Assembly (NCBI GenBank): GCA_947626475.1
Contig: CANQSK010000003.1
Coordinates: 1-54,408 of the forward strand
Reading direction: 5' to 3'
DNA: 54,408 nucleotides
From: an uncultured Lachnospiraceae bacterium
GTDB lineage: Bacteria > Bacillota > Clostridia > Lachnospirales > Lachnospiraceae
Below are positions 1 through 54,408 of this stretch, piece after piece. Each line of letters begins with the position of its first letter. Positions within the stretch are counted from its first letter, which is position 1. The position numbers were made by a program, and so were the translations under genes. A model generated the notes under the pieces. That model was not told the DNA's origin and ran no database searches. It saw nothing but the letters and a program-made list of their open reading frames with translations.

Positions 1-273
1 GCCGCGGCTCCCGGCAATCCTACCGCTCTGGATACCCACTGGATCTGGCAGGACGGCCAGAACCTGCTGAAGGATACTCCGCAGATCGTAGACGGATACC
101 TGCAGGTGCCGAAGAAACCAGGCATGGGCGTGACCATCGATATGGAGAAAGTCATGGAGGCAAACGCTCTCTACAACAAGCTTCCGTCTCATGACAGGGA
201 TGACGCTCTGGCTATGCAGTATCTGATTCCCAACTGGAAATACGACTGCAACAAACCGGCGCTTGTCCGATAA
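1..273 (+). CDS. gudD: Glucarate dehydratase, C-terminal fragment (5' end outside window)
   Basis: The open frame runs from base 1 to a TAA at 271-273, giving the last 90 residues of a protein. The tail contains DTHWIW, VPKKPGMGV, RDDALAMQYLIPNW and a final CNKPALVR. This pattern matches the C terminus of glucarate dehydratases of the enolase superfamily, whose usual ending is RDDA-M-QFLIPGW...RPC-VR. These enzymes dehydrate D-glucarate to 5-keto-4-deoxyglucarate in sugar-acid breakdown. The catalytic residues lie upstream of the window and cannot be checked. A related galactarate or glucarate dehydratase paralogue is possible. Confidence 0.75.
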   Translation, partial: AAAPGNPTALDTHWIWQDGQNLLKDTPQIVDGYLQVPKKPGMGVTIDMEKVMEANALYNKLPSHDRDDALAMQYLIPNWKYDCNKPALVR

Positions 274-280
274 GCGCCGG
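256..280 (+). terminator. Hairpin overlapping the gudD stop codon
   Basis: A perfect 9-bp stem (CCGGCGCTT at 256-264 and AAGCGCCGG at 272-280) with a 7-base loop spans the stop codon. No immediate T run follows, so it is either a weak terminator or an mRNA 3' stabiliser. Just downstream, an 11-base direct repeat (GCATAATCTTT) occurs twice in tandem. Confidence 0.4.
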
Positions 281-322
281 CTCCATGCTGCATAATCTTT
301 GCATAATCTTTCCTGTATATTG

Positions 323-351
323 TTGTTTTTTTCTCATCGAGATGGTACAAT
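323..351 (+). promoter_or_regulatory. Sigma-A-type promoter of the MATE gene
   Basis: TTGTTT at 323-328 and TACAAT at 346-351 are separated by 17 bases, with TGG directly before the -10 box (extended -10). It lies 40 bases upstream of the ATG at 391. Confidence 0.6.
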
Positions 352-390
352 CTTGTAGAATCATATTTTTATCGGAAAGAGGCAGGTTTT

Positions 391-1779
391 ATGCGTTCCT
401 CAGGCAAGATCGACATGACCGCCGGTCCCATTATGAGACTGGTGGTCTTGTTCGCGCTTCCCATCTGCATCGGCAATATCCTTCAGCAGCTTTACAATAC
501 GGTAGACACGCTGATCATCGGCAATTTCTGCGGCTCTGTCTCCCTGGCTGCCGTCGGAACCAGCGCTCAGCCCGTCGAGTTTCTGCTGTGCATCTTCCTG
601 GGCCTGGGTACCGGAATCTCCATTCTGGTGTCCCAATATACGGGCAGCGGCGAGCTGGAGAATGTCCGCCGGGTCGTATATACCTCCATTTCATTTCTGT
701 ACCTGTGCGCGGTTCCCCTGTCTGTTCTGGGCATTTTCCTGGGACCCGTTATCCTGCGGATCATGCAGGTCCCGGACGACACCTGGAATTATGCCTGCGA
801 CTATATCCGCATCGTGTTTCTGGGCTCTCTGGGAAACATGGGCTACAACATGAACGCGGGGATCCTGAGAGGAATCGGCGACAGCCAGGCCTCCCTGCTG
901 TTTCTTCTGATCTCCTGCCTGGTCAATATTGTGCTGGACCTGCTGTTCGTGGCGGGATTCGGCATGGACGTGGCCGGGGCCGCCCTGGCTACCTCCATCG
1001 CCATGTTCGCCTCCTGGCTGTTCAGCGTCGTCTATATCCGCAGGAAATATCCGGACCTGAATTTCACTCTTCTCCCAAAACGCCTGGACAGGGACATCCT
1101 TCTTGGCATCATCACTGTGGGACTCCCCCTGGGGCTGAACAATTCCATCTATTCCATAGGCCATATTCTGATGCAGTCCCTGATCAACGCTCAGGGCTCC
1201 ATCTTCATGGCGGCCTGCTCCGTGGCTACCAAGATTACCGGCGTCGCCAACGTGGCTATCTCTTCCTTCTCATCGGCCGCCACTACCTTTGCCGGTCAGA
1301 ATCTCGGCGCGAAGAATTATGTGCGGCTGAAACAGGGGGCCCTGCGGATTCCTCTGTTCTCCGGCCTTGTCACCTGCGCCGCAGGCCTTTTGTTTCTGTC
1401 CTGCAGTTCCCTCATCCTCGGCTTTTTTACCAGGGACGCCCGGGTCCTTGAGCTGGCGGCTCTGTACATAAGAGTCGTTCTTCCTTTCATGTGGCTGTAC
1501 GCCGTGTTCAACGGCATTATTTTCTTCGTCAACGGCATCGGCGAGGTCCGGTATCCTACGATCGTCAACATCCTTATGCTCTGGGTCGTGCGGATTCCCA
1601 CCGCCTACCTGATTTCCCGGCATATAAACGGCACCTACCTGATGGCCAGCATTCCCATCAGCTTCGCCTTCGGCATGTTCACTATGATGGCCTATTTCCT
1701 GACCCGGCGGTGGCGGCTGATCCGGCATCTGGCGGAAGAAGAAGCCGCCGGAAATGCAGGAGGCGCCGTTTCCCCCTGA
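391..1779 (+). CDS. MATE family multidrug/cation efflux transporter
   Basis: This 462-residue integral membrane protein has about 12 hydrophobic segments in two similar halves, and the length is normal for the MATE family. The N terminus carries the family pattern PI-RL---FALP (residues 10-25) followed by QQLYNTVDTLIIGNFCG, which is typical of bacterial DinF/NorM-like members. MATE proteins export drugs or metabolites using H+ or Na+ gradients, but the substrate cannot be read from sequence. The ATG at 391 follows GAAAGAGG. The gene has its own promoter and converges on the DUF362 gene with only 31 bases between them. Confidence 0.88.
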   Translation: MRSSGKIDMTAGPIMRLVVLFALPICIGNILQQLYNTVDTLIIGNFCGSVSLAAVGTSAQPVEFLLCIFLGLGTGISILVSQYTGSGELENVRRVVYTSISFLYLCAVPLSVLGIFLGPVILRIMQVPDDTWNYACDYIRIVFLGSLGNMGYNMNAGILRGIGDSQASLLFLLISCLVNIVLDLLFVAGFGMDVAGAALATSIAMFASWLFSVVYIRRKYPDLNFTLLPKRLDRDILLGIITVGLPLGLNNSIYSIGHILMQSLINAQGSIFMAACSVATKITGVANVAISSFSSAATTFAGQNLGAKNYVRLKQGALRIPLFSGLVTCAAGLLFLSCSSLILGFFTRDARVLELAALYIRVVLPFMWLYAVFNGIIFFVNGIGEVRYPTIVNILMLWVVRIPTAYLISRHINGTYLMASIPISFAFGMFTMMAYFLTRRWRLIRHLAEEEAAGNAGGAVSP

Positions 1780-1810
1780 CACTTCCGGCGGCCGCAAACC
1801 GCGCGTTTTT

Positions 1811-2905
1811 CTATCTCCAATTTTCCATCAAAAACTCCGCCATATCCGCTGCCTTCGGCGGACAGCCCTTCAGGCTCTTCGCGAAACAGGAGGTGCATCG
1901 TCCCACGCCGATCTCTCCGGTCCGGCCTTTGTAGCCCTGCCCGATACAGACTTTGGGAAGCTTCCCTCTCAGTTTTCCGGCGTCATTTAACCGGTCCAGA
2001 GCGTAGATCAGAGAGCCGTAGCAGGCGCTGCAGGCGTCCTCCGGCGCCGTGTAGGCCGCCAGACGCTCCACCCGATGGCTCATGCGGAACTTTCCCGCCG
2101 TCTCCTCCGGCTGATTCAGATAGATCATATTGGCGTGAGCCGTATCCGTGCTGCCTACGCCAAGCTCCTCCGCCATGGTGATATAGGGAATCTCCTCCAC
2201 CGAATAGCCCATGCAATCGCACATGAACGCGTCGCACAGCACCGGGTCCTTAAAGCCCAGAACCCGGTTCATCACCACCGGATTGCCTCCTTCCTCAAAA
2301 TCCAGATCCCCGCAGATATTATCTACCAGAATAAAATCATTGGGCGCCACCACGTTCAGATGGGCGATCGGTTTATGTAAACCCATCGTGTGGAACCGGC
2401 GCTTTTCCACATTGGGGATAATCCCCTTGTTATTCTTCAGCGCGCAGGTGACGATGGTCTGGCAGTGACCCTTCAGCACCGGCATGCTGATCATATAGTC
2501 CGACGCCATGGCCTGGTCGCACAGCTTGATCTTCATTCCGGCGGCCTCATATTCCTTCCAGCTGTCCTTCTGCAGATCCACAAAGGGCACATTGTATTTC
2601 CTGCAGACCTTATCGTAGCCGGCTGTGCGAAACGCGTCTAACGTGTAATCGCCTACCCAGGAACCTTCCATGATAGTGATTCGCCCAAATCCGTGTTCCT
2701 GCAGATACTCCACCGCCCCGGCCAGAAGCTCGCTGTGGGTCGTGGCTCCGCTGGCCGGCGTTCTGGCCGCCACAAGATTGGGCTTTAAGGCGACGCTCTT
2801 GTTCCGGTCTCCGATCTCGGCGGCCACGTCCGCCCGCTCCAGGATCTTTTTGGCCATCTCCTTATAATCGGTTCCGTGTATCAAAAGAATATCATTTCTC
2901 TCCAT
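1811..2905 (-). CDS. DUF362 domain-containing protein
   Basis: A 364-residue cytoplasmic protein of the DUF362 family. Early motifs are ALKPNLVAARTPASGATTH and MEGSWVGDYT, followed by PVLKGHCQ and LKNNKGIIP, all typical of the family. A C-terminal cysteine cluster (CSACYGS and RCTSCFAKSLKGCPP) could bind metal or an Fe-S cluster. The family's biochemical role is not established. The start at 2905 is chosen because AAGGAGGACTT directly precedes that ATG; an upstream start at 2929 would overlap azlD. It is the last gene of the leftward azlCD cluster, 10 bases after azlD. Confidence 0.8.
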   Translation of the reverse strand: MERNDILLIHGTDYKEMAKKILERADVAAEIGDRNKSVALKPNLVAARTPASGATTHSELLAGAVEYLQEHGFGRITIMEGSWVGDYTLDAFRTAGYDKVCRKYNVPFVDLQKDSWKEYEAAGMKIKLCDQAMASDYMISMPVLKGHCQTIVTCALKNNKGIIPNVEKRRFHTMGLHKPIAHLNVVAPNDFILVDNICGDLDFEEGGNPVVMNRVLGFKDPVLCDAFMCDCMGYSVEEIPYITMAEELGVGSTDTAHANMIYLNQPEETAGKFRMSHRVERLAAYTAPEDACSACYGSLIYALDRLNDAGKLRGKLPKVCIGQGYKGRTGEIGVGRCTSCFAKSLKGCPPKAADMAEFLMENWR

Positions 2906-2915
2906 AAGTCCTCCT

Positions 2916-3245
2916 TCATCGAAACACAAACTGAATCAGTATCATATAACAGACTGTGCCGCCCGCGATACTGAGCAGCGTATTCCTGCGCCACAGATGC
3001 AGCGCCGCTACTGCCGCCGCCGCCAGAAGCTCCGGCAGCCCGTGGGGCCAGACCAGCGGCGTGATCCCCCGCAGACAGTAGACTACCAGCATTCCCATAA
3101 TGGCGTAAGGCAGGACTTTTCCCAGATAAGCAATATACTCCGGCGTCTTCCTCTTTCCTCCCAGAAGCCAGAAGGGCAGGAACCGAAGGAGGGCCGTCAC
3201 CGCCGCCATAACCGCGATAAGAATTACCACCCGACCGTTACTCAT
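2916..3245 (-). CDS. azlD: AzlD family branched-chain amino acid exporter subunit
   Basis: A 109-residue, very hydrophobic protein with about four membrane segments. The FLPFWLLGGKR motif near residue 25 and LPYAIMGMLVVYCL near residue 45 are typical of AzlD. AzlD works with the larger AzlC permease in export of branched-chain amino acids and analogues such as azaleucine. The ATG at 3243-3245 overlaps the azlC stop (ATGAGTAA), showing translational coupling. The start is set by that overlap rather than by a further upstream GTG/ATG. Confidence 0.87.
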   Translation of the reverse strand: MSNGRVVILIAVMAAVTALLRFLPFWLLGGKRKTPEYIAYLGKVLPYAIMGMLVVYCLRGITPLVWPHGLPELLAAAAVAALHLWRRNTLLSIAGGTVCYMILIQFVFR

Positions 3246-3936
3246 GCTCCGCCGCCTCCTTATCCAGCATCTTTCTGCCAAGAGACAGGCTGAGAAGAAT
3301 CAGCGCCATGGACGGAATCAGAAACAGCTCGCTTCCGAACAGAACCAGGCAGGCTACCGTGATCGCCACTCCCAGCACAGCCGGAACATGGTTTTTGCTG
3401 GTCAGCCACTGCTCCACAAAGACCGTCACAAACAGCGCGGTCATGGCAAAATCAATGCCCGTTGTATTAAAATTCAGATTTTCTCCCAGCCAGGCCCCGA
3501 TCAGAGTTCCCGTAATCCAGTAGATCTGGTCAAACAGCGAGATAAGGAAATAATAGAAATGCGGGTCCGAGCCCTCCACCCCATTGTCGTTGCAGACCAG
3601 AGAGTAGGTCTCGTCCGTCAGGGCGAAGATCAGATAGGGCTTCAGTTTTCCCGCCTCTTTATATTTCTCGATCATGGAAATCCCATAGAACAGATGCCTG
3701 GCGTTGACCATCAGCGTAGCCAGCGCCGTGGAGATCACGGACGCGCCGTTGGCGATCAGGCTGACTCCCAGATACTGCATGGAACCGGCATAGATAAAAA
3801 CACTCATGGCCAGAGCCCATCCGATACCGTAGCCGCTGCTTACAAGCAGTATCCCGAATCCCATCCCCAGCGCCACATAGCCGGTCATGACGGGAATCGT
3901 TTTCAAAATAACCGCTCTCAGCAAATTTCGATTCAT
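3238..3936 (-). CDS. azlC: AzlC family ABC-independent amino acid permease
   Basis: A 232-residue membrane protein with about seven hydrophobic segments. The motifs IPVMTGYVALGMGFGIL, AGSMQYL and NARHLFYG are hallmarks of AzlC. It forms the channel component of the AzlCD branched-chain amino acid exporter. The ATG at 3936 (MNRNLL) follows AAGGAG at an 11-base distance; this start begins just before the first membrane segment. It lies 19 bases downstream of the RNA methyltransferase stop, so the whole leftward cluster may be one transcript. Confidence 0.88.
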   Translation of the reverse strand: MNRNLLRAVILKTIPVMTGYVALGMGFGILLVSSGYGIGWALAMSVFIYAGSMQYLGVSLIANGASVISTALATLMVNARHLFYGISMIEKYKEAGKLKPYLIFALTDETYSLVCNDNGVEGSDPHFYYFLISLFDQIYWITGTLIGAWLGENLNFNTTGIDFAMTALFVTVFVEQWLTSKNHVPAVLGVAITVACLVLFGSELFLIPSMALILLSLSLGRKMLDKEAAEHE

Positions 3937-3955
3937 AATCCCGCGTACTCCTTTT

Positions 3956-4855
3956 TCATTTCCGTATTTTCGCCACAAAAAATCCTTCGTACAGGCCGGT
4001 CGGGCAAATACACAAAACTCCCTCCAGCTCCGCGGGCAAAAGCGGAAGTTCCTTCTTCATGGGATGCTCTATGGGCACGATGCGCGCGCCGGCCAGGGGC
4101 AGGACCCTCTTAAGCACCTGCTCATTCTCCTCCCGAAGAACCGAGCAGGTCGAATAGATCATCTCGTGCCCCGGCTTCAGAAGTTCCAGCGCTTTTTTGA
4201 GAAGCGCCGTCTGAGTCCTCACCGACCGCTCCACCAGTTCCATGGTAAAAGCATTCCCGCCGCTGTCCGGCACATGCAGGGTACCGCTGCCGCTGCACGG
4301 CGCGTCCAGCAGAATTTTGTCAAACGAGAAAAAGGGATCCAGCTTCCGGGCATCCTCGTTCATCACCAGCACCCCCGCTGCTCCCTGTTTCTCCAGATTA
4401 TAGCTTAACCGCCGGGAACGGGCGTAGTTTTTCTCGCAGGCCGTAATCTGGGCCCGTCCCCCGGACAGGGCGGCCATCTGGGTCGTCTTGCCTCCCGGAG
4501 CCGCCGCCATATCAAGAATACATTCCTTCGCCCCTGGTTCCAGAAGAATCGGCGGTATCATGGAAGACAGGCTCTGAAGATAAATCTTGCCTTCCTCGTA
4601 GATGCTCAGGCGCCGGACCTCCGGCTCCCGCGCCTCCTCCAGGATCAGCGCATCCGGACTCCAGGCAACTGTCTGAAACCGGATACCGGCCGCCGCCAGC
4701 CCGCGCTTTACTTCCTCTGCGTCTGCCTTCAGACGGTTTACCCGCAGCGTCACAGGACGCCGCTTCCCGTAACCATCCATGATTCCGGCAGCAGTCTCAG
4801 GGCCGTACTGCCGGTTCAGCATCTGCTTCAAAAAATCCGGAATCTGCTCTGACAT
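3956..4855 (-). CDS. RsmB/NOP (RsmF-like) RNA m5C methyltransferase
   Basis: A 299-residue class I SAM methyltransferase of the NOL1/NOP2/sun type. Motifs: RVN near residue 39, DMAAAPGGKTTQMA for SAM binding near residue 115, LLDAPCSGSGT with the motif IV cysteine near residue 180, and YSTCSVLREENE with the catalytic motif VI cysteine near residue 235. These enzymes methylate cytosine C5 in 16S rRNA. The protein ends straight after the catalytic fold, whereas Gram-positive RsmF proteins of about 450 residues carry a C-terminal PUA-like domain. The target cytosine is therefore uncertain. The start lies 3 bases after the fructokinase stop, suggesting coupling. Confidence 0.85.
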   Translation of the reverse strand: MSEQIPDFLKQMLNRQYGPETAAGIMDGYGKRRPVTLRVNRLKADAEEVKRGLAAAGIRFQTVAWSPDALILEEAREPEVRRLSIYEEGKIYLQSLSSMIPPILLEPGAKECILDMAAAPGGKTTQMAALSGGRAQITACEKNYARSRRLSYNLEKQGAAGVLVMNEDARKLDPFFSFDKILLDAPCSGSGTLHVPDSGGNAFTMELVERSVRTQTALLKKALELLKPGHEMIYSTCSVLREENEQVLKRVLPLAGARIVPIEHPMKKELPLLPAELEGVLCICPTGLYEGFFVAKIRK

Positions 4856-4858
4856 AGT

Positions 4859-5815
4859 CTATTTTTCCATCTCTTCCAGAGTGGGATAAGAGGCGATAGC
4901 TCCCCTCTTGGTTACGCTGATCCCGCTGAACCGGTTGGCAAAAGCCAGATACTCACTCATCTTCTCGCCGGTCAGGCTGTCCAGGCTGCCGGCTGTAATG
5001 CCGTCTCTGGACAGGCAGTACAGGAAGGAGCCGATGAAGCCGTCTCCGGCGCCGGTCGTATCCACTGCTGTCACCTTCCGGCTCGCCGCCTCGCCGCGGG
5101 CTGTCCTGGTATAACACTCCGCCCCGTCGGCGCCCTTGGTGTAGATAACCAGCCTGGTCTCACCCGTCAGCAGCTGCGGAAGCGCATCCTGAATCTCTGT
5201 CTTCCCGGTAATAAACTCCAGCTCCTCATCCGACACTTTCAGCACGTGGGCCATGGGAGCAAACTCCCGGACCACCTTTCTTAAAGCGTCCTCGCTGTCC
5301 CACAGAGCCAGACGCAGGTTGGGGTCAAAGCTGATCAGCGCCCCTGCGTTTTTCGCGTACTCTACGGCTTTTCTGTGGGCTTCCTTCATGGGGCAGTCTC
5401 CCAAAGACACAGAGCAGAAATGAAGGGCAAAGGCGCCGTCAAACCACTCCGGCTTCACATCCTCCGGCTCCAGCAGCATGTCCGCTCCCGGTTTCCGGTA
5501 GAAGGAAAACTCCCGGTTTCCGTCTTCCTTAAGAGCTACAAACGCCAGGGACGTGTTGGCCTTGTCCGTCCGCTTCACCCGGCTGCAGTCAATGCCGCAG
5601 CCCTCCAGCTCCTCCACGATCTTATCACCGAAGGGGTCGTCTCCCAGCTGAGTGATCATGGCTCCGCTTCCGCCCAGCTTCACATAGGCTCCCACCACAT
5701 TGGCAGGCGCTCCTCCCACCTTAGGCTGAAACGCGCTTACATCCTTCAGCGCGCAGCCGGACTCTGCCGGTATCCAGTCAATCAGCGCCTCGCCGATAGC
5801 CAGTAAACGTTTCAT
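4859..5815 (-). CDS. PfkB family carbohydrate kinase, probable fructokinase
   Basis: A 318-residue ribokinase-fold sugar kinase. It begins LLAIGEALIDWIP, has VGGAPANVV for sugar binding near residue 33, and the C-terminal anion-hole motif DTTGAGDGFIGSFL with the catalytic Asp. The N-terminal GEALIDW and the length fit fructokinases that phosphorylate fructose at O6. Substrate choice within PfkB cannot be proved from motifs alone. The ATG at 5815 follows a strong AAGGAGG. It is followed almost directly by the RNA methyltransferase gene. Confidence 0.85.
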   Translation of the reverse strand: MKRLLAIGEALIDWIPAESGCALKDVSAFQPKVGGAPANVVGAYVKLGGSGAMITQLGDDPFGDKIVEELEGCGIDCSRVKRTDKANTSLAFVALKEDGNREFSFYRKPGADMLLEPEDVKPEWFDGAFALHFCSVSLGDCPMKEAHRKAVEYAKNAGALISFDPNLRLALWDSEDALRKVVREFAPMAHVLKVSDEELEFITGKTEIQDALPQLLTGETRLVIYTKGADGAECYTRTARGEAASRKVTAVDTTGAGDGFIGSFLYCLSRDGITAGSLDSLTGEKMSEYLAFANRFSGISVTKRGAIASYPTLEEMEK

Positions 5816-5852
5816 AATTGTTTTCCTCCTTACACTGCATTTTCTTTTGTTC

Positions 5853-6368
5853 TCAGAATTTCATGCCGGAAAGAATCTCTTCCAGCTCCTCCACCACCCG
5901 GCCCGCGGACTTGCCGGCCTCATCTATGGTAATATCCGCGTATTTCTCATAATAGGGAACCCGTTCCCGGTACAGATCCAGAAGCGTCATCCCTTCCTTC
6001 ACGGCTACGCCCCGCTCCTTCAGGTCGCCTACCCGCTCTTTCCAGTCGTCGTAGCCTACCTTCAGATAGACCACAAGGCCGATGGACCGGAAATGCTCCA
6101 TGGCCTCCCTGCCGTAAACGGCGCTTCCCCCCGGCGCTATGACCGAGCGCTCCGCCTGCACCTCCGCGTTGACGCGGTTTTCAATCTGAAGGAATCCATC
6201 CAGCCCTTCCTGCCGGATGATCTCCCGCAGCAGCCGCTTCTCCCGATTCTGAATCACAAGATCCGTATCCACAAAGGAATATCCCAGACGCTTTGCCAGT
6301 AATACCCCCACCATGCTTTTTCCCGACGCCGGCATACCGATAAGGATAATGTTGCTGCCTTTTGTCAC
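5853..6368 (-). CDS. Shikimate kinase-like P-loop kinase with altered substrate residues
   Basis: A 171-residue P-loop kinase with Walker A GMPASGKS (11-18), DTD (34-36) and a lid-region R-VPYY (about 136-140), an overall match to shikimate kinase. However, the FRxxE motif reads FLQIE (59-63), so the shikimate-binding arginine is leucine, and the usual GGG is GGS (80-82). It may phosphorylate a different small molecule or be a divergent AroK. The start is a GTG behind AGGAGAT. It sits between a flavoprotein and fructokinase genes, with no other shikimate-pathway gene nearby. Confidence 0.7.
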   Translation of the reverse strand: MTKGSNIILIGMPASGKSMVGVLLAKRLGYSFVDTDLVIQNREKRLLREIIRQEGLDGFLQIENRVNAEVQAERSVIAPGGSAVYGREAMEHFRSIGLVVYLKVGYDDWKERVGDLKERGVAVKEGMTLLDLYRERVPYYEKYADITIDEAGKSAGRVVEELEEILSGMKF

Positions 6369-6387
6369 TTTGGTATCTCCTGTCAGT

Positions 6388-6957
6388 CTATTTTTTCTTT
6401 TTCTCCACGGAATAGCCGAACTTGCCCAGCCTCTGTCCGAGGCTGAAATACTCTCCGTGAGAGTAGGCGGTCAGATTCGTGTCGTTCAGATGGAATTTAC
6501 CCCCGTCATCCAGGTAAGCGTCCTCCACCATAACGCCCACGATCTCCGCCACAAACATAACGTGGCTCCCCAGATCCAGCGCCTGCGTCACCCGGCATTC
6601 CAGATTGACCGGACTCTCCGCGATTCCGGGCGCTTTCACGACCCTGGACGGCTGAGGCGTCAGCTTCATCTCCTTAAACTTGTCCACATCACGGCCGGAA
6701 CGGACGCCGCAGTAATCGGTGGCGAAGGTCAGATCCCTGGTCACCAGATTGATGACAAACTCCCCGGTCTCCTTCACAATTTCGTAGGAATAGCGCTCCT
6801 TCCTGATGGAGACAGACACCATCGGCGGCGTGGAACAGACGGTGCCCGCCCAGGCCAGAGTAATGATGTTGGGCCTTTCGCCCTCCCTCTGGCAGCTGGC
6901 CATGATCACCGGAAGTGGGTATAACAGATTGCCCGGTTTCCAGCTTTGCTTTGCCAT
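6388..6957 (-). CDS. Flavin reductase-like FMN-binding protein
   Basis: A 189-residue protein of the flavin reductase/FMN-binding split-barrel family. PLPVIMASCQREGERPNII, followed by TLAWAG and VSVSIRKERYSY, is typical of the family's FMN-binding N-terminal half. Clostridial members bind FMN and are of unproven substrate, acting as small electron-transfer or oxygen-detoxifying flavoproteins. The ATG at 6957 follows GAGGAGG, which lies in the stop region of the HicB gene only 13 bases upstream, so the two are probably co-transcribed. Confidence 0.82.
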   Translation of the reverse strand: MAKQSWKPGNLLYPLPVIMASCQREGERPNIITLAWAGTVCSTPPMVSVSIRKERYSYEIVKETGEFVINLVTRDLTFATDYCGVRSGRDVDKFKEMKLTPQPSRVVKAPGIAESPVNLECRVTQALDLGSHVMFVAEIVGVMVEDAYLDDGGKFHLNDTNLTAYSHGEYFSLGQRLGKFGYSVEKKKK

Positions 6958-6970
6958 GATCCCATCCTCC

Positions 6971-7249
6971 TCAATCGTAGTCCGGCAGCAGCTTCACGAT
7001 CACCATGATCTGCCGCATGAAGCTTCCCGGAGGCAGCTGAAGGTCCGATTCATGGGATACCTCCGGCATCTCGCAATCATCATCCTCCAGTTCCGCCATA
7101 ATCCAGTTATACGCCGCTTCTCTGGCATTTTCAAGAGTATCTTCCAAATCCGGTCCGTCCGCCTCGCAGCATTCCAGATCCGGGAAATAGGCGTGAAAGC
7201 CTTTGTCATCTTCATGGGGTACAAAAACCGCCGGATAAATAAATGTCAT
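6971..7249 (-). CDS. HicB-like antitoxin domain protein (orphan)
   Basis: A 92-residue protein beginning with the HicB partial RNase H-like fold: YPAVFVPHEDDKGFHAYFPD, then a helix DTLENAREAAYNWI. In two-gene HicAB systems this domain neutralises the HicA RNase. No 60-80-residue HicA (double-stranded RNA-binding fold with GSH motif) is found on either side, and the C terminus lacks an obvious helix-turn-helix. It may be a stand-alone domain with another role. The ATG follows AGGAGG. It lies between the pyrophosphatase and flavoprotein genes. Confidence 0.75.
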   Translation of the reverse strand: MTFIYPAVFVPHEDDKGFHAYFPDLECCEADGPDLEDTLENAREAAYNWIMAELEDDDCEMPEVSHESDLQLPPGSFMRQIMVIVKLLPDYD

Positions 7250-7297
7250 CGTATGTTCCTCCTGGATATCTTCAGAATACGTTCCTCTGTCCTTCCC

Positions 7298-8974
7298 TTA
7301 CTCTTGCAGCTTCATCACAATGGCAGGCACCAGCTGCTTTTTCCGGGAGACGACGCCGGGCAGCTCCACAAGCCCGTCGTTTTTCTCAGTCCTGACTCCC
7401 TGCTCCTCATCGCTGCGGAAGACGGAGAGCACCAGGGCCGCCGCCCCCTGTCCCACGCAGATCAGGGTCGTGGACTCGCTGAGAATGTTGGTCAGCATAA
7501 GAAAGAGCATATCCACACCCTGGCTCTCCAGCGCCTTCTTCAGATAGGGCATCATCCTGCCGCTCAGCTCCTTAAGCTCAGGCGCGTTCAGGGACGTGAT
7601 CTGGCTCACGCCGAAGCTGACCTTCCCTGCCGTAAACCGTTTATAATCCTGATAAAAGATCTCCTCGTCGCTTTTGCTGGTCAGATTGCTCCCCGCCGCG
7701 AACATGGCCTTGGCGTAATCCTCGATCTGGATTCCCGCGATCTCCGCCAGCTCCATACCGGCCCGCTTATCCACCTCCGTACAGGTGGGGGAGCGGAACA
7801 GAAGAGTATCGGAAATGATCGCGCTGCACAGAAGTCCGGCGATCTTTTTCTCTACCGGCACCCCCGCCTCCTGATACATCTGATAAATGATGGTAGCCGT
7901 ACAGCCCAGAGGCTGGTTCCGGAAATAGACAGGAGCGATAGTCTCGATCGGTCCCAGCCTGTGGTGGTCGATGATCTCCAGTATCCTGGCGTTCTCTATG
8001 CCGTCCACCGCCTGGGTCCTCTCGTTGTGGTCTACCAGGATCAGGGACTTTCCCTTATTGCCCAGCAGGTTCCGGCGGGAGATCATTCCCTTGTACTTGC
8101 CGTCCTTGTCCAGTATGGGGAAATCCCGGTGGCGCTTGCTGGCCATCACATCCTTAATCTCATCGAGAATATCCGTCTCCTCAAAGGTGATCAGGTTCTC
8201 TGTCCTCATAAAATAGCAGATGGGCATGCTCTGGTTGATGAGACGGGCCGCCGTGTAGGCGTCATAGGGCGTTGTAATAACCGTACACCCGTGCTCCTGC
8301 GCCAGCTTTTTGATGGTCATGGACACGGCCGCGCCCTCGCAGACAATAATACAGGCCGCCTCCATCTCGATGGCGCACAGCTGGGACTCATACCGGTTGC
8401 CCAGGATCACCAGGTCGTTCTTGCTTATGTAATATTCCATCATATCCGGGTTGGCTGCCGCGATCAGCACCTTTCCCTCATTGAAATACCGGTCCTCATC
8501 GCCGACGATCAGAGCGCCCTCCAGAGTCTCGATAATATTGGAATACTGGGTGTTGGCCTTGGACAGAATGCTGCTGTCCAGAACATCCAGATACGTCTTG
8601 GCGATATCGCTTACAGTGATCAGTCCCTCCAGCATACCGTCCGCCGACACCGAGGGAAGGGTCACTACACCGTCCGCCTGCATGATGTTCCAGGCCTTCT
8701 TCAGAGATATATTCCGATTCACTCCCGGAACCTGGCGGATATCGATATCCCTCACCTGGGTTTTCACATTCTCGACCAGCTTCGGAGCCCTCACTCCAAA
8801 ATAATTCAGCACGTAACGGGTTTCTTCGTTGACGCTTCCGGCCCTGGCCGGCTCAAAGTCCTCCCCGGTCAGTTTCCGCTTCAGCTGCGCGTAGCAGATC
8901 GCGGAACAGATGGAATCCGTATCCGGATTCTTATGTCCGATCACAATGGTTTTCTTCTTATTGTATTCTGCCAC
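7298..8974 (-). CDS. ppaC: CBS/DRTGG-domain manganese-dependent inorganic pyrophosphatase
   Basis: A 558-residue, family II (DHH/DHHA2) pyrophosphatase that hydrolyses PPi with Mn2+ or Co2+. The N terminus has IGHKNPDTDS for metal binding; the central insert holds a CBS pair (about 70-130 and 255-305) around a DRTGG domain, followed by VDHNE, IIDHHRLG and a C-terminal DHHA2 domain. The CBS/DRTGG insert normally confers regulation by adenine nucleotides or diadenosine polyphosphates. The length agrees with this regulated subtype. Translation starts at a GTG 8 bases after GGAGG. Confidence 0.92.
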   Translation of the reverse strand: MAEYNKKKTIVIGHKNPDTDSICSAICYAQLKRKLTGEDFEPARAGSVNEETRYVLNYFGVRAPKLVENVKTQVRDIDIRQVPGVNRNISLKKAWNIMQADGVVTLPSVSADGMLEGLITVSDIAKTYLDVLDSSILSKANTQYSNIIETLEGALIVGDEDRYFNEGKVLIAAANPDMMEYYISKNDLVILGNRYESQLCAIEMEAACIIVCEGAAVSMTIKKLAQEHGCTVITTPYDAYTAARLINQSMPICYFMRTENLITFEETDILDEIKDVMASKRHRDFPILDKDGKYKGMISRRNLLGNKGKSLILVDHNERTQAVDGIENARILEIIDHHRLGPIETIAPVYFRNQPLGCTATIIYQMYQEAGVPVEKKIAGLLCSAIISDTLLFRSPTCTEVDKRAGMELAEIAGIQIEDYAKAMFAAGSNLTSKSDEEIFYQDYKRFTAGKVSFGVSQITSLNAPELKELSGRMMPYLKKALESQGVDMLFLMLTNILSESTTLICVGQGAAALVLSVFRSDEEQGVRTEKNDGLVELPGVVSRKKQLVPAIVMKLQE

Positions 8975-9009
8975 AAATCTGTCCTCCCTGTTTGTCTGTC
9001 CTCTTACTC

Positions 9010-9957
9010 TCAGTCCAGCACCAGCCTGGCCGAGCCGTAGATACCGGCGTCATTGCCCAGCCTGGCCAGCCCGATAGCGGGACGGTAGGCGGAAAGATTC
9101 AGGTTCTGCTCATAATGGCCCTGAATCTGGTCAATGAGAAACTGTCCCGCCTTGGACACTCCTCCGCCGATAACAAAAATCTCCGGGTCCACCGTCTGGG
9201 CAATCGCCGCAAGAGCCACGCCCAGATAATGGCCCACCACGTCCATCACCTGAAGGGCTAGTTTGTCGCCCTCTTTCGCCGCGTCCAGCACATCCTTGGC
9301 CGTCACATTATCTCCAAGCTCACGCAAAACAGACGGCTCGTCCGACGCCGCCATATGCCGTCTGGCCTCCCTGGCAATACCGGTCGCCGACGCCACCTGC
9401 TCAAGACAGCCCTTATTGCCGCAGTTGCAGTACTCCGTCTCCTCATCCCTTACATGGATATGTCCGACTTCGCCTCCCAGCCCGTGGATTCCGGCCAGTA
9501 TTTTCTCATTGATCACCACGCCGCCGCCGACACCGGTTCCCAGAGTGAGCATCACAACGTCCCGGTATCCCTTGCCGCCGCCCTGCCACATCTCACCGAG
9601 AGCAGCCACATTGGCATCGTTGGCGCATTTCACGCTGATCCCTCCCAGCAGCTCCTTCAGCTCCCGTCCGGGGTAGGAATCCGTCCATCCCAGGTTCACG
9701 CAGGCGGGCACATAGCCGTCACCGGTCACCGGCCCGGGCACTCCGATTCCCGCGCCCCTTACATCTGACAGTTCTACGCCTTCCTCCGCCAGCACCGTCT
9801 TGATCGACTCCGCCACATCGCTCAGGATCGCCGCGCCGTGATTTTCTTTTCTGGTGGGAATCTCCCATTTTCTCAGCAGGCGGCCGTCCTCCTCAAAAAG
9901 GCCCAGCTTAACTGTAGTTCCGCCTACGTCAATGCCAACGCATTTCTTTCCCATCAT
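9010..9957 (-). CDS. glcK: ROK family glucokinase
   Basis: A 315-residue ROK kinase with the phosphate-binding start GIDVGGTTVKLGL, the catalytic region NDANVAALGE, ATP motif LGTGVGGG and the zinc-binding ROK signature CNCGNKGCLEQ. Close Gram-positive homologues phosphorylate glucose in the cytoplasm, supplying glucose 6-phosphate. The C-terminal IGGGVSKAG is also typical. Either of two adjacent ATG codons could start; the first is used. It lies 16 bases downstream of the DUF5711-like gene and 35 bases upstream of ppaC, within the leftward cluster. Confidence 0.88.
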   Translation of the reverse strand: MMGKKCVGIDVGGTTVKLGLFEEDGRLLRKWEIPTRKENHGAAILSDVAESIKTVLAEEGVELSDVRGAGIGVPGPVTGDGYVPACVNLGWTDSYPGRELKELLGGISVKCANDANVAALGEMWQGGGKGYRDVVMLTLGTGVGGGVVINEKILAGIHGLGGEVGHIHVRDEETEYCNCGNKGCLEQVASATGIAREARRHMAASDEPSVLRELGDNVTAKDVLDAAKEGDKLALQVMDVVGHYLGVALAAIAQTVDPEIFVIGGGVSKAGQFLIDQIQGHYEQNLNLSAYRPAIGLARLGNDAGIYGSARLVLD

Positions 9958-9972
9958 CTTTTCTTCCTTTCT

Positions 9973-11343
9973 TTAGTGCATCATAAGCTCCTGCATGGTC
10001 TGAGGTCCGGTGACAATGATCTCGTTGGGCAGGCGTCCTCTCGTGATCTTTGCCACCTGGTAGTCAAAAGTCCCTTCATATTTCAGATTTCCATAGAGAT
10101 TGTAGACCCGGCAGGAATCATCATTGTACAGCAATATCATATCGCCGTCCACATCCGCATGGGAATAATCATAATTAAATCCCTTTGAAACGATCAGCTC
10201 CCCGTCATCCCGGTACACATCCATCCGGTACTCATACTCTCCGGAGGCGGAGTTGACGATAATGCCGGCATAACCGTCGTCGTAAAATATGCTGCGGATC
10301 TCTTCCTCTACGGGCACCAGCTTTACCAGCTCCGGCGACATTTCATTTCTGGAACTGTAAAAAGACAGGCTGTTGTCCGCAAACGCCACAGAATACGTAT
10401 CATTCAGATAGACCACACGGGCCACCATGCTGTTCTCGTAGGCCTCATGAAATCCTCCTACCAGACGGTTCAGCGCATTCTTGCCCACCTCGGAGAAGTT
10501 ATAAAACGCCACACGGTTCCGCATCTGACCGCCCTGAACGGAAAAGTAAGAGCCCATCAGCATGTTGCCGTCGGGCGACAAACTGGCATCCAGCGAATAG
10601 CCGATGCCCCACTCGTCCTGTTCTCCCTCGTTTTCCAGAAGCCCTTTTATGTAAATCTCCATCTCCGAGCCGTCCTGCTGGAAATAATTGATCTCCGTCG
10701 AGGTCTTGTCCTCCAGGATGGCCGCCACCAGTCCCTTGGAAGAAATCGTCACGCGGGAGATCGGCAGTACCGTCGTCGCTTCTCCCTGAAGGCCGCTGAG
10801 ACTGCAGATATAGATATGGTAACCCTGCTGGTCCGCGATCGCCGCGTAATCCCCGCTGACCGCCACAATGGGATTGTTCAGCTCGTAGCTCTGGATCCAT
10901 ACATCGTTGCCGGAGCTGTCTATGTAGGAGGCTCCGTCCCGGCTGTATTTCAGCAGGTTCTCCCCGAACCGGACATAGCCTGAAAGGCCCTCCTCCGAGC
11001 GGGTAAACTGCCGCTCCCAGACAACCGTGGTGTTCGCGTACTGATAAAAACGCTGATACCAGTACAGTCCTCCGGCTGCTCCCAGGATCAGGATCAGAAG
11101 GATAATGATCAGCACCATCCTGCGGCGGACGGCCCTTCTGTGGGCCCGCTGAATAGGCTGCTCCGCCAGTTCCTCGTTGGTAGGCGCGGCAGCCGGCCGG
11201 ATCCGGCGCAGCTTCTCAGCAGAAGCCTTCTCTTCCGGCGCTTCCCCCACGAAAAGATTCGGTCCCCGTTTCTCCGGCTCCTTTGTGGAGATCATGCGGC
11301 TGCGAAGCTGATTTTTCTTAAATTCTCTGTTTAAATCATTCAT
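9973..11343 (-). CDS. DUF5711-like single-pass membrane protein
   Basis: A 456-residue protein with a charged cytoplasmic N terminus of about 75 residues, one membrane segment (LIIILLILILGAAGGLYWY near residue 85) and a large extracytoplasmic part. The outside part has repeated beta-strand patterns such as DYAAIADQQGYHIYI and KGLVAAILED, suggesting a beta-propeller. I recognise the architecture as that of DUF5711 proteins common in Lachnospiraceae; no function is known. The ATG at 11343 follows GGAG. It precedes glcK in the same direction. Confidence 0.65.
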   Translation of the reverse strand: MNDLNREFKKNQLRSRMISTKEPEKRGPNLFVGEAPEEKASAEKLRRIRPAAAPTNEELAEQPIQRAHRRAVRRRMVLIIILLILILGAAGGLYWYQRFYQYANTTVVWERQFTRSEEGLSGYVRFGENLLKYSRDGASYIDSSGNDVWIQSYELNNPIVAVSGDYAAIADQQGYHIYICSLSGLQGEATTVLPISRVTISSKGLVAAILEDKTSTEINYFQQDGSEMEIYIKGLLENEGEQDEWGIGYSLDASLSPDGNMLMGSYFSVQGGQMRNRVAFYNFSEVGKNALNRLVGGFHEAYENSMVARVVYLNDTYSVAFADNSLSFYSSRNEMSPELVKLVPVEEEIRSIFYDDGYAGIIVNSASGEYEYRMDVYRDDGELIVSKGFNYDYSHADVDGDMILLYNDDSCRVYNLYGNLKYEGTFDYQVAKITRGRLPNEIIVTGPQTMQELMMH

Positions 11344-11404
11344 CCTTGGTTCTCCAAATCAGGCCTCTCTGTTTTCCTAATGGATTATATCATACTTTTC
11401 ACAA

Positions 11405-12721
11405 CTAAGGAAGAATCAAATTCTGTCCCGCCATAATCTTATTCTCATCTTCCAGTCCGTTCAGCCTGCATATCTCATCCAGGAGGCTTCCGCTGCCGTA
11501 CAGCTTCAGGCAGATGCCGTAGAGTGTCTCGCCTTCCTGCACCTGGTAAACCTCCTGCCCTGCCAGCGCCTGGCGGGAATCTTCCTGTCCGGACGCAGAA
11601 TCCGAAGCCCCTGCTGTTCCGCTGGAATCCGCAGCCTCCGCGGCCCCGTCTGCCCCGGCAGGATTCGTATTCGCGGTCCCGGCGGAATCCCCAGTCTCTG
11701 CAGCCCCGTCTGCCCCGGCAGAATCCGTATCCGCAGCCCCGGCGGAACCCACATCCGTATCTCCGGCGGAATCCCTGTCAATACCCACAACAGAATACGA
11801 GCCGGTACCCGCCGGATATTCCCCGCTCATAGTCTCACGCTCCGGAACAGAATCCTCCGTGATCAGACGGATACCGGCGGGCTCCTCCTCCACGATCACA
11901 TCTCCCTGCCGGCCGGCAGTCTGCTCCTGCTTCTGCGTACCGGCAGGAAGCACCGAGGCGATCACCGCTTCCATCTCCTTCATCCTCTGATAGTTCCCCA
12001 TCATGGCAACGCCGCCGGCCAGCACAAGAACCGTCAGCGCCGTGCAAAGCCCTCCCAGCACCCGGATGGTCCCCCGCCTGGCCGTCACCTGGCTTTTGTT
12101 CTCCTCCATCCGCTGGCGGAAATCCCGGATGACCGTGTCCCCGGCCCCGGATTCCGCTCTCCGCACATCCTTTCTCAGGATCATGTAATCCTGCATCATC
12201 TGGTTCCGCTCATAATATATACTGTAGCCTCTCAGCCGGTAAAAACCGTCCTCCGACGCCACGTAAGCGGCCTCCTCACCGTCCAGGCCGCTGTTTAAGT
12301 ACATCAGCTGGTTCCTGCCCGCGAAATACTGTCCGTGCTGCTTCCAGTAGTTCAGAGGACTCAGGGCGCTTCCCGGCAGCCCGCAGAGAAACCAGCCCAG
12401 TATGACTCTTTTGGGAAACATCTGCTCCATGGTCTGGTAGGTCTTTTTCCAGGCCGTCTCCGAAAACACTACCTTCTCCCCGTTCTCCGTTACGTCCTCC
12501 ATCTCCATGGCCCCGTCCACAAACAGATAAGGGGTACCGTCATGTTCCTCCGCCGTTCCCAGCAGGACCCCGACCCGCAGGTCTTGTCCGCCTTTGGGAA
12601 ACAGGCGTTTCAGATAGGTATTGACATAATCTTCTACGTACAGTCTGACCGTCTGGTCACGTTCCCCGATCTGCCGGATGTTCTTGGGCAGTTTGGGGTA
12701 TGGATCATATAGTTCACCCAT
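11405..12721 (-). CDS. LysM-domain membrane protein with repetitive linker
   Basis: A 438-residue protein whose first 200 residues form an unrecognised cytoplasmic-looking domain (containing GVLLGTAEEHDGTPYLFVDGA and LGWFLCGLPGS, resembling a JAB/MPN-type fold but without its metal motif). One membrane segment follows near residue 225. A low-complexity Gly/Ala/Ser/Asp/Thr linker then leads to a C-terminal LysM domain (YQVQEGETLYGICLKLYG). LysM binds peptidoglycan, so the protein probably anchors to the wall. The start at 12721 is favoured by a GGGGTGAG site; a longer frame to 12844 would run into yyaC. Confidence 0.72.
   Translation of the reverse strand: MGELYDPYPKLPKNIRQIGERDQTVRLYVEDYVNTYLKRLFPKGGQDLRVGVLLGTAEEHDGTPYLFVDGAMEMEDVTENGEKVVFSETAWKKTYQTMEQMFPKRVILGWFLCGLPGSALSPLNYWKQHGQYFAGRNQLMYLNSGLDGEEAAYVASEDGFYRLRGYSIYYERNQMMQDYMILRKDVRRAESGAGDTVIRDFRQRMEENKSQVTARRGTIRVLGGLCTALTVLVLAGGVAMMGNYQRMKEMEAVIASVLPAGTQKQEQTAGRQGDVIVEEEPAGIRLITEDSVPERETMSGEYPAGTGSYSVVGIDRDSAGDTDVGSAGAADTDSAGADGAAETGDSAGTANTNPAGADGAAEAADSSGTAGASDSASGQEDSRQALAGQEVYQVQEGETLYGICLKLYGSGSLLDEICRLNGLEDENKIMAGQNLILP
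11599..11779 (-). repeat. Imperfect 60-bp tandem repeats in the LysM-protein linker
   Basis: Two near-identical 60-base units are in register at about 11641 and 11701 (both contain CCCCGTCTGCCCCGGCA), with degenerate copies on each side. They encode 20-residue units of the type AGADGAAE. The periodic linker is likely to vary in length between strains. Confidence 0.7.
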
Positions 12722-12783
12722 AAGCTCACCCCGCTTCCTTATGCTATCTGGTGTATCATAGCACGGGACGGGCGCGGAATATG

Positions 12784-13362
12784 TCAAACGGAAGCCGCGG
12801 TTTCCCATAATTTTTCGACAAGGAAAATACTGTCGCTGACGCACTCCGCCATCCGCATGACCATGTTCAGCCGGATGCTCTGAAGCATGACCGGGTCATA
12901 GCTTCCGCAGCTGCTGACGATCCCGGTAATAAACAGATCTCCCACCGGCCGCAGCTCCTTTCTGACTCCCAGACCCGGCCGTATGGAGCCCTTTCCCAGA
13001 GTGATATGCCCTACATGAGCGCCTGTCCCTACGGACGCGTCCACCGCCACCACCAGATGATCGGGATAATACTGCTTCAGAAGCGCCAGTGTCTCCTCCA
13101 GGTTCATGGCATGAACCGGCTGGCTCAGCGTCCCAAGCACCTGGATATGCTTCAGACTCCTGCGCCGCAGCTGGTAGCCGATCAGCGGTCCGAGGCTGTC
13201 CCCTGTGGAACGGTCCGTACCGATACAAAGAAACAGCACATCTTTTTTCCTTCCGCTTTTCAGCTCCTCCCGTATCATGAGAAAAAGCCGCACCGCCAGC
13301 TTGGCCGCCTCAAAGTCCTTCTCCGCGTCATAATAATAAAGCGTCTTTCTTTTTGTTTCCAT
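12784..13362 (-). CDS. yyaC: YyaC-like spore protein (DUF1256)
   Basis: A 192-residue protein of the DUF1256/YyaC family, related in fold to the germination protease Gpr. Family motifs are CIGTDRSTGDSLGP near residue 47, GT-S-PVHA-NLEETL near residue 75, and VVAVDASVG. It is a forespore-expressed protein in Bacillus with unproved function. The ATG at 13362 is preceded by AGGTGAAGG; an in-frame GTG at 13371 is possible. It marks the organism as an endospore former together with spmAB. Confidence 0.85.
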   Translation of the reverse strand: METKRKTLYYYDAEKDFEAAKLAVRLFLMIREELKSGRKKDVLFLCIGTDRSTGDSLGPLIGYQLRRRSLKHIQVLGTLSQPVHAMNLEETLALLKQYYPDHLVVAVDASVGTGAHVGHITLGKGSIRPGLGVRKELRPVGDLFITGIVSSCGSYDPVMLQSIRLNMVMRMAECVSDSIFLVEKLWETAASV

Positions 13363-13447
13363 ACCCTTCACCTGGTTCCCGATTTCTTACCTCTATTATA
13401 GACCGGGCCCCGGCAGATTATGCGGCCATCCGCCCTGCCGGGCGCGC

Positions 13448-13476
13448 TTGACATTCTTCTTTTGAAATGGTATGTT
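13448..13476 (+). promoter_or_regulatory. Sigma-A promoter for the 88-residue hypothetical gene
   Basis: TTGACA at 13448-13453 and TATGTT at 13471-13476 with 17 bases between them. It fires away from yyaC, 34 bases before the downstream ATG. Confidence 0.6.
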
Positions 13477-13509
13477 AGCCACAGATATAGCAGAGAAAGG
13501 AGAAATGCC

Positions 13510-13776
13510 ATGTTCCGTATGTGGGGAAAACTGCTGAAAGACAACAAAACCGTCAAGGATACCACTGTCTCAATCGGAGATTACCGGCTGACCAGGACGC
13601 AGATGGTGTTTCAGGCGCTGGATGAAATCTGCCGTGCCTTTGATCTGAGCAAACCTATCTGGCTGGACGCCAACATCAGGGAATTCCGCCGCCGGAACCG
13701 TACCCGGTTCGGCCAGGATCATTTTATTGAACAAATTGATTTCGACTACCTGGAGATTCAGATATTGGAAGAATAA
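13510..13776 (+). CDS. Conserved hypothetical small protein
   Basis: An 88-residue soluble protein that I do not recognise by function. It begins MFRMWGKLLKDNK and includes a segment ALDEICRAFDLSKPIWLDAN and an acidic C terminus. There is no signal peptide or membrane segment. Its ATG at 13510 follows AAAGGAG at 8 bases, and a good promoter lies upstream, so it is very probably expressed. It stands alone, divergent from yyaC. Confidence 0.75.
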   Translation: MFRMWGKLLKDNKTVKDTTVSIGDYRLTRTQMVFQALDEICRAFDLSKPIWLDANIREFRRRNRTRFGQDHFIEQIDFDYLEIQILEE

Positions 13777-13819
13777 TTTCGGACAACGATTAAATTTTTT
13801 GCAAAGATTTCATATAAAT

Positions 13820-13848
13820 TTGACTTCTTTTTGTTTCTGGAGTAAAAT
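13820..13848 (+). promoter_or_regulatory. Sigma-A promoter of the DUF5684 gene
   Basis: TTGACT at 13820-13825 and TAAAAT at 13843-13848, spaced by 17 bases, 37 bases before the ATG at 13886. Confidence 0.6.
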
Positions 13849-13885
13849 AATACCATCATTTTATTTATGAAAGGGGATGTGGGTT

Positions 13886-14335
13886 ATGGATTCTTCAGTA
13901 CTTGCTTTTTTAGGCGTTTTTTCCGCCATCGCTCTGGTAGTCGGCATTATATGGTATATTGTCATCGCGATTGCCTGCATGAAAATGTTCACCAAAGCAA
14001 ATGAAGCCGGTTGGAAGGGCTGGATTCCGATCCTGAATACTTATACCATCTATTCCATATGCTGGGAAGGCAAATTTTTCTGGATCTGGTTTGTGCTCAG
14101 AATCGTTGAAGCCTACACCGTCAACAGTCAGAATACTGTCGTCGCGGTCCTGAACGCGGTTGCGATGATCTGCGCCACCGTCATCAATCTGATCCGATCG
14201 CTCCGGCTGTCCAAGTCTTTCGGCCACGGAGTCGGTTTCGGCATCGGCCTGCTCTTTTTGGAGCCGATCTTTTTACTGATCCTCGGTTTCGGCAAGTCTC
14301 AGTATGTGGGAAAGCCGGAAGGCAAACTGGTGTAA
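13886..14335 (+). CDS. DUF5684-like small membrane protein
   Basis: A 149-residue protein with four hydrophobic segments. After the first segment comes KMFTKANEAGWKGWIPILN, a pattern shared with DUF5684 and signal-peptidase-associated membrane proteins; near the end is the glycine-rich GVGFGIGLLFLEPIFLLILGFG. The function is unknown. The ATG at 13886 is used because AAAGGGG lies 9 bases upstream; an ATG at 13877 would touch that site. It is monocistronic, between its own promoter and a strong terminator. Confidence 0.75.
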   Translation: MDSSVLAFLGVFSAIALVVGIIWYIVIAIACMKMFTKANEAGWKGWIPILNTYTIYSICWEGKFFWIWFVLRIVEAYTVNSQNTVVAVLNAVAMICATVINLIRSLRLSKSFGHGVGFGIGLLFLEPIFLLILGFGKSQYVGKPEGKLV

Positions 14336-14357
14336 TCTGCTGATCTGTTCAAAATCA

Positions 14358-14396
14358 TAATGGCCTCATCTGATCTTTCACCGGATGAGGCCATTA
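14358..14396. terminator. Bidirectional terminator between convergent genes
   Basis: A perfect 13-bp stem (TAATGGCCTCATC at 14358-14370 with its complement at 14384-14396) and a 13-base loop, with A/T-rich sequence on both sides. It separates the DUF5684 gene from the leftward membrane-protein gene. Confidence 0.8.
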
Positions 14397-14405
14397 ATAT
14401 TTTCA

Positions 14406-15230
14406 TCATGCCAGATACTGTTTCAGTATCTGGCCAACCAGCTCCAGCTCGTCCGGCGACAGCTCCTTAATCCACTCGCCTTCCGTCCGTCCCTTCTCTC
14501 TGCTGGCGGCAATCTGCTCAATTCCCTTCTTCAGATACTCTTTATCCCCGCCGGCTCCCTCCTTCTCAGAGGCCGGCGCCGCGGCAGGCTCTTTCTGCTG
14601 CCCCTTTCTGGCAATGGTGCGGATTCCCCCGCGTTTCACTCCATCCCTGCCGGTTCCGTCCAGGGGAACGGCTTCCCGCGAAACCGCCCGGGGACCGTCC
14701 GCCGCCGCCACTTCCCTGGCCAGACGGCAGAACAGGGAATTTTCCAGATAATCCTGCAGGGCCGCCAGCAGCTGCTGCCTCTTCTCCGACAGGTTCACCC
14801 CGCAGTCCACAAACAGGGTGAGAAGCCCGGCAAGGGCCCCCATGGTGCCGTAAAGCACGATATAATAGTTGTCGCACCGGTACCAGTACGCGCCGAAAGC
14901 GGCCGCGCCTCCCAGCAGGAAACAAAGAACAGTCAGCTGGCCTGACAGATTGCCCCAGCCTTCCAGGCTCAGGCCCAGAAAACGATACCCGGCAAGCTGC
15001 TTCTCCAGGTACACCTGGGTATTCTGAATCCCCTGGTTCAACCGGTATGTATTTTCCGTCCTCTGCTTAAACTCCCGCAGATACCGGTTCTTGGTCAGCG
15101 TCATATTGTCCGTTTCTTTCATTAATCTTCTGTAGAGGCCGCGGGCCGTCAGTCTGCTGAGCAGACCGAGAACACATACGGCCGCGAGTGCGTATAATGC
15201 CTTTCCTGATTCCAGAATTTCCAGCATCAT
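14406..15230 (-). CDS. Conserved hypothetical membrane protein
   Basis: A 274-residue protein with a membrane segment at the N terminus, two more around residues 100-150, and a long charged cytoplasmic tail. A central stretch ENTYRLNQGIQNTQVYLEKQ looks helical. I know similar proteins only as hypothetical proteins of Lachnospiraceae. The start at 15230 is picked because AAAGGGGAG lies 7 bases upstream; the longer open frame to 15437 runs through the end of mtnN and is unlikely to be coding. Confidence 0.6.
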   Translation of the reverse strand: MMLEILESGKALYALAAVCVLGLLSRLTARGLYRRLMKETDNMTLTKNRYLREFKQRTENTYRLNQGIQNTQVYLEKQLAGYRFLGLSLEGWGNLSGQLTVLCFLLGGAAAFGAYWYRCDNYYIVLYGTMGALAGLLTLFVDCGVNLSEKRQQLLAALQDYLENSLFCRLAREVAAADGPRAVSREAVPLDGTGRDGVKRGGIRTIARKGQQKEPAAAPASEKEGAGGDKEYLKKGIEQIAASREKGRTEGEWIKELSPDELELVGQILKQYLA

Positions 15231-15433
15231 CGTAAAACTCCCCTTTCTTTTTCCAGATAGATATTCTCCACTGCTTCTCCGCCATGCCACTGCGCGGCGG
15301 CATCCTCCGCGCGCTGAATGATGCCCTTCGCATGTCCGGCTGACGTGTTTATTATAAAGGGAAATTTTCCGTTTGGGAAGTTGAGAAGCCCTAGAATCGC
15401 TCGTCAAATTCTGCCAGGAATCGATTCTCAGGT

Positions 15434-16132
15434 TCAAGCTGCAGCATTTTTTATCATATCCAGCACCAGCTTTACGCTGTGTTCGATCGCCCTGGCTTCA
15501 AATTCCTCGTAATCCATCTCCGCGCTGTCGTCCGCCTTGTCGGAGATGGCGCGGATGATCAGAAACGGTACGCCGTTCAGATAAGCCGCCTGGGCTATGG
15601 CAGCGCCTTCCATCTCAGTACAATGACCATGGAACGTCTCAAGAAGCCAGGCCTTCTTCCCTTTGTCGGAGATAAACTGATCGCCGCTGACCACCCGGCC
15701 GATGTGAACGCCGATTTCCGGATTCACCTTTTCGCAGCTGGCTTTCGCCGCCTGGATCAGAGCCTCATCTCCCGGGAACACAGACACTTCCGTCTGAGGA
15801 ATCACGCCCACAGGATACCCGAACCCGGTAGCATCCATATCGTGCTGCAGCGCGTCCTCCGACAGAACGATATCGCCGATGTTGATCTCCGCCCGCAGGG
15901 AACCGGCGATTCCGGTGTTGATGACCGCGTTCACATGATAACAGTCGACCAGAATCTGACAGCAAATGGCCGCGTTTACCTTGCCGATGCCGGAGCGGAC
16001 CACCACCACATCCTTTCCGCCGATAGTTCCCTTATAAAATTCCATTCCCGCTCTCGTCTGAATCTCCACATCCTTCATAACATCCTTCAGAGCCGCTACC
16101 TCCTGGCTCATGGCGCCGATGATTCCTAACAT
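15434..16132 (-). CDS. mtnN: 5'-methylthioadenosine/S-adenosylhomocysteine nucleosidase
   Basis: A 232-residue nucleoside phosphorylase-fold hydrolase. It starts GIIGAMSQEVAAL with the family glutamate near residue 11, has VVRSGIGKVNAA, then the substrate-binding EMEGAAIAQ (Glu near residue 173) and the catalytic Asp in ISDKADDSA. It cleaves MTA and SAH to adenine plus the thioribose product, recycling the by-products of SAM use. The ATG at 16132 follows GAGGAGG. It is downstream of rsmA, a SAM-using enzyme, in the same direction. Confidence 0.93.
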   Translation of the reverse strand: MLGIIGAMSQEVAALKDVMKDVEIQTRAGMEFYKGTIGGKDVVVVRSGIGKVNAAICCQILVDCYHVNAVINTGIAGSLRAEINIGDIVLSEDALQHDMDATGFGYPVGVIPQTEVSVFPGDEALIQAAKASCEKVNPEIGVHIGRVVSGDQFISDKGKKAWLLETFHGHCTEMEGAAIAQAAYLNGVPFLIIRAISDKADDSAEMDYEEFEARAIEHSVKLVLDMIKNAAA

Positions 16133-16182
16133 CGTATATCCTCCTCGTTTTTCGTTATTATATTTGTATTCTGTTTTCTATT

Positions 16183-17055
16183 TCATCGCCTCCGGCGTCT
16201 TCCCAGCTTTTCCGCCAGCGCCGCAAACTGCGCCAGCGTCAGCGTCTCTCCGCGGACTGCCGCGGCCAGTCCCAGTTCCTCCAGAGCCGCCGCCACTTCC
16301 TCACGGGAAAAGGGCAACTCCGCCGCGTTGCTCAGGCCGTTCAGAAGCGTCTTCCTCCGCTGGTTGAAGGAAGCCCGGATCAGCCTGAACATCAGATCCG
16401 GGTCTGATACCTGTACCGGCGGCTCCTTCCTCTTCGTCAGCCGGATCACCGCCGAACCTACATTGGGCCGGGGCATAAAGCAGTTCGGCGGCACATTGGC
16501 CACAATGTACGGCTCCGCGTAATACTGGACTGCCAGGGAAAGAGCCCCGTAGTCTTTGCTTCCCGGCCCGGTCTGCATCCGGTCCGCCACTTCCTTCTGC
16601 ACCATAACGGTGATATTCTCAACCGGCGCGCTGCCCTCCAGCAGATTCATAATGATCGGCGTCGTAATGTAGTAGGGCAGATTAGCCACTACCTTAACCG
16701 GACGGCCGCCGTTATATTCCTCCGTCAACTTCTGAATATCAGTCTTCAGGATATCGCCGTGCAGAACCGTCACATTATCATAACCGGCCAGCGTCTCCTT
16801 CAGAATCGGTATCAGGTTGGCGTCAATCTCTACCGCGATCACCCGGCCGGCGCTCTCCGCCAGATACTGGGTCATAGTCCCGATGCCCGGCCCGATCTCC
16901 AGGATACAGTCGTCCTTCGTCACCTCCGCGGACCGGATGATCTTGTCCAGAACATGGGTATCGATCAGAAAATTCTGGCCGAACTTTTTCTGAAACATAA
17001 AGTTATATTTCTGTAAAATCTCAATGGTATTCCTGGGAGTTACCAACGTAGGCAT
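16183..17055 (-). CDS. rsmA: 16S rRNA (adenine1518/1519-N6)-dimethyltransferase
   Basis: A 290-residue KsgA/RsmA enzyme with the N-terminal signature KKFGQNFLID, SAM motif EIGPGIGTMT, and catalytic NLPYYITTPI. It dimethylates two adjacent adenosines near the 3' end of 16S rRNA during 30S maturation. The C-terminal helical domain SFNQRRKTLLNGL is complete. The ATG at 17055 follows an AAGAAGGAA site. It lies 43 bases downstream of tatD, the common tatD-rsmA order of Firmicutes. Confidence 0.95.
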   Translation of the reverse strand: MPTLVTPRNTIEILQKYNFMFQKKFGQNFLIDTHVLDKIIRSAEVTKDDCILEIGPGIGTMTQYLAESAGRVIAVEIDANLIPILKETLAGYDNVTVLHGDILKTDIQKLTEEYNGGRPVKVVANLPYYITTPIIMNLLEGSAPVENITVMVQKEVADRMQTGPGSKDYGALSLAVQYYAEPYIVANVPPNCFMPRPNVGSAVIRLTKRKEPPVQVSDPDLMFRLIRASFNQRRKTLLNGLSNAAELPFSREEVAAALEELGLAAAVRGETLTLAQFAALAEKLGRRRRR

Positions 17056-17098
17056 GTCATTCCTTCTTTCCTGAAATCCCGCTTGTTTTCCGCCGCTG

Positions 17099-17863
17099 TC
17101 ACAGCCGGTACATCCGGCGCGCGTTTTCTTCCGTAACCCGGATCACGTCCTCCTCGGAAATTCCTTTGATCTCGCTGACCGCCTTCACCACATAGGGAAG
17201 ATTCAGGGAAGAGTTCCGCTTTCCCCGGAAGGGAACCGGCGCCAGGTACGGACTGTCCGTCTCCAGCACAATCCGGTCGAGGGGCATATATTCCACCACT
17301 TCCTTCAGCTTCCGGGAATTTTTGAAGGTCAGCACACCGCCGATTCCCAGAAAGAATCCCATGTTCAGATATTCCCTCGCCATCTCAACACCGTAAGAAA
17401 AGCAGTGGATCACGCCCCCCACGTCCGCGGCCCGTTCTTCCTTTATGATATCCAGCGTGTCTTTGGTCGCGTCGCGGCTGTGAATCACAACGGGCAGATT
17501 CACCTTCCCTGCCAGCTGAAGCTGCCGGCGAAACCACCGCTTCTGAGTCCCGCGGTCCGGCTCATCCCAGTAATAATCCAGGCCGATCTCTCCTACCGCC
17601 ACCACCTTGGGACAGGCGCACATTTCCTCCAGCCAGTCCATCCATTCATCGGTCAGTTCTGCCGTATCGCTGGGATGGACGCCCACAGCGGCATAGATAT
17701 ACGGATATCTCTCCGCCAGCGCCAGCGTCGTTTTCGTCGAACTTATGCTGGCTCCGATGTTTACCACTGTTCCGATTCCTGCCTCCGGCAGCTTCCCAAG
17801 AAGCTCCTCCCGGTCCGGATCAAACGCCTCATCATCATAATGAGCATGGGTTTCAAATATCAT
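17099..17863 (-). CDS. tatD: TatD family metal-dependent hydrolase
   Basis: A 254-residue TIM-barrel hydrolase. Metal ligands are visible in ETHAHYDD (residues 4-11), AVGEIGLDYYWD, HSRDA, HCFSYG and ETDSPYLAP. Family members are Mg2+-dependent 3'-5' DNases/deoxynucleases. The length is normal. The ATG at 17863 follows AAAGGACGG. It is the first gene of the leftward tatD-rsmA-mtnN run and is divergent from the mgl operon. Confidence 0.92.
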   Translation of the reverse strand: MIFETHAHYDDEAFDPDREELLGKLPEAGIGTVVNIGASISSTKTTLALAERYPYIYAAVGVHPSDTAELTDEWMDWLEEMCACPKVVAVGEIGLDYYWDEPDRGTQKRWFRRQLQLAGKVNLPVVIHSRDATKDTLDIIKEERAADVGGVIHCFSYGVEMAREYLNMGFFLGIGGVLTFKNSRKLKEVVEYMPLDRIVLETDSPYLAPVPFRGKRNSSLNLPYVVKAVSEIKGISEEDVIRVTEENARRMYRL

Positions 17864-17979
17864 ATTCCGTCCTTTCTTCCGCCTCTCCGATTTCCTGTGT
17901 GCCGTAATGGATTATACCGTATTTTTTGCTTTGTGTAAACACTCCCCGGTTAAGAGGCGAAATACTGTCCCTGCGGAGG

Positions 17980-17993
17980 GGCTATGCATAGCC
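17980..17993. promoter_or_regulatory. Perfect 14-bp palindrome upstream of the mgl promoter
   Basis: GGCTATGCATAGCC is fully self-complementary and ends about 20 bases before the extended -10 of the mgl operon, over the -35 area. This is where a sugar regulator would bind; the regulator is not in the window. It does not fit the CcpA cre consensus. Confidence 0.45.
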
Positions 17994-18012
17994 TTAAGCC
18001 AGCGTGAACTTC

Positions 18013-18021
18013 TGATATAAT
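18013..18021 (+). promoter_or_regulatory. Extended -10 promoter of the mglBAC operon
   Basis: TGA precedes a consensus TATAAT (18016-18021). The -35 area (about 17993-17998, CTTAAG) is poor, suggesting that an activator or the adjacent palindrome controls firing. A short GGGCA-TTT-TGCCC hairpin (18036-18048) lies in the leader. Confidence 0.6.
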
Positions 18022-18087
18022 AAGAATCTGTAACGGGCATTTTGCCCAACTATCAACTCACTTTACAGAGAAAGGGAGGAATTCTTT

Positions 18088-19248
18088 ATGAGATTCCAAA
18101 AAGCAACCGCAATGTTTTTAGCTGCCGCCATGGCATTATCTCTGGCCGCCTGCGGCGGGTCCGGCAGTTCAGCCGAGACTACCGCTGCCCCTGAGCCGGA
18201 CGCGGCTGCCGCGGCGACAACCGACGCTGAGGCTCATGCCGAGGAAACCGAAGCCGCCGGCGCCGTTCTGGAAGGTCCCGTTGCCGTATTCTATTATACA
18301 TACGGCGACACCTATATTTCCAGCGTCCGCGCCGCTCTGGACGCCGCCCTGGACGACGCGGGCATCGAGTATCAGGATTACGACAGCAACAACAGCCAGA
18401 CTACCCAGACCGAGCAGGTTACCACCGCTCTGGCCCAGGGCGCTTCCGTGCTGGTCGTGAACCTGGTAGATACCGGCTCCGACGACGCGGCCAGGAACAT
18501 CCTCGAACAGGCGGCCGGCAAGCCGGTTATCTTCTTCAACCGTTCCGTCAGCGAGGACGTTGTTTCCAGTGTGGACAACAGCGTATTCGTAGGCACCGAC
18601 TATGAGATGGCCGGCCATATGCAGGGCGAGCTGATCGGCAATTATCTGGTTGAGAACTACGACGCCATTGACTTAAACGGCGACGGAACCATTTCCTATG
18701 TAATGTTCAAGGGCCAGGAGGGCAACGCAGAGGCTGATGCCCGTACTCAGTACGGTCAGGAGGACGCTGACGCGGTCCTTGAGGCTGCCGGCAAGCCGGC
18801 ACTGTCCTTCTACGACAGCGCCAACTCCAACAAGTATCTGGTAGACCAGACGGGCGCATGGTCCGCGGCAGCAGCCACTGACTACATGCAGACCATTCTG
18901 TCCCAGTACAGCGAGGCCAACGGCAACATGGTCGAGCTGGTGATCGCCAACAACGACGAGATGGCGATCGGTTCTATTTCCGCCCTGCAGAACGCAGGCT
19001 ACAACAAAGACGGCGCAGCGGTCATCCCCGTATTCGGCGTTGACGCTACCGATGCCGCCAAGGACGCGATCTCTGCCGGCTCCATGATCGGAACCATCAA
19101 GCAGGACGCCGAAGGCATGGCAGGCACTATCGCCGCCATCACCGGCAATTTTGTGAACGGCGCCGACAAGTTTGAAGGCGTTGAGACCGACAATATCGTA
19201 GGAACCTGGCGTGTAAACATTCCTTACGGAATCTACACCGGCGAATGA
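18088..19248 (+). CDS. mglB: Galactose-type sugar ABC transporter substrate-binding lipoprotein
   Basis: A 386-residue periplasmic-binding protein of the ribose/galactose type I fold. The signal peptide ends in lipobox LAAC (about residues 19-22), followed by a Ser/Ala/Glu-rich tether to about residue 60. The first strand FYYTYGDTYIS, then VNLVDTGS, FFNRSVSEDV, NNDEMAIGS and VFGVDATDAA follow the galactose/glucose-binding pattern. A DLNGDGTISY loop could bind calcium as in MglB. It delivers sugar to the MglAC membrane complex. The ATG follows AAAGGGAGG. Confidence 0.88.
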   Translation: MRFQKATAMFLAAAMALSLAACGGSGSSAETTAAPEPDAAAAATTDAEAHAEETEAAGAVLEGPVAVFYYTYGDTYISSVRAALDAALDDAGIEYQDYDSNNSQTTQTEQVTTALAQGASVLVVNLVDTGSDDAARNILEQAAGKPVIFFNRSVSEDVVSSVDNSVFVGTDYEMAGHMQGELIGNYLVENYDAIDLNGDGTISYVMFKGQEGNAEADARTQYGQEDADAVLEAAGKPALSFYDSANSNKYLVDQTGAWSAAAATDYMQTILSQYSEANGNMVELVIANNDEMAIGSISALQNAGYNKDGAAVIPVFGVDATDAAKDAISAGSMIGTIKQDAEGMAGTIAAITGNFVNGADKFEGVETDNIVGTWRVNIPYGIYTGE

Positions 19249-19262
19249 TGATGCTGTGAAGC

Positions 19263-19290
19263 TGCGGCCGCACCTCTGTGTGCGGCTGCG
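19263..19290 (+). terminator. Intergenic hairpin between mglB and mglA
   Basis: GCCGCAC (19267-19273) pairs with GTGCGGC (19280-19286) around a 6-base loop, and the stem is extended by wobble pairs. There is only a short T stretch after it. Such hairpins after binding-protein genes usually protect the abundant mglB mRNA and reduce read-through. Confidence 0.55.
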
Positions 19291-19317
19291 CTTTATTTCA
19301 GGACAGGAGGCGATGAT

Positions 19318-20856
19318 TTGGATACACAGAACACTGCCGTTTCCAACACATCCGGAAATCAGGAGGTTCTCCTGCGGATGGAAGGAATCAACAAATCTTT
19401 TCCAGGCGTCAAAGCGCTGGACAACGTATCCCTGACCGTGAAGGCGGGTACGGTTCACGCGCTCATGGGGGAGAACGGGGCCGGCAAATCCACCCTTATG
19501 AAATGCCTGTTCGGCGTATACAGCAAGGACAGCGGCCATATTTACCTGGAAGGCCGGGAAGTGAATTTCAGGACCTCCAAGGAGGCTCTGGAAAACGGCG
19601 TGGCCATGGTTCACCAGGAACTGAATCAGGCCCTGAAGCGCAATGTGATGGACAACATGTGGCTGGGACGTTTCCCAAAAATATCCCCCTGGTGCCCCCT
19701 TACCAGCGAGAAAAAAATGTACGCGGCCACCAGGAAAGTATTTGAGGAGCTGGAAGTCAGTGTCGACCCCCGGCGGATCATGAGTACCATGCCGGTCTCC
19801 CAGCGGCAGATGGTCGAGATTGCCAAGGCGGTTTCCTTTAACTCAAAAGTTATTGTATTTGACGAGCCCACTTCTTCCCTGACCGAGGAGGAGGTCGAGC
19901 ACCTGTTCCGGATCATCAATATGTTAAGGAACAAAGGCTGCGGCATCATATACATTTCACATAAAATGGAAGAGATCCTGCGTATCTCGGACGAAGTGAC
20001 CATCATGCGGGACGGACAGTGGATCGCCACCCGCCCCGCCAAAGAACTGACCATGAACGAGATCATACGGCTCATGGTCGGGCGCGAGCTGACCAACCGT
20101 TATCCGGAGAAGGACAATACAGTGGGAGAGCCCATGCTGGAGGTCAGAGACCTGACGGCCGCCTACTCCAAACTGCGGGATGTTTCCTTCGCGGCCAAAA
20201 AGGGCGAGGTCCTGGGCATTGCCGGTCTGGACGGCTCCGGAAGGACGGAGCTACTGGAGAATATTTTCGGCACGGCCACACGAAAATCCGGCGAGATTTT
20301 CGTCCACGGAAAGCCTGTCGGCAACAAAAACGCCAGGGATTCCATCGCCAGCAAATTCGCCATGCTGACGGAGGAACGCCGCGCCACCGGAATCTTCGCC
20401 ATCCGGGATATTCAGGCCAACTCCACCATTTCCAGCCTGCGCAGGTACCTGAACGGTCCTTTCCTCAGCGACAGGAAGCTGAGTGAGGCGACAGAGTGGG
20501 GCATCAAGGTCATGAGCACCAAGACCCCCAGCCAGAAAACTCAGATCCGTTCTCTCTCCGGCGGCAACCAGCAGAAGGTTATCCTGGCCCGCTGGCTTCT
20601 GACGGAACCGGATGTGCTGCTTCTGGACGAACCGACCAGAGGCATCGACGTAGGCGCCAAATACGAGATCTATCAGCTGATCCTGAATCTGGCCAGGGAA
20701 GGCAAGACGGTTATCATGGTATCCTCGGAGATGCCGGAGCTTCTGGGCGTATGCGACCGGATCCTGGTCATGTCCGGCGGCAGGCTGGCAGGCGAAGTGG
20801 ACGCCGGGACCGCGACCCAGGAAGAGATCATGACCCTGGCTGCAAAGTACGCATAA
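19318..20856 (+). CDS. mglA: Sugar ABC transporter ATPase (tandem NBD)
   Basis: A 512-residue protein made of two ABC domains. The N-terminal domain has Walker A GENGAGKST, signature VSQRQM and Walker B IVFDEPTSSL. The C-terminal domain has a degenerate Walker A (GLDGSGRTE) but an intact LSGGNQQK and LLLDEPTRGID, the normal asymmetry of the MglA/RbsA family. It energises uptake through MglC. The start is a TTG at 19318, supported by AGGAGG 7 bases upstream; no in-frame ATG is nearby. mglC follows 13 bases later. Confidence 0.92.
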   Translation: MDTQNTAVSNTSGNQEVLLRMEGINKSFPGVKALDNVSLTVKAGTVHALMGENGAGKSTLMKCLFGVYSKDSGHIYLEGREVNFRTSKEALENGVAMVHQELNQALKRNVMDNMWLGRFPKISPWCPLTSEKKMYAATRKVFEELEVSVDPRRIMSTMPVSQRQMVEIAKAVSFNSKVIVFDEPTSSLTEEEVEHLFRIINMLRNKGCGIIYISHKMEEILRISDEVTIMRDGQWIATRPAKELTMNEIIRLMVGRELTNRYPEKDNTVGEPMLEVRDLTAAYSKLRDVSFAAKKGEVLGIAGLDGSGRTELLENIFGTATRKSGEIFVHGKPVGNKNARDSIASKFAMLTEERRATGIFAIRDIQANSTISSLRRYLNGPFLSDRKLSEATEWGIKVMSTKTPSQKTQIRSLSGGNQQKVILARWLLTEPDVLLLDEPTRGIDVGAKYEIYQLILNLAREGKTVIMVSSEMPELLGVCDRILVMSGGRLAGEVDAGTATQEEIMTLAAKYA

Positions 20857-20869
20857 AGGAGGAATAATA

Positions 20870-21907
20870 ATGGCTGACAAAAACGCCGCGGCTTTATCCA
20901 AAGAAAAATGGAACAGAATCGGAAATCTGCTCCTGAATAATGCCATGTACATCATTATCGTACTGGCAGTCATCTATATCTCCATCGCAAAACCAACCTT
21001 TTTGGGATTGTCTTCTATCGTAAACGTGATCTCCCTGACGGCAGCCAAGCTGCCCATCGCTCTGGGCATCGGCGGCTGTATCGTCCTGACCGGAACGGAT
21101 ATTTCCGCGGGACGCGTCGTAGGCCTGACAGCCTGCATTTCCGCATCCCTTTTGACCACGGTTTTTAAGGTGTTTCCCAACATGACCCAGGCCCTGCCCC
21201 TTCCGGCAGTTCTTCTGCTGGTCATGGCAGTCGGCGCCGCGGTAGGTCTCGTCAACGGTTTCAGCGTGGCCAAGTTCAAGCTGCATCCGTTCATTGTGAC
21301 CCTGTCTACGCAGCTGATCGTCTACGGCATTATCCTAATGTACCTGATGAACGGCACCAACAACGGCCAGACCTTAAGCGGCCTTTCCGATTCCTACCGC
21401 TCCTTCGTCACCGGAACCCTGTTCAAGGTCGGCACAGTGTCCGTCCCCAGATATGTGCTGTATTCCATTATCCTGACAGTGATCATGTGGATCATCTGGA
21501 ACAAGACCACCTTCGGGAAAAATATGTTCGCGGTCGGCTCCAACGAGGAGGCCGCCAATGTCTCCGGCGTCAACGTCTCCCGCACCATTATCATGGTCTT
21601 TATGCTGGCCGGTGTCATGTACGCCATCACCGGATTCCTGGAGGGCGCCCGGATCGCTTCCGCCAACGCCAACACCGGACTGAACTACGAGTGCGACGCT
21701 ATCGCGGCCTGCGTCATCGGCGGCGTGTCTTTCGTGGGAGGCATCGGACGGATCAGCGGCATTGTCGTCGGCGTTCTGCTTCTGCAGATTATTTTTACGG
21801 GACTGAACTTCCTGTCCGTGGACGCCAACATGCTGTACATCATCAAAGGCCTGATCATCCTGATCGCCTGCGCCATCGACATGCGCAAGTATCTGGTAAG
21901 AAAATAA
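20870..21907 (+). CDS. mglC: Sugar ABC transporter permease
   Basis: A 345-residue permease with about ten membrane segments. GIGGCIVLTGTDISAGRVVGL and the EAA-like region NEEAANVSGVNV, then CDAIAACVIGGVSFVGGIG, are typical of the BPD_transp_2 permeases used by galactose, ribose and xylose importers. It pairs with MglA ATPases and receives sugar from MglB. The ATG follows AAAGGAGG. It is followed by a small membrane-protein gene in the same operon. Confidence 0.92.
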   Translation: MADKNAAALSKEKWNRIGNLLLNNAMYIIIVLAVIYISIAKPTFLGLSSIVNVISLTAAKLPIALGIGGCIVLTGTDISAGRVVGLTACISASLLTTVFKVFPNMTQALPLPAVLLLVMAVGAAVGLVNGFSVAKFKLHPFIVTLSTQLIVYGIILMYLMNGTNNGQTLSGLSDSYRSFVTGTLFKVGTVSVPRYVLYSIILTVIMWIIWNKTTFGKNMFAVGSNEEAANVSGVNVSRTIIMVFMLAGVMYAITGFLEGARIASANANTGLNYECDAIAACVIGGVSFVGGIGRISGIVVGVLLLQIIFTGLNFLSVDANMLYIIKGLIILIACAIDMRKYLVRK

Positions 21908-21932
21908 TCTCAGACAGGGGGCGCCGGATCTT

Positions 21933-22076
21933 ATGGAAGAAAAGAGAGAATCAACCAGACGGCGGCGGGACCTCTACAGCCGCGTCAATATTTCCGTCAG
22001 AACGCTGAACATCATTATCATCGTTCTGTGCGCGGCTCTGCTGGCATGCATGGCTTTCGGAATCGCCAACCGGTGA
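21933..22076 (+). CDS. 47-residue single-span membrane protein in the mgl operon
   Basis: ATG at 21933 to TGA at 22074-22076. The product begins MEEKRESTRRRRDLYSRVN, has a hydrophobic helix IIIIVLCAALLACMAF (about residues 28-43) and ends GIANR. The basic N-terminal half before the helix predicts N-in topology. An AGGGGG site lies upstream and the gene is 25 bases after mglC, before the operon terminator. Codon choice resembles the neighbours. It is probably an accessory subunit or regulator of the importer; this is inference. I do not recognise a named family. Confidence 0.65.
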   Translation: MEEKRESTRRRRDLYSRVNISVRTLNIIIIVLCAALLACMAFGIANR

Positions 22077-22148
22077 TTTACGGTGACCTTCAACCCAATG
22101 GGAGGAACCCTGATTCTTCAGCCGCTCATATAATAAAACACCAAAACA

Positions 22149-22173
22149 TTCCCGGGTCCGATCGGCCCGGGAA
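22149..22173 (+). terminator. Terminator-like hairpin of the mgl operon
   Basis: TTCCCGGG (22149-22156) pairs with CCCGGGAA (22166-22173) across a 9-base loop that is itself self-complementary (CCGATCGG). The sequence after it is A/T-rich but lacks a long T run. Confidence 0.6.
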
Positions 22174-22206
22174 AATTACTCTGTTTATAATTTATAAAAT
22201 TATCTG

Positions 22207-22235
22207 TTGACAGGAGAATGCTTTCATGCTACAAT
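22207..22235 (+). promoter_or_regulatory. Consensus sigma-A promoter of the metY-cysK-rrf2 operon
   Basis: A perfect -35 TTGACA (22207-22212), a 17-base spacer and -10 TACAAT (22230-22235). Such a strong promoter implies control by repression, which fits the adjacent dyad. Confidence 0.85.
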
Positions 22236-22237
22236 TC

Positions 22238-22258
22238 TACCAACCTTTTAAGTAGGTA
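22238..22258. promoter_or_regulatory. Candidate Rrf2/CymR-type operator
   Basis: A dyad with arms TACCaAC and GTaGGTA matches at 7 of 10 positions around a T-rich centre. It starts 3 bases after the -10 box, covering the transcription start. Rrf2-family sites in clostridia are often TACCTAC-type dyads. The likely ligand is the Rrf2 protein encoded by the third gene of this operon, giving autorepression. Confidence 0.5.
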
Positions 22259-22288
22259 ATATATAAATCCCCTCCAGGAGGTGCAATT

Positions 22289-23569
22289 ATGTCTGGTTAT
22301 AAGTTTGAAACTCTTCAGCTTCACGTGGGACAGGAGACTCCGGATCCTGCCACCGACGCGCGGGCAGTGCCCATTTACGCGACTACTTCCTATGTATTTC
22401 GCAACTGCGAACACGCAGCCGCCCGTTTCGGCCTTGCTGACGCCGGAAATATCTACGGCCGTCTGACCAATTCCACGGAAGATGTTCTTGAAAAGAGGGT
22501 CGCCGCCCTTGAGGGAGGCGTGGCCGCTCTGGCCCTGGCCTCCGGAGCCGCGGCAATCACCTATACGCTCCAGGCTCTCGGACAGAATAACGGTCATTTT
22601 GTAGCACAGAAAACGATCTACGGCGGCAGCTACAACCTGCTGGCCCACACCCTTCCCAATTTCGGCATCACCGCCTCTTTCGTAAACATCCACGACCTGG
22701 CGGAGGTGGAAGCGGCAATCCAGGATGACACAAGGGCCATCTACATTGAGACTCTGGGCAATCCCAACAGCGACATTCCCGACATCGACGCTCTTGCCCG
22801 GCTTGCCCACAAACACGGTCTTCCCCTGGTCGTAGACAACACCTTCGGAACTCCCTATCTGATCCGTCCCATAGAGCACGGCGCGGACATTGTCGTCCAT
22901 TCCGCCACCAAGTTCCTGGGCGGGCACGGCACAACGCTGGGCGGCGTCATCGTCGATTCCGGCCAGTTTGACTGGGCTGCCAGCGGCAAATACCCGGCTA
23001 TCGCGGAGCCCAATCCCAGCTACCATGGCGTTTCCTTTGTAAATGCCGCCGGTCCCGCGGCGTTTGTAACCTATATCCGCGCTATCCTGCTGCGGGATAC
23101 GGGCGCAACCATTTCTCCCTTCGCGGCTTTCCTGCTTCTGCAAGGCATCGAAACGTTGTCCCTGCGGGTGGAGCGCCACGCGGAGAATACGGCGAAGGTA
23201 ATAGAATTTCTGAAGAACCATCCGCTGGTGGAAAAGGTCAACCATCCGGCCCTGCCGGACCATCCGGACCACGCCCTCTATGAGAAGTACTTCCCCAACG
23301 GCGGCGGCTCCATTTTCACCTTTGAGATTAAGGGCGGCGAGAAAGAAGCTCACCGGTTTATTGATAATCTGGAGATTTTCTCCCTGCTCGCCAACGTAGC
23401 CGACGTGAAGAGTCTCGTCATCCATCCGGCGACTACGACCCACAGCCAGCTCAGTCCTGAAGAGCTGCTGGATCAGGGCATCCGCCCCAATACGATCCGC
23501 CTCTCCATCGGCACGGAGCACATCGACGATATTATCGCCGATCTGGAGCGTGGTTTTAACGCAATCTAA
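22289..23569 (+). CDS. metY: O-acetylhomoserine sulfhydrylase/aminocarboxypropyltransferase
   Basis: A 426-residue Cys/Met-metabolism PLP enzyme. It begins with FETLQLHVGQ; the PLP-binding lysine is in HSATKFLGG (Lys 208), with the cofactor aspartate in VVDNTFGTP (Asp 183). The YGRLTNST and RFIDNLEIF features favour O-acetylhomoserine sulfhydrylase, which makes homocysteine from O-acetylhomoserine and sulfide. The ATG follows CAGGAGG. It is the first gene of the sulfur operon, 29 bases before cysK. Confidence 0.92.
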   Translation: MSGYKFETLQLHVGQETPDPATDARAVPIYATTSYVFRNCEHAAARFGLADAGNIYGRLTNSTEDVLEKRVAALEGGVAALALASGAAAITYTLQALGQNNGHFVAQKTIYGGSYNLLAHTLPNFGITASFVNIHDLAEVEAAIQDDTRAIYIETLGNPNSDIPDIDALARLAHKHGLPLVVDNTFGTPYLIRPIEHGADIVVHSATKFLGGHGTTLGGVIVDSGQFDWAASGKYPAIAEPNPSYHGVSFVNAAGPAAFVTYIRAILLRDTGATISPFAAFLLLQGIETLSLRVERHAENTAKVIEFLKNHPLVEKVNHPALPDHPDHALYEKYFPNGGGSIFTFEIKGGEKEAHRFIDNLEIFSLLANVADVKSLVIHPATTTHSQLSPEELLDQGIRPNTIRLSIGTEHIDDIIADLERGFNAI

Positions 23570-23598
23570 ACATCATAAAAGAATCGAGGTCATGATCA

Positions 23599-24525
23599 GT
23601 GAAAATTTATCAGAGCGCAGCAGACATCATTGGCAGAACTCCTTTACTGGAGCTGACACACATCGAGAAAAATCTGAACCTGCAGGCGAAGCTTCTCGCC
23701 AAGCTGGAATATTTTAATCCGGCCGGTTCCGTCAAGGACCGGGTCGCCAAAGCCATGATCGACGACGCGGAGGCACGCGGCATCTTAAAGCCGGACTCTG
23801 TCATCATTGAACCCACCAGCGGCAACACCGGCATCGGCCTGGCCTCCGTGGCCGCCGCCAAAGGCTACCGCATCATCATTGTTATGCCGGAAACCATGTC
23901 GGTGGAGCGCCGCCAGCTGATGAAGGCCTTCGGCGCGGAACTGGTGCTGACGGAAGGCGCAAAGGGAATGTCCGGAGCCATAGCGAAGGCGGATGAACTT
24001 GCCGCGGAAATTCCAAACAGCTTCATCCCTGGTCAGTTTGTCAACCCGGCAAACCCCAGGATCCACCGCGAGACCACCGGTCCGGAGATTTATGAGGACA
24101 CGGACGGGATCGTTGATATTTTTGTGGCAGGCGTGGGCACCGGCGGCACCATCACCGGCGTAGGAGAATATCTGAAGTCCAAAAAGCCTGACGTGAAGAT
24201 CGTGGCCGTTGAGCCGGCTTCCTCCCCGGTACTCTCCGCAGGCAAAGCCGGAGCTCACAAGATTCAGGGCATCGGCGCGGGCTTTGTTCCGGAAGTCCTG
24301 AACACGGACATATACGACGAGATCATCCCGGTCGAAAATGAGGACGCCTTCGCAACCGGCAAAATGATCGGCAGAAGCGAAGGTATCCTTGTGGGAATCT
24401 CTTCCGGCGCCGCCCTGTGGGCAGCCATCGAGCTTGCCCGGCGGCCGGAAAATGAAGGCAAGACCATTGTCGCCCTGCTTCCCGATACCGGCGACCGTTA
24501 TCTGTCAACCCCGCTTTTTGAGTAA
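23599..24525 (+). CDS. cysK: Cysteine synthase A
   Basis: A 308-residue PLP-dependent O-acetylserine sulfhydrylase. The PLP lysine lies in [11 protein letters not shown] (Lys 46), the substrate loop is TSGNTG (73-78), and the phosphate loop is [10 protein letters not shown]. It makes cysteine from O-acetylserine and sulfide. The start is a GTG at 23599 behind GAGGTC; an ATG at 23592 is out of frame. The rrf2 gene begins 5 bases after its stop, so translation is coupled. Confidence 0.95.
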
Positions 24526-24530
24526 CTGCC

Positions 24531-24962
24531 ATGATGATATCTACGAGAGGACGTTACGCTCTGCGGGTCATGCTTGACCTGGCGGAGAACAGAAAAGACG
24601 GGTATATCCCCATGAAGGAAGTGGCCCAGCGTCAGGAATTATCGCTGAAATACATGGAGCGGATCCTGCCGGCCCTGGTCAAAGAAGGTTTTGTAGAAGG
24701 GCTTCACGGCAAAGGCGGCGGCTACCGGCTGGTCAGAGAGCCGAAAGATTATACCGTCAGGGAAATCCTGAGAATCACCGAGGGCGACCTTGCGCCTGTC
24801 GCCTGTCTCGCCTGCGACGCGAAACCATGCGGCCGGGCCGGGTTCTGCAAGACGCTTCCCATGTGGAACAGGCTTTACCATACCGTAAATGATTTCTTTG
24901 ACGGGATTACTCTGGAAGATCTGCTGGAAGGGCGCTTCGACAGTGTTTCCGTGATACCCTGA
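24531..24962 (+). CDS. Rrf2 family transcriptional regulator
   Basis: A 143-residue winged-helix regulator. The N terminus MISTRGRYALRVMLDLAE and the wing HGKGGGYRLVREP are typical of Rrf2. Cysteines 92, 95, 100 and 106 (ACLACDAKPC...FC) could ligate an Fe-S cluster as in IscR/NsrR, while CymR lacks them. Being third in a metY-cysK operon, it probably senses cysteine, sulfide or Fe-S status and represses its own promoter. No strong ribosome site precedes it, which fits coupling to cysK. It ends before a bidirectional terminator. Confidence 0.88.
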   Translation: MMISTRGRYALRVMLDLAENRKDGYIPMKEVAQRQELSLKYMERILPALVKEGFVEGLHGKGGGYRLVREPKDYTVREILRITEGDLAPVACLACDAKPCGRAGFCKTLPMWNRLYHTVNDFFDGITLEDLLEGRFDSVSVIP

Positions 24963-25023
24963 CAGTCAGAGTTCCTGTCGCCAGATTGGCCGGCAACCCT
25001 GACTGTATCACAGAAAAAAACAG

Positions 25024-25054
25024 GCGGGCTAATGTCACTCAGACAAAGGCCCGC
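25024..25054. terminator. Bidirectional terminator between rrf2 and metG
   Basis: GCGGGC (25024-25029) pairs with GCCCGC (25049-25054). To the right is TTATTATTTT, and to the left an A-run that reads as T-run for the leftward metG transcript. Confidence 0.75.
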
Positions 25055-25082
25055 TTATTATTTTGCTGTCACATTCTGCCTG

Positions 25083-27113
25083 TCAGCAGATCTCGGCTCC
25101 TGACGGCATATCTTTCTCCGGCGTCATAAGAGCCAGATTGCCCTCCGCGTCCTCGGCGCACAGAAGCATGCCCTGCGACTCCAGTCCGGCCATCTTTCTG
25201 GGCGCCAGATTTACCAGAACCATAACCTTCTTACCGACCATCTGCTCCGGCGTATAATTGGACTTGATGCCGCTGCAGATCTGGCGGATTTCATTGCCGA
25301 TCTTTACCTGGCTGCAGAGAAGCTTCCTGGACTTCTTCACTTCCTCGCAGGCGATAATCTCACCTACCGCAAACTGCAGCTTGGCAAAATCATCGTAGGT
25401 AATCTCCGGCTTGGCCTCAACTGCCTGCGGAGCAGGTTCCGCCGCCTTTTCTGCCTGTCCTGCTGCTGTCCCGGAATCTGCCGCCGCCGAATCATTTCCT
25501 TCTTTTCCGGCGGCTTTCTCTTCCGCGGAGGTCTCGTACATGGCCTCCACCTTCGCCATCACTTCCTTCAGGTCAAGCCGCGCGAAAAGAATCTCCGGCT
25601 TGTCCGTCACCTGGTTGCCGTCAGGATACAGCCCGAAGCGGTCCATAGCGGAAAGCTCCCGCCTGTCCGTCTTAAGCTGAGCCAGGATCTTCTGAGAAGT
25701 TTCCGGCATAAACGGCTCCAGAAGGGACGCTCCGATGGCGATTGCCTCCGTCAGATTGTAAAGCACCTCCGCCAGACGGTCTTTTCTGGCCTCATCCTTA
25801 GCCAGCGCCCAGGGAGTTGTCTCGTCAATATATTTGTTGCTGCGCCGGAAGATGCCGAATATCTCCGTAATGGCATCTGCCACCCGAAGCTGCTCCATCT
25901 TCTCGTCTACCTTCTTCACAGCGTCCAGAACCGCGGCCTTCAGATCCGCGTCTACGTCCTCCGCCGCGCCGGTCTTCCTCACCACGCCGCCGAAATATCT
26001 GTTGCTCATGGAAATGGTTCGGTTCACCAGATTGCCCAGGATATTGGCCAGATCGGAGTTGACCCGCTCTACCATCAGCTCCCAGGAAATAACGCCGTCA
26101 TTGTCAAAGGGCATCTCATGAAGCACAAAATAGCGCACCGCGTCCACACCGAAGAAATCCACCAGAGTATCCGCATAAAGCACATTGCCCCTGGATTTGC
26201 TCATCTTGCCGTCCCCCTGCAGAAGCCAGGGATGTCCGAACACCTGCTTCGGCAGCGGCACATCCAAAGCCATCAGGAAGATAGGCCAGTAGATGGTATG
26301 GAACCGGATGATGTCCTTCCCGATCAGATGCAGGTCCGCCGGCCAATATTTCCGGAACCGCTCTGAGCTGCTGCCGTCACAGTCGTAGCCGATGCCGGTG
26401 ATATAGTTGGTCAGCGCGTCCAGCCACACGTAGGTTACATGCTTCGGGTCAAAGGTCACCGGAATGCCCCACTTGAAGGAAGTCCTAGAAACACACAGAT
26501 CCTGGAGGCCCGGAAGAAGGAAATTGTTCATCATCTCATTCTTGCGGGATACCGGCTGGATAAATTCCGGATGGTCGTTGATATGCTGAATCAGACGGTC
26601 CGCGTATTTGCTCATCCGGAAGAAATAAGCCTCCTCCCTGGCAGGCTTCACTTCACGTCCGCAGTCCGGGCATTTGCCGTCCACCAGCTGAGATTCGGTC
26701 CAGAAGGACTCGCAGGGCGTGCAGTAAAGCCCCTCGTAATATCCCTTGTAAATATCTCCCTGGTCGTACAGCTTCTTAAAGATCTTCTGCACCTGGGCCT
26801 CATGGTCCTTGTCGGTGGTGCGGATAAATTTATCATAAGACGTATTCATCAAATCCCAGATCGTCTTGATCTGACCCGCTACGCCGTCCACAAATTCCTG
26901 AGGCGTCACTCCCGCCTCCTGGGCCTTCTGCTCAATCTTCTGGCCGTGCTCGTCGGTACCGGTCTGGAAGAATACGTCATATCCCTGAGCTCTCTTATAT
27001 CTGGCAATACTGTCCGCCAATACGATCTCATACGTGTTTCCGATATGGGGTTTGCCGGAAGTATAGGCGATAGCTGTCGTAATGTAATATGGTTTCTTGC
27101 AATCCTTACACAT
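25083..27113 (-). CDS. metG: Methionyl-tRNA synthetase
   Basis: A 676-residue class I synthetase that charges tRNA-Met. It has the HIGH-type motif KPHIGNTYE near residue 20, a zinc-binding CxxC pair (CTPCE and CPDCG), the KMSKSRGN loop, and a C-terminal tRNA-binding (OB/EMAP-type) domain joined by an Ala/Glu-rich linker. The start at 27113 (MCKDC) is chosen because AGGAGG lies 9 bases upstream; an ATG at 27119 is only 3 bases from it. It is transcribed alone from its own promoter. Confidence 0.96.
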   Translation of the reverse strand: MCKDCKKPYYITTAIAYTSGKPHIGNTYEIVLADSIARYKRAQGYDVFFQTGTDEHGQKIEQKAQEAGVTPQEFVDGVAGQIKTIWDLMNTSYDKFIRTTDKDHEAQVQKIFKKLYDQGDIYKGYYEGLYCTPCESFWTESQLVDGKCPDCGREVKPAREEAYFFRMSKYADRLIQHINDHPEFIQPVSRKNEMMNNFLLPGLQDLCVSRTSFKWGIPVTFDPKHVTYVWLDALTNYITGIGYDCDGSSSERFRKYWPADLHLIGKDIIRFHTIYWPIFLMALDVPLPKQVFGHPWLLQGDGKMSKSRGNVLYADTLVDFFGVDAVRYFVLHEMPFDNDGVISWELMVERVNSDLANILGNLVNRTISMSNRYFGGVVRKTGAAEDVDADLKAAVLDAVKKVDEKMEQLRVADAITEIFGIFRRSNKYIDETTPWALAKDEARKDRLAEVLYNLTEAIAIGASLLEPFMPETSQKILAQLKTDRRELSAMDRFGLYPDGNQVTDKPEILFARLDLKEVMAKVEAMYETSAEEKAAGKEGNDSAAADSGTAAGQAEKAAEPAPQAVEAKPEITYDDFAKLQFAVGEIIACEEVKKSRKLLCSQVKIGNEIRQICSGIKSNYTPEQMVGKKVMVLVNLAPRKMAGLESQGMLLCAEDAEGNLALMTPEKDMPSGAEIC

Positions 27114-27144
27114 CGTCATGTTCCTCCTAAAACTATTTACACTA

Positions 27145-27173
27145 AGTGTACCTTTTTGAATCTTTTTCGTCAA
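27145..27173 (-). promoter_or_regulatory. Sigma-A promoter of metG
   Basis: Read on the minus strand: TTGACG (27173-27168), 17-base spacer, TACACT (27150-27145). No T-box or SAM riboswitch is visible between it and the start. Confidence 0.7.
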
Positions 27174-27228
27174 TCATTTTCGCTAAATTGCCGTGAAAAA
27201 GGCTTCGCGCCAAACTCCCGGTTCTCAG

Positions 27229-27257
27229 TTGTAAATTCCGACAATATACTTTATACT
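27229..27257 (+). promoter_or_regulatory. Promoter of the DUF885 lipoprotein gene
   Basis: TTGTAA (27229-27234), 17-base spacer, TATACT (27252-27257), 21 bases before the start codon region. It is divergent from the metG promoter. Confidence 0.55.
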
Positions 27258-27278
27258 ATAAAGATGGAGGATTTTATT

Positions 27279-29144
27279 ATGAACGGACTTTCAGAAAATT
27301 ATAACTGGAAAAAGCGGCTGTTTCTCCTGGTCCTCTGCCTGCTTATGGGCCTGACAGCCGGCTGCCGTCAGTACGACCGGATCTCGGCCCCTTCCGGCAA
27401 GGCAGGCGGAGCGGATTCCTCCGAGAGCGAGTATGAGATTTATCATCAGGGCTCTTCGCAGGCCAGGGAATCCTTTGAAGAGCTGTGCGGGCAGCTCTTT
27501 CGGGAACAGCTCTCATCTTCTTTTCTCACTCTGCACTATACACTGCTGAATCCGGAAGACTACGGCATTACGGATTACGAGAAATCCTTCGGCGATTTCA
27601 GCCTGGACAATATGAGGGCGGAACGTCAGAAACAAAAAGCCCTTCATTCCGCTTTCGCCCAGATCGACCCAGAACTTTTGGATCAGGAACAGCAGCTGAC
27701 ATACCGGATTCTAATGGAGGCTTTCGAGGCAGAAGATACCGGCGACGGCCTGGAACTGTATTATCAGCCCCTCGCTCCCTCCACCGGGATTCAGGCTCAG
27801 CTTCCCGTTATCCTGGGAGAATTCACGCTCCGAAACCGCCGGGATATTGAGGATTATCTGACCCTTCTTGACAATATTGACGAGTATTATCAGCAGATAC
27901 TGGACTTTGAAAAACAGAAATCCCAGGCCGGTTTTTTTATGACCGACGCCTGTGTGGACCAGATTACGGCAGAATGTGAAGCCTATCTCCTTCCGGCAGA
28001 GCACAATTTCATGACCACAATCTTTAACCAGCAGCTGGAAAACATAGAAGACCTGACCGAAGAAGAGAAGGCAGATTACCGGGACAGAAATCAGACAATC
28101 GTCGCAGAAAGCTTTATTCCTGCCTACCAGCTGCTGATCAGCGGCCTTCAGGAACTAAAGGGCACCTGCCTCAATGACCAGGGGCTATGTTATTATCCGG
28201 ACGGGGCCGCATACTATGAATATCTGGTGCGCTCTTCCGTGGGCACAACCTACGAGACGATAGAAGAATTGCAGGAAGCCATATCCCGGCAGGTGAACGA
28301 TGATTTGACAGCCATGTCGCAAATTCTAAAAGAACACCCGGAAACCGCGGAACAGATTGAGAATTATCAGTTCTCCCTTACGGATCCGAATGAGATTCTG
28401 AACCATCTGAGGGATCAGATCACCGAAGATTTTCCGGAATGTCCGGAATGCCATTATGTCACCAAGACCGTCCCGGAAGACCTGGCCCACACCCTGGGAC
28501 CGGCTTTCTTCCTGGTACCGCCTATTGATGATTACGACCACTGCATTATCTACATTAACCCGGACAGCACTACCAGCCTGCAGCCCCTTTATTCCACCCT
28601 GGCTCACGAAGGCATTCCTGGCCATATGTATCAAAACGCTTATTTCCACTCCAGATGCACCAGCGACATCCGCCGCGTCCTGTCTTTCATCAGTTACAGC
28701 GAGGGCTGGGCTTTCTACGTGGAAAACTATTCCTACACGACAGACAACGGTCTCTCGCCGGAGCTGGGCCGGCTGCTGGCCCACAATGCCGCCGCCAGCC
28801 TGGGGATTCACGCCCTCATGGATATCAACATTAACTACTTCGGTTGGACCCGGCAGCAGGTAAGGGAATTTCTGAACCCCTATTTCAGCTCGGATTCCGG
28901 GGAAGAGGGCGACGTGGCAGAGGCTGTCTACAATACAATGCTGAACTCACCTGTCGACTATCTGAATTACTATGTCGGATACCTGGAAATCCTCAACATG
29001 CGCGACCAGGCCATGGAAACTCTGGGCGACCGGTTCGAGCTGAAGAAATTCCATGAATTTCTTCTGGATATAGGGCCCGCTCCTTTCACTGTCATCAACG
29101 ATGAATTTCATGTATGGCTGATGACCTACGGGCTTCAGTCCTAG
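27279..29144 (+). CDS. DUF885 family lipoprotein (putative zinc carboxypeptidase-like)
   Basis: A 621-residue secreted lipoprotein with signal peptide and lipobox LTAGC near residue 26. The C-terminal half contains LAHEGIPGHMYQ, the HExxPGH motif of DUF885, and EGWAFYVENY downstream, both suggesting a metallopeptidase active site. It would act outside the membrane on peptides. The ATG at 27279 is chosen for the GGAGG 8 bases upstream and because the signal peptide starts there; the open frame continues upstream over metG but is not coding. Confidence 0.85.
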   Translation: MNGLSENYNWKKRLFLLVLCLLMGLTAGCRQYDRISAPSGKAGGADSSESEYEIYHQGSSQARESFEELCGQLFREQLSSSFLTLHYTLLNPEDYGITDYEKSFGDFSLDNMRAERQKQKALHSAFAQIDPELLDQEQQLTYRILMEAFEAEDTGDGLELYYQPLAPSTGIQAQLPVILGEFTLRNRRDIEDYLTLLDNIDEYYQQILDFEKQKSQAGFFMTDACVDQITAECEAYLLPAEHNFMTTIFNQQLENIEDLTEEEKADYRDRNQTIVAESFIPAYQLLISGLQELKGTCLNDQGLCYYPDGAAYYEYLVRSSVGTTYETIEELQEAISRQVNDDLTAMSQILKEHPETAEQIENYQFSLTDPNEILNHLRDQITEDFPECPECHYVTKTVPEDLAHTLGPAFFLVPPIDDYDHCIIYINPDSTTSLQPLYSTLAHEGIPGHMYQNAYFHSRCTSDIRRVLSFISYSEGWAFYVENYSYTTDNGLSPELGRLLAHNAAASLGIHALMDININYFGWTRQQVREFLNPYFSSDSGEEGDVAEAVYNTMLNSPVDYLNYYVGYLEILNMRDQAMETLGDRFELKKFHEFLLDIGPAPFTVINDEFHVWLMTYGLQS

Positions 29145-29255
29145 GACGTCCCGGAACACCTTGAGTCTCGCGACGCCTTGAGTCGAATCTCCGGCGCTAC
29201 CTTCGGCGCTATATCGCCCCAACAGCGCCGCCCCGATAATAAATATCCATACTAA

Positions 29256-29291
29256 AAACTCCGGGAAAGCAAAATGCCTCTCCCGGAGTTT
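29256..29291. terminator. Bidirectional terminator
   Basis: An 11-bp stem (AAACTCCGGGA at 29256-29266 with TCCCGGAGTTT at 29281-29291), loop of 14 bases, between the convergent DUF885 and GerMN-like genes. A CT-rich stretch follows to about 29390. Confidence 0.75.
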
Positions 29292-29393
29292 GCTGTTGCT
29301 CAGTTCAGTTTTCTATATTCTCTATCTTTTAAATCTCTGACTTTCCGTTCTTTCTCTTAGTTTTTCGATTCTCTGATCTCTGAATCATACAGA

Positions 29394-30062
29394 CTACTGG
29401 GCAGTCGTCTCTTCCTCTTCGTCCACTTCCTCCAGCATTCCCCAGCCGGGATCCTCCTCGGTCTCCTCCTCATCCACAGTGTTCACATACTCTGTGTCAT
29501 ACTCCAGATAATCATCGTCTCCTTGAACAATGTGACCGCTCTCATAGTTGGCGCCGTTCACCAGCAGTTTCAGCTTGTCGAGCTCATAATTCTCGATAAA
29601 GGTATTACCTACCGCGCCCAGCATCATAATCTCAGCGTCCGTTCCCAGTGACGTCGGCACCTGAGACAGGTCCAGGGTTCCAATACGCTCACCGCCGCTT
29701 GCCCCCGCGGGAGCGCCCGGTCCCATGGGAATATCTCCCACAACCTCAAAGGAAAGAATCTCCGTTCCCTCATCCAGCACGCCGAACTCAATCAGTTTAT
29801 CCAGAAGCACCTGCTCGTTCATCTCTTCTTCATTCACCTGAACTCTCTCCAGTTCAGTGGCGTCGCTGTTGCTGCGGTACACAAACATCATCTCCAGCGC
29901 CGGCAGATTCGGGTCCGGTGTCCGGTCGATCACGACCGGCGGATTCGTCTCCGGTGAAAAAGATGTCTCCGGTCTAAGGGAATCATCTACCTTTGTAGGG
30001 CTGCAGGCTGTCAGCATGCTCAGCGCCAGAACACCAATCATAAATATCGAAAATCTCCTCAT
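29394..30062 (-). CDS. GerMN-like lipoprotein
   Basis: A 222-residue lipoprotein with signal peptide and lipobox LTAC near residue 19. The middle (residues 55-185) looks like a single GerMN-type domain, with MMFVYRSN at the start and NTFIENYELDKLKLLVNG at the end. The C terminus is highly acidic (EEETEEDPGWG...EEEE). GerMN domains occur in spore-germination and spore-engulfment proteins, but similar vegetative lipoproteins are common. The ATG at 30062 is the first in front of the signal peptide; AGGAGG is a little distant (12 bases). Confidence 0.65.
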   Translation of the reverse strand: MRRFSIFMIGVLALSMLTACSPTKVDDSLRPETSFSPETNPPVVIDRTPDPNLPALEMMFVYRSNSDATELERVQVNEEEMNEQVLLDKLIEFGVLDEGTEILSFEVVGDIPMGPGAPAGASGGERIGTLDLSQVPTSLGTDAEIMMLGAVGNTFIENYELDKLKLLVNGANYESGHIVQGDDDYLEYDTEYVNTVDEEETEEDPGWGMLEEVDEEEETTAQ

Positions 30063-30104
30063 AATCTTAGTTATCCTCCTTACAGTATATCTTGAGCGTA
30101 CCTT

Positions 30105-30133
30105 ATTATACATGATTTCCAATTTATTGGCAA
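30105..30133 (-). promoter_or_regulatory. Sigma-A promoter of the GerMN-like gene
   Basis: Minus strand: TTGCCA (30133-30128), 17-base spacer, TATAAT (30110-30105). Confidence 0.7.
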
Positions 30134-30155
30134 CATTTAATTCCTTATAGATTTC

Positions 30156-30689
30156 TTACAATCCTATGTAATTTCCCAGCCAGATACTGGCCGCGATCCC
30201 CGCTCCGGTGGCCAAAAGGGCTCCCGGAAGCGTATAGCGGGTCCTTTTCACCTTTACCGACATAAAGTAGATACTCATGGTATAAAATACGGTCTCCGTA
30301 CAGCTGAGCATAATGGAGACCGTCAGACCCAGCCGGGAATCCGGCCCGTATTCTTTGAAAATATCCAGAGCAAGACCTGTAGCCGCGCTGGAAGAAAACA
30401 GTTTCACCAGCGCCGCCGGCAGCAGCTGAGGCGGAAACCCCACCTTTTCCAGCCAGCCGTCCATTCGCCCCACTAAAAACTCCAAAAGCCCCGATGTTCT
30501 CAGAACTCCCACCCCGGTCATCAGTCCGACGAGCGTCGGCATGATTCCCAGTACAGTCCTGGCTCCTTCCTTCGCTCCTTCCACAAAATCATCATAGACC
30601 GGCCGCTTCATCAGTAAGCCAAAACCCACAATGTAAAAAATCATAAACGGAAGCATGCAGTCCGAAAGATACAATAAAAGTTTCATCAT
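30156..30689 (-). CDS. spmB: Spore maturation protein B
   Basis: A 177-residue membrane protein of the nucleoside-recognition (Gate) family. GARTVLGIMPTLVGLMTGVGVLR and SCTETVFYTMSIYF are typical of SpmB. With SpmA it is needed for spore-core dehydration and heat resistance in Bacillus and Clostridium. The ATG overlaps the spmA stop by 4 bases (ATGA), so the pair is translationally coupled. Confidence 0.92.
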   Translation of the reverse strand: MMKLLLYLSDCMLPFMIFYIVGFGLLMKRPVYDDFVEGAKEGARTVLGIMPTLVGLMTGVGVLRTSGLLEFLVGRMDGWLEKVGFPPQLLPAALVKLFSSSAATGLALDIFKEYGPDSRLGLTVSIMLSCTETVFYTMSIYFMSVKVKRTRYTLPGALLATGAGIAASIWLGNYIGL

Positions 30690-31303
30690 CTGCCGGACCT
30701 GTCCTTTCGTTCCATCAGCCTGCAGAACAAAACCGCCACCGCGGTACTGACCGCCGTCGCGGCTATGGCCGGACCGACAATGGCAGCCGGCGAGCGGCTG
30801 CCATACTGCGTCCGATAAGCAATCATATTAACCGGTATCAGCTGCAGAGAAGAAATATTAATGATCAGAAACGTGCACATCTCCCGGCTGGCGGCAGCCG
30901 GCGGTACCGCATTTTTTGACTGCTCTCTGCGTTCTTCCTCCAGCCCGGCCAGCTCTTCCATAGCTTTCAGCCCTGCCGGCGTAGCCGCCCAGCCTAATCC
31001 CAGAATATTGGCTATCATATTAACGGCAATAAACCGATTGGCCGGATGTCCTTCGGGAATTCCCGGAAACAGGAAGCGGAGAACCGGCGTCATTTTCCCG
31101 GCCAGCCAGTCGATAAGCCCGGCTTTCTCCCCCACCTTCAGAATACCTGTCCACAGAGAGATCACGCCCAGCATGGTAACGCAAAGACTGACCGCCTCTC
31201 CGGCTGCGCCGAGAACCCCCTGCGCCACCGCTGCCACATTGCCTCCCGGCACCGCCCACAGGATCCCCGCCAGTATCATAAACGCCCACAGATAATTCAG
31301 CAT
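30686..31303 (-). CDS. spmA: Spore maturation protein A
   Basis: A 205-residue membrane protein of the nucleoside-recognition family: VTMLGVISLWTGILKVGEKAG and the later NMIANILGLGWAATPAGLKAMEEL are SpmA hallmarks. It acts with SpmB at the forespore. The ribosome site in front of the ATG is GC-rich and not canonical. The gene starts at the border of the accessory island. Confidence 0.92.
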   Translation of the reverse strand: MLNYLWAFMILAGILWAVPGGNVAAVAQGVLGAAGEAVSLCVTMLGVISLWTGILKVGEKAGLIDWLAGKMTPVLRFLFPGIPEGHPANRFIAVNMIANILGLGWAATPAGLKAMEELAGLEEERREQSKNAVPPAAASREMCTFLIINISSLQLIPVNMIAYRTQYGSRSPAAIVGPAIAATAVSTAVAVLFCRLMERKDRSGR

Positions 31304-31480
31304 ATTCCGCCCGCCCCGAATTTCGTATCAGTTTACTATACTTTGGAGGGGGTGGTTTTATGCCGGAATCTGCTTTGAATTTTTTCTGTGGGTAGTGGAC
31401 GAATGTGACATCCTTCGTCAAGCTAGGGACATCTCTTCGCCCTAAAAATACAGCTAATCGCTTTAAGTTCGGTGTTTATT
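31304..31480. other. Border region between spmA and the island
   Basis: No convincing gene is seen. The spmA-proximal part carries a minus-strand TATAGT likely to belong to the spmA promoter. A plus-strand ATG at 31360 behind GGAGGGGG opens only an 11-codon frame. Base composition turns A/T-rich from about 31430 onward. Confidence 0.5.
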
Positions 31481-31690
31481 TTATTCTGAGGTTTTCTCTG
31501 AATCCTTAATACGATAATAATCTTTCAAATCCACATTGATCCTGACTTTCGTATCCGGTTTTCAGTTGCTCAAGAGGCCCACGACTTCGACATTGTTTTC
31601 GTTAAGCAACACCTTGTCACCATTTTCAGCGTCATAATCTACGCGGAATTTAAATCTGATACGCTTCAGGATGCTTCCATCTTCCTGTCG
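31481..31690 (-). pseudogene. Broken C-terminal tail, recombinase-like, resembling the rlmD tail
   Basis: Minus-strand frame of 70 codons without a start, bounded upstream by TAA and interrupted by an in-frame TGA. It reads GSILKRIRFKFRVDYD, then NNVEVVGLLSN-stop-KPDTKVRINVDL and KDYYRIKDSEKTSE. The first part resembles the C-terminal part of large serine recombinases; the end lines up without gaps with the last 30 residues of the RlmD protein encoded 2.4 kb away (VETVCCLSN ... DYYRIKNEEGS). It is probably a relic of the element that brought in the ATPase/RloB genes. The recombinase assignment is from memory of such tails and is tentative. Confidence 0.5.
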
Positions 31691-31808
31691 TTAAGGAAAT
31701 AGATTAATCCTCTCAATAAAGATATTTTAAAACTCCGTTCTTCGTTTTGGGTACAAGAAAAAGACCATGCTCTTCACATGATCCTAAACAATCAGCTTTA
31801 TGTAATTT

Positions 31809-32468
31809 CTACATCAATTCACAACCTTCAAGTATCTTCTCTATAATCTCCCAGATCATCAGCGATGGATTCTCCTCATAATACGAGTATCCTCTATACT
31901 GGTGCAATGTATAACCGTTCTGCTTATTAATCTCCATAATAGCTTTTGCTCTTTTAACAGCTTCGATCACATCCCTCAGAGTCAGTTTCTTCAGACACCT
32001 CTTAAAATTCGCCTCATGCTTGAACTCATCCATGTTCTCAAAGCTTTCGTCGTAGGCCTTATTAATCGACGTGATGTATTGTTTTCTGTGTGAAAACGAT
32101 CCACGACAATCCATCTTATGAAGAATTATCCAGAGATCAAAGGTAAAGTTACTGTAACCAAATTTGTAGGTTATCTGTTTCTTAAGGCTCTTTGTGTCAG
32201 CCATACGATCCATGGTCTCTCTAAACTGCTCCGCATGAACCTCTTCAGAGCTTTCATAATCAGACAGATGCCAGATTTCAACCTTGCCCGTTATTGCAAG
32301 TGACTTGGCTCGCTTCAGCGGATCCTTCTGGATCTGCTTGTTAAAAGAGACCTTGCTGACGGCCTCAGGAGCATTATTGATCTGATCCTGAAGCCATTCC
32401 AGATACCACTGTTCTGTTTCTCCCTCCACGCTGAAGTAATACTTCAGCGTACTTTTACGCTTGATCAT
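31809..32468 (-). CDS. RloB-domain protein, AbiLii-like second gene of a defence-type pair
   Basis: A 219-residue protein with the RloB-family pattern: FSVEGETEQWYLEW (residues 12-25), WHLSDYES near residue 66 and NFTFDLWIILHK near residue 107. The acidic EGETE plus later Asp residues look like a Toprim-type metal site, so a nuclease is plausible. RloB genes accompany RloA ATPases in restriction islands, and the lactococcal AbiL phage-abortive system has a similar pair. The ATG overlaps the ATPase stop by 4 bases and has its own GGGAGGTG site. G+C is visibly below the neighbours. Confidence 0.75.
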   Translation of the reverse strand: MIKRKSTLKYYFSVEGETEQWYLEWLQDQINNAPEAVSKVSFNKQIQKDPLKRAKSLAITGKVEIWHLSDYESSEEVHAEQFRETMDRMADTKSLKKQITYKFGYSNFTFDLWIILHKMDCRGSFSHRKQYITSINKAYDESFENMDEFKHEANFKRCLKKLTLRDVIEAVKRAKAIMEINKQNGYTLHQYRGYSYYEENPSLMIWEIIEKILEGCELM

Positions 32469-33784
32469 TCGTCCACCTCCCTTGAGAGAAGTTCTTCAAA
32501 GATCGGCGTAAAGTCGATATCCTTTATCGCGCCATAACGTCCGACAAAATAATTCTTCATATAATCTTCATGCTGTCTCACACCCTTGTCACCTGTGGTT
32601 CCAAAGTCTGACAGCGCATAGAGGATGCTCTGGTTGGTATCTTCCTCACGCTCTACAAACTTGATTTCATCCCTCCGGAAGATATTGGAGTTCAGGAAGA
32701 TTGGATTATGCGTATTAAAAATCAGCTGTGCATGCTTTACGTTGATGTCGTCATTGTGGAACACATTGATTATGCTGTTAAGCGCCATCGGGTGAATCGA
32801 CGCATCGAATTCATCCACGATTAGCACCGCACCAGTAAGCAATGCTTTTATAACAAGCGGAAAGATCGTAATGAAGCGGATCGTTCCGTAGGATTCAAAA
32901 ATATCTGCAGCCATTGCCACATTCTTCTTATTCTTCAAGCCATTAAATATTGAGCAAAGCCGTGTTTCAGACTCATCATCAGCCACCACATACCCAACTG
33001 CATTGGAATTGATACCAAATATCTTCGCAGCATCATTTGTGGTCTTCTCAATATAGACTGTAGCTTTCTGCGGATCTGAAAAACGTTTGATCAGCTGTAT
33101 GGAGTCTGCCCTGCAGATTACCATGAACTTATTTGCAAACCAATCAGTAATCAGCTTTGCAAAGGTACTGGAATAGATAAGCCTGAATCCATTAGCCAAA
33201 AACAATTCCTCCGGATTCAATCCGCGTTCTGCAATCTCCAGCAGGCTGTCTGAAGAATCGTTTTGCATGTGATCTGTGATAGATTTCAAAGTTCCGATCT
33301 TCAGATGATCGTTCCTCTCAAATACCATCTCCCCATTAACCGTCAGACCTTCTCTGATAACTTTTCTCGTTGCTTCGGTCTCCATGAAGGCTCCAAGGTA
33401 GATAATAAGCTCATACTGAATCCTGTATCCGCCCTCTGTGAAGTCAATCACAAATTCCACCGGCTTACCATCGACATTCTGATTGTTTGGTATAAGTTCC
33501 AGATTAGCTGCTGCCGGATTTGGCATCATCTGCTCTTCGGTGTTCCTGATGTTGCCCCGGAGCACGATTGCCCTCAGAACATCCATTGCGCCGATAATGT
33601 TTGTCTTGCCAGACGCATTGGGACCATACAACACAGAAGTACTAAGACCACGGATTTCTTTACCTTTGATCTTTTCCCTGCACAGACTGTAATCAAGTCC
33701 CTTCTGCTTTGGTGCTGCCGTCATAATCAAGTCAGCTTCCTCAGAAAAGGACTTATAATTCTTGGTTTTGAATTCCAGAAGCAT
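32465..33784 (-). CDS. AAA15/RloA-like ATPase, AbiLi-like first gene of a defence-type pair
   Basis: A 439-residue SMC/ABC-like ATPase of the AAA_15/AAA_21 type. It begins LEFKTKNYKSF, has Walker A GPNASGKT (54-61), a Walker B VLIVDEFDASIHP near residue 320, and the H-loop NTHNPIF. This architecture is used by RloA, AbiLi, PtuA and OLD-like defence proteins, which bind DNA or nucleotides and license a partner effector. The ATG at 33784 follows GGAG at 8 bases. It is driven by its own strong promoter and is translationally coupled to the RloB gene. Confidence 0.8.
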   Translation of the reverse strand: MLLEFKTKNYKSFSEEADLIMTAAPKQKGLDYSLCREKIKGKEIRGLSTSVLYGPNASGKTNIIGAMDVLRAIVLRGNIRNTEEQMMPNPAAANLELIPNNQNVDGKPVEFVIDFTEGGYRIQYELIIYLGAFMETEATRKVIREGLTVNGEMVFERNDHLKIGTLKSITDHMQNDSSDSLLEIAERGLNPEELFLANGFRLIYSSTFAKLITDWFANKFMVICRADSIQLIKRFSDPQKATVYIEKTTNDAAKIFGINSNAVGYVVADDESETRLCSIFNGLKNKKNVAMAADIFESYGTIRFITIFPLVIKALLTGAVLIVDEFDASIHPMALNSIINVFHNDDINVKHAQLIFNTHNPIFLNSNIFRRDEIKFVEREEDTNQSILYALSDFGTTGDKGVRQHEDYMKNYFVGRYGAIKDIDFTPIFEELLSREVDE

Positions 33785-33828
33785 ATTTCTATCTCCATTC
33801 TGCAAGTTTTTTGCAAAATCATGGATAT

Positions 33829-33856
33829 ATTATAACTGATACAGCTGTAAAGTCAA
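33829..33856 (-). promoter_or_regulatory. Promoter of the ATPase/RloB pair
   Basis: Minus strand: TTGACT (33856-33851), 16-base spacer, TATAAT (33834-33829). TTTGCAAAA and repeated ATTCTGCA motifs flank it (about 33800-33890) and could be operator sites; no regulator gene is in the island. Confidence 0.65.
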
Positions 33857-33915
33857 TACTGTTTCACCGATTTTGCAGAATTTATGCAGAATACAACTTC
33901 GTAATTTTTCACTTG

Positions 33916-35463
33916 TCATGAACCCTCTTCGTTCTTGATGCGATAATAGTCAGCTATCTCCACATCAAGTGTAATATATTTCTTCTTGCTTTGGTTGCTC
34001 AAACAGCACACTGTCTCCACATGCCCCGTCCACCCAAACATGTCGCAGCACCGCACCTTCTCAAGCGCATACCCCTCCCCGCACAGGTATTTCAGGTCCC
34101 GCGCCAGCGTCGCCGAGTCGCAGCTCACATACACCACTCTCCTCGGGGCCATCTTCACAATGGTCTCCAGGCAGGCCGCATCGCACCCCTTCCGGGGCGG
34201 GTCCACCACGATCACGTCCGCACGGAGCCGGTTCTCCGCGTACATCCGCGGCAGGACTTCCTCCGCACTGCCTTCAAGGAATTCCACATTGGTCAGGCCA
34301 TTTAGGCGAGCGTTTGCGCGGGCGTCCGCCACCGCCTGGGGCACCACCTCCACACCAAAGACTCTTCCGGCCTTCTGCGCCAGAAACAGGGAAATGGTTC
34401 CGATCCCGCAGTACAGATCCCACACCGTCTCCGTGCCGGTCAGCTCCGCGTACTCAAGGGCTGTGCCGTACAGCTTCTCCGTCTGAATTGGATTCACCTG
34501 GTAAAAGGACTGGGGGGAAATCCGATATTTCACGCTGCCGATGTAGTCGGTGATATAGCCGGGACCATAAAGATTGACTATCTCTCGCCCCAGGATCACG
34601 TTGGTCTGCTCTGTATTGATACAGTAAGAAATGCTGGTCATGCCTTCAAGCTTACGCAGGGCCAAAACCAGCCCATCTGCTGCCGGAAGCTTCCGCCCGT
34701 TGATCACCAGGCACACCATCAATTCGCCGGTCCGGAAACCCTTGCGGATCAGCGCATGGCGCACTAAGCCCCTGTGCGTCTCTTCATCATAGGGGACAAT
34801 ACGATTCTCCCTCATATATTGTTTAATAATCGAAAGAATCTGCTGGTTTTCCTCCGCTCCCAGCAGGCAGTCATCCTGGGGTATGATGGAATGGGTCCGC
34901 CCGGCGTAAAAACCAGTTACAATCTCGCTGTTTTTATCCAGTCCAAAAGGAAATTGAGCCTTGTTCCGGTATCTCCAGGGATTCTCCATCCCCATGATCG
35001 GATAGAATGGAATCACCGGCAGCTCTGTCTCATACCGCCGCGTCTTATATTGTCCTGCCTCTGGCTCCTCCGCCTCACACTGCTCCACCCTCCGCAGATT
35101 CCGGAATCCTCCGATCCGCACCAGATTATGATACACCTTGTTTTCCTTGAATCTAAGGCCCTCCTCATAGCTCATGGCCTGCAGCTGGCAGCCGCCGCAC
35201 TGGCGGGCTACCGGGCAGGCCGGGTTGACACGCTTGTCCGACGGTTTCAGAACCTGCGTCAGTCTGGCAAAGCCGTAGGATTTCTTTCTCTTCATGACGC
35301 TGGCTTCCACCACATCACCGATGACCGTGTCTTTGATGAACCAGATATAGCCGTCCAGTTTTCCTATGCCGGCTCCGTCCTCCGTCAGATCCTCTATGGT
35401 CACGGTGAACCGGTCGTTTTTTTTCAACTCACAGTTGTTTTTCGTTTCAGGCTGCCGGTCCAT
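33916..35463 (-). CDS. rlmD: 23S rRNA (uracil1939-C5)-methyltransferase
   Basis: A 515-residue TrmA/RlmD-type enzyme. The N-terminal TRAM domain (TVTIEDLTEDGAGIG) is followed by an Fe-S cluster motif CPVARQCGGC, the SAM motif DLYCGIGTISLFLA and the catalytic DPPRKGC. It methylates U1939 (or U747) of 23S rRNA. After the family's usual HVETV end there is a 28-residue tail ending DYYRIKNEEGS, which matches a broken gene tail at the other end of the adjacent island. The ATG follows GGGAGCAGG. Confidence 0.93.
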   Translation of the reverse strand: MDRQPETKNNCELKKNDRFTVTIEDLTEDGAGIGKLDGYIWFIKDTVIGDVVEASVMKRKKSYGFARLTQVLKPSDKRVNPACPVARQCGGCQLQAMSYEEGLRFKENKVYHNLVRIGGFRNLRRVEQCEAEEPEAGQYKTRRYETELPVIPFYPIMGMENPWRYRNKAQFPFGLDKNSEIVTGFYAGRTHSIIPQDDCLLGAEENQQILSIIKQYMRENRIVPYDEETHRGLVRHALIRKGFRTGELMVCLVINGRKLPAADGLVLALRKLEGMTSISYCINTEQTNVILGREIVNLYGPGYITDYIGSVKYRISPQSFYQVNPIQTEKLYGTALEYAELTGTETVWDLYCGIGTISLFLAQKAGRVFGVEVVPQAVADARANARLNGLTNVEFLEGSAEEVLPRMYAENRLRADVIVVDPPRKGCDAACLETIVKMAPRRVVYVSCDSATLARDLKYLCGEGYALEKVRCCDMFGWTGHVETVCCLSNQSKKKYITLDVEIADYYRIKNEEGS

Positions 35464-35747
35464 TGTTCCTGCTCCCTTCCATAAATACAGATTTCGTTAA
35501 GAATTATTTTCAGAATTTTATACTTATTTTATAAAAAAAACAAATTCTATTCACATTTACCTGCTAATATAAAACCATAGCAAATAGCTATATCTCCTAT
35601 GAATGGGGCCGGCCGCAACAGCGCGCAAAGCCGCTGGCCTCGACTAACAATAAAAGCTTTCCCCTTTGGCTTTTTACATATTTCGATTACCTCTTAATGA
35701 ATGCGGAAAGGGCGTCACAGGCGCCCTTTTCGTATGCCGCAAATCAT
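35464..35747. other. Leader region of rlmD and hairpin
   Basis: 35500-35580 is very A/T-rich and must contain the rlmD promoter (minus-strand TATAAA-like elements, none consensus). At 35707-35729 an 8-bp stem (AAAGGGCG with CGCCCTTT) is followed on the plus side by TTTT; it probably terminates or insulates transcription from the upstream HD gene. No gene was found. Confidence 0.45.
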
Positions 35748-35764
35748 TTATTCACTGAACTTCT

Positions 35765-35818
35765 TCCGGCCATCGAATCGCTTTCGGCCATTAGATTGCT
35801 TCCGGCCATTGATTGCCT
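35765..35818. repeat. Three tandem 18-bp repeats downstream of the HD nuclease gene
   Basis: Units start at 35765, 35783 and 35801 and share the core TCGGCCAT-GATTGCT. On the minus strand they fall inside a short frame (ATG at 35861, TAA at 35748-35750, 37 codons) that would encode repeated NGRKQS/NGRKRF/DGRKKF units. There is no good ribosome site, so a peptide is doubtful. Confidence 0.6.
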
Positions 35819-35871
35819 CATGGCTCCCAGTACTGTCTGCAAGGAACCCGGGAACCGGCATTCTCAGGCCC

Positions 35872-36816
35872 TCACTCCGTCGTCCGCCGGATATTGCTCT
35901 CCAGGAGCCGGTTGTAACCCAGCCAGCCGGGATTGTCTCCGCCGCTGCGGAGCGCCTCGATCATCGTCTCCATCTTGGCGTCCATATTGTCGGCAAAGCT
36001 TAGGGCCAGCGCCTCCAGCAGGGCCGGCTTTTTGGGAGAACCGTACTCCAGCTCTCCGTGGTGGGCCAGAATGCAGTGCTTCAGCTCCGACTCCAGCTTC
36101 TCCGGAAATCCCGGTATCCTGCGGATCCGCTCTCCCACCATCTCCACGCCGATGATGATATGGCCCAGCAGCTGGCCGTCGTCCGTATAATCATTCTCGG
36201 GGAACACCGACAGCTCCTTTATCTTGCCGATATCATGAAACATGGCGGCGCTTATGAGAAGATCCCTGTTCAGCTCCGGATAATGCCCCGCCTGGAAATC
36301 ACAGATGTTCAGCACACTGAGAGTGTGCTCCAAAAGTCCGCCCACAAAGCCGTGATGGATGCTCTTGGCCGCGCTGTGGAACCGGAACGCCTTGGAGAAC
36401 TCCACGTCCTCCACAAAAAACGCCGACGCCAGCTGCTTCAGATACGGATTCTTCAGGGAATTTACGTAGGACAACAGCTCCACGTACATCTTGCTGACAT
36501 CCTTTCTGGATACCGGAAGATAATCCGCCGGCACATACTCGCCGGCGTCCGCCCTGCGGATCCTCCGCACATTCAGCTGGCGGTTGCCCTGAAATACTGT
36601 CACATCCGCGTCCACATACACATAGTCCAGAACATCAAAGCTGCCGATTCCCGGCGAAGTCAGATCCCACACCTTGGAATCAATGGTTCCGGTCTTATCC
36701 TGTAGCACCAGATTGCCGTAATCCTTTCCGTTCTTCGTCTGCGCGATCTGCTTGCTCTTGCACAGATATACCTCCGATATGCGCATCCCCTCTTTTAAGC
36801 TGTCAATATACTTCAT
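35872..36816 (-). CDS. yhaM: OB-fold/HD-domain nuclease, YhaM-like
   Basis: A 314-residue protein with an N-terminal OB-fold nucleic-acid domain (KSKQIAQTKNGKDYGNLVLQDKTG, residues 20-90) and an HD domain (HHGFVGGLLEHTLSV, AAMFHDIGKIKEL, HCILAHHGELE, FADNMDAK). YhaM is a 3'-5' exoribonuclease of Gram-positives. The metal-binding HD pair is intact. The ATG follows CAGGAG. It lies 19 bases downstream of the HtrA-like gene, so the two are co-transcribed. Confidence 0.9.
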   Translation of the reverse strand: MKYIDSLKEGMRISEVYLCKSKQIAQTKNGKDYGNLVLQDKTGTIDSKVWDLTSPGIGSFDVLDYVYVDADVTVFQGNRQLNVRRIRRADAGEYVPADYLPVSRKDVSKMYVELLSYVNSLKNPYLKQLASAFFVEDVEFSKAFRFHSAAKSIHHGFVGGLLEHTLSVLNICDFQAGHYPELNRDLLISAAMFHDIGKIKELSVFPENDYTDDGQLLGHIIIGVEMVGERIRRIPGFPEKLESELKHCILAHHGELEYGSPKKPALLEALALSFADNMDAKMETMIEALRSGGDNPGWLGYNRLLESNIRRTTE

Positions 36817-36835
36817 CCCGCACTCCTGTCTAAGG

Positions 36836-38161
36836 TCACCTGGCTCCGATGGTCACCTGATATTCCAATTCAATATATTCATCCGCGCCCTGCCGCCGGA
36901 CCCGGATCGTAACCGGAGTCCCCGTCGTCAGCTCGGCCATCTTATTTTCATAATCCATCATGGTGATAATATCCCTGCCACCGATATGGGTAATCACATC
37001 GCCGCTGAGGATTCCCGCGTAGTAGGCCGGACTGTCCACAATGCACTCCGACACGTAAACGCCGATGGGCACCCCCTGTTCTCTCATGGCCTGAGTCACC
37101 TCCTGGCCATGGATTCCTACGTAGGGTATGGAAATTCCGTTGGTCATCTTCTCCAGGATCATCTTATATTCCGATATGGCCATGACCGGCACCATGCCGG
37201 AGCTGCTGCCGGAAAACTCATCCGTCACCCAGCCGACCAGTTCCCCTGCCGTATTGACCAGAAATGTACCTGCTGCCGCGTCTCCCTTCATATCCGCGTA
37301 CAGCAGCCTGGCGGTGCCGTCCGCCACCTGCACGTTCCGCTGAACATAGGACACAAATCCGTAAGCGCTGGAATGAACCGCCCCTGACGGCGCGCCCACG
37401 GCGACAAGGGCGTCTCCCTGCTTCAGGTTATAGGAATTTCCCAGAGTCAGCGCGGTAATCAGGGCATCGGAAGGCTCCATATCCTCCCGGCTGACACTGA
37501 TAACCGCCATTCCCGACACCGTATCCGTCTGCCGGATGGTCCCGCCGGCTTCCGAACCGTCGGAAAACCGCACGCTGATCACGTCGGCCTCCTTCACCGC
37601 GTCGTCTGTGGTCAGGATCAGCAGCTCCCGGTCCGTGGAAGCGATCACCGCCCCAGCGTACATGCCGGAGGTTTCCATGGGATTATCGAACCAGTCCACT
37701 CCCTGCTGCACCGAATGAACCTCCACGATGCTCTTGTCCGCGGTCTGGACCACTTCTCTCAGCGCATCGTACATGGTAATAAAATCATGAACATTATACT
37801 GGTATTGTTCTATGGCCGACTGCATGATGTCCTCAATCGGCTCCGTCGTCTCTTCCTCCTCCGAAGACCCGGCGGTCTCTTCCGTCTCCGGCTGGGACGC
37901 GGTCGTGGCAGGCTCCGCATCCGTAGGGATCGTCACCGGTATGGACGGCTCCGTCGTCTCAGGGACCAGGTACTTCTCTGTGAGAGGACCGGCGACGGCA
38001 AAACTGACTCCTGCCGCGGCTCCGCCGAGAAGCGCAATCAGCACATAGGCCAGAACTCTTCTCAGAACCTGTCCCCTGGTCAGCGGCGGCCGCGCGATCT
38101 TCTCGCGAATAAACGGGCGTTTCTTATCAGGACCCTGTTCGGAACCTTTTTTATCCGGCAT
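36836..38161 (-). CDS. HtrA-like PDZ protein without a catalytic triad
   Basis: A 441-residue membrane-anchored protein: cytoplasmic basic N terminus, one membrane segment (residues 37-58), a Thr/Glu-rich linker (65-112), a trypsin-like domain (135-330) and a PDZ domain (340-440, with SPAYYAGILSGDVITHIGG). The three catalytic sites are replaced: the His position reads TTDDAV (Asp 187), the Asp position reads VSGMAV (Gly 217), and the Ser position reads AAAGTFL (Ala 297). It cannot be a normal serine protease and is probably a sensor or scaffold. The ATG at 38161 is preferred; an upstream GTG sits on the ribosome site. Confidence 0.8.
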   Translation of the reverse strand: MPDKKGSEQGPDKKRPFIREKIARPPLTRGQVLRRVLAYVLIALLGGAAAGVSFAVAGPLTEKYLVPETTEPSIPVTIPTDAEPATTASQPETEETAGSSEEEETTEPIEDIMQSAIEQYQYNVHDFITMYDALREVVQTADKSIVEVHSVQQGVDWFDNPMETSGMYAGAVIASTDRELLILTTDDAVKEADVISVRFSDGSEAGGTIRQTDTVSGMAVISVSREDMEPSDALITALTLGNSYNLKQGDALVAVGAPSGAVHSSAYGFVSYVQRNVQVADGTARLLYADMKGDAAAGTFLVNTAGELVGWVTDEFSGSSSGMVPVMAISEYKMILEKMTNGISIPYVGIHGQEVTQAMREQGVPIGVYVSECIVDSPAYYAGILSGDVITHIGGRDIITMMDYENKMAELTTGTPVTIRVRRQGADEYIELEYQVTIGAR

Positions 38162-38299
38162 GCGTACCCTCACCCTCCTTTACAGAGACTTAACATTATT
38201 ATAAATTCAGAATCTGATTTATGCAAGAGGAACTACCGTCTCAAAGCCTTATGCATTTCTTAAATTTTGCAAAATTACCGTACAAGAACCCTGCATTTG

Positions 38300-38308
38300 T
38301 GATATACT
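38300..38308 (+). promoter_or_regulatory. Extended -10 promoter of the mutS2 operon
   Basis: TGA TATACT (38300-38308) with no convincing -35 box. It lies 23 bases before the mutS2 ATG and is divergent from the HtrA-like gene. Confidence 0.5.
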
Positions 38309-38331
38309 AATTGGGAAAGGACTTACTCTTT

Positions 38332-40719
38332 ATGAATGAAAAAGCACTGAAAACCCTGGAATTTGATAAAATCATCGCCCAGCTGGAAAACTACGCTTCC
38401 TCCCCTCTGGGGCGGGACCTGTGCCGGAATCTGACCCCTGCCGCAGATCTGTACCAGATCCGGCAGGCACAGGCAGAGACCACCGACGCGCTGACCAGGA
38501 TCCGGCTGAAGGGCGGCATTTCCTTCACCGGTCTGAAGGACACCGGCGCTTCCTTAAAGCGCCTGGAAATCGGCAGCTCCCTGTCCATCACTGAGCTTCT
38601 GTCTGTCAGCGCCCTGCTGACCATCGCCGCCAGGGTCAAAGCCTACGGACGCCACGAGGAGACGGAGCAGCTTCCCGAGGATTCCCTGGAGGAAATGTTT
38701 CGTCTTCTGGAGCCTCTTACTCCCCTGAATACGGAGATCAAACGCTGTATTCTTTCAGAGGAAGAGATCAGCGACGATGCCAGCCCGGGGCTTCACAAAG
38801 TCCGCCGGTCCATGAAGGTGATTCACGACCGGGTACATTCCCAGCTGAATTCCATACTGAATTCCAGCCGTTCCTACCTGCAGGACGCCGTCATCACCAT
38901 GAGGGACGGCCGTTACTGCCTGCCGGTAAAAGCGGAACACAAAAGCCAGGTTTCCGGCATGATCCACGACCAGTCATCCACCGGCTCAACTCTGTTTATC
39001 GAGCCCATGGCCGTCGTCCAGCTGAACAATCAGCTCCGGGAGCTGGAAATTCAGGAGAAGAAAGAGATCGAGGCCGTCCTGGCCGATTTGAGCAATCAGA
39101 CGGCCCCGTATACAGAAGCCATCCGCGTAAACCAACAGATTCTGGCCAGGCTGGACTTCATCTTTGCCAAAGCCGCCTTATCGAGACATTACAGGGGCAG
39201 CGAGCCTCTGTTCAACACCAGGGGCTTCCTGAACATCAAGGAGGGGCGCCACCCGCTGCTGGATCCCGCCAGCGTCGTCCCGGTCAATATCTATTTGGGG
39301 CAAGATTTCGACCTATTGATCGTCACCGGCCCCAACACCGGCGGCAAAACCGTCTCCTTAAAGACTGTAGGCCTGTTCACTCTCATGGGCCAGGCCGGAC
39401 TTCACATTCCTGCCTTTGAGGGATCGGAGCTGGCCGTGTTTGACGAGGTGTTCGCGGATATCGGAGACGAGCAGAGCATTGAGCAGAGTCTCAGCACCTT
39501 CTCCGCCCATATGACCAATATCGTATCCATTCTGAACCGAGCTGACAGCCGCTCCCTTTGTCTTTTCGACGAACTGGGCGCCGGCACAGACCCTACGGAA
39601 GGCGCGGCCCTGGCCATTTCCATACTGAATTTTCTTCACAACATGCAGTGCCGGACTATGGCCACCACCCATTACAGCGAGCTGAAGGTCTACGCTCTCA
39701 CCACTCCCGGCGTGGAAAACGCCTGCTGCGAGTTCAGCGTGGAGAATCTGCAGCCCACTTACCGGCTCCTGATCGGAATCCCCGGCAAGAGCAACGCCTT
39801 CGCCATCTCCAGGAAACTGGGCCTTCCCGACTTCCTTATAGAGGACGCCAGGGGCCGTCTGGAGACCAACGACGAGACCTTTGAGGACCTTCTCGCCCAC
39901 CTGGAGGAAAGCCGGGTTACCATCGAAAAAGAACAGGCCGAAATCCAAGCCTACCGGGAGGAGGCCGCCCAGCTCCGGCAGCGGCTTTCCCAGAAGGAGG
40001 AGCGTCTGGACGAACGCAGGGAAAAAATGCTCCGCCAGGCCCGAGAAGAGGCCCAGCGCATCCTGCGGGAGGCCAAAGAAACCGCCGATCAGACCATCAA
40101 GAACATCAACCGTCTGGCGGCATCCTCCGGCGCGGGCAAGGAGCTTGAAGCGGAGCGCGCGCGGCTTCGGGAACAGATAAATAAAGTAGACGAAAAACTG
40201 ACTGTCAAGACCAAGGGACCAAAGAAAACCATTTCTCCCAAAAACATCCGCATCGGGGACGGCGTCCGGGTCCTGTCCCTGAATCTGAACGGCACAGTCA
40301 GCAGCCTTCCCAACCAGAAGGGCGAACTGTATGTTCAGATGGGTATTCTCCGTTCCCTGGTGAATATCAAAGACCTGGAGCTTCTGGAGGAATCCACCGT
40401 AAGCGGTCCGGGCACTGCCCCGCAGCCGGGAGCCAAAACCGGCTCCGGCAGGATCAAGATGTCCAAATCCTTCAGCGTCTCCCCGGAGATCAACTTGATC
40501 GGCATGACCACCGACGAAGCCATCCCGGCCCTGGACAAATACCTGGACGACGCTTATCTGGCCCACCTGCCCCAGGTACGGGTCGTTCACGGACGCGGCA
40601 CCGGCGCTCTGCGAAACGCCGTCCAGAAACGGCTGAAGAAGCTGAATTATGTAAAGGAATTCCGCCTCGGCGAGTTCGGCGAGGGCGATTCCGGCGTAAC
40701 GATTGTAACATTCAAATAA
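38332..40719 (+). CDS. mutS2: Endonuclease MutS2 / ribosome-rescue ATPase
   Basis: A 795-residue MutS-family ATPase. The clamp region is N-terminal, Walker A is GPNTGGKT (333-340), Walker B is LCLFDELGAGTDP, a coiled coil spans about 520-640 (KEQAEIQAYREEAAQLRQR) and a C-terminal Smr domain ends in VVHGRGTGALR. MutS2 suppresses homologous recombination and, in Bacillus, splits collided ribosomes through Smr. ATG at 38332 is used; GGAAAGG lies 11 bases away. The response-regulator gene follows 42 bases later. Confidence 0.94.
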   Translation: MNEKALKTLEFDKIIAQLENYASSPLGRDLCRNLTPAADLYQIRQAQAETTDALTRIRLKGGISFTGLKDTGASLKRLEIGSSLSITELLSVSALLTIAARVKAYGRHEETEQLPEDSLEEMFRLLEPLTPLNTEIKRCILSEEEISDDASPGLHKVRRSMKVIHDRVHSQLNSILNSSRSYLQDAVITMRDGRYCLPVKAEHKSQVSGMIHDQSSTGSTLFIEPMAVVQLNNQLRELEIQEKKEIEAVLADLSNQTAPYTEAIRVNQQILARLDFIFAKAALSRHYRGSEPLFNTRGFLNIKEGRHPLLDPASVVPVNIYLGQDFDLLIVTGPNTGGKTVSLKTVGLFTLMGQAGLHIPAFEGSELAVFDEVFADIGDEQSIEQSLSTFSAHMTNIVSILNRADSRSLCLFDELGAGTDPTEGAALAISILNFLHNMQCRTMATTHYSELKVYALTTPGVENACCEFSVENLQPTYRLLIGIPGKSNAFAISRKLGLPDFLIEDARGRLETNDETFEDLLAHLEESRVTIEKEQAEIQAYREEAAQLRQRLSQKEERLDERREKMLRQAREEAQRILREAKETADQTIKNINRLAASSGAGKELEAERARLREQINKVDEKLTVKTKGPKKTISPKNIRIGDGVRVLSLNLNGTVSSLPNQKGELYVQMGILRSLVNIKDLELLEESTVSGPGTAPQPGAKTGSGRIKMSKSFSVSPEINLIGMTTDEAIPALDKYLDDAYLAHLPQVRVVHGRGTGALRNAVQKRLKKLNYVKEFRLGEFGEGDSGVTIVTFK

Positions 40720-40761
40720 CAATAACCGGCACTGCCCCCAACAAGAAGGAGTGTTTCCCCT

Positions 40762-41475
40762 ATGGCAGACAAACAGAAAGTCCTGATCGTGGACGACGAC
40801 AATAATATCGCGGAGCTGATTTCCCTCTACCTGACCAAGGAATGCTACGAAACCCGCATCGTCAATGACGGAGAAGAAGCTCTGCGGGCATTTCCTGAAT
40901 TTAAACCCAACATCATCCTTCTGGATCTGATGCTGCCCGGCATAGACGGATATCAGGTATGCCGGGAAATCCGGACAACCTCCCAGGTTCCCATCATCAT
41001 GCTCTCCGCCAAGGGAGAGATCTTTGACAAGGTTCTGGGACTGGAACTGGGCGCAGATGATTATATGATCAAACCCTTTGATTCCAAGGAACTGGTGGCC
41101 CGGGTCAAGGCTGTCCTGCGCCGCTGCCACACGGCGCCCGCCGCCGCCCCTGCCGCCGGAACGGCCCCTCAGGGTGAGTATGTGGAATACCCCGACCTGA
41201 TCGTCAACATGACCAATTACTCCGTCACCTACATGGGCCGCACCGTGGACATGCCGCCCAAGGAGCTGGAGCTTCTCTACTTCCTGGCCTCCTCACCCAA
41301 CCAGGTGTTTACCAGGGAACAGCTTCTGGACCATATCTGGGGCTACGAGTATATCGGCGACACCCGCACGGTGGACGTACATATCAAGCGGCTGCGCGAG
41401 AAGATCAAGGACAATGAAAACTGGGCTCTGACCACGGTCTGGGGCATCGGATATAAATTCGAGGTAAAACGTTGA
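40762..41475 (+). CDS. OmpR/PhoB family response regulator
   Basis: A 237-residue response regulator with receiver domain (VDDDNN at the acidic pocket, phospho-acceptor Asp 55 in LLDLMLPG, Lys in DYMIKPFD) and a C-terminal winged helix (RTVDVHIKRLREKI). An Ala/Pro/Gly linker joins them. It would bind promoter DNA when phosphorylated by the histidine kinase encoded next, whose start overlaps its stop. The regulon is not evident. The ATG follows AAGAAGGAG. Confidence 0.93.
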   Translation: MADKQKVLIVDDDNNIAELISLYLTKECYETRIVNDGEEALRAFPEFKPNIILLDLMLPGIDGYQVCREIRTTSQVPIIMLSAKGEIFDKVLGLELGADDYMIKPFDSKELVARVKAVLRRCHTAPAAAPAAGTAPQGEYVEYPDLIVNMTNYSVTYMGRTVDMPPKELELLYFLASSPNQVFTREQLLDHIWGYEYIGDTRTVDVHIKRLREKIKDNENWALTTVWGIGYKFEVKR

Positions 41476-42881
41476 GCAGAAAACATTCCCTCTATTACAA
41501 ATTCATACTGGGATATCTGGTTTTCGGAATCCTGAGTTTTCTGGTCATCGGCGTTGTATCCTCCGGCTGGACTTTCCGCCTGCTGCTGGATATCCGCTCG
41601 GAGGCCCTTTACGATGAAGCCAATCTTCTGGCCTCCCGCTACAGCAGCATTTACCGGGGAAACACGCCGGAGGAAGAATTTACCCAGACCCTGATCGAGG
41701 CCGTCAGCACCTACCTTCACTCGGAAATCTGGATCGTGGACAGCCATGGCACCGTGGTGGAGGACAGCGTTCATTCCTCCCGCGTGGGAACGGTCATCGA
41801 GGATTTTGACCCTGCCTTTACCGGAAACCGGTCCTATGACGTGGGAAGCTATCACAATTATTTTTCCGATGACGTTATCAGCGTCTGCGCGCCCATCACC
41901 GGCAATTACACCACCCACGGCTATGTGCTGATCCATCTTCCCTTCAGCGAGATCCGGCAGACGCGGGACACGGTCCTGAACATCCTGTACATTTCCTTCT
42001 GCATTATTTTCGGCCTGTCCCTGATCATCCTTCTGGTGTTCACTCTGACCGTGTATTTTCCTCTGAGGAAGATTACCGAGGCCGCCTCCCGGTACGCGGA
42101 GGGCGACTTAAAACACCGGCTGACCATTCACACCCATGATGAGATCGGTTATCTGGCCGATACCATGAACTACATGGCGGAAAAGCTGGACAAGGGCGAG
42201 GCCTATCAGAAGGAATTTATCGCCAACGTATCCCACGATTTCCGCTCCCCCCTGACCTCTATCAAGGGCTACCTGGAGGCGATCCTGGACGGCACCATTC
42301 CGCCGGAAATGCAGGAAAAATACCTTCAGCGGGTGATTTCCGAGACCGAGCGGCTGACCAAGCTCACCGAAGGCCTTCTGACCCTGAATTCTCTGGACCA
42401 GCGGGCTCTGCTGACCCGCAGCAATTTCGACCTTAATCAGGTCATCAAAGAGACCGCCGCGTCCTTTGAAGGCACCTGCGGCGCCAAAAACATCATGCTG
42501 GACCTGACCTTTTCCGACAGCGTCACCATGGTCTACGCCGATCTGGGGGAGATCCAGCAGGTGCTGTACAACCTGATCGACAACGCCATCAAGTTCAGCC
42601 ACCCGGATTCCACCATATACATTCAAAGCACCATCAAATACGAAAAGGTCTTTGTCTCCGTGAAAGACACGGGCATCGGCATTCCAAAGGACAGCCTCAA
42701 AAAAATCTGGGAACGGTTCTACAAGACGGATGTGTCCAGAGGACGGGACAAGCGGGGCACCGGCCTGGGCCTGTCCATAGTGAGAGAAATCATTCAGAAT
42801 CACGGAGAGACCATCGACGTGATCAGCACCGAGGGAGTGGGAACCGAGTTCATCTTCACCCTTCCCCGGGCTTCGGGATGA
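41472..42881 (+). CDS. Membrane sensor histidine kinase
   Basis: A 469-residue kinase with two membrane segments (12-34 and 165-195), an extracytoplasmic sensor region of about 130 residues, HAMP (195-248), a dimerisation helix with the phospho-acceptor His 255 in VSHDFRSPL, and ATP-binding N, G1 and G2 boxes (YNLIDNAIKFS, VKDTGIGIP, GTGLGLSI). It phosphorylates the regulator encoded upstream. The start is a TTG overlapping the regulator's TGA by 2 bases, with GAGG upstream. The order matches PhoR-like sensors; the signal is unknown. Confidence 0.9.
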   Translation: MSRKHSLYYKFILGYLVFGILSFLVIGVVSSGWTFRLLLDIRSEALYDEANLLASRYSSIYRGNTPEEEFTQTLIEAVSTYLHSEIWIVDSHGTVVEDSVHSSRVGTVIEDFDPAFTGNRSYDVGSYHNYFSDDVISVCAPITGNYTTHGYVLIHLPFSEIRQTRDTVLNILYISFCIIFGLSLIILLVFTLTVYFPLRKITEAASRYAEGDLKHRLTIHTHDEIGYLADTMNYMAEKLDKGEAYQKEFIANVSHDFRSPLTSIKGYLEAILDGTIPPEMQEKYLQRVISETERLTKLTEGLLTLNSLDQRALLTRSNFDLNQVIKETAASFEGTCGAKNIMLDLTFSDSVTMVYADLGEIQQVLYNLIDNAIKFSHPDSTIYIQSTIKYEKVFVSVKDTGIGIPKDSLKKIWERFYKTDVSRGRDKRGTGLGLSIVREIIQNHGETIDVISTEGVGTEFIFTLPRASG

Positions 42882-42901
42882 TCCTGACAACACGCAAAAC
42901 T

Positions 42902-42940
42902 AAAACTGCCGGCAGCGCAATGAACGCAGCCGGCAGTTTT
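42902..42940. terminator. Bidirectional terminator between the kinase and prs genes
   Basis: A 12-bp stem AAAACTGCCGGC (42902-42913) pairs with 42929-42940 and both flanks are A/T tracts. The 15-base loop holds an extra GCG/CGC pairing. Confidence 0.85.
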
Positions 42941-42950
42941 AATAATTAAT

Positions 42951-44126
42951 TTATTTGGAGCTCCGATACGCTTCCAGCAGCCGGTTCACACGCTTGGTAG
43001 GACTCAGCAGCTCGCTTAGGGAAGCGTCGTGGTTCAGATTGTCAATGATCAGCGCGATATACTTGCTCATGTCTACATTGATGTAGTACGGCTTGGACAG
43101 AAGCGCAGGCGTCTGATAGATCAGGTTGGTGGTCAGAAGCCTGTCCAGAAGCCCCTGCTCATAGTACCGGTCAAACTGAGCCAGCCCGCCGGTAAACAGA
43201 CCAAAGGTGGCGCAGGCAAATACTTTTCTCGCTTTCCGCCTCTTCAGCTCCTTGATCACATCCAGCATGCTCTCGCCGGAAGAGATCATATCGTCGATGA
43301 TCAGCACATCCTTGCCTGCCACATCCGCTCCCAGAAACTCATGAGCTACAATGGGGTTGCGGCCGTTCACGATCCTGGTATAATCCCGGCGCTTATAGAA
43401 CATACCCATATCCAGGCCCAGCATATTGGCAAAATACACGGCACGGGTCATGCCGCCCTCATCCGGGCTGATGACCATCATATGGTCGCTGTCAATCTGC
43501 AAATCGGTTTCTACCTTCAGGAGATATTTGATAAACTGATAAATAGGCTGAACAGTCTCAAAGCCGATATCCGGAATGGCGTTCTGAACCCTGGGATCGT
43601 GGGCATCAAAGGTAATGATGTTCTCCACGCCCATCTCCGCCAGTTCCCGAAGCGCCAGAGCGCAGTCCAGGGACTCCCGCCCGGAACGCTTGTGCTGCCG
43701 CCCCTCATACAAAAACGGCATAATTACATTGATCCTGCGGGCCTTGCCTGCCGCTGCCGCGATCACCCGCTTCAGATCCTGATAATGGTCGTCGGGAGAC
43801 ATGTGATTGACCTGTCCGCTCAGCGAATAGGTAAGACTGTAATTCAGAACGTCCACCATAATATACAGATCGTCTCCCCGGATGGACGTCTCGATCACGC
43901 CCTTCGCTTCTCCGGAGCCGAACCGGGGCGTCCGGTTCTCTATAATGTACGTATCCCGCTGATACCCGGAAAACGCTATGGTCGACTTGTGTTCGCTCTC
44001 TCTCTCATCGCGCCAGGTCACAAGGTACTTGTCCACTTTCTCGCCCAGCGCCCGGATACTTCTCAGCGGAACCAGACCCAAGGGTCCCACCGGTATCGTC
44101 TCAATCGTTTTCTCTTCGTATATCAT
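42951..44126 (-). CDS. prs: Ribose-phosphate pyrophosphokinase (PRPP synthetase), long form
   Basis: A 391-residue PRPP synthetase-like protein, longer than the common 315-residue Prs. Motifs: PFLYEGRQHKRSGRESLDC (usual PY-RQDRK region), ITFDAHDPRVQNA (HD metal pocket), VISPDEGGMTRA, and the PRPP loop VLIIDDMISSGESML. It transfers pyrophosphate from ATP to ribose 5-phosphate. Some motif positions are altered, so a second, divergent Prs is possible. The ATG at 44126 follows GGAGG. Confidence 0.82.
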   Translation of the reverse strand: MIYEEKTIETIPVGPLGLVPLRSIRALGEKVDKYLVTWRDERESEHKSTIAFSGYQRDTYIIENRTPRFGSGEAKGVIETSIRGDDLYIMVDVLNYSLTYSLSGQVNHMSPDDHYQDLKRVIAAAAGKARRINVIMPFLYEGRQHKRSGRESLDCALALRELAEMGVENIITFDAHDPRVQNAIPDIGFETVQPIYQFIKYLLKVETDLQIDSDHMMVISPDEGGMTRAVYFANMLGLDMGMFYKRRDYTRIVNGRNPIVAHEFLGADVAGKDVLIIDDMISSGESMLDVIKELKRRKARKVFACATFGLFTGGLAQFDRYYEQGLLDRLLTTNLIYQTPALLSKPYYINVDMSKYIALIIDNLNHDASLSELLSPTKRVNRLLEAYRSSK

Positions 44127-44173
44127 GCTTTCCTCCAAGATGCAATCCCGCCTGCGACGTATTTATTATGCCA

Positions 44174-45178
44174 TTATCTGCTGATTTCGTCAAGCTGAAC
44201 CTGCCTTTTGGTCCGAATATCGTCCCCATACAGCGGAATGATCGTGTACCGGCCCACAATTCTTGAAGACACCCGGTCCGAATAGGCGTCCCTCAGCATG
44301 GACATGGACAGATTGGTGGAAATAACCGTGCTTTTTCCTCTGTTCAGCCTCTCGTTCACACAGTAGAAGAGCTGAGAGGATACGAAGGAATTGTTCAGCT
44401 CCGTGCCCAGGTCGTCGATGATCAGCAGGTCGCAGTCCAGGATACCGGAATACATATCCTGGGCGTCATCCTCCGGCTCATAGTGAAACTTGTTTTTGGA
44501 AAAAATATCAAACAGATCGCCGGAGGACAGATAAACCACCGACTGATACCGGTCAATCAGCGCCTTGGCGATGCAGTGGGTAAGAAACGTCTTCCCCACT
44601 CCGGTGCTTCCGGTAAAGATCAGGTTGCCGCCCTTCTGCTCAAAGTTTTCCACAAAATCCAGGCACCATCCCCGCACCTGTCTCATATACTGGGCCGCCG
44701 TCATCTCAATCCCCGGTATTATCTTCCGGTCATCATACACTCTGTAAGTAAACGTGTCGAAATTCTCCCGCTCCAGCACAGCCTCAATGTTGGACTGGGC
44801 ATAGAGAAGCTTCATCTGCTCCCGGCGGAAACACCGGCATCTCTTCCGCTCCACATAACCGGTATCCCTGCACTCCGGACAATGGTACCGCATCTCCATA
44901 TAATCCGCCGGGTAGCCGGCCCCGGCCATCAGCTCCGCTTTCTGCTGTCTCAGCTGCTCTGTGCGTCTTCTTGACGCCTCGGCCGCCTTCTCATCACCGT
45001 CCAGAAGCAGTCTGGCGAGAGTTACCGCCTGGCTGCCCAGCTCCTCCTCAATGGCCTTCACCTGAGGAAGCTTCTCATACACCTCGCGGCGCCTGATGTC
45101 CTGCTCATACCGGTCCTGATACTGCCGCTCGTTATAGATTCTCATGATCGCCTGATACTGAGAATTGCTAAGTGACAT
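44174..45178 (-). CDS. dnaI: DnaI/DnaC-like helicase loader ATPase
   Basis: A 334-residue replication protein. The N-terminal half carries a zinc motif HCPECRDTGYV...CRC (about residues 99-117); the C-terminal AAA+ domain has Walker A GSTGVGKT, Walker B LLIIDDLGTE and sensor motif STNLS. It loads the replicative helicase on DNA at the primosome. The ATG follows AAAGGAG, 10 bases after the dnaD stop, so the pair is an operon. A DnaA-box array precedes the operon. Confidence 0.85.
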   Translation of the reverse strand: MSLSNSQYQAIMRIYNERQYQDRYEQDIRRREVYEKLPQVKAIEEELGSQAVTLARLLLDGDEKAAEASRRRTEQLRQQKAELMAGAGYPADYMEMRYHCPECRDTGYVERKRCRCFRREQMKLLYAQSNIEAVLERENFDTFTYRVYDDRKIIPGIEMTAAQYMRQVRGWCLDFVENFEQKGGNLIFTGSTGVGKTFLTHCIAKALIDRYQSVVYLSSGDLFDIFSKNKFHYEPEDDAQDMYSGILDCDLLIIDDLGTELNNSFVSSQLFYCVNERLNRGKSTVISTNLSMSMLRDAYSDRVSSRIVGRYTIIPLYGDDIRTKRQVQLDEISR

Positions 45179-45188
45179 GTGCTCTCCT

Positions 45189-46292
45189 TTACTGCTCGCC
45201 CAGACGCGCCTTCAGTCTTTCCATGACTATCGCGTCATAATTGGTATCCCTCTGCTCAAAATTGTGAAACCGGTTCCTGCTGCCAGCCGCGGCCGCCGTC
45301 TGTCCCGCCGCCTTCGCCTGGGGCCTCCGGCTCTCTCTCGCCTGATCCAGCTTCCTTACATCCGCCATAACGCGGACTCCCGCTTTCTTCCACTCTTCCA
45401 GGATCCGGTCCGCGTAAGCAAAGCTGGGCTTCTGTGTCGCCTTAAGGGTGCGGCCGCAGGCCTCCGTCACCAGCTCCCTGGCAAAGCCCCATTCCTGGAA
45501 CCACTTCCGGATCAGCTCCATCTCCGAATCGCCGGGCCGTCGGTCGCTCAGGCCGAAAGCCTTCATAACCGCGAAGGCCTCGCCGGAAAATGACGCCGTA
45601 TGCTGCCGGGCCGCCTCCACCGTGCGGATTCCCTTCTCATGCCAGTTCAGCGCCACTGTCTCCAGATAACGGATGCTGTAATGGCCTCCCTGGACGCAGT
45701 ACTCCACCAGATACTCCAGCAGCTCCGCCGGAAGCTTCAGTCCGTCGTACAGATACGCGAACACCTCGCACTCCCTGGGCGTAAAAACCTTGTTCATATA
45801 TTTCTGTGCTATGTACAGAAGCTGGGAAAAATCTTCGTCATCCGCCAGACGCTTCACCTGCTCCGGCGTATACAGGGTCCTCTGGGTCGGTATCCTGGTA
45901 TCCGCCACCGCCGACCGGACGTCGGCTGCGCCTGCCCCGTCTGCCGCTGCGGCCTCCGCCGTCTGCCGGTCTTCGCTCTCAGGCAGCGGCGCTGCCTCTT
46001 CCCCCGCCTCTTCTTTCTTCTCCCCGGCCTCCATGGCCGCTCCGTCCCCTGTCTCCTTCTCATCCCGGCTCCGCACAAGCACCCCGAGACGCTCCCAGTA
46101 AGTCATGGCCCTGTGGATATCGGATTCCGTGTGATTCAGGGCGTCCGCCAGCTCCACCTCCGTCACCGGTCTGTCCTGATGGCGGAGCAGATACAGGTAG
46201 ACTTTTACATATTCTCCGTTGGCCTCCGGCATATACCGGTCAATAAATTCATCCGAAACAAGCGTCGCTCTGACATTCAGGCTGTTTTTCAT
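45189..46292 (-). CDS. dnaD: DnaD domain replication initiation protein
   Basis: A 367-residue protein with a winged-helix N-terminal domain (TEVELADALNHTESDIHRAMTYW), a low-complexity acidic linker, two DnaD-type helical domains (about residues 160-220 and 235-310), and a basic C terminus. DnaD remodels DNA at the origin and recruits the helicase loader. The start at 46292 uses GGGGAG 10 bases upstream; a GTG at 46301 is in frame. It is immediately followed by the dnaI-like gene, the expected partner. Confidence 0.83.
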   Translation of the reverse strand: MKNSLNVRATLVSDEFIDRYMPEANGEYVKVYLYLLRHQDRPVTEVELADALNHTESDIHRAMTYWERLGVLVRSRDEKETGDGAAMEAGEKKEEAGEEAAPLPESEDRQTAEAAAADGAGAADVRSAVADTRIPTQRTLYTPEQVKRLADDEDFSQLLYIAQKYMNKVFTPRECEVFAYLYDGLKLPAELLEYLVEYCVQGGHYSIRYLETVALNWHEKGIRTVEAARQHTASFSGEAFAVMKAFGLSDRRPGDSEMELIRKWFQEWGFARELVTEACGRTLKATQKPSFAYADRILEEWKKAGVRVMADVRKLDQARESRRPQAKAAGQTAAAAGSRNRFHNFEQRDTNYDAIVMERLKARLGEQ

Positions 46293-46327
46293 AATTCCCA
46301 CTCTCCCCGGTTTTTTGCTCTTTTCTT

Positions 46328-46336
46328 ACTATACCA
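46328..46336 (-). promoter_or_regulatory. Extended -10 promoter of dnaD-dnaI
   Basis: Minus strand TGG TATAGT (46336-46328), 36 bases before the dnaD ATG; the -35 area is poor. The nearest DnaA boxes lie about 50-75 bases upstream. Confidence 0.5.
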
Positions 46337-46383
46337 CATGTTTTTTCAAAAGAAAATAGGGCCTCTTTTCCCACCGGCACCCA

Positions 46384-46410
46384 TGTGGATAATGTGGATA
46401 GTGTGGACAA
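46384..46410 (-). promoter_or_regulatory. Array of three head-to-tail DnaA boxes
   Basis: Three contiguous 9-mers on the minus strand: TTATCCACA (46392-46384, perfect), CTATCCACA (46401-46393) and TTGTCCACA (46410-46402). They lie between murC and dnaD, upstream of the dnaD promoter. DnaA consensus is TTATNCACA. Confidence 0.7.
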
Positions 46411-46486
46411 CCCGTCCTCGCAATATCAAAAACGTCGAAATTTGCCGGACTGCCAACAAAATCAAAATGTTTATGTGAATCAAAAA

Positions 46487-46530
46487 ATCCACATAGTTTT
46501 CCCGGACATTTTGTTGAAAACTATGTGGAT
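46487..46530 (-). terminator. murC terminator with a 15-bp stem and T6 tail
   Basis: Perfect 15-bp inverted repeat (46516-46530 with 46487-46501), 14-base loop, and on the minus strand a run of six T after it. It follows the murC stop and ends the murC transcript. The upstream arm is formed in part by the second DnaA-box array. Confidence 0.8.
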
Positions 46531-46541
46531 AATGTGGATAA
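46524..46541 (-). promoter_or_regulatory. Two tandem perfect DnaA boxes
   Basis: TTATCCACA occurs twice back to back on the minus strand (46541-46533 and 46532-46524), right after the murC stop. A weaker site (TGATTCACA, 46482-46474) lies between the two arrays. Confidence 0.7.
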
Positions 46542-46542
46542 G

Positions 46543-47922
46543 TCAGATTCCAAGGATGTTTTCGCCCACTTTTACTATATCTCCGGCTCCCATAGTTATC
46601 AACAGGTCGCCGTTTATACAATTTTTTAAAATAAATTTTTCAATTTCATCGAAGGACCCCAGATAGTGGGCTTCTGTGCCCAGCGCCCGGATCCGCTCCG
46701 CAATGTCCCGGGAGCTGACGCCCAGATCGTCCGTCTCCCTGGCCGCGTAGATGTCGGCAAGGATGACCTCGTCCGCCGCGGACAGCGCCTCCGCGAACTG
46801 ATCCAGAAAGGCTTTGGTCCTGGAGTAGGTATGAGGCTGAAACACGCACCACAGCTTCCTGTGCGGATAATTTTTCGCCGCCGCCAGGGTCGCGGAAATC
46901 TCGCTGGGATGGTGGGCGTAATCGTCAATGATCGTCAGGCCGCAGACCTGGCCCTTTTTCTCGAACCGGCGGTTCGTCCCGGTAAACCTGGCAAGGCCGT
47001 CCTGAATGTCTTTCATATCAATATCCAGCGCCTGACAGAGAGCGATCGCCGCCAGAGCGTTGTACACATTGTGCTCTCCCGGCACGCCCAGCCTGATCCG
47101 GCCTTCCCGGCGGCCGTCCACCACCAGCTCAAAGCTGGCCCTGGCAAACTCATCATAGACGATGTCCGCCGCCTGATACTGCGCCTCCGCGCTTCTTCCG
47201 AATGTGACTGTCCGGCAGGGCAGCCCCTCCACGATCTCGCGCCAGTTGTCGATATCCGCGCCGATGACCACCAGGCCGCCCTCCGGCACCCTGGCCGCAA
47301 ACTTCCGGAAGGAACTGCGGATATCATTGATATCCCTGAAAAAGTCCAGATGGTCTTCTTCAATATTTAAAATAATCTCCATGTTAGGGAAGAAGGAAAG
47401 GAAACTATTGGTATACTCGCAGGCCTCCGTCACAAAAAGCCGGGAGCCGCCTACGCGGATATTTCCGCCGATGGAATTCAGAATGCCTCCCACAGAGATC
47501 GTGGGGTCCTGGTCCGCCGCCAGCAGAATCTCTGTCACCATGGAAGTCGTGGTAGTCTTGCCGTGAGTTCCGGCAATGCCCGCGGCATATTGATAATTCT
47601 TCATCAGCTGTCCCAGAAGCTCCGCCCTGGTCATCATCGGCAGCCCTTTCTCCGCAGCCGCCATAAATTCCGGATTGTCCGGATGAATGGCCGCCGTGTA
47701 AACCGCTACCTGGATCCCGTCTGTGATATTCTCCGCCCGCTGGCCGATAAATACCCTCGCGCCTTTCTCCTCCAGGTGCTTTGTCAGCTCAGACTCATGG
47801 GAATCCGAGCCGGAAACCGTAAATCCCTCGTCCAGAAGGATCTCCGCCAGTCCGCTCATGCTGATGCCGCCAATTCCTATAAAATGTACATGCCCCGGTT
47901 TACCAAAGTCAATCTGATACAT
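46543..47922 (-). CDS. murC: UDP-N-acetylmuramate-L-alanine ligase
   Basis: A 459-residue Mur ligase that adds L-Ala to UDP-MurNAc in peptidoglycan precursor synthesis. It has the N-terminal Rossmann motif HFIGIGGISMSGLAEIL, the ATP loop GTHGKTTTTS (118-127), and DDYAHHPSEI and FQPHTYSRTK in the C-terminal part. The ATG at 47922 is preceded by AAGGTGGGAG. It ends in its own terminator, so murC is transcriptionally isolated from dnaD. Confidence 0.95.
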   Translation of the reverse strand: MYQIDFGKPGHVHFIGIGGISMSGLAEILLDEGFTVSGSDSHESELTKHLEEKGARVFIGQRAENITDGIQVAVYTAAIHPDNPEFMAAAEKGLPMMTRAELLGQLMKNYQYAAGIAGTHGKTTTTSMVTEILLAADQDPTISVGGILNSIGGNIRVGGSRLFVTEACEYTNSFLSFFPNMEIILNIEEDHLDFFRDINDIRSSFRKFAARVPEGGLVVIGADIDNWREIVEGLPCRTVTFGRSAEAQYQAADIVYDEFARASFELVVDGRREGRIRLGVPGEHNVYNALAAIALCQALDIDMKDIQDGLARFTGTNRRFEKKGQVCGLTIIDDYAHHPSEISATLAAAKNYPHRKLWCVFQPHTYSRTKAFLDQFAEALSAADEVILADIYAARETDDLGVSSRDIAERIRALGTEAHYLGSFDEIEKFILKNCINGDLLITMGAGDIVKVGENILGI

Positions 47923-47947
47923 AGCTCCCACCTTATATACTCATAGT

Positions 47948-48451
47948 TTATCTTATGAATAACCTTCCAAAAATAACGTCTTTATACCTTTCGAGCGCCG
48001 CCAGGAGCAGATTTCCCAGCACCCCTATGGCCAGAATCTCACCGATCCCGACGGTTACCATCATGACCGGAATCAAATCCGCCGAACCGTAAGCGTACCG
48101 AAGCACCCACGGAATGATGATCGTGTTGGACAAGATCGGTGGCACGCATACCAGCCACTTGTTTTTCCTGAGCATCCAGGAACCCACTGCCCCGATCAGA
48201 GTGGCCAGACTTCCGAAAACAATATCCAGCGCCGCGGAGCCGTACAGGATGTTGGACAAAAGGCACCCCAGGGTCACCCCGGGAATCGCCGCCGGCGTAA
48301 AATAAGGAAGCACGCACAGCGCCTCTGAAATGCGGAACTGAACCGGCCCGAAGGCGACGGGCACGATCATCCCTGTCACAACTACGTAGATGGCGGCAAT
48401 GGCAGCCGCCTGGGCCATAGAATATATGGCCTCATTTGATGTTTTTTTCAT
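47948..48451 (-). CDS. queT: QueT family queuosine-precursor transporter
   Basis: A 167-residue membrane protein with five to six segments. AQAAAIAAIYVVVT, FGPVQFRISEALCVLPYF and SNILYGSAALDIVFGSLATL match the QueT family, membrane S components of ECF transporters for preQ0/preQ1 or queuine. The ATG at 48451 follows AAGGAG. A preQ1-I riboswitch covering the ribosome site confirms the substrate class. The open frame upstream to 48640 is riboswitch leader, not coding. Confidence 0.9.
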   Translation of the reverse strand: MKKTSNEAIYSMAQAAAIAAIYVVVTGMIVPVAFGPVQFRISEALCVLPYFTPAAIPGVTLGCLLSNILYGSAALDIVFGSLATLIGAVGSWMLRKNKWLVCVPPILSNTIIIPWVLRYAYGSADLIPVMMVTVGIGEILAIGVLGNLLLAALERYKDVIFGRLFIR

Positions 48452-48462
48452 AAATGTATTCT

Positions 48463-48502
48463 CCTTAGTTTTGTTTTTCGTCAGGATGGTTTCGAACTGA
48501 CG
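48463..48502 (-). ncRNA. preQ1-I riboswitch controlling queT
   Basis: Minus strand: a 6-bp P1 stem (CGTCAG 48502-48497 with CTGACG 48484-48479) encloses a loop TTCGAAACCATC. It is followed by an A-rich linker and ACTAAGG (48469-48463), which forms the pseudoknot tail in preQ1-I aptamers. The AAGG belongs to the queT ribosome site (AAGGAG), so ligand binding would block translation. Assignment is by consensus memory. Confidence 0.75.
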
Positions 48503-48538
48503 CGCCGCACGGTAATGTATGCCCGCACAGCAGATAAC

Positions 48539-48567
48539 AGTATAGCATTTCCCCAAATAAAACGCAA
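48539..48567 (-). promoter_or_regulatory. Sigma-A promoter of queT
   Basis: Minus strand: TTGCGT (48567-48562), 17-base spacer, TATACT (48544-48539). It lies 37 bases upstream of the riboswitch aptamer. Confidence 0.75.
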
Positions 48568-48664
48568 GATTTTTATGACGCGGCCCCTTTTCCCGATAGC
48601 TTTTTTCCCGAATATGTGATACAATCCCCCTACAAACCAAACTGCCTTCAGGAGGACGGACCGT

Positions 48665-49315
48665 ATGCGCTCATTCAAAGCTGTTGTATTTGATATGGAC
48701 GGAGTTATTTTCGATTCTGAACGACTGGTAATAGACTGCTGGAGCATCGTCGCCCGGTGCCATGGGATCCCGGATATAGAGACAACCTGCCGGGCCTGTA
48801 TGGGTCTCAACCGGGCTGCCACCAGGCAGATCATGACCGATCGGTACGGAGACGATTTACCTTACGATACCTACCGGGGGGAGGTGTCCCGCATCTACCA
48901 GGAACGCTCCGCCGGCGGCCGACTTCCCATGAAGCCCGGCGTCAGGGAGCTTCTGTCCGCCCTGAGAGAGGCGCAGGTCCGTATCGCCCTGGCCTCCTCC
49001 ACTCAGAGCTCGGCAGTCCGGCGGGAACTGTCGGAGACAGGGATCATTTCCTGCTTTGACAAGCTGGTCTGCGGCGATATGGTGGAAAACAGCAAGCCGG
49101 CCCCGGATATTTTCCTGGAGGCCTGCCGGCAGCTTCAGGTTCTTCCCGAAGACGCCTACGCCATAGAAGACTCCTACAACGGCATCCGCTCCGCCTCCGC
49201 CGCCGGCCTTCATCCTATCATGGTCCCGGACCTGGCAGAGCCGACGCCGGAGATGGAACAGCTGACGGAGGTAATCCTTCCGTCGCTTCTGGCCGTGAGG
49301 GAGTATCTCCTGTAG
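48665..49315 (+). CDS. HAD superfamily phosphatase/phosphomutase, beta-PGM-like
   Basis: A 216-residue HAD subfamily I hydrolase. Motif I is DMDGVIFDSE (residues 10-19), motif II ASSTQSS, motif III KPAPDIF, and motif IV EDSYNGI. The four-helix cap between motifs I and II suits phosphoglycolate or beta-phosphoglucomutase-like activity on a small phosphorylated sugar. The exact substrate is unknown. A TGTGATACAAT extended -10 element lies upstream, and the ATG follows CAGGAGGA. The ABC exporter operon begins 28 bases later. Confidence 0.88.
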   Translation: MRSFKAVVFDMDGVIFDSERLVIDCWSIVARCHGIPDIETTCRACMGLNRAATRQIMTDRYGDDLPYDTYRGEVSRIYQERSAGGRLPMKPGVRELLSALREAQVRIALASSTQSSAVRRELSETGIISCFDKLVCGDMVENSKPAPDIFLEACRQLQVLPEDAYAIEDSYNGIRSASAAGLHPIMVPDLAEPTPEMEQLTEVILPSLLAVREYLL

Positions 49316-49343
49316 CATCTGAACATAAAGAGGAGTTTCTGTT

Positions 49344-51110
49344 ATGCCTGAACTTAGATTTATCAGCCGTTATGTAAAGCGCTATGGCCTTCAGTACGCC
49401 ATAGGCATCGCTGCTCTGCTTATCGTGGATGTGCTGAACGTCAATATTCCCAAAATCACCGGACAGATTACCGACGGACTCAAGACCCACGCTATCGCCA
49501 TGAACGATATCTGGTTTCTTATCGGGAAAATTCTGCTGTTCGGCTTTCTTATCGCCGTCGGACGGTTCTGCTGGCGGTATTTTATCCTGCTGCCCGCCCG
49601 CTGTATCGAGCGGGAGCTGCGGGACGACATGTTCGCGAAGCTGGAAACCCTGTCCATGCGCTACTTTAACGAGCACAAGACGGGCGACCTGATGGCCCAT
49701 TTTACCAATGATCTGGGCACTATGCGGATGTTTCTGGGATTTACGATCATCACTGCCTTCGACGCCACAGTCATGCTGGTACTGGTGCTGGTCCAGATGA
49801 TACTGTATGTCAGCCCCAAGCTGACCTTTGTAGCGGTTCTTCCGCTGCTTCTGATCATGTTCGGCGACTACTATTACGGCAAGATCATGCACCGGCGCTT
49901 TCTGGAGAAACAGAAGGCCTTCTCCGACCTGACGGACCAGGTGCAGGAGGCGGTATCCGGCATCCGCGTCATCAAGGCGTTTGTCCAGGAGCGGAAAGAG
50001 CTGGCGGCATTTGCCCGGACCAACCTGTACAACCAGGAGAAAAATCTGGGCGTAGCCAGGCTTCAGGCCCTGTTTCTGCCTCTTCTGGAGCTGGTGATCG
50101 GCGCCAGCAGCCTTCTGACCCTGCTGTACGGCGGTTATCTGGCCATCAAGGGAGAAATCTCCCTTGGACAGTTTGTAGCCTTTAACCAGTACATTACCAT
50201 GCTGATCTGGCCCATGTTCGCGGCCGGAGACTGCATTACCTACATTTCCCAGGGTCTTGCTTCCTTGAAACGGATCCTCATTATCTTTAATGAAAAGCCG
50301 GATATTGTGGACGGTCCCGACACGGACCGCTCCATCAAGAGCCTGGACGGCCGGATCGATCTGGACGGACTGACCTTCTCCTACCCGGACCAGGAACAGG
50401 CTCCGGTTCTGAACAATATCAGCCTGCACGTGGAAAAGGGAGAAACCCTGGCCATCATCGGGCGGACCGGCAGTGGCAAATCCACACTGGCCAACCTGCT
50501 TCTCCGTCTTTATGACACCCAGCCGGACATGATCCGCATAGACGGCAATCTTCTGTGCGAGATCCCGCTCTCCGTGCTGCGGGAAAACATCGCCTATGTT
50601 CCCCAGGACAATTTCCTGTTCTCCGACACTCTGGAAAACAACATTGCCTTCGGCATGGAACAGAAAGAACGCCGGGCCATTGAGCAGGCAGCCAGAGACG
50701 CCTGCATCCACGACAACATCATGGAATTTCCCGACAACTACAATACCCTTGTGGGCGAGCGGGGCATGACCATCTCAGGCGGACAGAAACAGCGGACCTC
50801 CATCGCCAGAGCCCTCTTAAAGGACTCCCCGATCCTGATCCTGGACGACGCCCTCTCGGCGGTAGACACCGATACGGAAGAGCAGATCCTGGGAAACCTG
50901 CGCAGAAACCGGGCCGGCAAAACAACCCTGATCATCGCCCACCGGATCTCCACCATTCAGAACGCGGACCACATTCTGGTGCTGGATGAGGGCCGGGCCG
51001 CCGAGTACGGCACCCACGAAGAGCTGATCGCCCTTGACGGCATTTACAAGAGTATCTACGACAAGCAGCAGCTGGAAAAGCAGCTGCACGAAGAAGGAGG
51101 TGAAGCGTGA
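49344..51110 (+). CDS. ABC exporter half-transporter A (degenerate catalytic site)
   Basis: A 588-residue fusion of a six-segment membrane domain with an ABC domain. Walker A is GRTGSGKST, signature ISGGQKQR, and Walker B ends LILDDALSAVD, with Asp replacing the catalytic Glu. Together with the next protein this fits a heterodimeric multidrug exporter of the BmrCD/LmrCD type, where one site is degenerate. The ATG follows AAGAGGAG. The stop overlaps the next start. Confidence 0.88.
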   Translation: MPELRFISRYVKRYGLQYAIGIAALLIVDVLNVNIPKITGQITDGLKTHAIAMNDIWFLIGKILLFGFLIAVGRFCWRYFILLPARCIERELRDDMFAKLETLSMRYFNEHKTGDLMAHFTNDLGTMRMFLGFTIITAFDATVMLVLVLVQMILYVSPKLTFVAVLPLLLIMFGDYYYGKIMHRRFLEKQKAFSDLTDQVQEAVSGIRVIKAFVQERKELAAFARTNLYNQEKNLGVARLQALFLPLLELVIGASSLLTLLYGGYLAIKGEISLGQFVAFNQYITMLIWPMFAAGDCITYISQGLASLKRILIIFNEKPDIVDGPDTDRSIKSLDGRIDLDGLTFSYPDQEQAPVLNNISLHVEKGETLAIIGRTGSGKSTLANLLLRLYDTQPDMIRIDGNLLCEIPLSVLRENIAYVPQDNFLFSDTLENNIAFGMEQKERRAIEQAARDACIHDNIMEFPDNYNTLVGERGMTISGGQKQRTSIARALLKDSPILILDDALSAVDTDTEEQILGNLRRNRAGKTTLIIAHRISTIQNADHILVLDEGRAAEYGTHEELIALDGIYKSIYDKQQLEKQLHEEGGEA

Positions 51111-52924
51111 TGCGGTTATTCTCATCCTCCTCAGGCAGATCCGGGGAACCTTCCGACGTTCACTATGAGGGCAACGCTCTTCTGCGGATGCTGGCCTATA
51201 TGAAGCCCTACAAATCCACTGCCGCCCTCTGTCTGGTGCTTGTCCTGATGATCACCGGGCTGGAGCTGTACAAACCCATACTGATCGGCGGCGCCATCGA
51301 CCGGTACATTACCGGCGGCTACGCTGCCGGCGAGATGGTACGCCAGCGGTTTGCCGGCATCCTCATGGCGGCCGCCAAATACCTGGCGGTTCTGGCACTG
51401 CTGTTTGTCTTCAGCAGGATCCAGTACCTTCTTCTCCAGACTACCGGACAGAAGATCATCTACGAGATGAGGAACGAACTGTTTGAACACGTGGAAAGCC
51501 TTTCCATGCGCTTTTTCGATCTGACGCCTGTAGGCAAGGTGGTGACCCGCGTCACCAACGACGTGGAGGCCGTCAACGAGCTTTACGCCAACATCCTTGT
51601 CAAGCTGTTCCAAAACACGGTAAAAATCATGGGGCTGGCTCTGGTCATGGTCCTTTTGGACTGGCGGATGGCATTGTTCTCCTTTATTATGGTTCCGATC
51701 GTGACCATCCTGACCATCGTCTTCCGGAACCTGGCTCACCGGGTCTTCCAGATGACCAGAACAAGGATCACCGCCCTGAACACATTTTTGTCTGAAAATA
51801 TCTCCGGCATGAAAATCATTCAGATCTTCAGCCGCGAAACAGAAAAGCACAGGGAATTCTGCCGCAAAAGCGACGAGCTGTATCAGATGAACCACCAGGA
51901 GATCATGGTCAACGCCGTCTTTCGGCCTGTTATCTACCTGGCCTCTGTCATCGCGCTGATCATTGTCATCGCCTCCGGCAGCTACGGGGTCTTTAAGGGA
52001 ACCATTACCCTGGGCACCATGTATATTTTCATCCAGTATATTCAGACGTTCTTTGAGCCGATTCAGGAGCTGACGGACCAGCTGGCCACGCTCCAGTCGG
52101 CCACCGCTTCCGCGGAAAAAATCTTTACGCTGCTGGATGAGAAGCCTCTTATCCGCGACCCGGAGAATCCGGTGACTCCGTCGGAAATCAAAGGCCGCAT
52201 CGAGTTCCGGCACGTATGGTTCGCCTACAATGAGAACGACTACGTCCTGAAGGATGTCAGCTTCGTCATTGAGCCCGGCCAGAAGGTTGCCTTTGTGGGC
52301 GCCACCGGCGCGGGGAAATCTTCGATTTTAAATCTGATAGGGCGTTATTATGATATTCAGAAGGGTGAAATCCTTATAGACGGCATTAATATCCGTGATA
52401 TGACCAGAGATCAGATTCGCGGCGCCATCGGCCAGGTACAGCAGGATGTTTTCATTTTCACGGGAGACATTAAAAGCAATATCCGCCTGAGAAACGAGGA
52501 GATCTCCAACAAAACCATACGGGAGGCCTCCCGGCAGGTGAATGCCAGCCGGTTCATCGAACGCCTTCCCGGCGCCTACGACGAGCCGGTATCCGAGCGG
52601 GGCTCTACCTTCTCGGCCGGTCAGCGGCAGCTGCTGTCCTTCGCCCGCACTCTGGCCTTTAACCCTGCGATCCTGATTCTGGACGAGGCCACCGCCAACA
52701 TTGACACGGAGACAGAGCAGTGGATCCAGGACGCTCTCGAAAAGCTTATGGCCGGCCGCACTACCATCATGGTGGCCCACCGGCTGTCCACGATCCAGCA
52801 CGCCGACAACATTATCGTCATGCACCACGGCCGGATCCGTGAAACGGGAACTCACCAGGAGCTGCTGGAACAGGGCGGCATCTACAAAAAGCTGTATGAG
52901 CTTCAGAAAAACGAGCAGGGCTGA
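51110..52924 (+). CDS. ABC exporter half-transporter B (canonical catalytic site)
   Basis: A 604-residue fusion of membrane and ABC domains. Walker A is GATGAGKSS, signature FSAGQRQLL, and Walker B LILDEATANID keeps the catalytic Glu. It would supply the competent composite site in the heterodimer with the upstream protein. The ATG at 51110 shares one base with the upstream TGA and follows AAGGAGG; a GTG at 51107 is also in frame. The 3' end overlaps the phosphoesterase gene on the other strand by 22 bases. Confidence 0.88.
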   Translation: MRLFSSSSGRSGEPSDVHYEGNALLRMLAYMKPYKSTAALCLVLVLMITGLELYKPILIGGAIDRYITGGYAAGEMVRQRFAGILMAAAKYLAVLALLFVFSRIQYLLLQTTGQKIIYEMRNELFEHVESLSMRFFDLTPVGKVVTRVTNDVEAVNELYANILVKLFQNTVKIMGLALVMVLLDWRMALFSFIMVPIVTILTIVFRNLAHRVFQMTRTRITALNTFLSENISGMKIIQIFSRETEKHREFCRKSDELYQMNHQEIMVNAVFRPVIYLASVIALIIVIASGSYGVFKGTITLGTMYIFIQYIQTFFEPIQELTDQLATLQSATASAEKIFTLLDEKPLIRDPENPVTPSEIKGRIEFRHVWFAYNENDYVLKDVSFVIEPGQKVAFVGATGAGKSSILNLIGRYYDIQKGEILIDGINIRDMTRDQIRGAIGQVQQDVFIFTGDIKSNIRLRNEEISNKTIREASRQVNASRFIERLPGAYDEPVSERGSTFSAGQRQLLSFARTLAFNPAILILDEATANIDTETEQWIQDALEKLMAGRTTIMVAHRLSTIQHADNIIVMHHGRIRETGTHQELLEQGGIYKKLYELQKNEQG

Positions 52925-54078
52925 TCCAGGTACCATCCCATAACGCCGTTCTTCTTCACCAGCAAACCGATGGAGGTCTTCTCGACTACCGACAGAAGAT
53001 CTCCTTTTTCTATATCCAGGAGGGCATCGGAACAGTCCTCGCAGTTCAGCTTCCCCTCTGTCCTCCTGTACAAAAAGGATTCCGGAGCAGGAAACTCGAT
53101 TCCGGAACTTACATGGCGAAGCCGAAGGACCCGGTTTTCCCCGACGGCGTCTCCCAGGTATCCGAGACATTCCACCTCGCTGTCCTGGTAATGAACCACA
53201 ATACGGGCCGGACGGCCTTTCTGAGGCCTGTCCGCCCTGACAAGAGGCAGACCGTCGTAGGATACAAACTTCGCCTCCCGGCGGACGTCACCAGTTTTCC
53301 CGCTTTCCGCGGTCTTCCCCGGAAGGATCAGGCCGTTCAGCTGCTGTCCGATCTTCAGCCCGCAGCCGCCGTCCAGGGCGATAATGTGCTTCTCCCAGTC
53401 GCAGACCGGCTCCATGCTGTCCTCGTCGTCCCGGTAAAGACATACCGGCCAGTGACCGACCACCACGTACTTTTCAAAAGCCACCGGCTCCCGCAGAAAT
53501 TCATCCCTCTTCAGATAGGAAAACGCCTCCGTTCCCTCCAGCTCTTCCAGCCGGTCCGTGGGAACTCCCGCATGGACAAAAATGAAGCTTCCAGCCGTGA
53601 TGATCGCAGGCAGGCTCTGTATGAAATCAAATTCCGGCTGAAAGCGCTTCTCCAGTTCCGCCTTCACACTCCCAAATCCCTCTTCCGTGACCGATTCCAG
53701 CTTTATTCCCAGCTCTTCCATCATATCCAGGAACATGCTTCCTCCCCAGACCCGTTTCATCTTGTGCAGGAGCCGCAAAAACCGCCGGTTTCCCTCCGGG
53801 CTGTCATCCCGGAAGCATTCCATCCTGTGATACTCCACATTTCCCATGGACGCGTATACATGAAAGCCCTTCTCCCTCAAACCCATAACAAAACGGACCG
53901 TATTCAGACTCTCCGGTCCTTTCTCGATCATATCGCCGATGAGTACCAGCGTATCTTTTTTTGAGAACTGTACCTTTTCCAGCAGGCCCCGCAGGTACTG
54001 CAGGTGCCCGTGGACGTCGCTGACAGCGATCAGGCGGCCGTCAGGAAGCGGGTTTATCCTTTTTACAATCGTATCCAT
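52903..54078 (-). CDS. PPP-type metallophosphoesterase with altered GNHE motif
   Basis: A 391-residue protein with a calcineurin-like phosphoesterase domain: SDVHGH (20-25), LIGDMIEKG (47-54) and GNVEYHR (79-85). The His of the usual GNHE is Val 81, so its general acid is missing. HAGVP and VVGHWP follow, the usual late metal ligands. The C-terminal third (about 265-391) is an unrecognised beta-rich domain that may be SH3-like. Substrates could be phosphoproteins or nucleotides. The ATG at 54078 follows GAGAAAG. Confidence 0.82.
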   Translation of the reverse strand: MDTIVKRINPLPDGRLIAVSDVHGHLQYLRGLLEKVQFSKKDTLVLIGDMIEKGPESLNTVRFVMGLREKGFHVYASMGNVEYHRMECFRDDSPEGNRRFLRLLHKMKRVWGGSMFLDMMEELGIKLESVTEEGFGSVKAELEKRFQPEFDFIQSLPAIITAGSFIFVHAGVPTDRLEELEGTEAFSYLKRDEFLREPVAFEKYVVVGHWPVCLYRDDEDSMEPVCDWEKHIIALDGGCGLKIGQQLNGLILPGKTAESGKTGDVRREAKFVSYDGLPLVRADRPQKGRPARIVVHYQDSEVECLGYLGDAVGENRVLRLRHVSSGIEFPAPESFLYRRTEGKLNCEDCSDALLDIEKGDLLSVVEKTSIGLLVKKNGVMGWYLDQPCSFF

Positions 54079-54180
54079 AGTCTTTCTCTTTTATACTATT
54101 TATTGTTTCATCTATTATTTCATCTCGACATTATTATATATCTCGACTGGCGTCCCGATGGAGATACTCCATCTACGCAA

Positions 54181-54224
54181 AAACAGCGGTCTTCCTCAAA
54201 GAAAAAGGATTTTCCGCTGTTTTC
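54181..54224 (-). terminator. Terminator after tRNA-Lys
   Basis: A 10-bp stem (AAAACAGCGG at 54181-54190 with CCGCTGTTTT at 54215-54224), and on the minus strand a T5 run follows. It ends the tRNA transcript. Confidence 0.75.
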
Positions 54225-54230
54225 TCTCCT

Positions 54231-54302
54231 GAGCGTGCGGGGATTCGAACCCCGGACAACTTGATTAAAAGTCAAGTGCTCTACCGCCTGAGCTACACGC
54301 CC
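54231..54302 (-). tRNA. tRNA-Lys (UUU)
   Basis: Minus strand. Acceptor arm GGGCGTG pairs with CACGCTC; the D arm contains AGCTCAGGCGGTAGAGC; the anticodon loop is CTTTTAA with anticodon TTT; the T arm is CCGGGGTTCGAATCCCCG. The discriminator is A. CCA is not encoded. It sits beside tRNA-Phe with 35 bases between them. Confidence 0.95.
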
Positions 54303-54337
54303 GTCCTGCTCCTGAAACGGAGCCTTATAGCAAGATA

Positions 54338-54408
<71 letters not shown>

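Follow-up and report, generated by a model that had tools for sequence, protein, structure and literature searches.

A candidate DnaA-binding control element between murC and dnaD, conserved in Lachnospiraceae

Genes and boxes at the murC–dnaD gap

The stretch of DNA analysed here (the window) is 54,408 nucleotides long and comes from an uncultured Lachnospiraceae bacterium (assembly GCA_947626475.1, contig CANQSK010000003.1). The gap between murC and a gene encoding a DnaD-domain protein carries five 9-mers of a motif that we take to be the DnaA-box consensus, all on the minus (coding) strand, and murC, dnaD, the genes for a loader-type ATPase and a PRPP synthetase, and the boxes share a common direction (Table 1). 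Positions and strand, read directly, agree with the initial annotation, in which five 9-mers, three of them perfect copies of TTATCCACA, were arranged 3 + 2 on one strand. The arrays had also been called back-to-back, which is correct for the boxes within each array, as these abut, but not for the arrays themselves, because 113 bp separate array 1 (an abutting pair, 46524–46541) from array 2 (an abutting triple, 46384–46410). The murC stop codon occupies 46543–46545, and array 1 begins one base later.

Genes for two helicase-loading proteins had been said to follow the boxes. A DnaD-domain gene and an AAA+ loader-type gene do lie downstream, but the name DnaI applies to the latter only loosely: its best NCBIfam model is PRK06835, and the DnaI model matched with an E value of 5e-11 but far under its cut-off. 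Alignment of relatives makes ATG at 46292 a more likely start codon of dnaD than GTG at 46301. Judging from the short gaps, the PRPP synthetase gene probably belongs to one operon with dnaD and the loader gene.

Table 1. Positions of genes, boxes and predicted signals around the murC–dnaD gap
Feature	Position	Strand	Basis and remarks
murC	46543..47931	-	TIGR01082, E 4.1e-146, above cut-off; ORF; gene upstream of arrays
DnaA box 1a, TTATCCACA (array 1)	46533..46541	-	Sequence; conserved in relatives
DnaA box 1b, TTATCCACA (array 1)	46524..46532	-	Sequence; its ATCCACA is the terminator-stem base
Degenerate third box, TTTTCAACA, +21 from box 1a	46512..46520	-	Sequence and relatives
Intrinsic-terminator-like hairpin of murC	46481..46530	-	Fold; 15-bp stem, arms 46516-46530 / 46487-46501, T run
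DnaA box 2a, TTGTCCACA (array 2)	46402..46410	-	Sequence and genus alignment
DnaA box 2b, CTATCCACA (array 2)	46393..46401	-	Sequence and genus alignment
DnaA box 2c, TTATCCACA (array 2)	46384..46392	-	Sequence and genus alignment
Likely extended -10 of dnaD, TG-G-TATAGT, poor -35	46328..46333	-	Conserved block, 24-member genus alignment
dnaD (DnaD-domain protein)	45189..46292	-	Pfam DnaB_2, TIGR01446; ORF; start from alignment
Helicase-loader-type AAA+ ATPase (dnaI of the initial annotation)	44174..45178	-	ORF; profile match
PRPP synthetase (prs-like)	42951..44138	-	ORF; profile match

Exact copies of TTATNCACA occur three times in the window, every one of them at the murC–dnaD gap, in line with the earlier remark that boxes were seen only there in the sequence read closely. 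Since 4 of 100 shuffles of the window reached three exact copies anywhere (mean, 0.79), the bare count is only mildly unusual, and it is the arrangement that stands out. In the whole genome (3.12 Mb), the tandem TTATNCACATTATNCACA with at most two mismatches was found 11 times, and three of these matches lie in the murC–dnaD gap; the reversed motif was found once. The genome-wide count of single boxes that had been proposed gave 91 copies of TTATNCACA against 38 for the reversed motif, and the same 9-mer is present upstream of this genome's dnaA. That gene lies on another contig (C20), with boxes upstream and dnaN (named by eye) after it, and the murC–dnaD arrays, which do not adjoin dnaA–dnaN, are therefore not the ordinary origin. 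The boxes upstream of dnaA (L011:3487-3605) run in both directions and are 11 to 60 bp apart, whereas those of the dnaD arrays are zero-spaced. An ORF that by eye resembles a pseudouridine synthase gene contains a further group, at L010:4001-4075 (contig C70:13000-13074), in which three exact boxes are accompanied by a near-box and two of the four abut.

Conservation, terminator and predicted promoter

The family sample comprised 124 of 145 Lachnospiraceae genomes with a dnaD match, 20 genomes less than 90% complete and G026 (74%) having been left out; 119 of the 124 are nearly all one per genus. Boxes were counted in the murC–dnaD gap plus the start of dnaD, a region of varying length. The murC gene precedes dnaD in 118 of the 124 genomes, and among these 118 at least three boxes were found in 103 (reversed-motif control, 3), an abutting pair in 91 and at least two perfect boxes in 80; the six genomes without any box all have short gaps. 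An array-2 pair was detected in 66 of the 118 and both pairs in 50, array 2 being degenerate or absent as a pair in many family genomes. Relatives in the same genus repeat the arrays upstream of dnaD; beyond Lachnospiraceae, among 21 genomes of the order's other families (L042 included), we read an abutting pair ahead of dnaD in 10. The tandem 18-mer with at most one mismatch is present, at any locus, in 125 of the 150 family genomes scanned, and control matches were few. The initial annotation had staked its reading on conservation in relatives with the same gene order, and the boxes are indeed kept across most of the family sample and part of the order.

The arrangement of the boxes is also shared among 119 family genomes. 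A start-to-start distance of exactly 9 bp dominates on the coding strand (175 cases), followed by 12 bp (37 cases), and 282 perfect boxes lie on the coding strand compared with 17 on the other. In 79 of the 119 genomes an array-1 pair starts between -3 and +7 nt relative to where the murC stop codon ends; the offset is 0–3 nt in 75 of those 79. The place of the degenerate third box, at +21, is occupied by a box with at most one mismatch in 22 of the 79.

As in intrinsic terminators, murC is followed by a hairpin that has a T run behind it and a stem showing compensatory changes; the 5′ arm of this hairpin overlaps array 1 in 58 of 61 cases. ATCCACA stands opposite TGTGGAT with a T tail in 54 of the 79 genomes having the array-1 pair; these seven base pairs were partly selected by the search itself, and the next three, which are free of that selection, hold in 52, 51 and 50 of the 54, with A-T, T-A, G-C and C-G all occurring. 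Four pairs higher up the stem hold in 41, 45, 37 and 37 of the 54. Because box 1b is the base of the murC terminator stem, one sequence has two roles, as a DNA site and as an RNA stem, and such a double use of a single DNA word is interesting in itself. A consensus scan of 46200–46700 found no terminator because of its loop limit; it gave one weak promoter match, inside murC, and did not pick up the extended -10 of dnaD.

The likely dnaD promoter emerged from an alignment of 24 genus members, from which the long-leader member L039 and three genomes of other genera were left out. Array 2 lies at about -89 to -63 of this predicted promoter (hand count), and its distance to the invariant CTATTTYCTTTT stretch, and then to the extended -10, is constant within 1 nt in all 24 members, so that the boxes hold a fixed place relative to the predicted promoter, as at promoters regulated by DnaA. 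The CTATTTYCTTTT stretch itself (46321–46365), upstream of the likely -10, is almost invariant in the 24 members, more so than a weak -35 requires, and another factor may bind it. An inverted repeat in the spacer of the genus alignment, TCTACA/TGTAGA, was attractive by eye but was rejected because its covariation, also judged by eye, was poor.

Spacing of the two arrays

The distance from array 1 to array 2 ranges from about 86 to 189 bp among genomes and changes stepwise, by about 11.1 bp at a time. A period of 11.1 bp fitted the first 50 genomes best (R=0.65, reached by 0 of 2000 jittered sets), and for 158 loci the best fit was 11.15 bp (R=0.66). The locus set was obtained by dropping 21 of 251 loci without a recognised murC and collapsing the remaining 230 to 213; 40 loci added later included 4 duplicates and 3 in which murC was not recognised. 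Since spacings are shared among related genomes, a MurC tree was built and non-overlapping pairs were taken from it. With the best-scoring anchor and a period (T) of 11.0 bp, these independent pairs gave z=4.7 for changes of at least 6 bp (n=46), 2.5 for at least 14 bp (n=25) and 3.7 for at least 20 bp (n=22). Two other anchors gave 4.0 and 3.9, 1.9 and 3.1, and 2.8 and 3.9 at the same three thresholds, the phasing being weakest with one anchor at changes of at least 14 bp (z=1.9).

The 9-bp register of the arrays was considered as a source of the periodicity. At T=9 the best-scoring anchor gave z=3.1 for changes of at least 6 bp, -0.2 for at least 14 bp and -0.8 for at least 20 bp, which indicates that register contributes to the smallest changes but not to the larger ones. 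That register alone explains the phasing was rejected, because changes of at least 14 bp gave z=-0.2 at T=9 against 2.5 at T=11.0. A period of 10.5 bp fitted more poorly in most tests, but with the "last pair" anchor, the one that gave z=1.9 above, and changes of at least 6 bp it equalled 11.0 bp (z=3.98 versus 4.00). Control distances from either array to dnaD codons, taken as tree-based pairs at T=11.0, gave no clear signal (z=-1.8 to 1.0); in 73 related loci taken without the tree, the same distances showed some periodicity (R of about 0.35).

Period and phase were then fixed from the first 50 genomes and applied to 37 new genera (including G433, G151 and G188). Spacings for this hold-out came from two sets of exact patterns, which match 58 and 37 of 397 genomes at any locus; matches judged to lie at hpf or elsewhere were removed by sequence and place, and ten new matches of the second set were taken as dnaD-type, nine of which (all but G278) were seen to follow murC. 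The hold-out gave z=5.1, or 3.8 without the commonest class (162–168 bp), and 3 of the 37 spacings were out of phase: 180 bp (G367), 146 bp (G200) and 157 bp (G224). Distinct spacing values of the exact set differed from a clustered null with p=0.003. The window's own spacing depends on the array-2 pair used: one pair gives 131 bp, in phase, and the better-scoring pair gives 140 bp, out of phase. On the whole, the distance between the arrays varies by whole helical turns, as in phased looping, less strongly so with one anchor, and a helical repeat of about 11 bp per turn has been described for DNA loops in bacteria in vivo (PMC8501960, in excerpt).

Upstream of hpf, the interval between this gene and secA holds a second cluster of abutting boxes (L012:2824-2894, contig C15:31823-31893; L174:5023-5137), which in several relatives consists of two abutting pairs 97 bp apart. 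Of the 30 closest secA loci, 10 showed it; both genes, hpf and secA, were named by eye. Among 15 cases that we assigned to hpf, five of which (G068, G160, G095, G197 and G082) were located there, the pair spacing was 97 bp in 11 and 75–76 bp in 4. These values deviate from the dnaD phase by about 1.5 bp and, used as another test of phasing, agree with it only roughly. The terminator on box 1b, the helical phasing and this second cluster go beyond the initial annotation.

Interpretation and comparison with known systems

On balance, we favour the view that the murC–dnaD gap is a conserved DnaA-binding control element of the dnaD–loader–prs operon, the two arrays of which are bridged by DnaA; DnaA as the bound protein, the loop, and the effect on transcription with its sign are the parts that we infer. 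The sites bound by DnaA would be array 1, which lies at the murC stop codon and forms part of the murC terminator, and array 2, immediately ahead of the dnaD promoter. Contact between DnaA on the two arrays across the intervening DNA would produce a small loop or some other face-matched complex, and the distance between the arrays would change by whole helical turns because DnaA on both must meet on a matching face. Such a complex would govern transcription from the dnaD promoter, whose -10 is extended and whose -35 is poor, and the supply of helicase loader would follow the amount or state of DnaA. The position of the arrays upstream of the promoter slightly favours activation over repression. 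DnaA was earlier suggested either to control loader supply or to be titrated; throughout the genus array 2 holds a constant position ahead of the likely dnaD promoter, which favours control over a pure titration sink, and titration may occur alongside operon control.

A more elaborate version, which we regard as possible but doubtful, is a homeostat of loader supply, in which DnaA would loop the dnaD promoter region through the two face-matched arrays, and DnaD, once made, would be drawn to the DnaA complex and loosen it. B. subtilis DnaD is reportedly recruited to DnaA-bound regions. It is also reported to inhibit cooperative DnaA binding (PMC5295017, in excerpt), and these two properties make feedback on the gene for DnaD itself conceivable. 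If this were true, feedback would tie the supply of helicase loader and PRPP to DnaA, with one box common to murC termination and DnaA binding, and a family-wide replication switch would exist that has no counterpart among the top 20 B. subtilis DnaA regions, as far as these are given in the excerpted table (PMC4447404). The excerpts of open-licence literature searched contained no report of DnaA boxes at dnaD in Lachnospiraceae, and how C. difficile regulates DnaA activity is stated to be unknown (PMC7561715, in excerpt). Initiation control is little known in clostridial relatives, and a presumed DnaA element at the helicase-loader operon would be a defined control point in a major gut family.

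Among the other explanations, titration is the strongest, although we consider it unlikely: the arrays would hold DnaA or set its state, thereby timing initiation at oriC in the way proposed for B. subtilis clusters outside oriC, and their place before dnaD would be secondary. Many boxes at one conserved place suit this idea, as does the early initiation of B. subtilis lacking six DnaA-box clusters (PMC5295017, in excerpt). Of 12 relatives, 9 carry dnaA and dnaD on a single contig (that of G151 being taken as circular), at a distance of 46–667 kb or 1.5–22% of genome length; the closeness in 8 of the 9, within 14%, also suits titration, and the 22% of the ninth speaks against it. Titration would, moreover, require no constant position at a promoter and no helical phasing.

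It is quite improbable that a protein other than DnaA binds the 9-mers. Exact boxes upstream of dnaA do stand at distances of 11 and 18 bp, unlike the zero-spaced 9-bp tandem, but the motif is the DnaA-box consensus and also precedes this genome's own dnaA, and we know of no other regulator with this 9-mer motif. Slightly less probable still is that the arrays serve murC termination alone, their likeness to DnaA boxes being a by-product of the terminator stem. Box 1b does form the base of a covarying stem, but this reading was dropped because box 1a and array 2 fall outside that stem; both are conserved, and array 2 is phased to array 1. A second or alternative replication origin, to which DnaA-box arrays beside replication genes might point, was dropped as the main reading and is barely credible, as the genome has dnaA and dnaN on contig C20, where boxes precede dnaA, and dnaA and dnaD are 46–667 kb apart in the nine relatives.

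The preferred reading, a DnaA-bound control element, has partial parallels in several known systems. Like the B. subtilis clusters outside oriC, which consist of several close, mostly intergenic DnaA boxes, the murC–dnaD gap lies apart from the dnaA region, and its several boxes fall within some 300 bp. Some of those clusters control promoters, sda being activated and ywlC, vpr and others repressed (PMC4447404, in excerpt), and neither dnaD nor dnaB–dnaI is among the top 20 of 269 B. subtilis DnaA regions in Table 1 of that paper, as excerpted. Boxes abutting at 9 bp, a terminator that shares one box, and two phased arrays distinguish the element described here. In the bipartite oriC of B. subtilis and C. 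difficile, two clusters are likewise thought to be joined by DnaA (PMC5295017 and PMC7561715, in excerpt), and B. subtilis oriC forms looped structures with DnaA (PMC5295017, in excerpt), but the clusters flank dnaA there, whereas dnaA is elsewhere here. E. coli datA and DARS are also DnaA-box loci away from oriC (PMC5295017, in excerpt); they act by altering the nucleotide state of DnaA, IHF or Fis taking part at datA and DARS2. The phased repression loops of the lac type share the dependence on site distance in whole turns of about 11 bp in vivo (PMC8501960, in excerpt). Those loops are engineered or belong to single operons and are formed by a repressor, whereas the evidence here is evolutionary and concerns a presumed initiator on multi-site arrays. 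The 11-bp stepping provides natural comparative evidence for a loop or a face-matched DnaA complex away from oriC.
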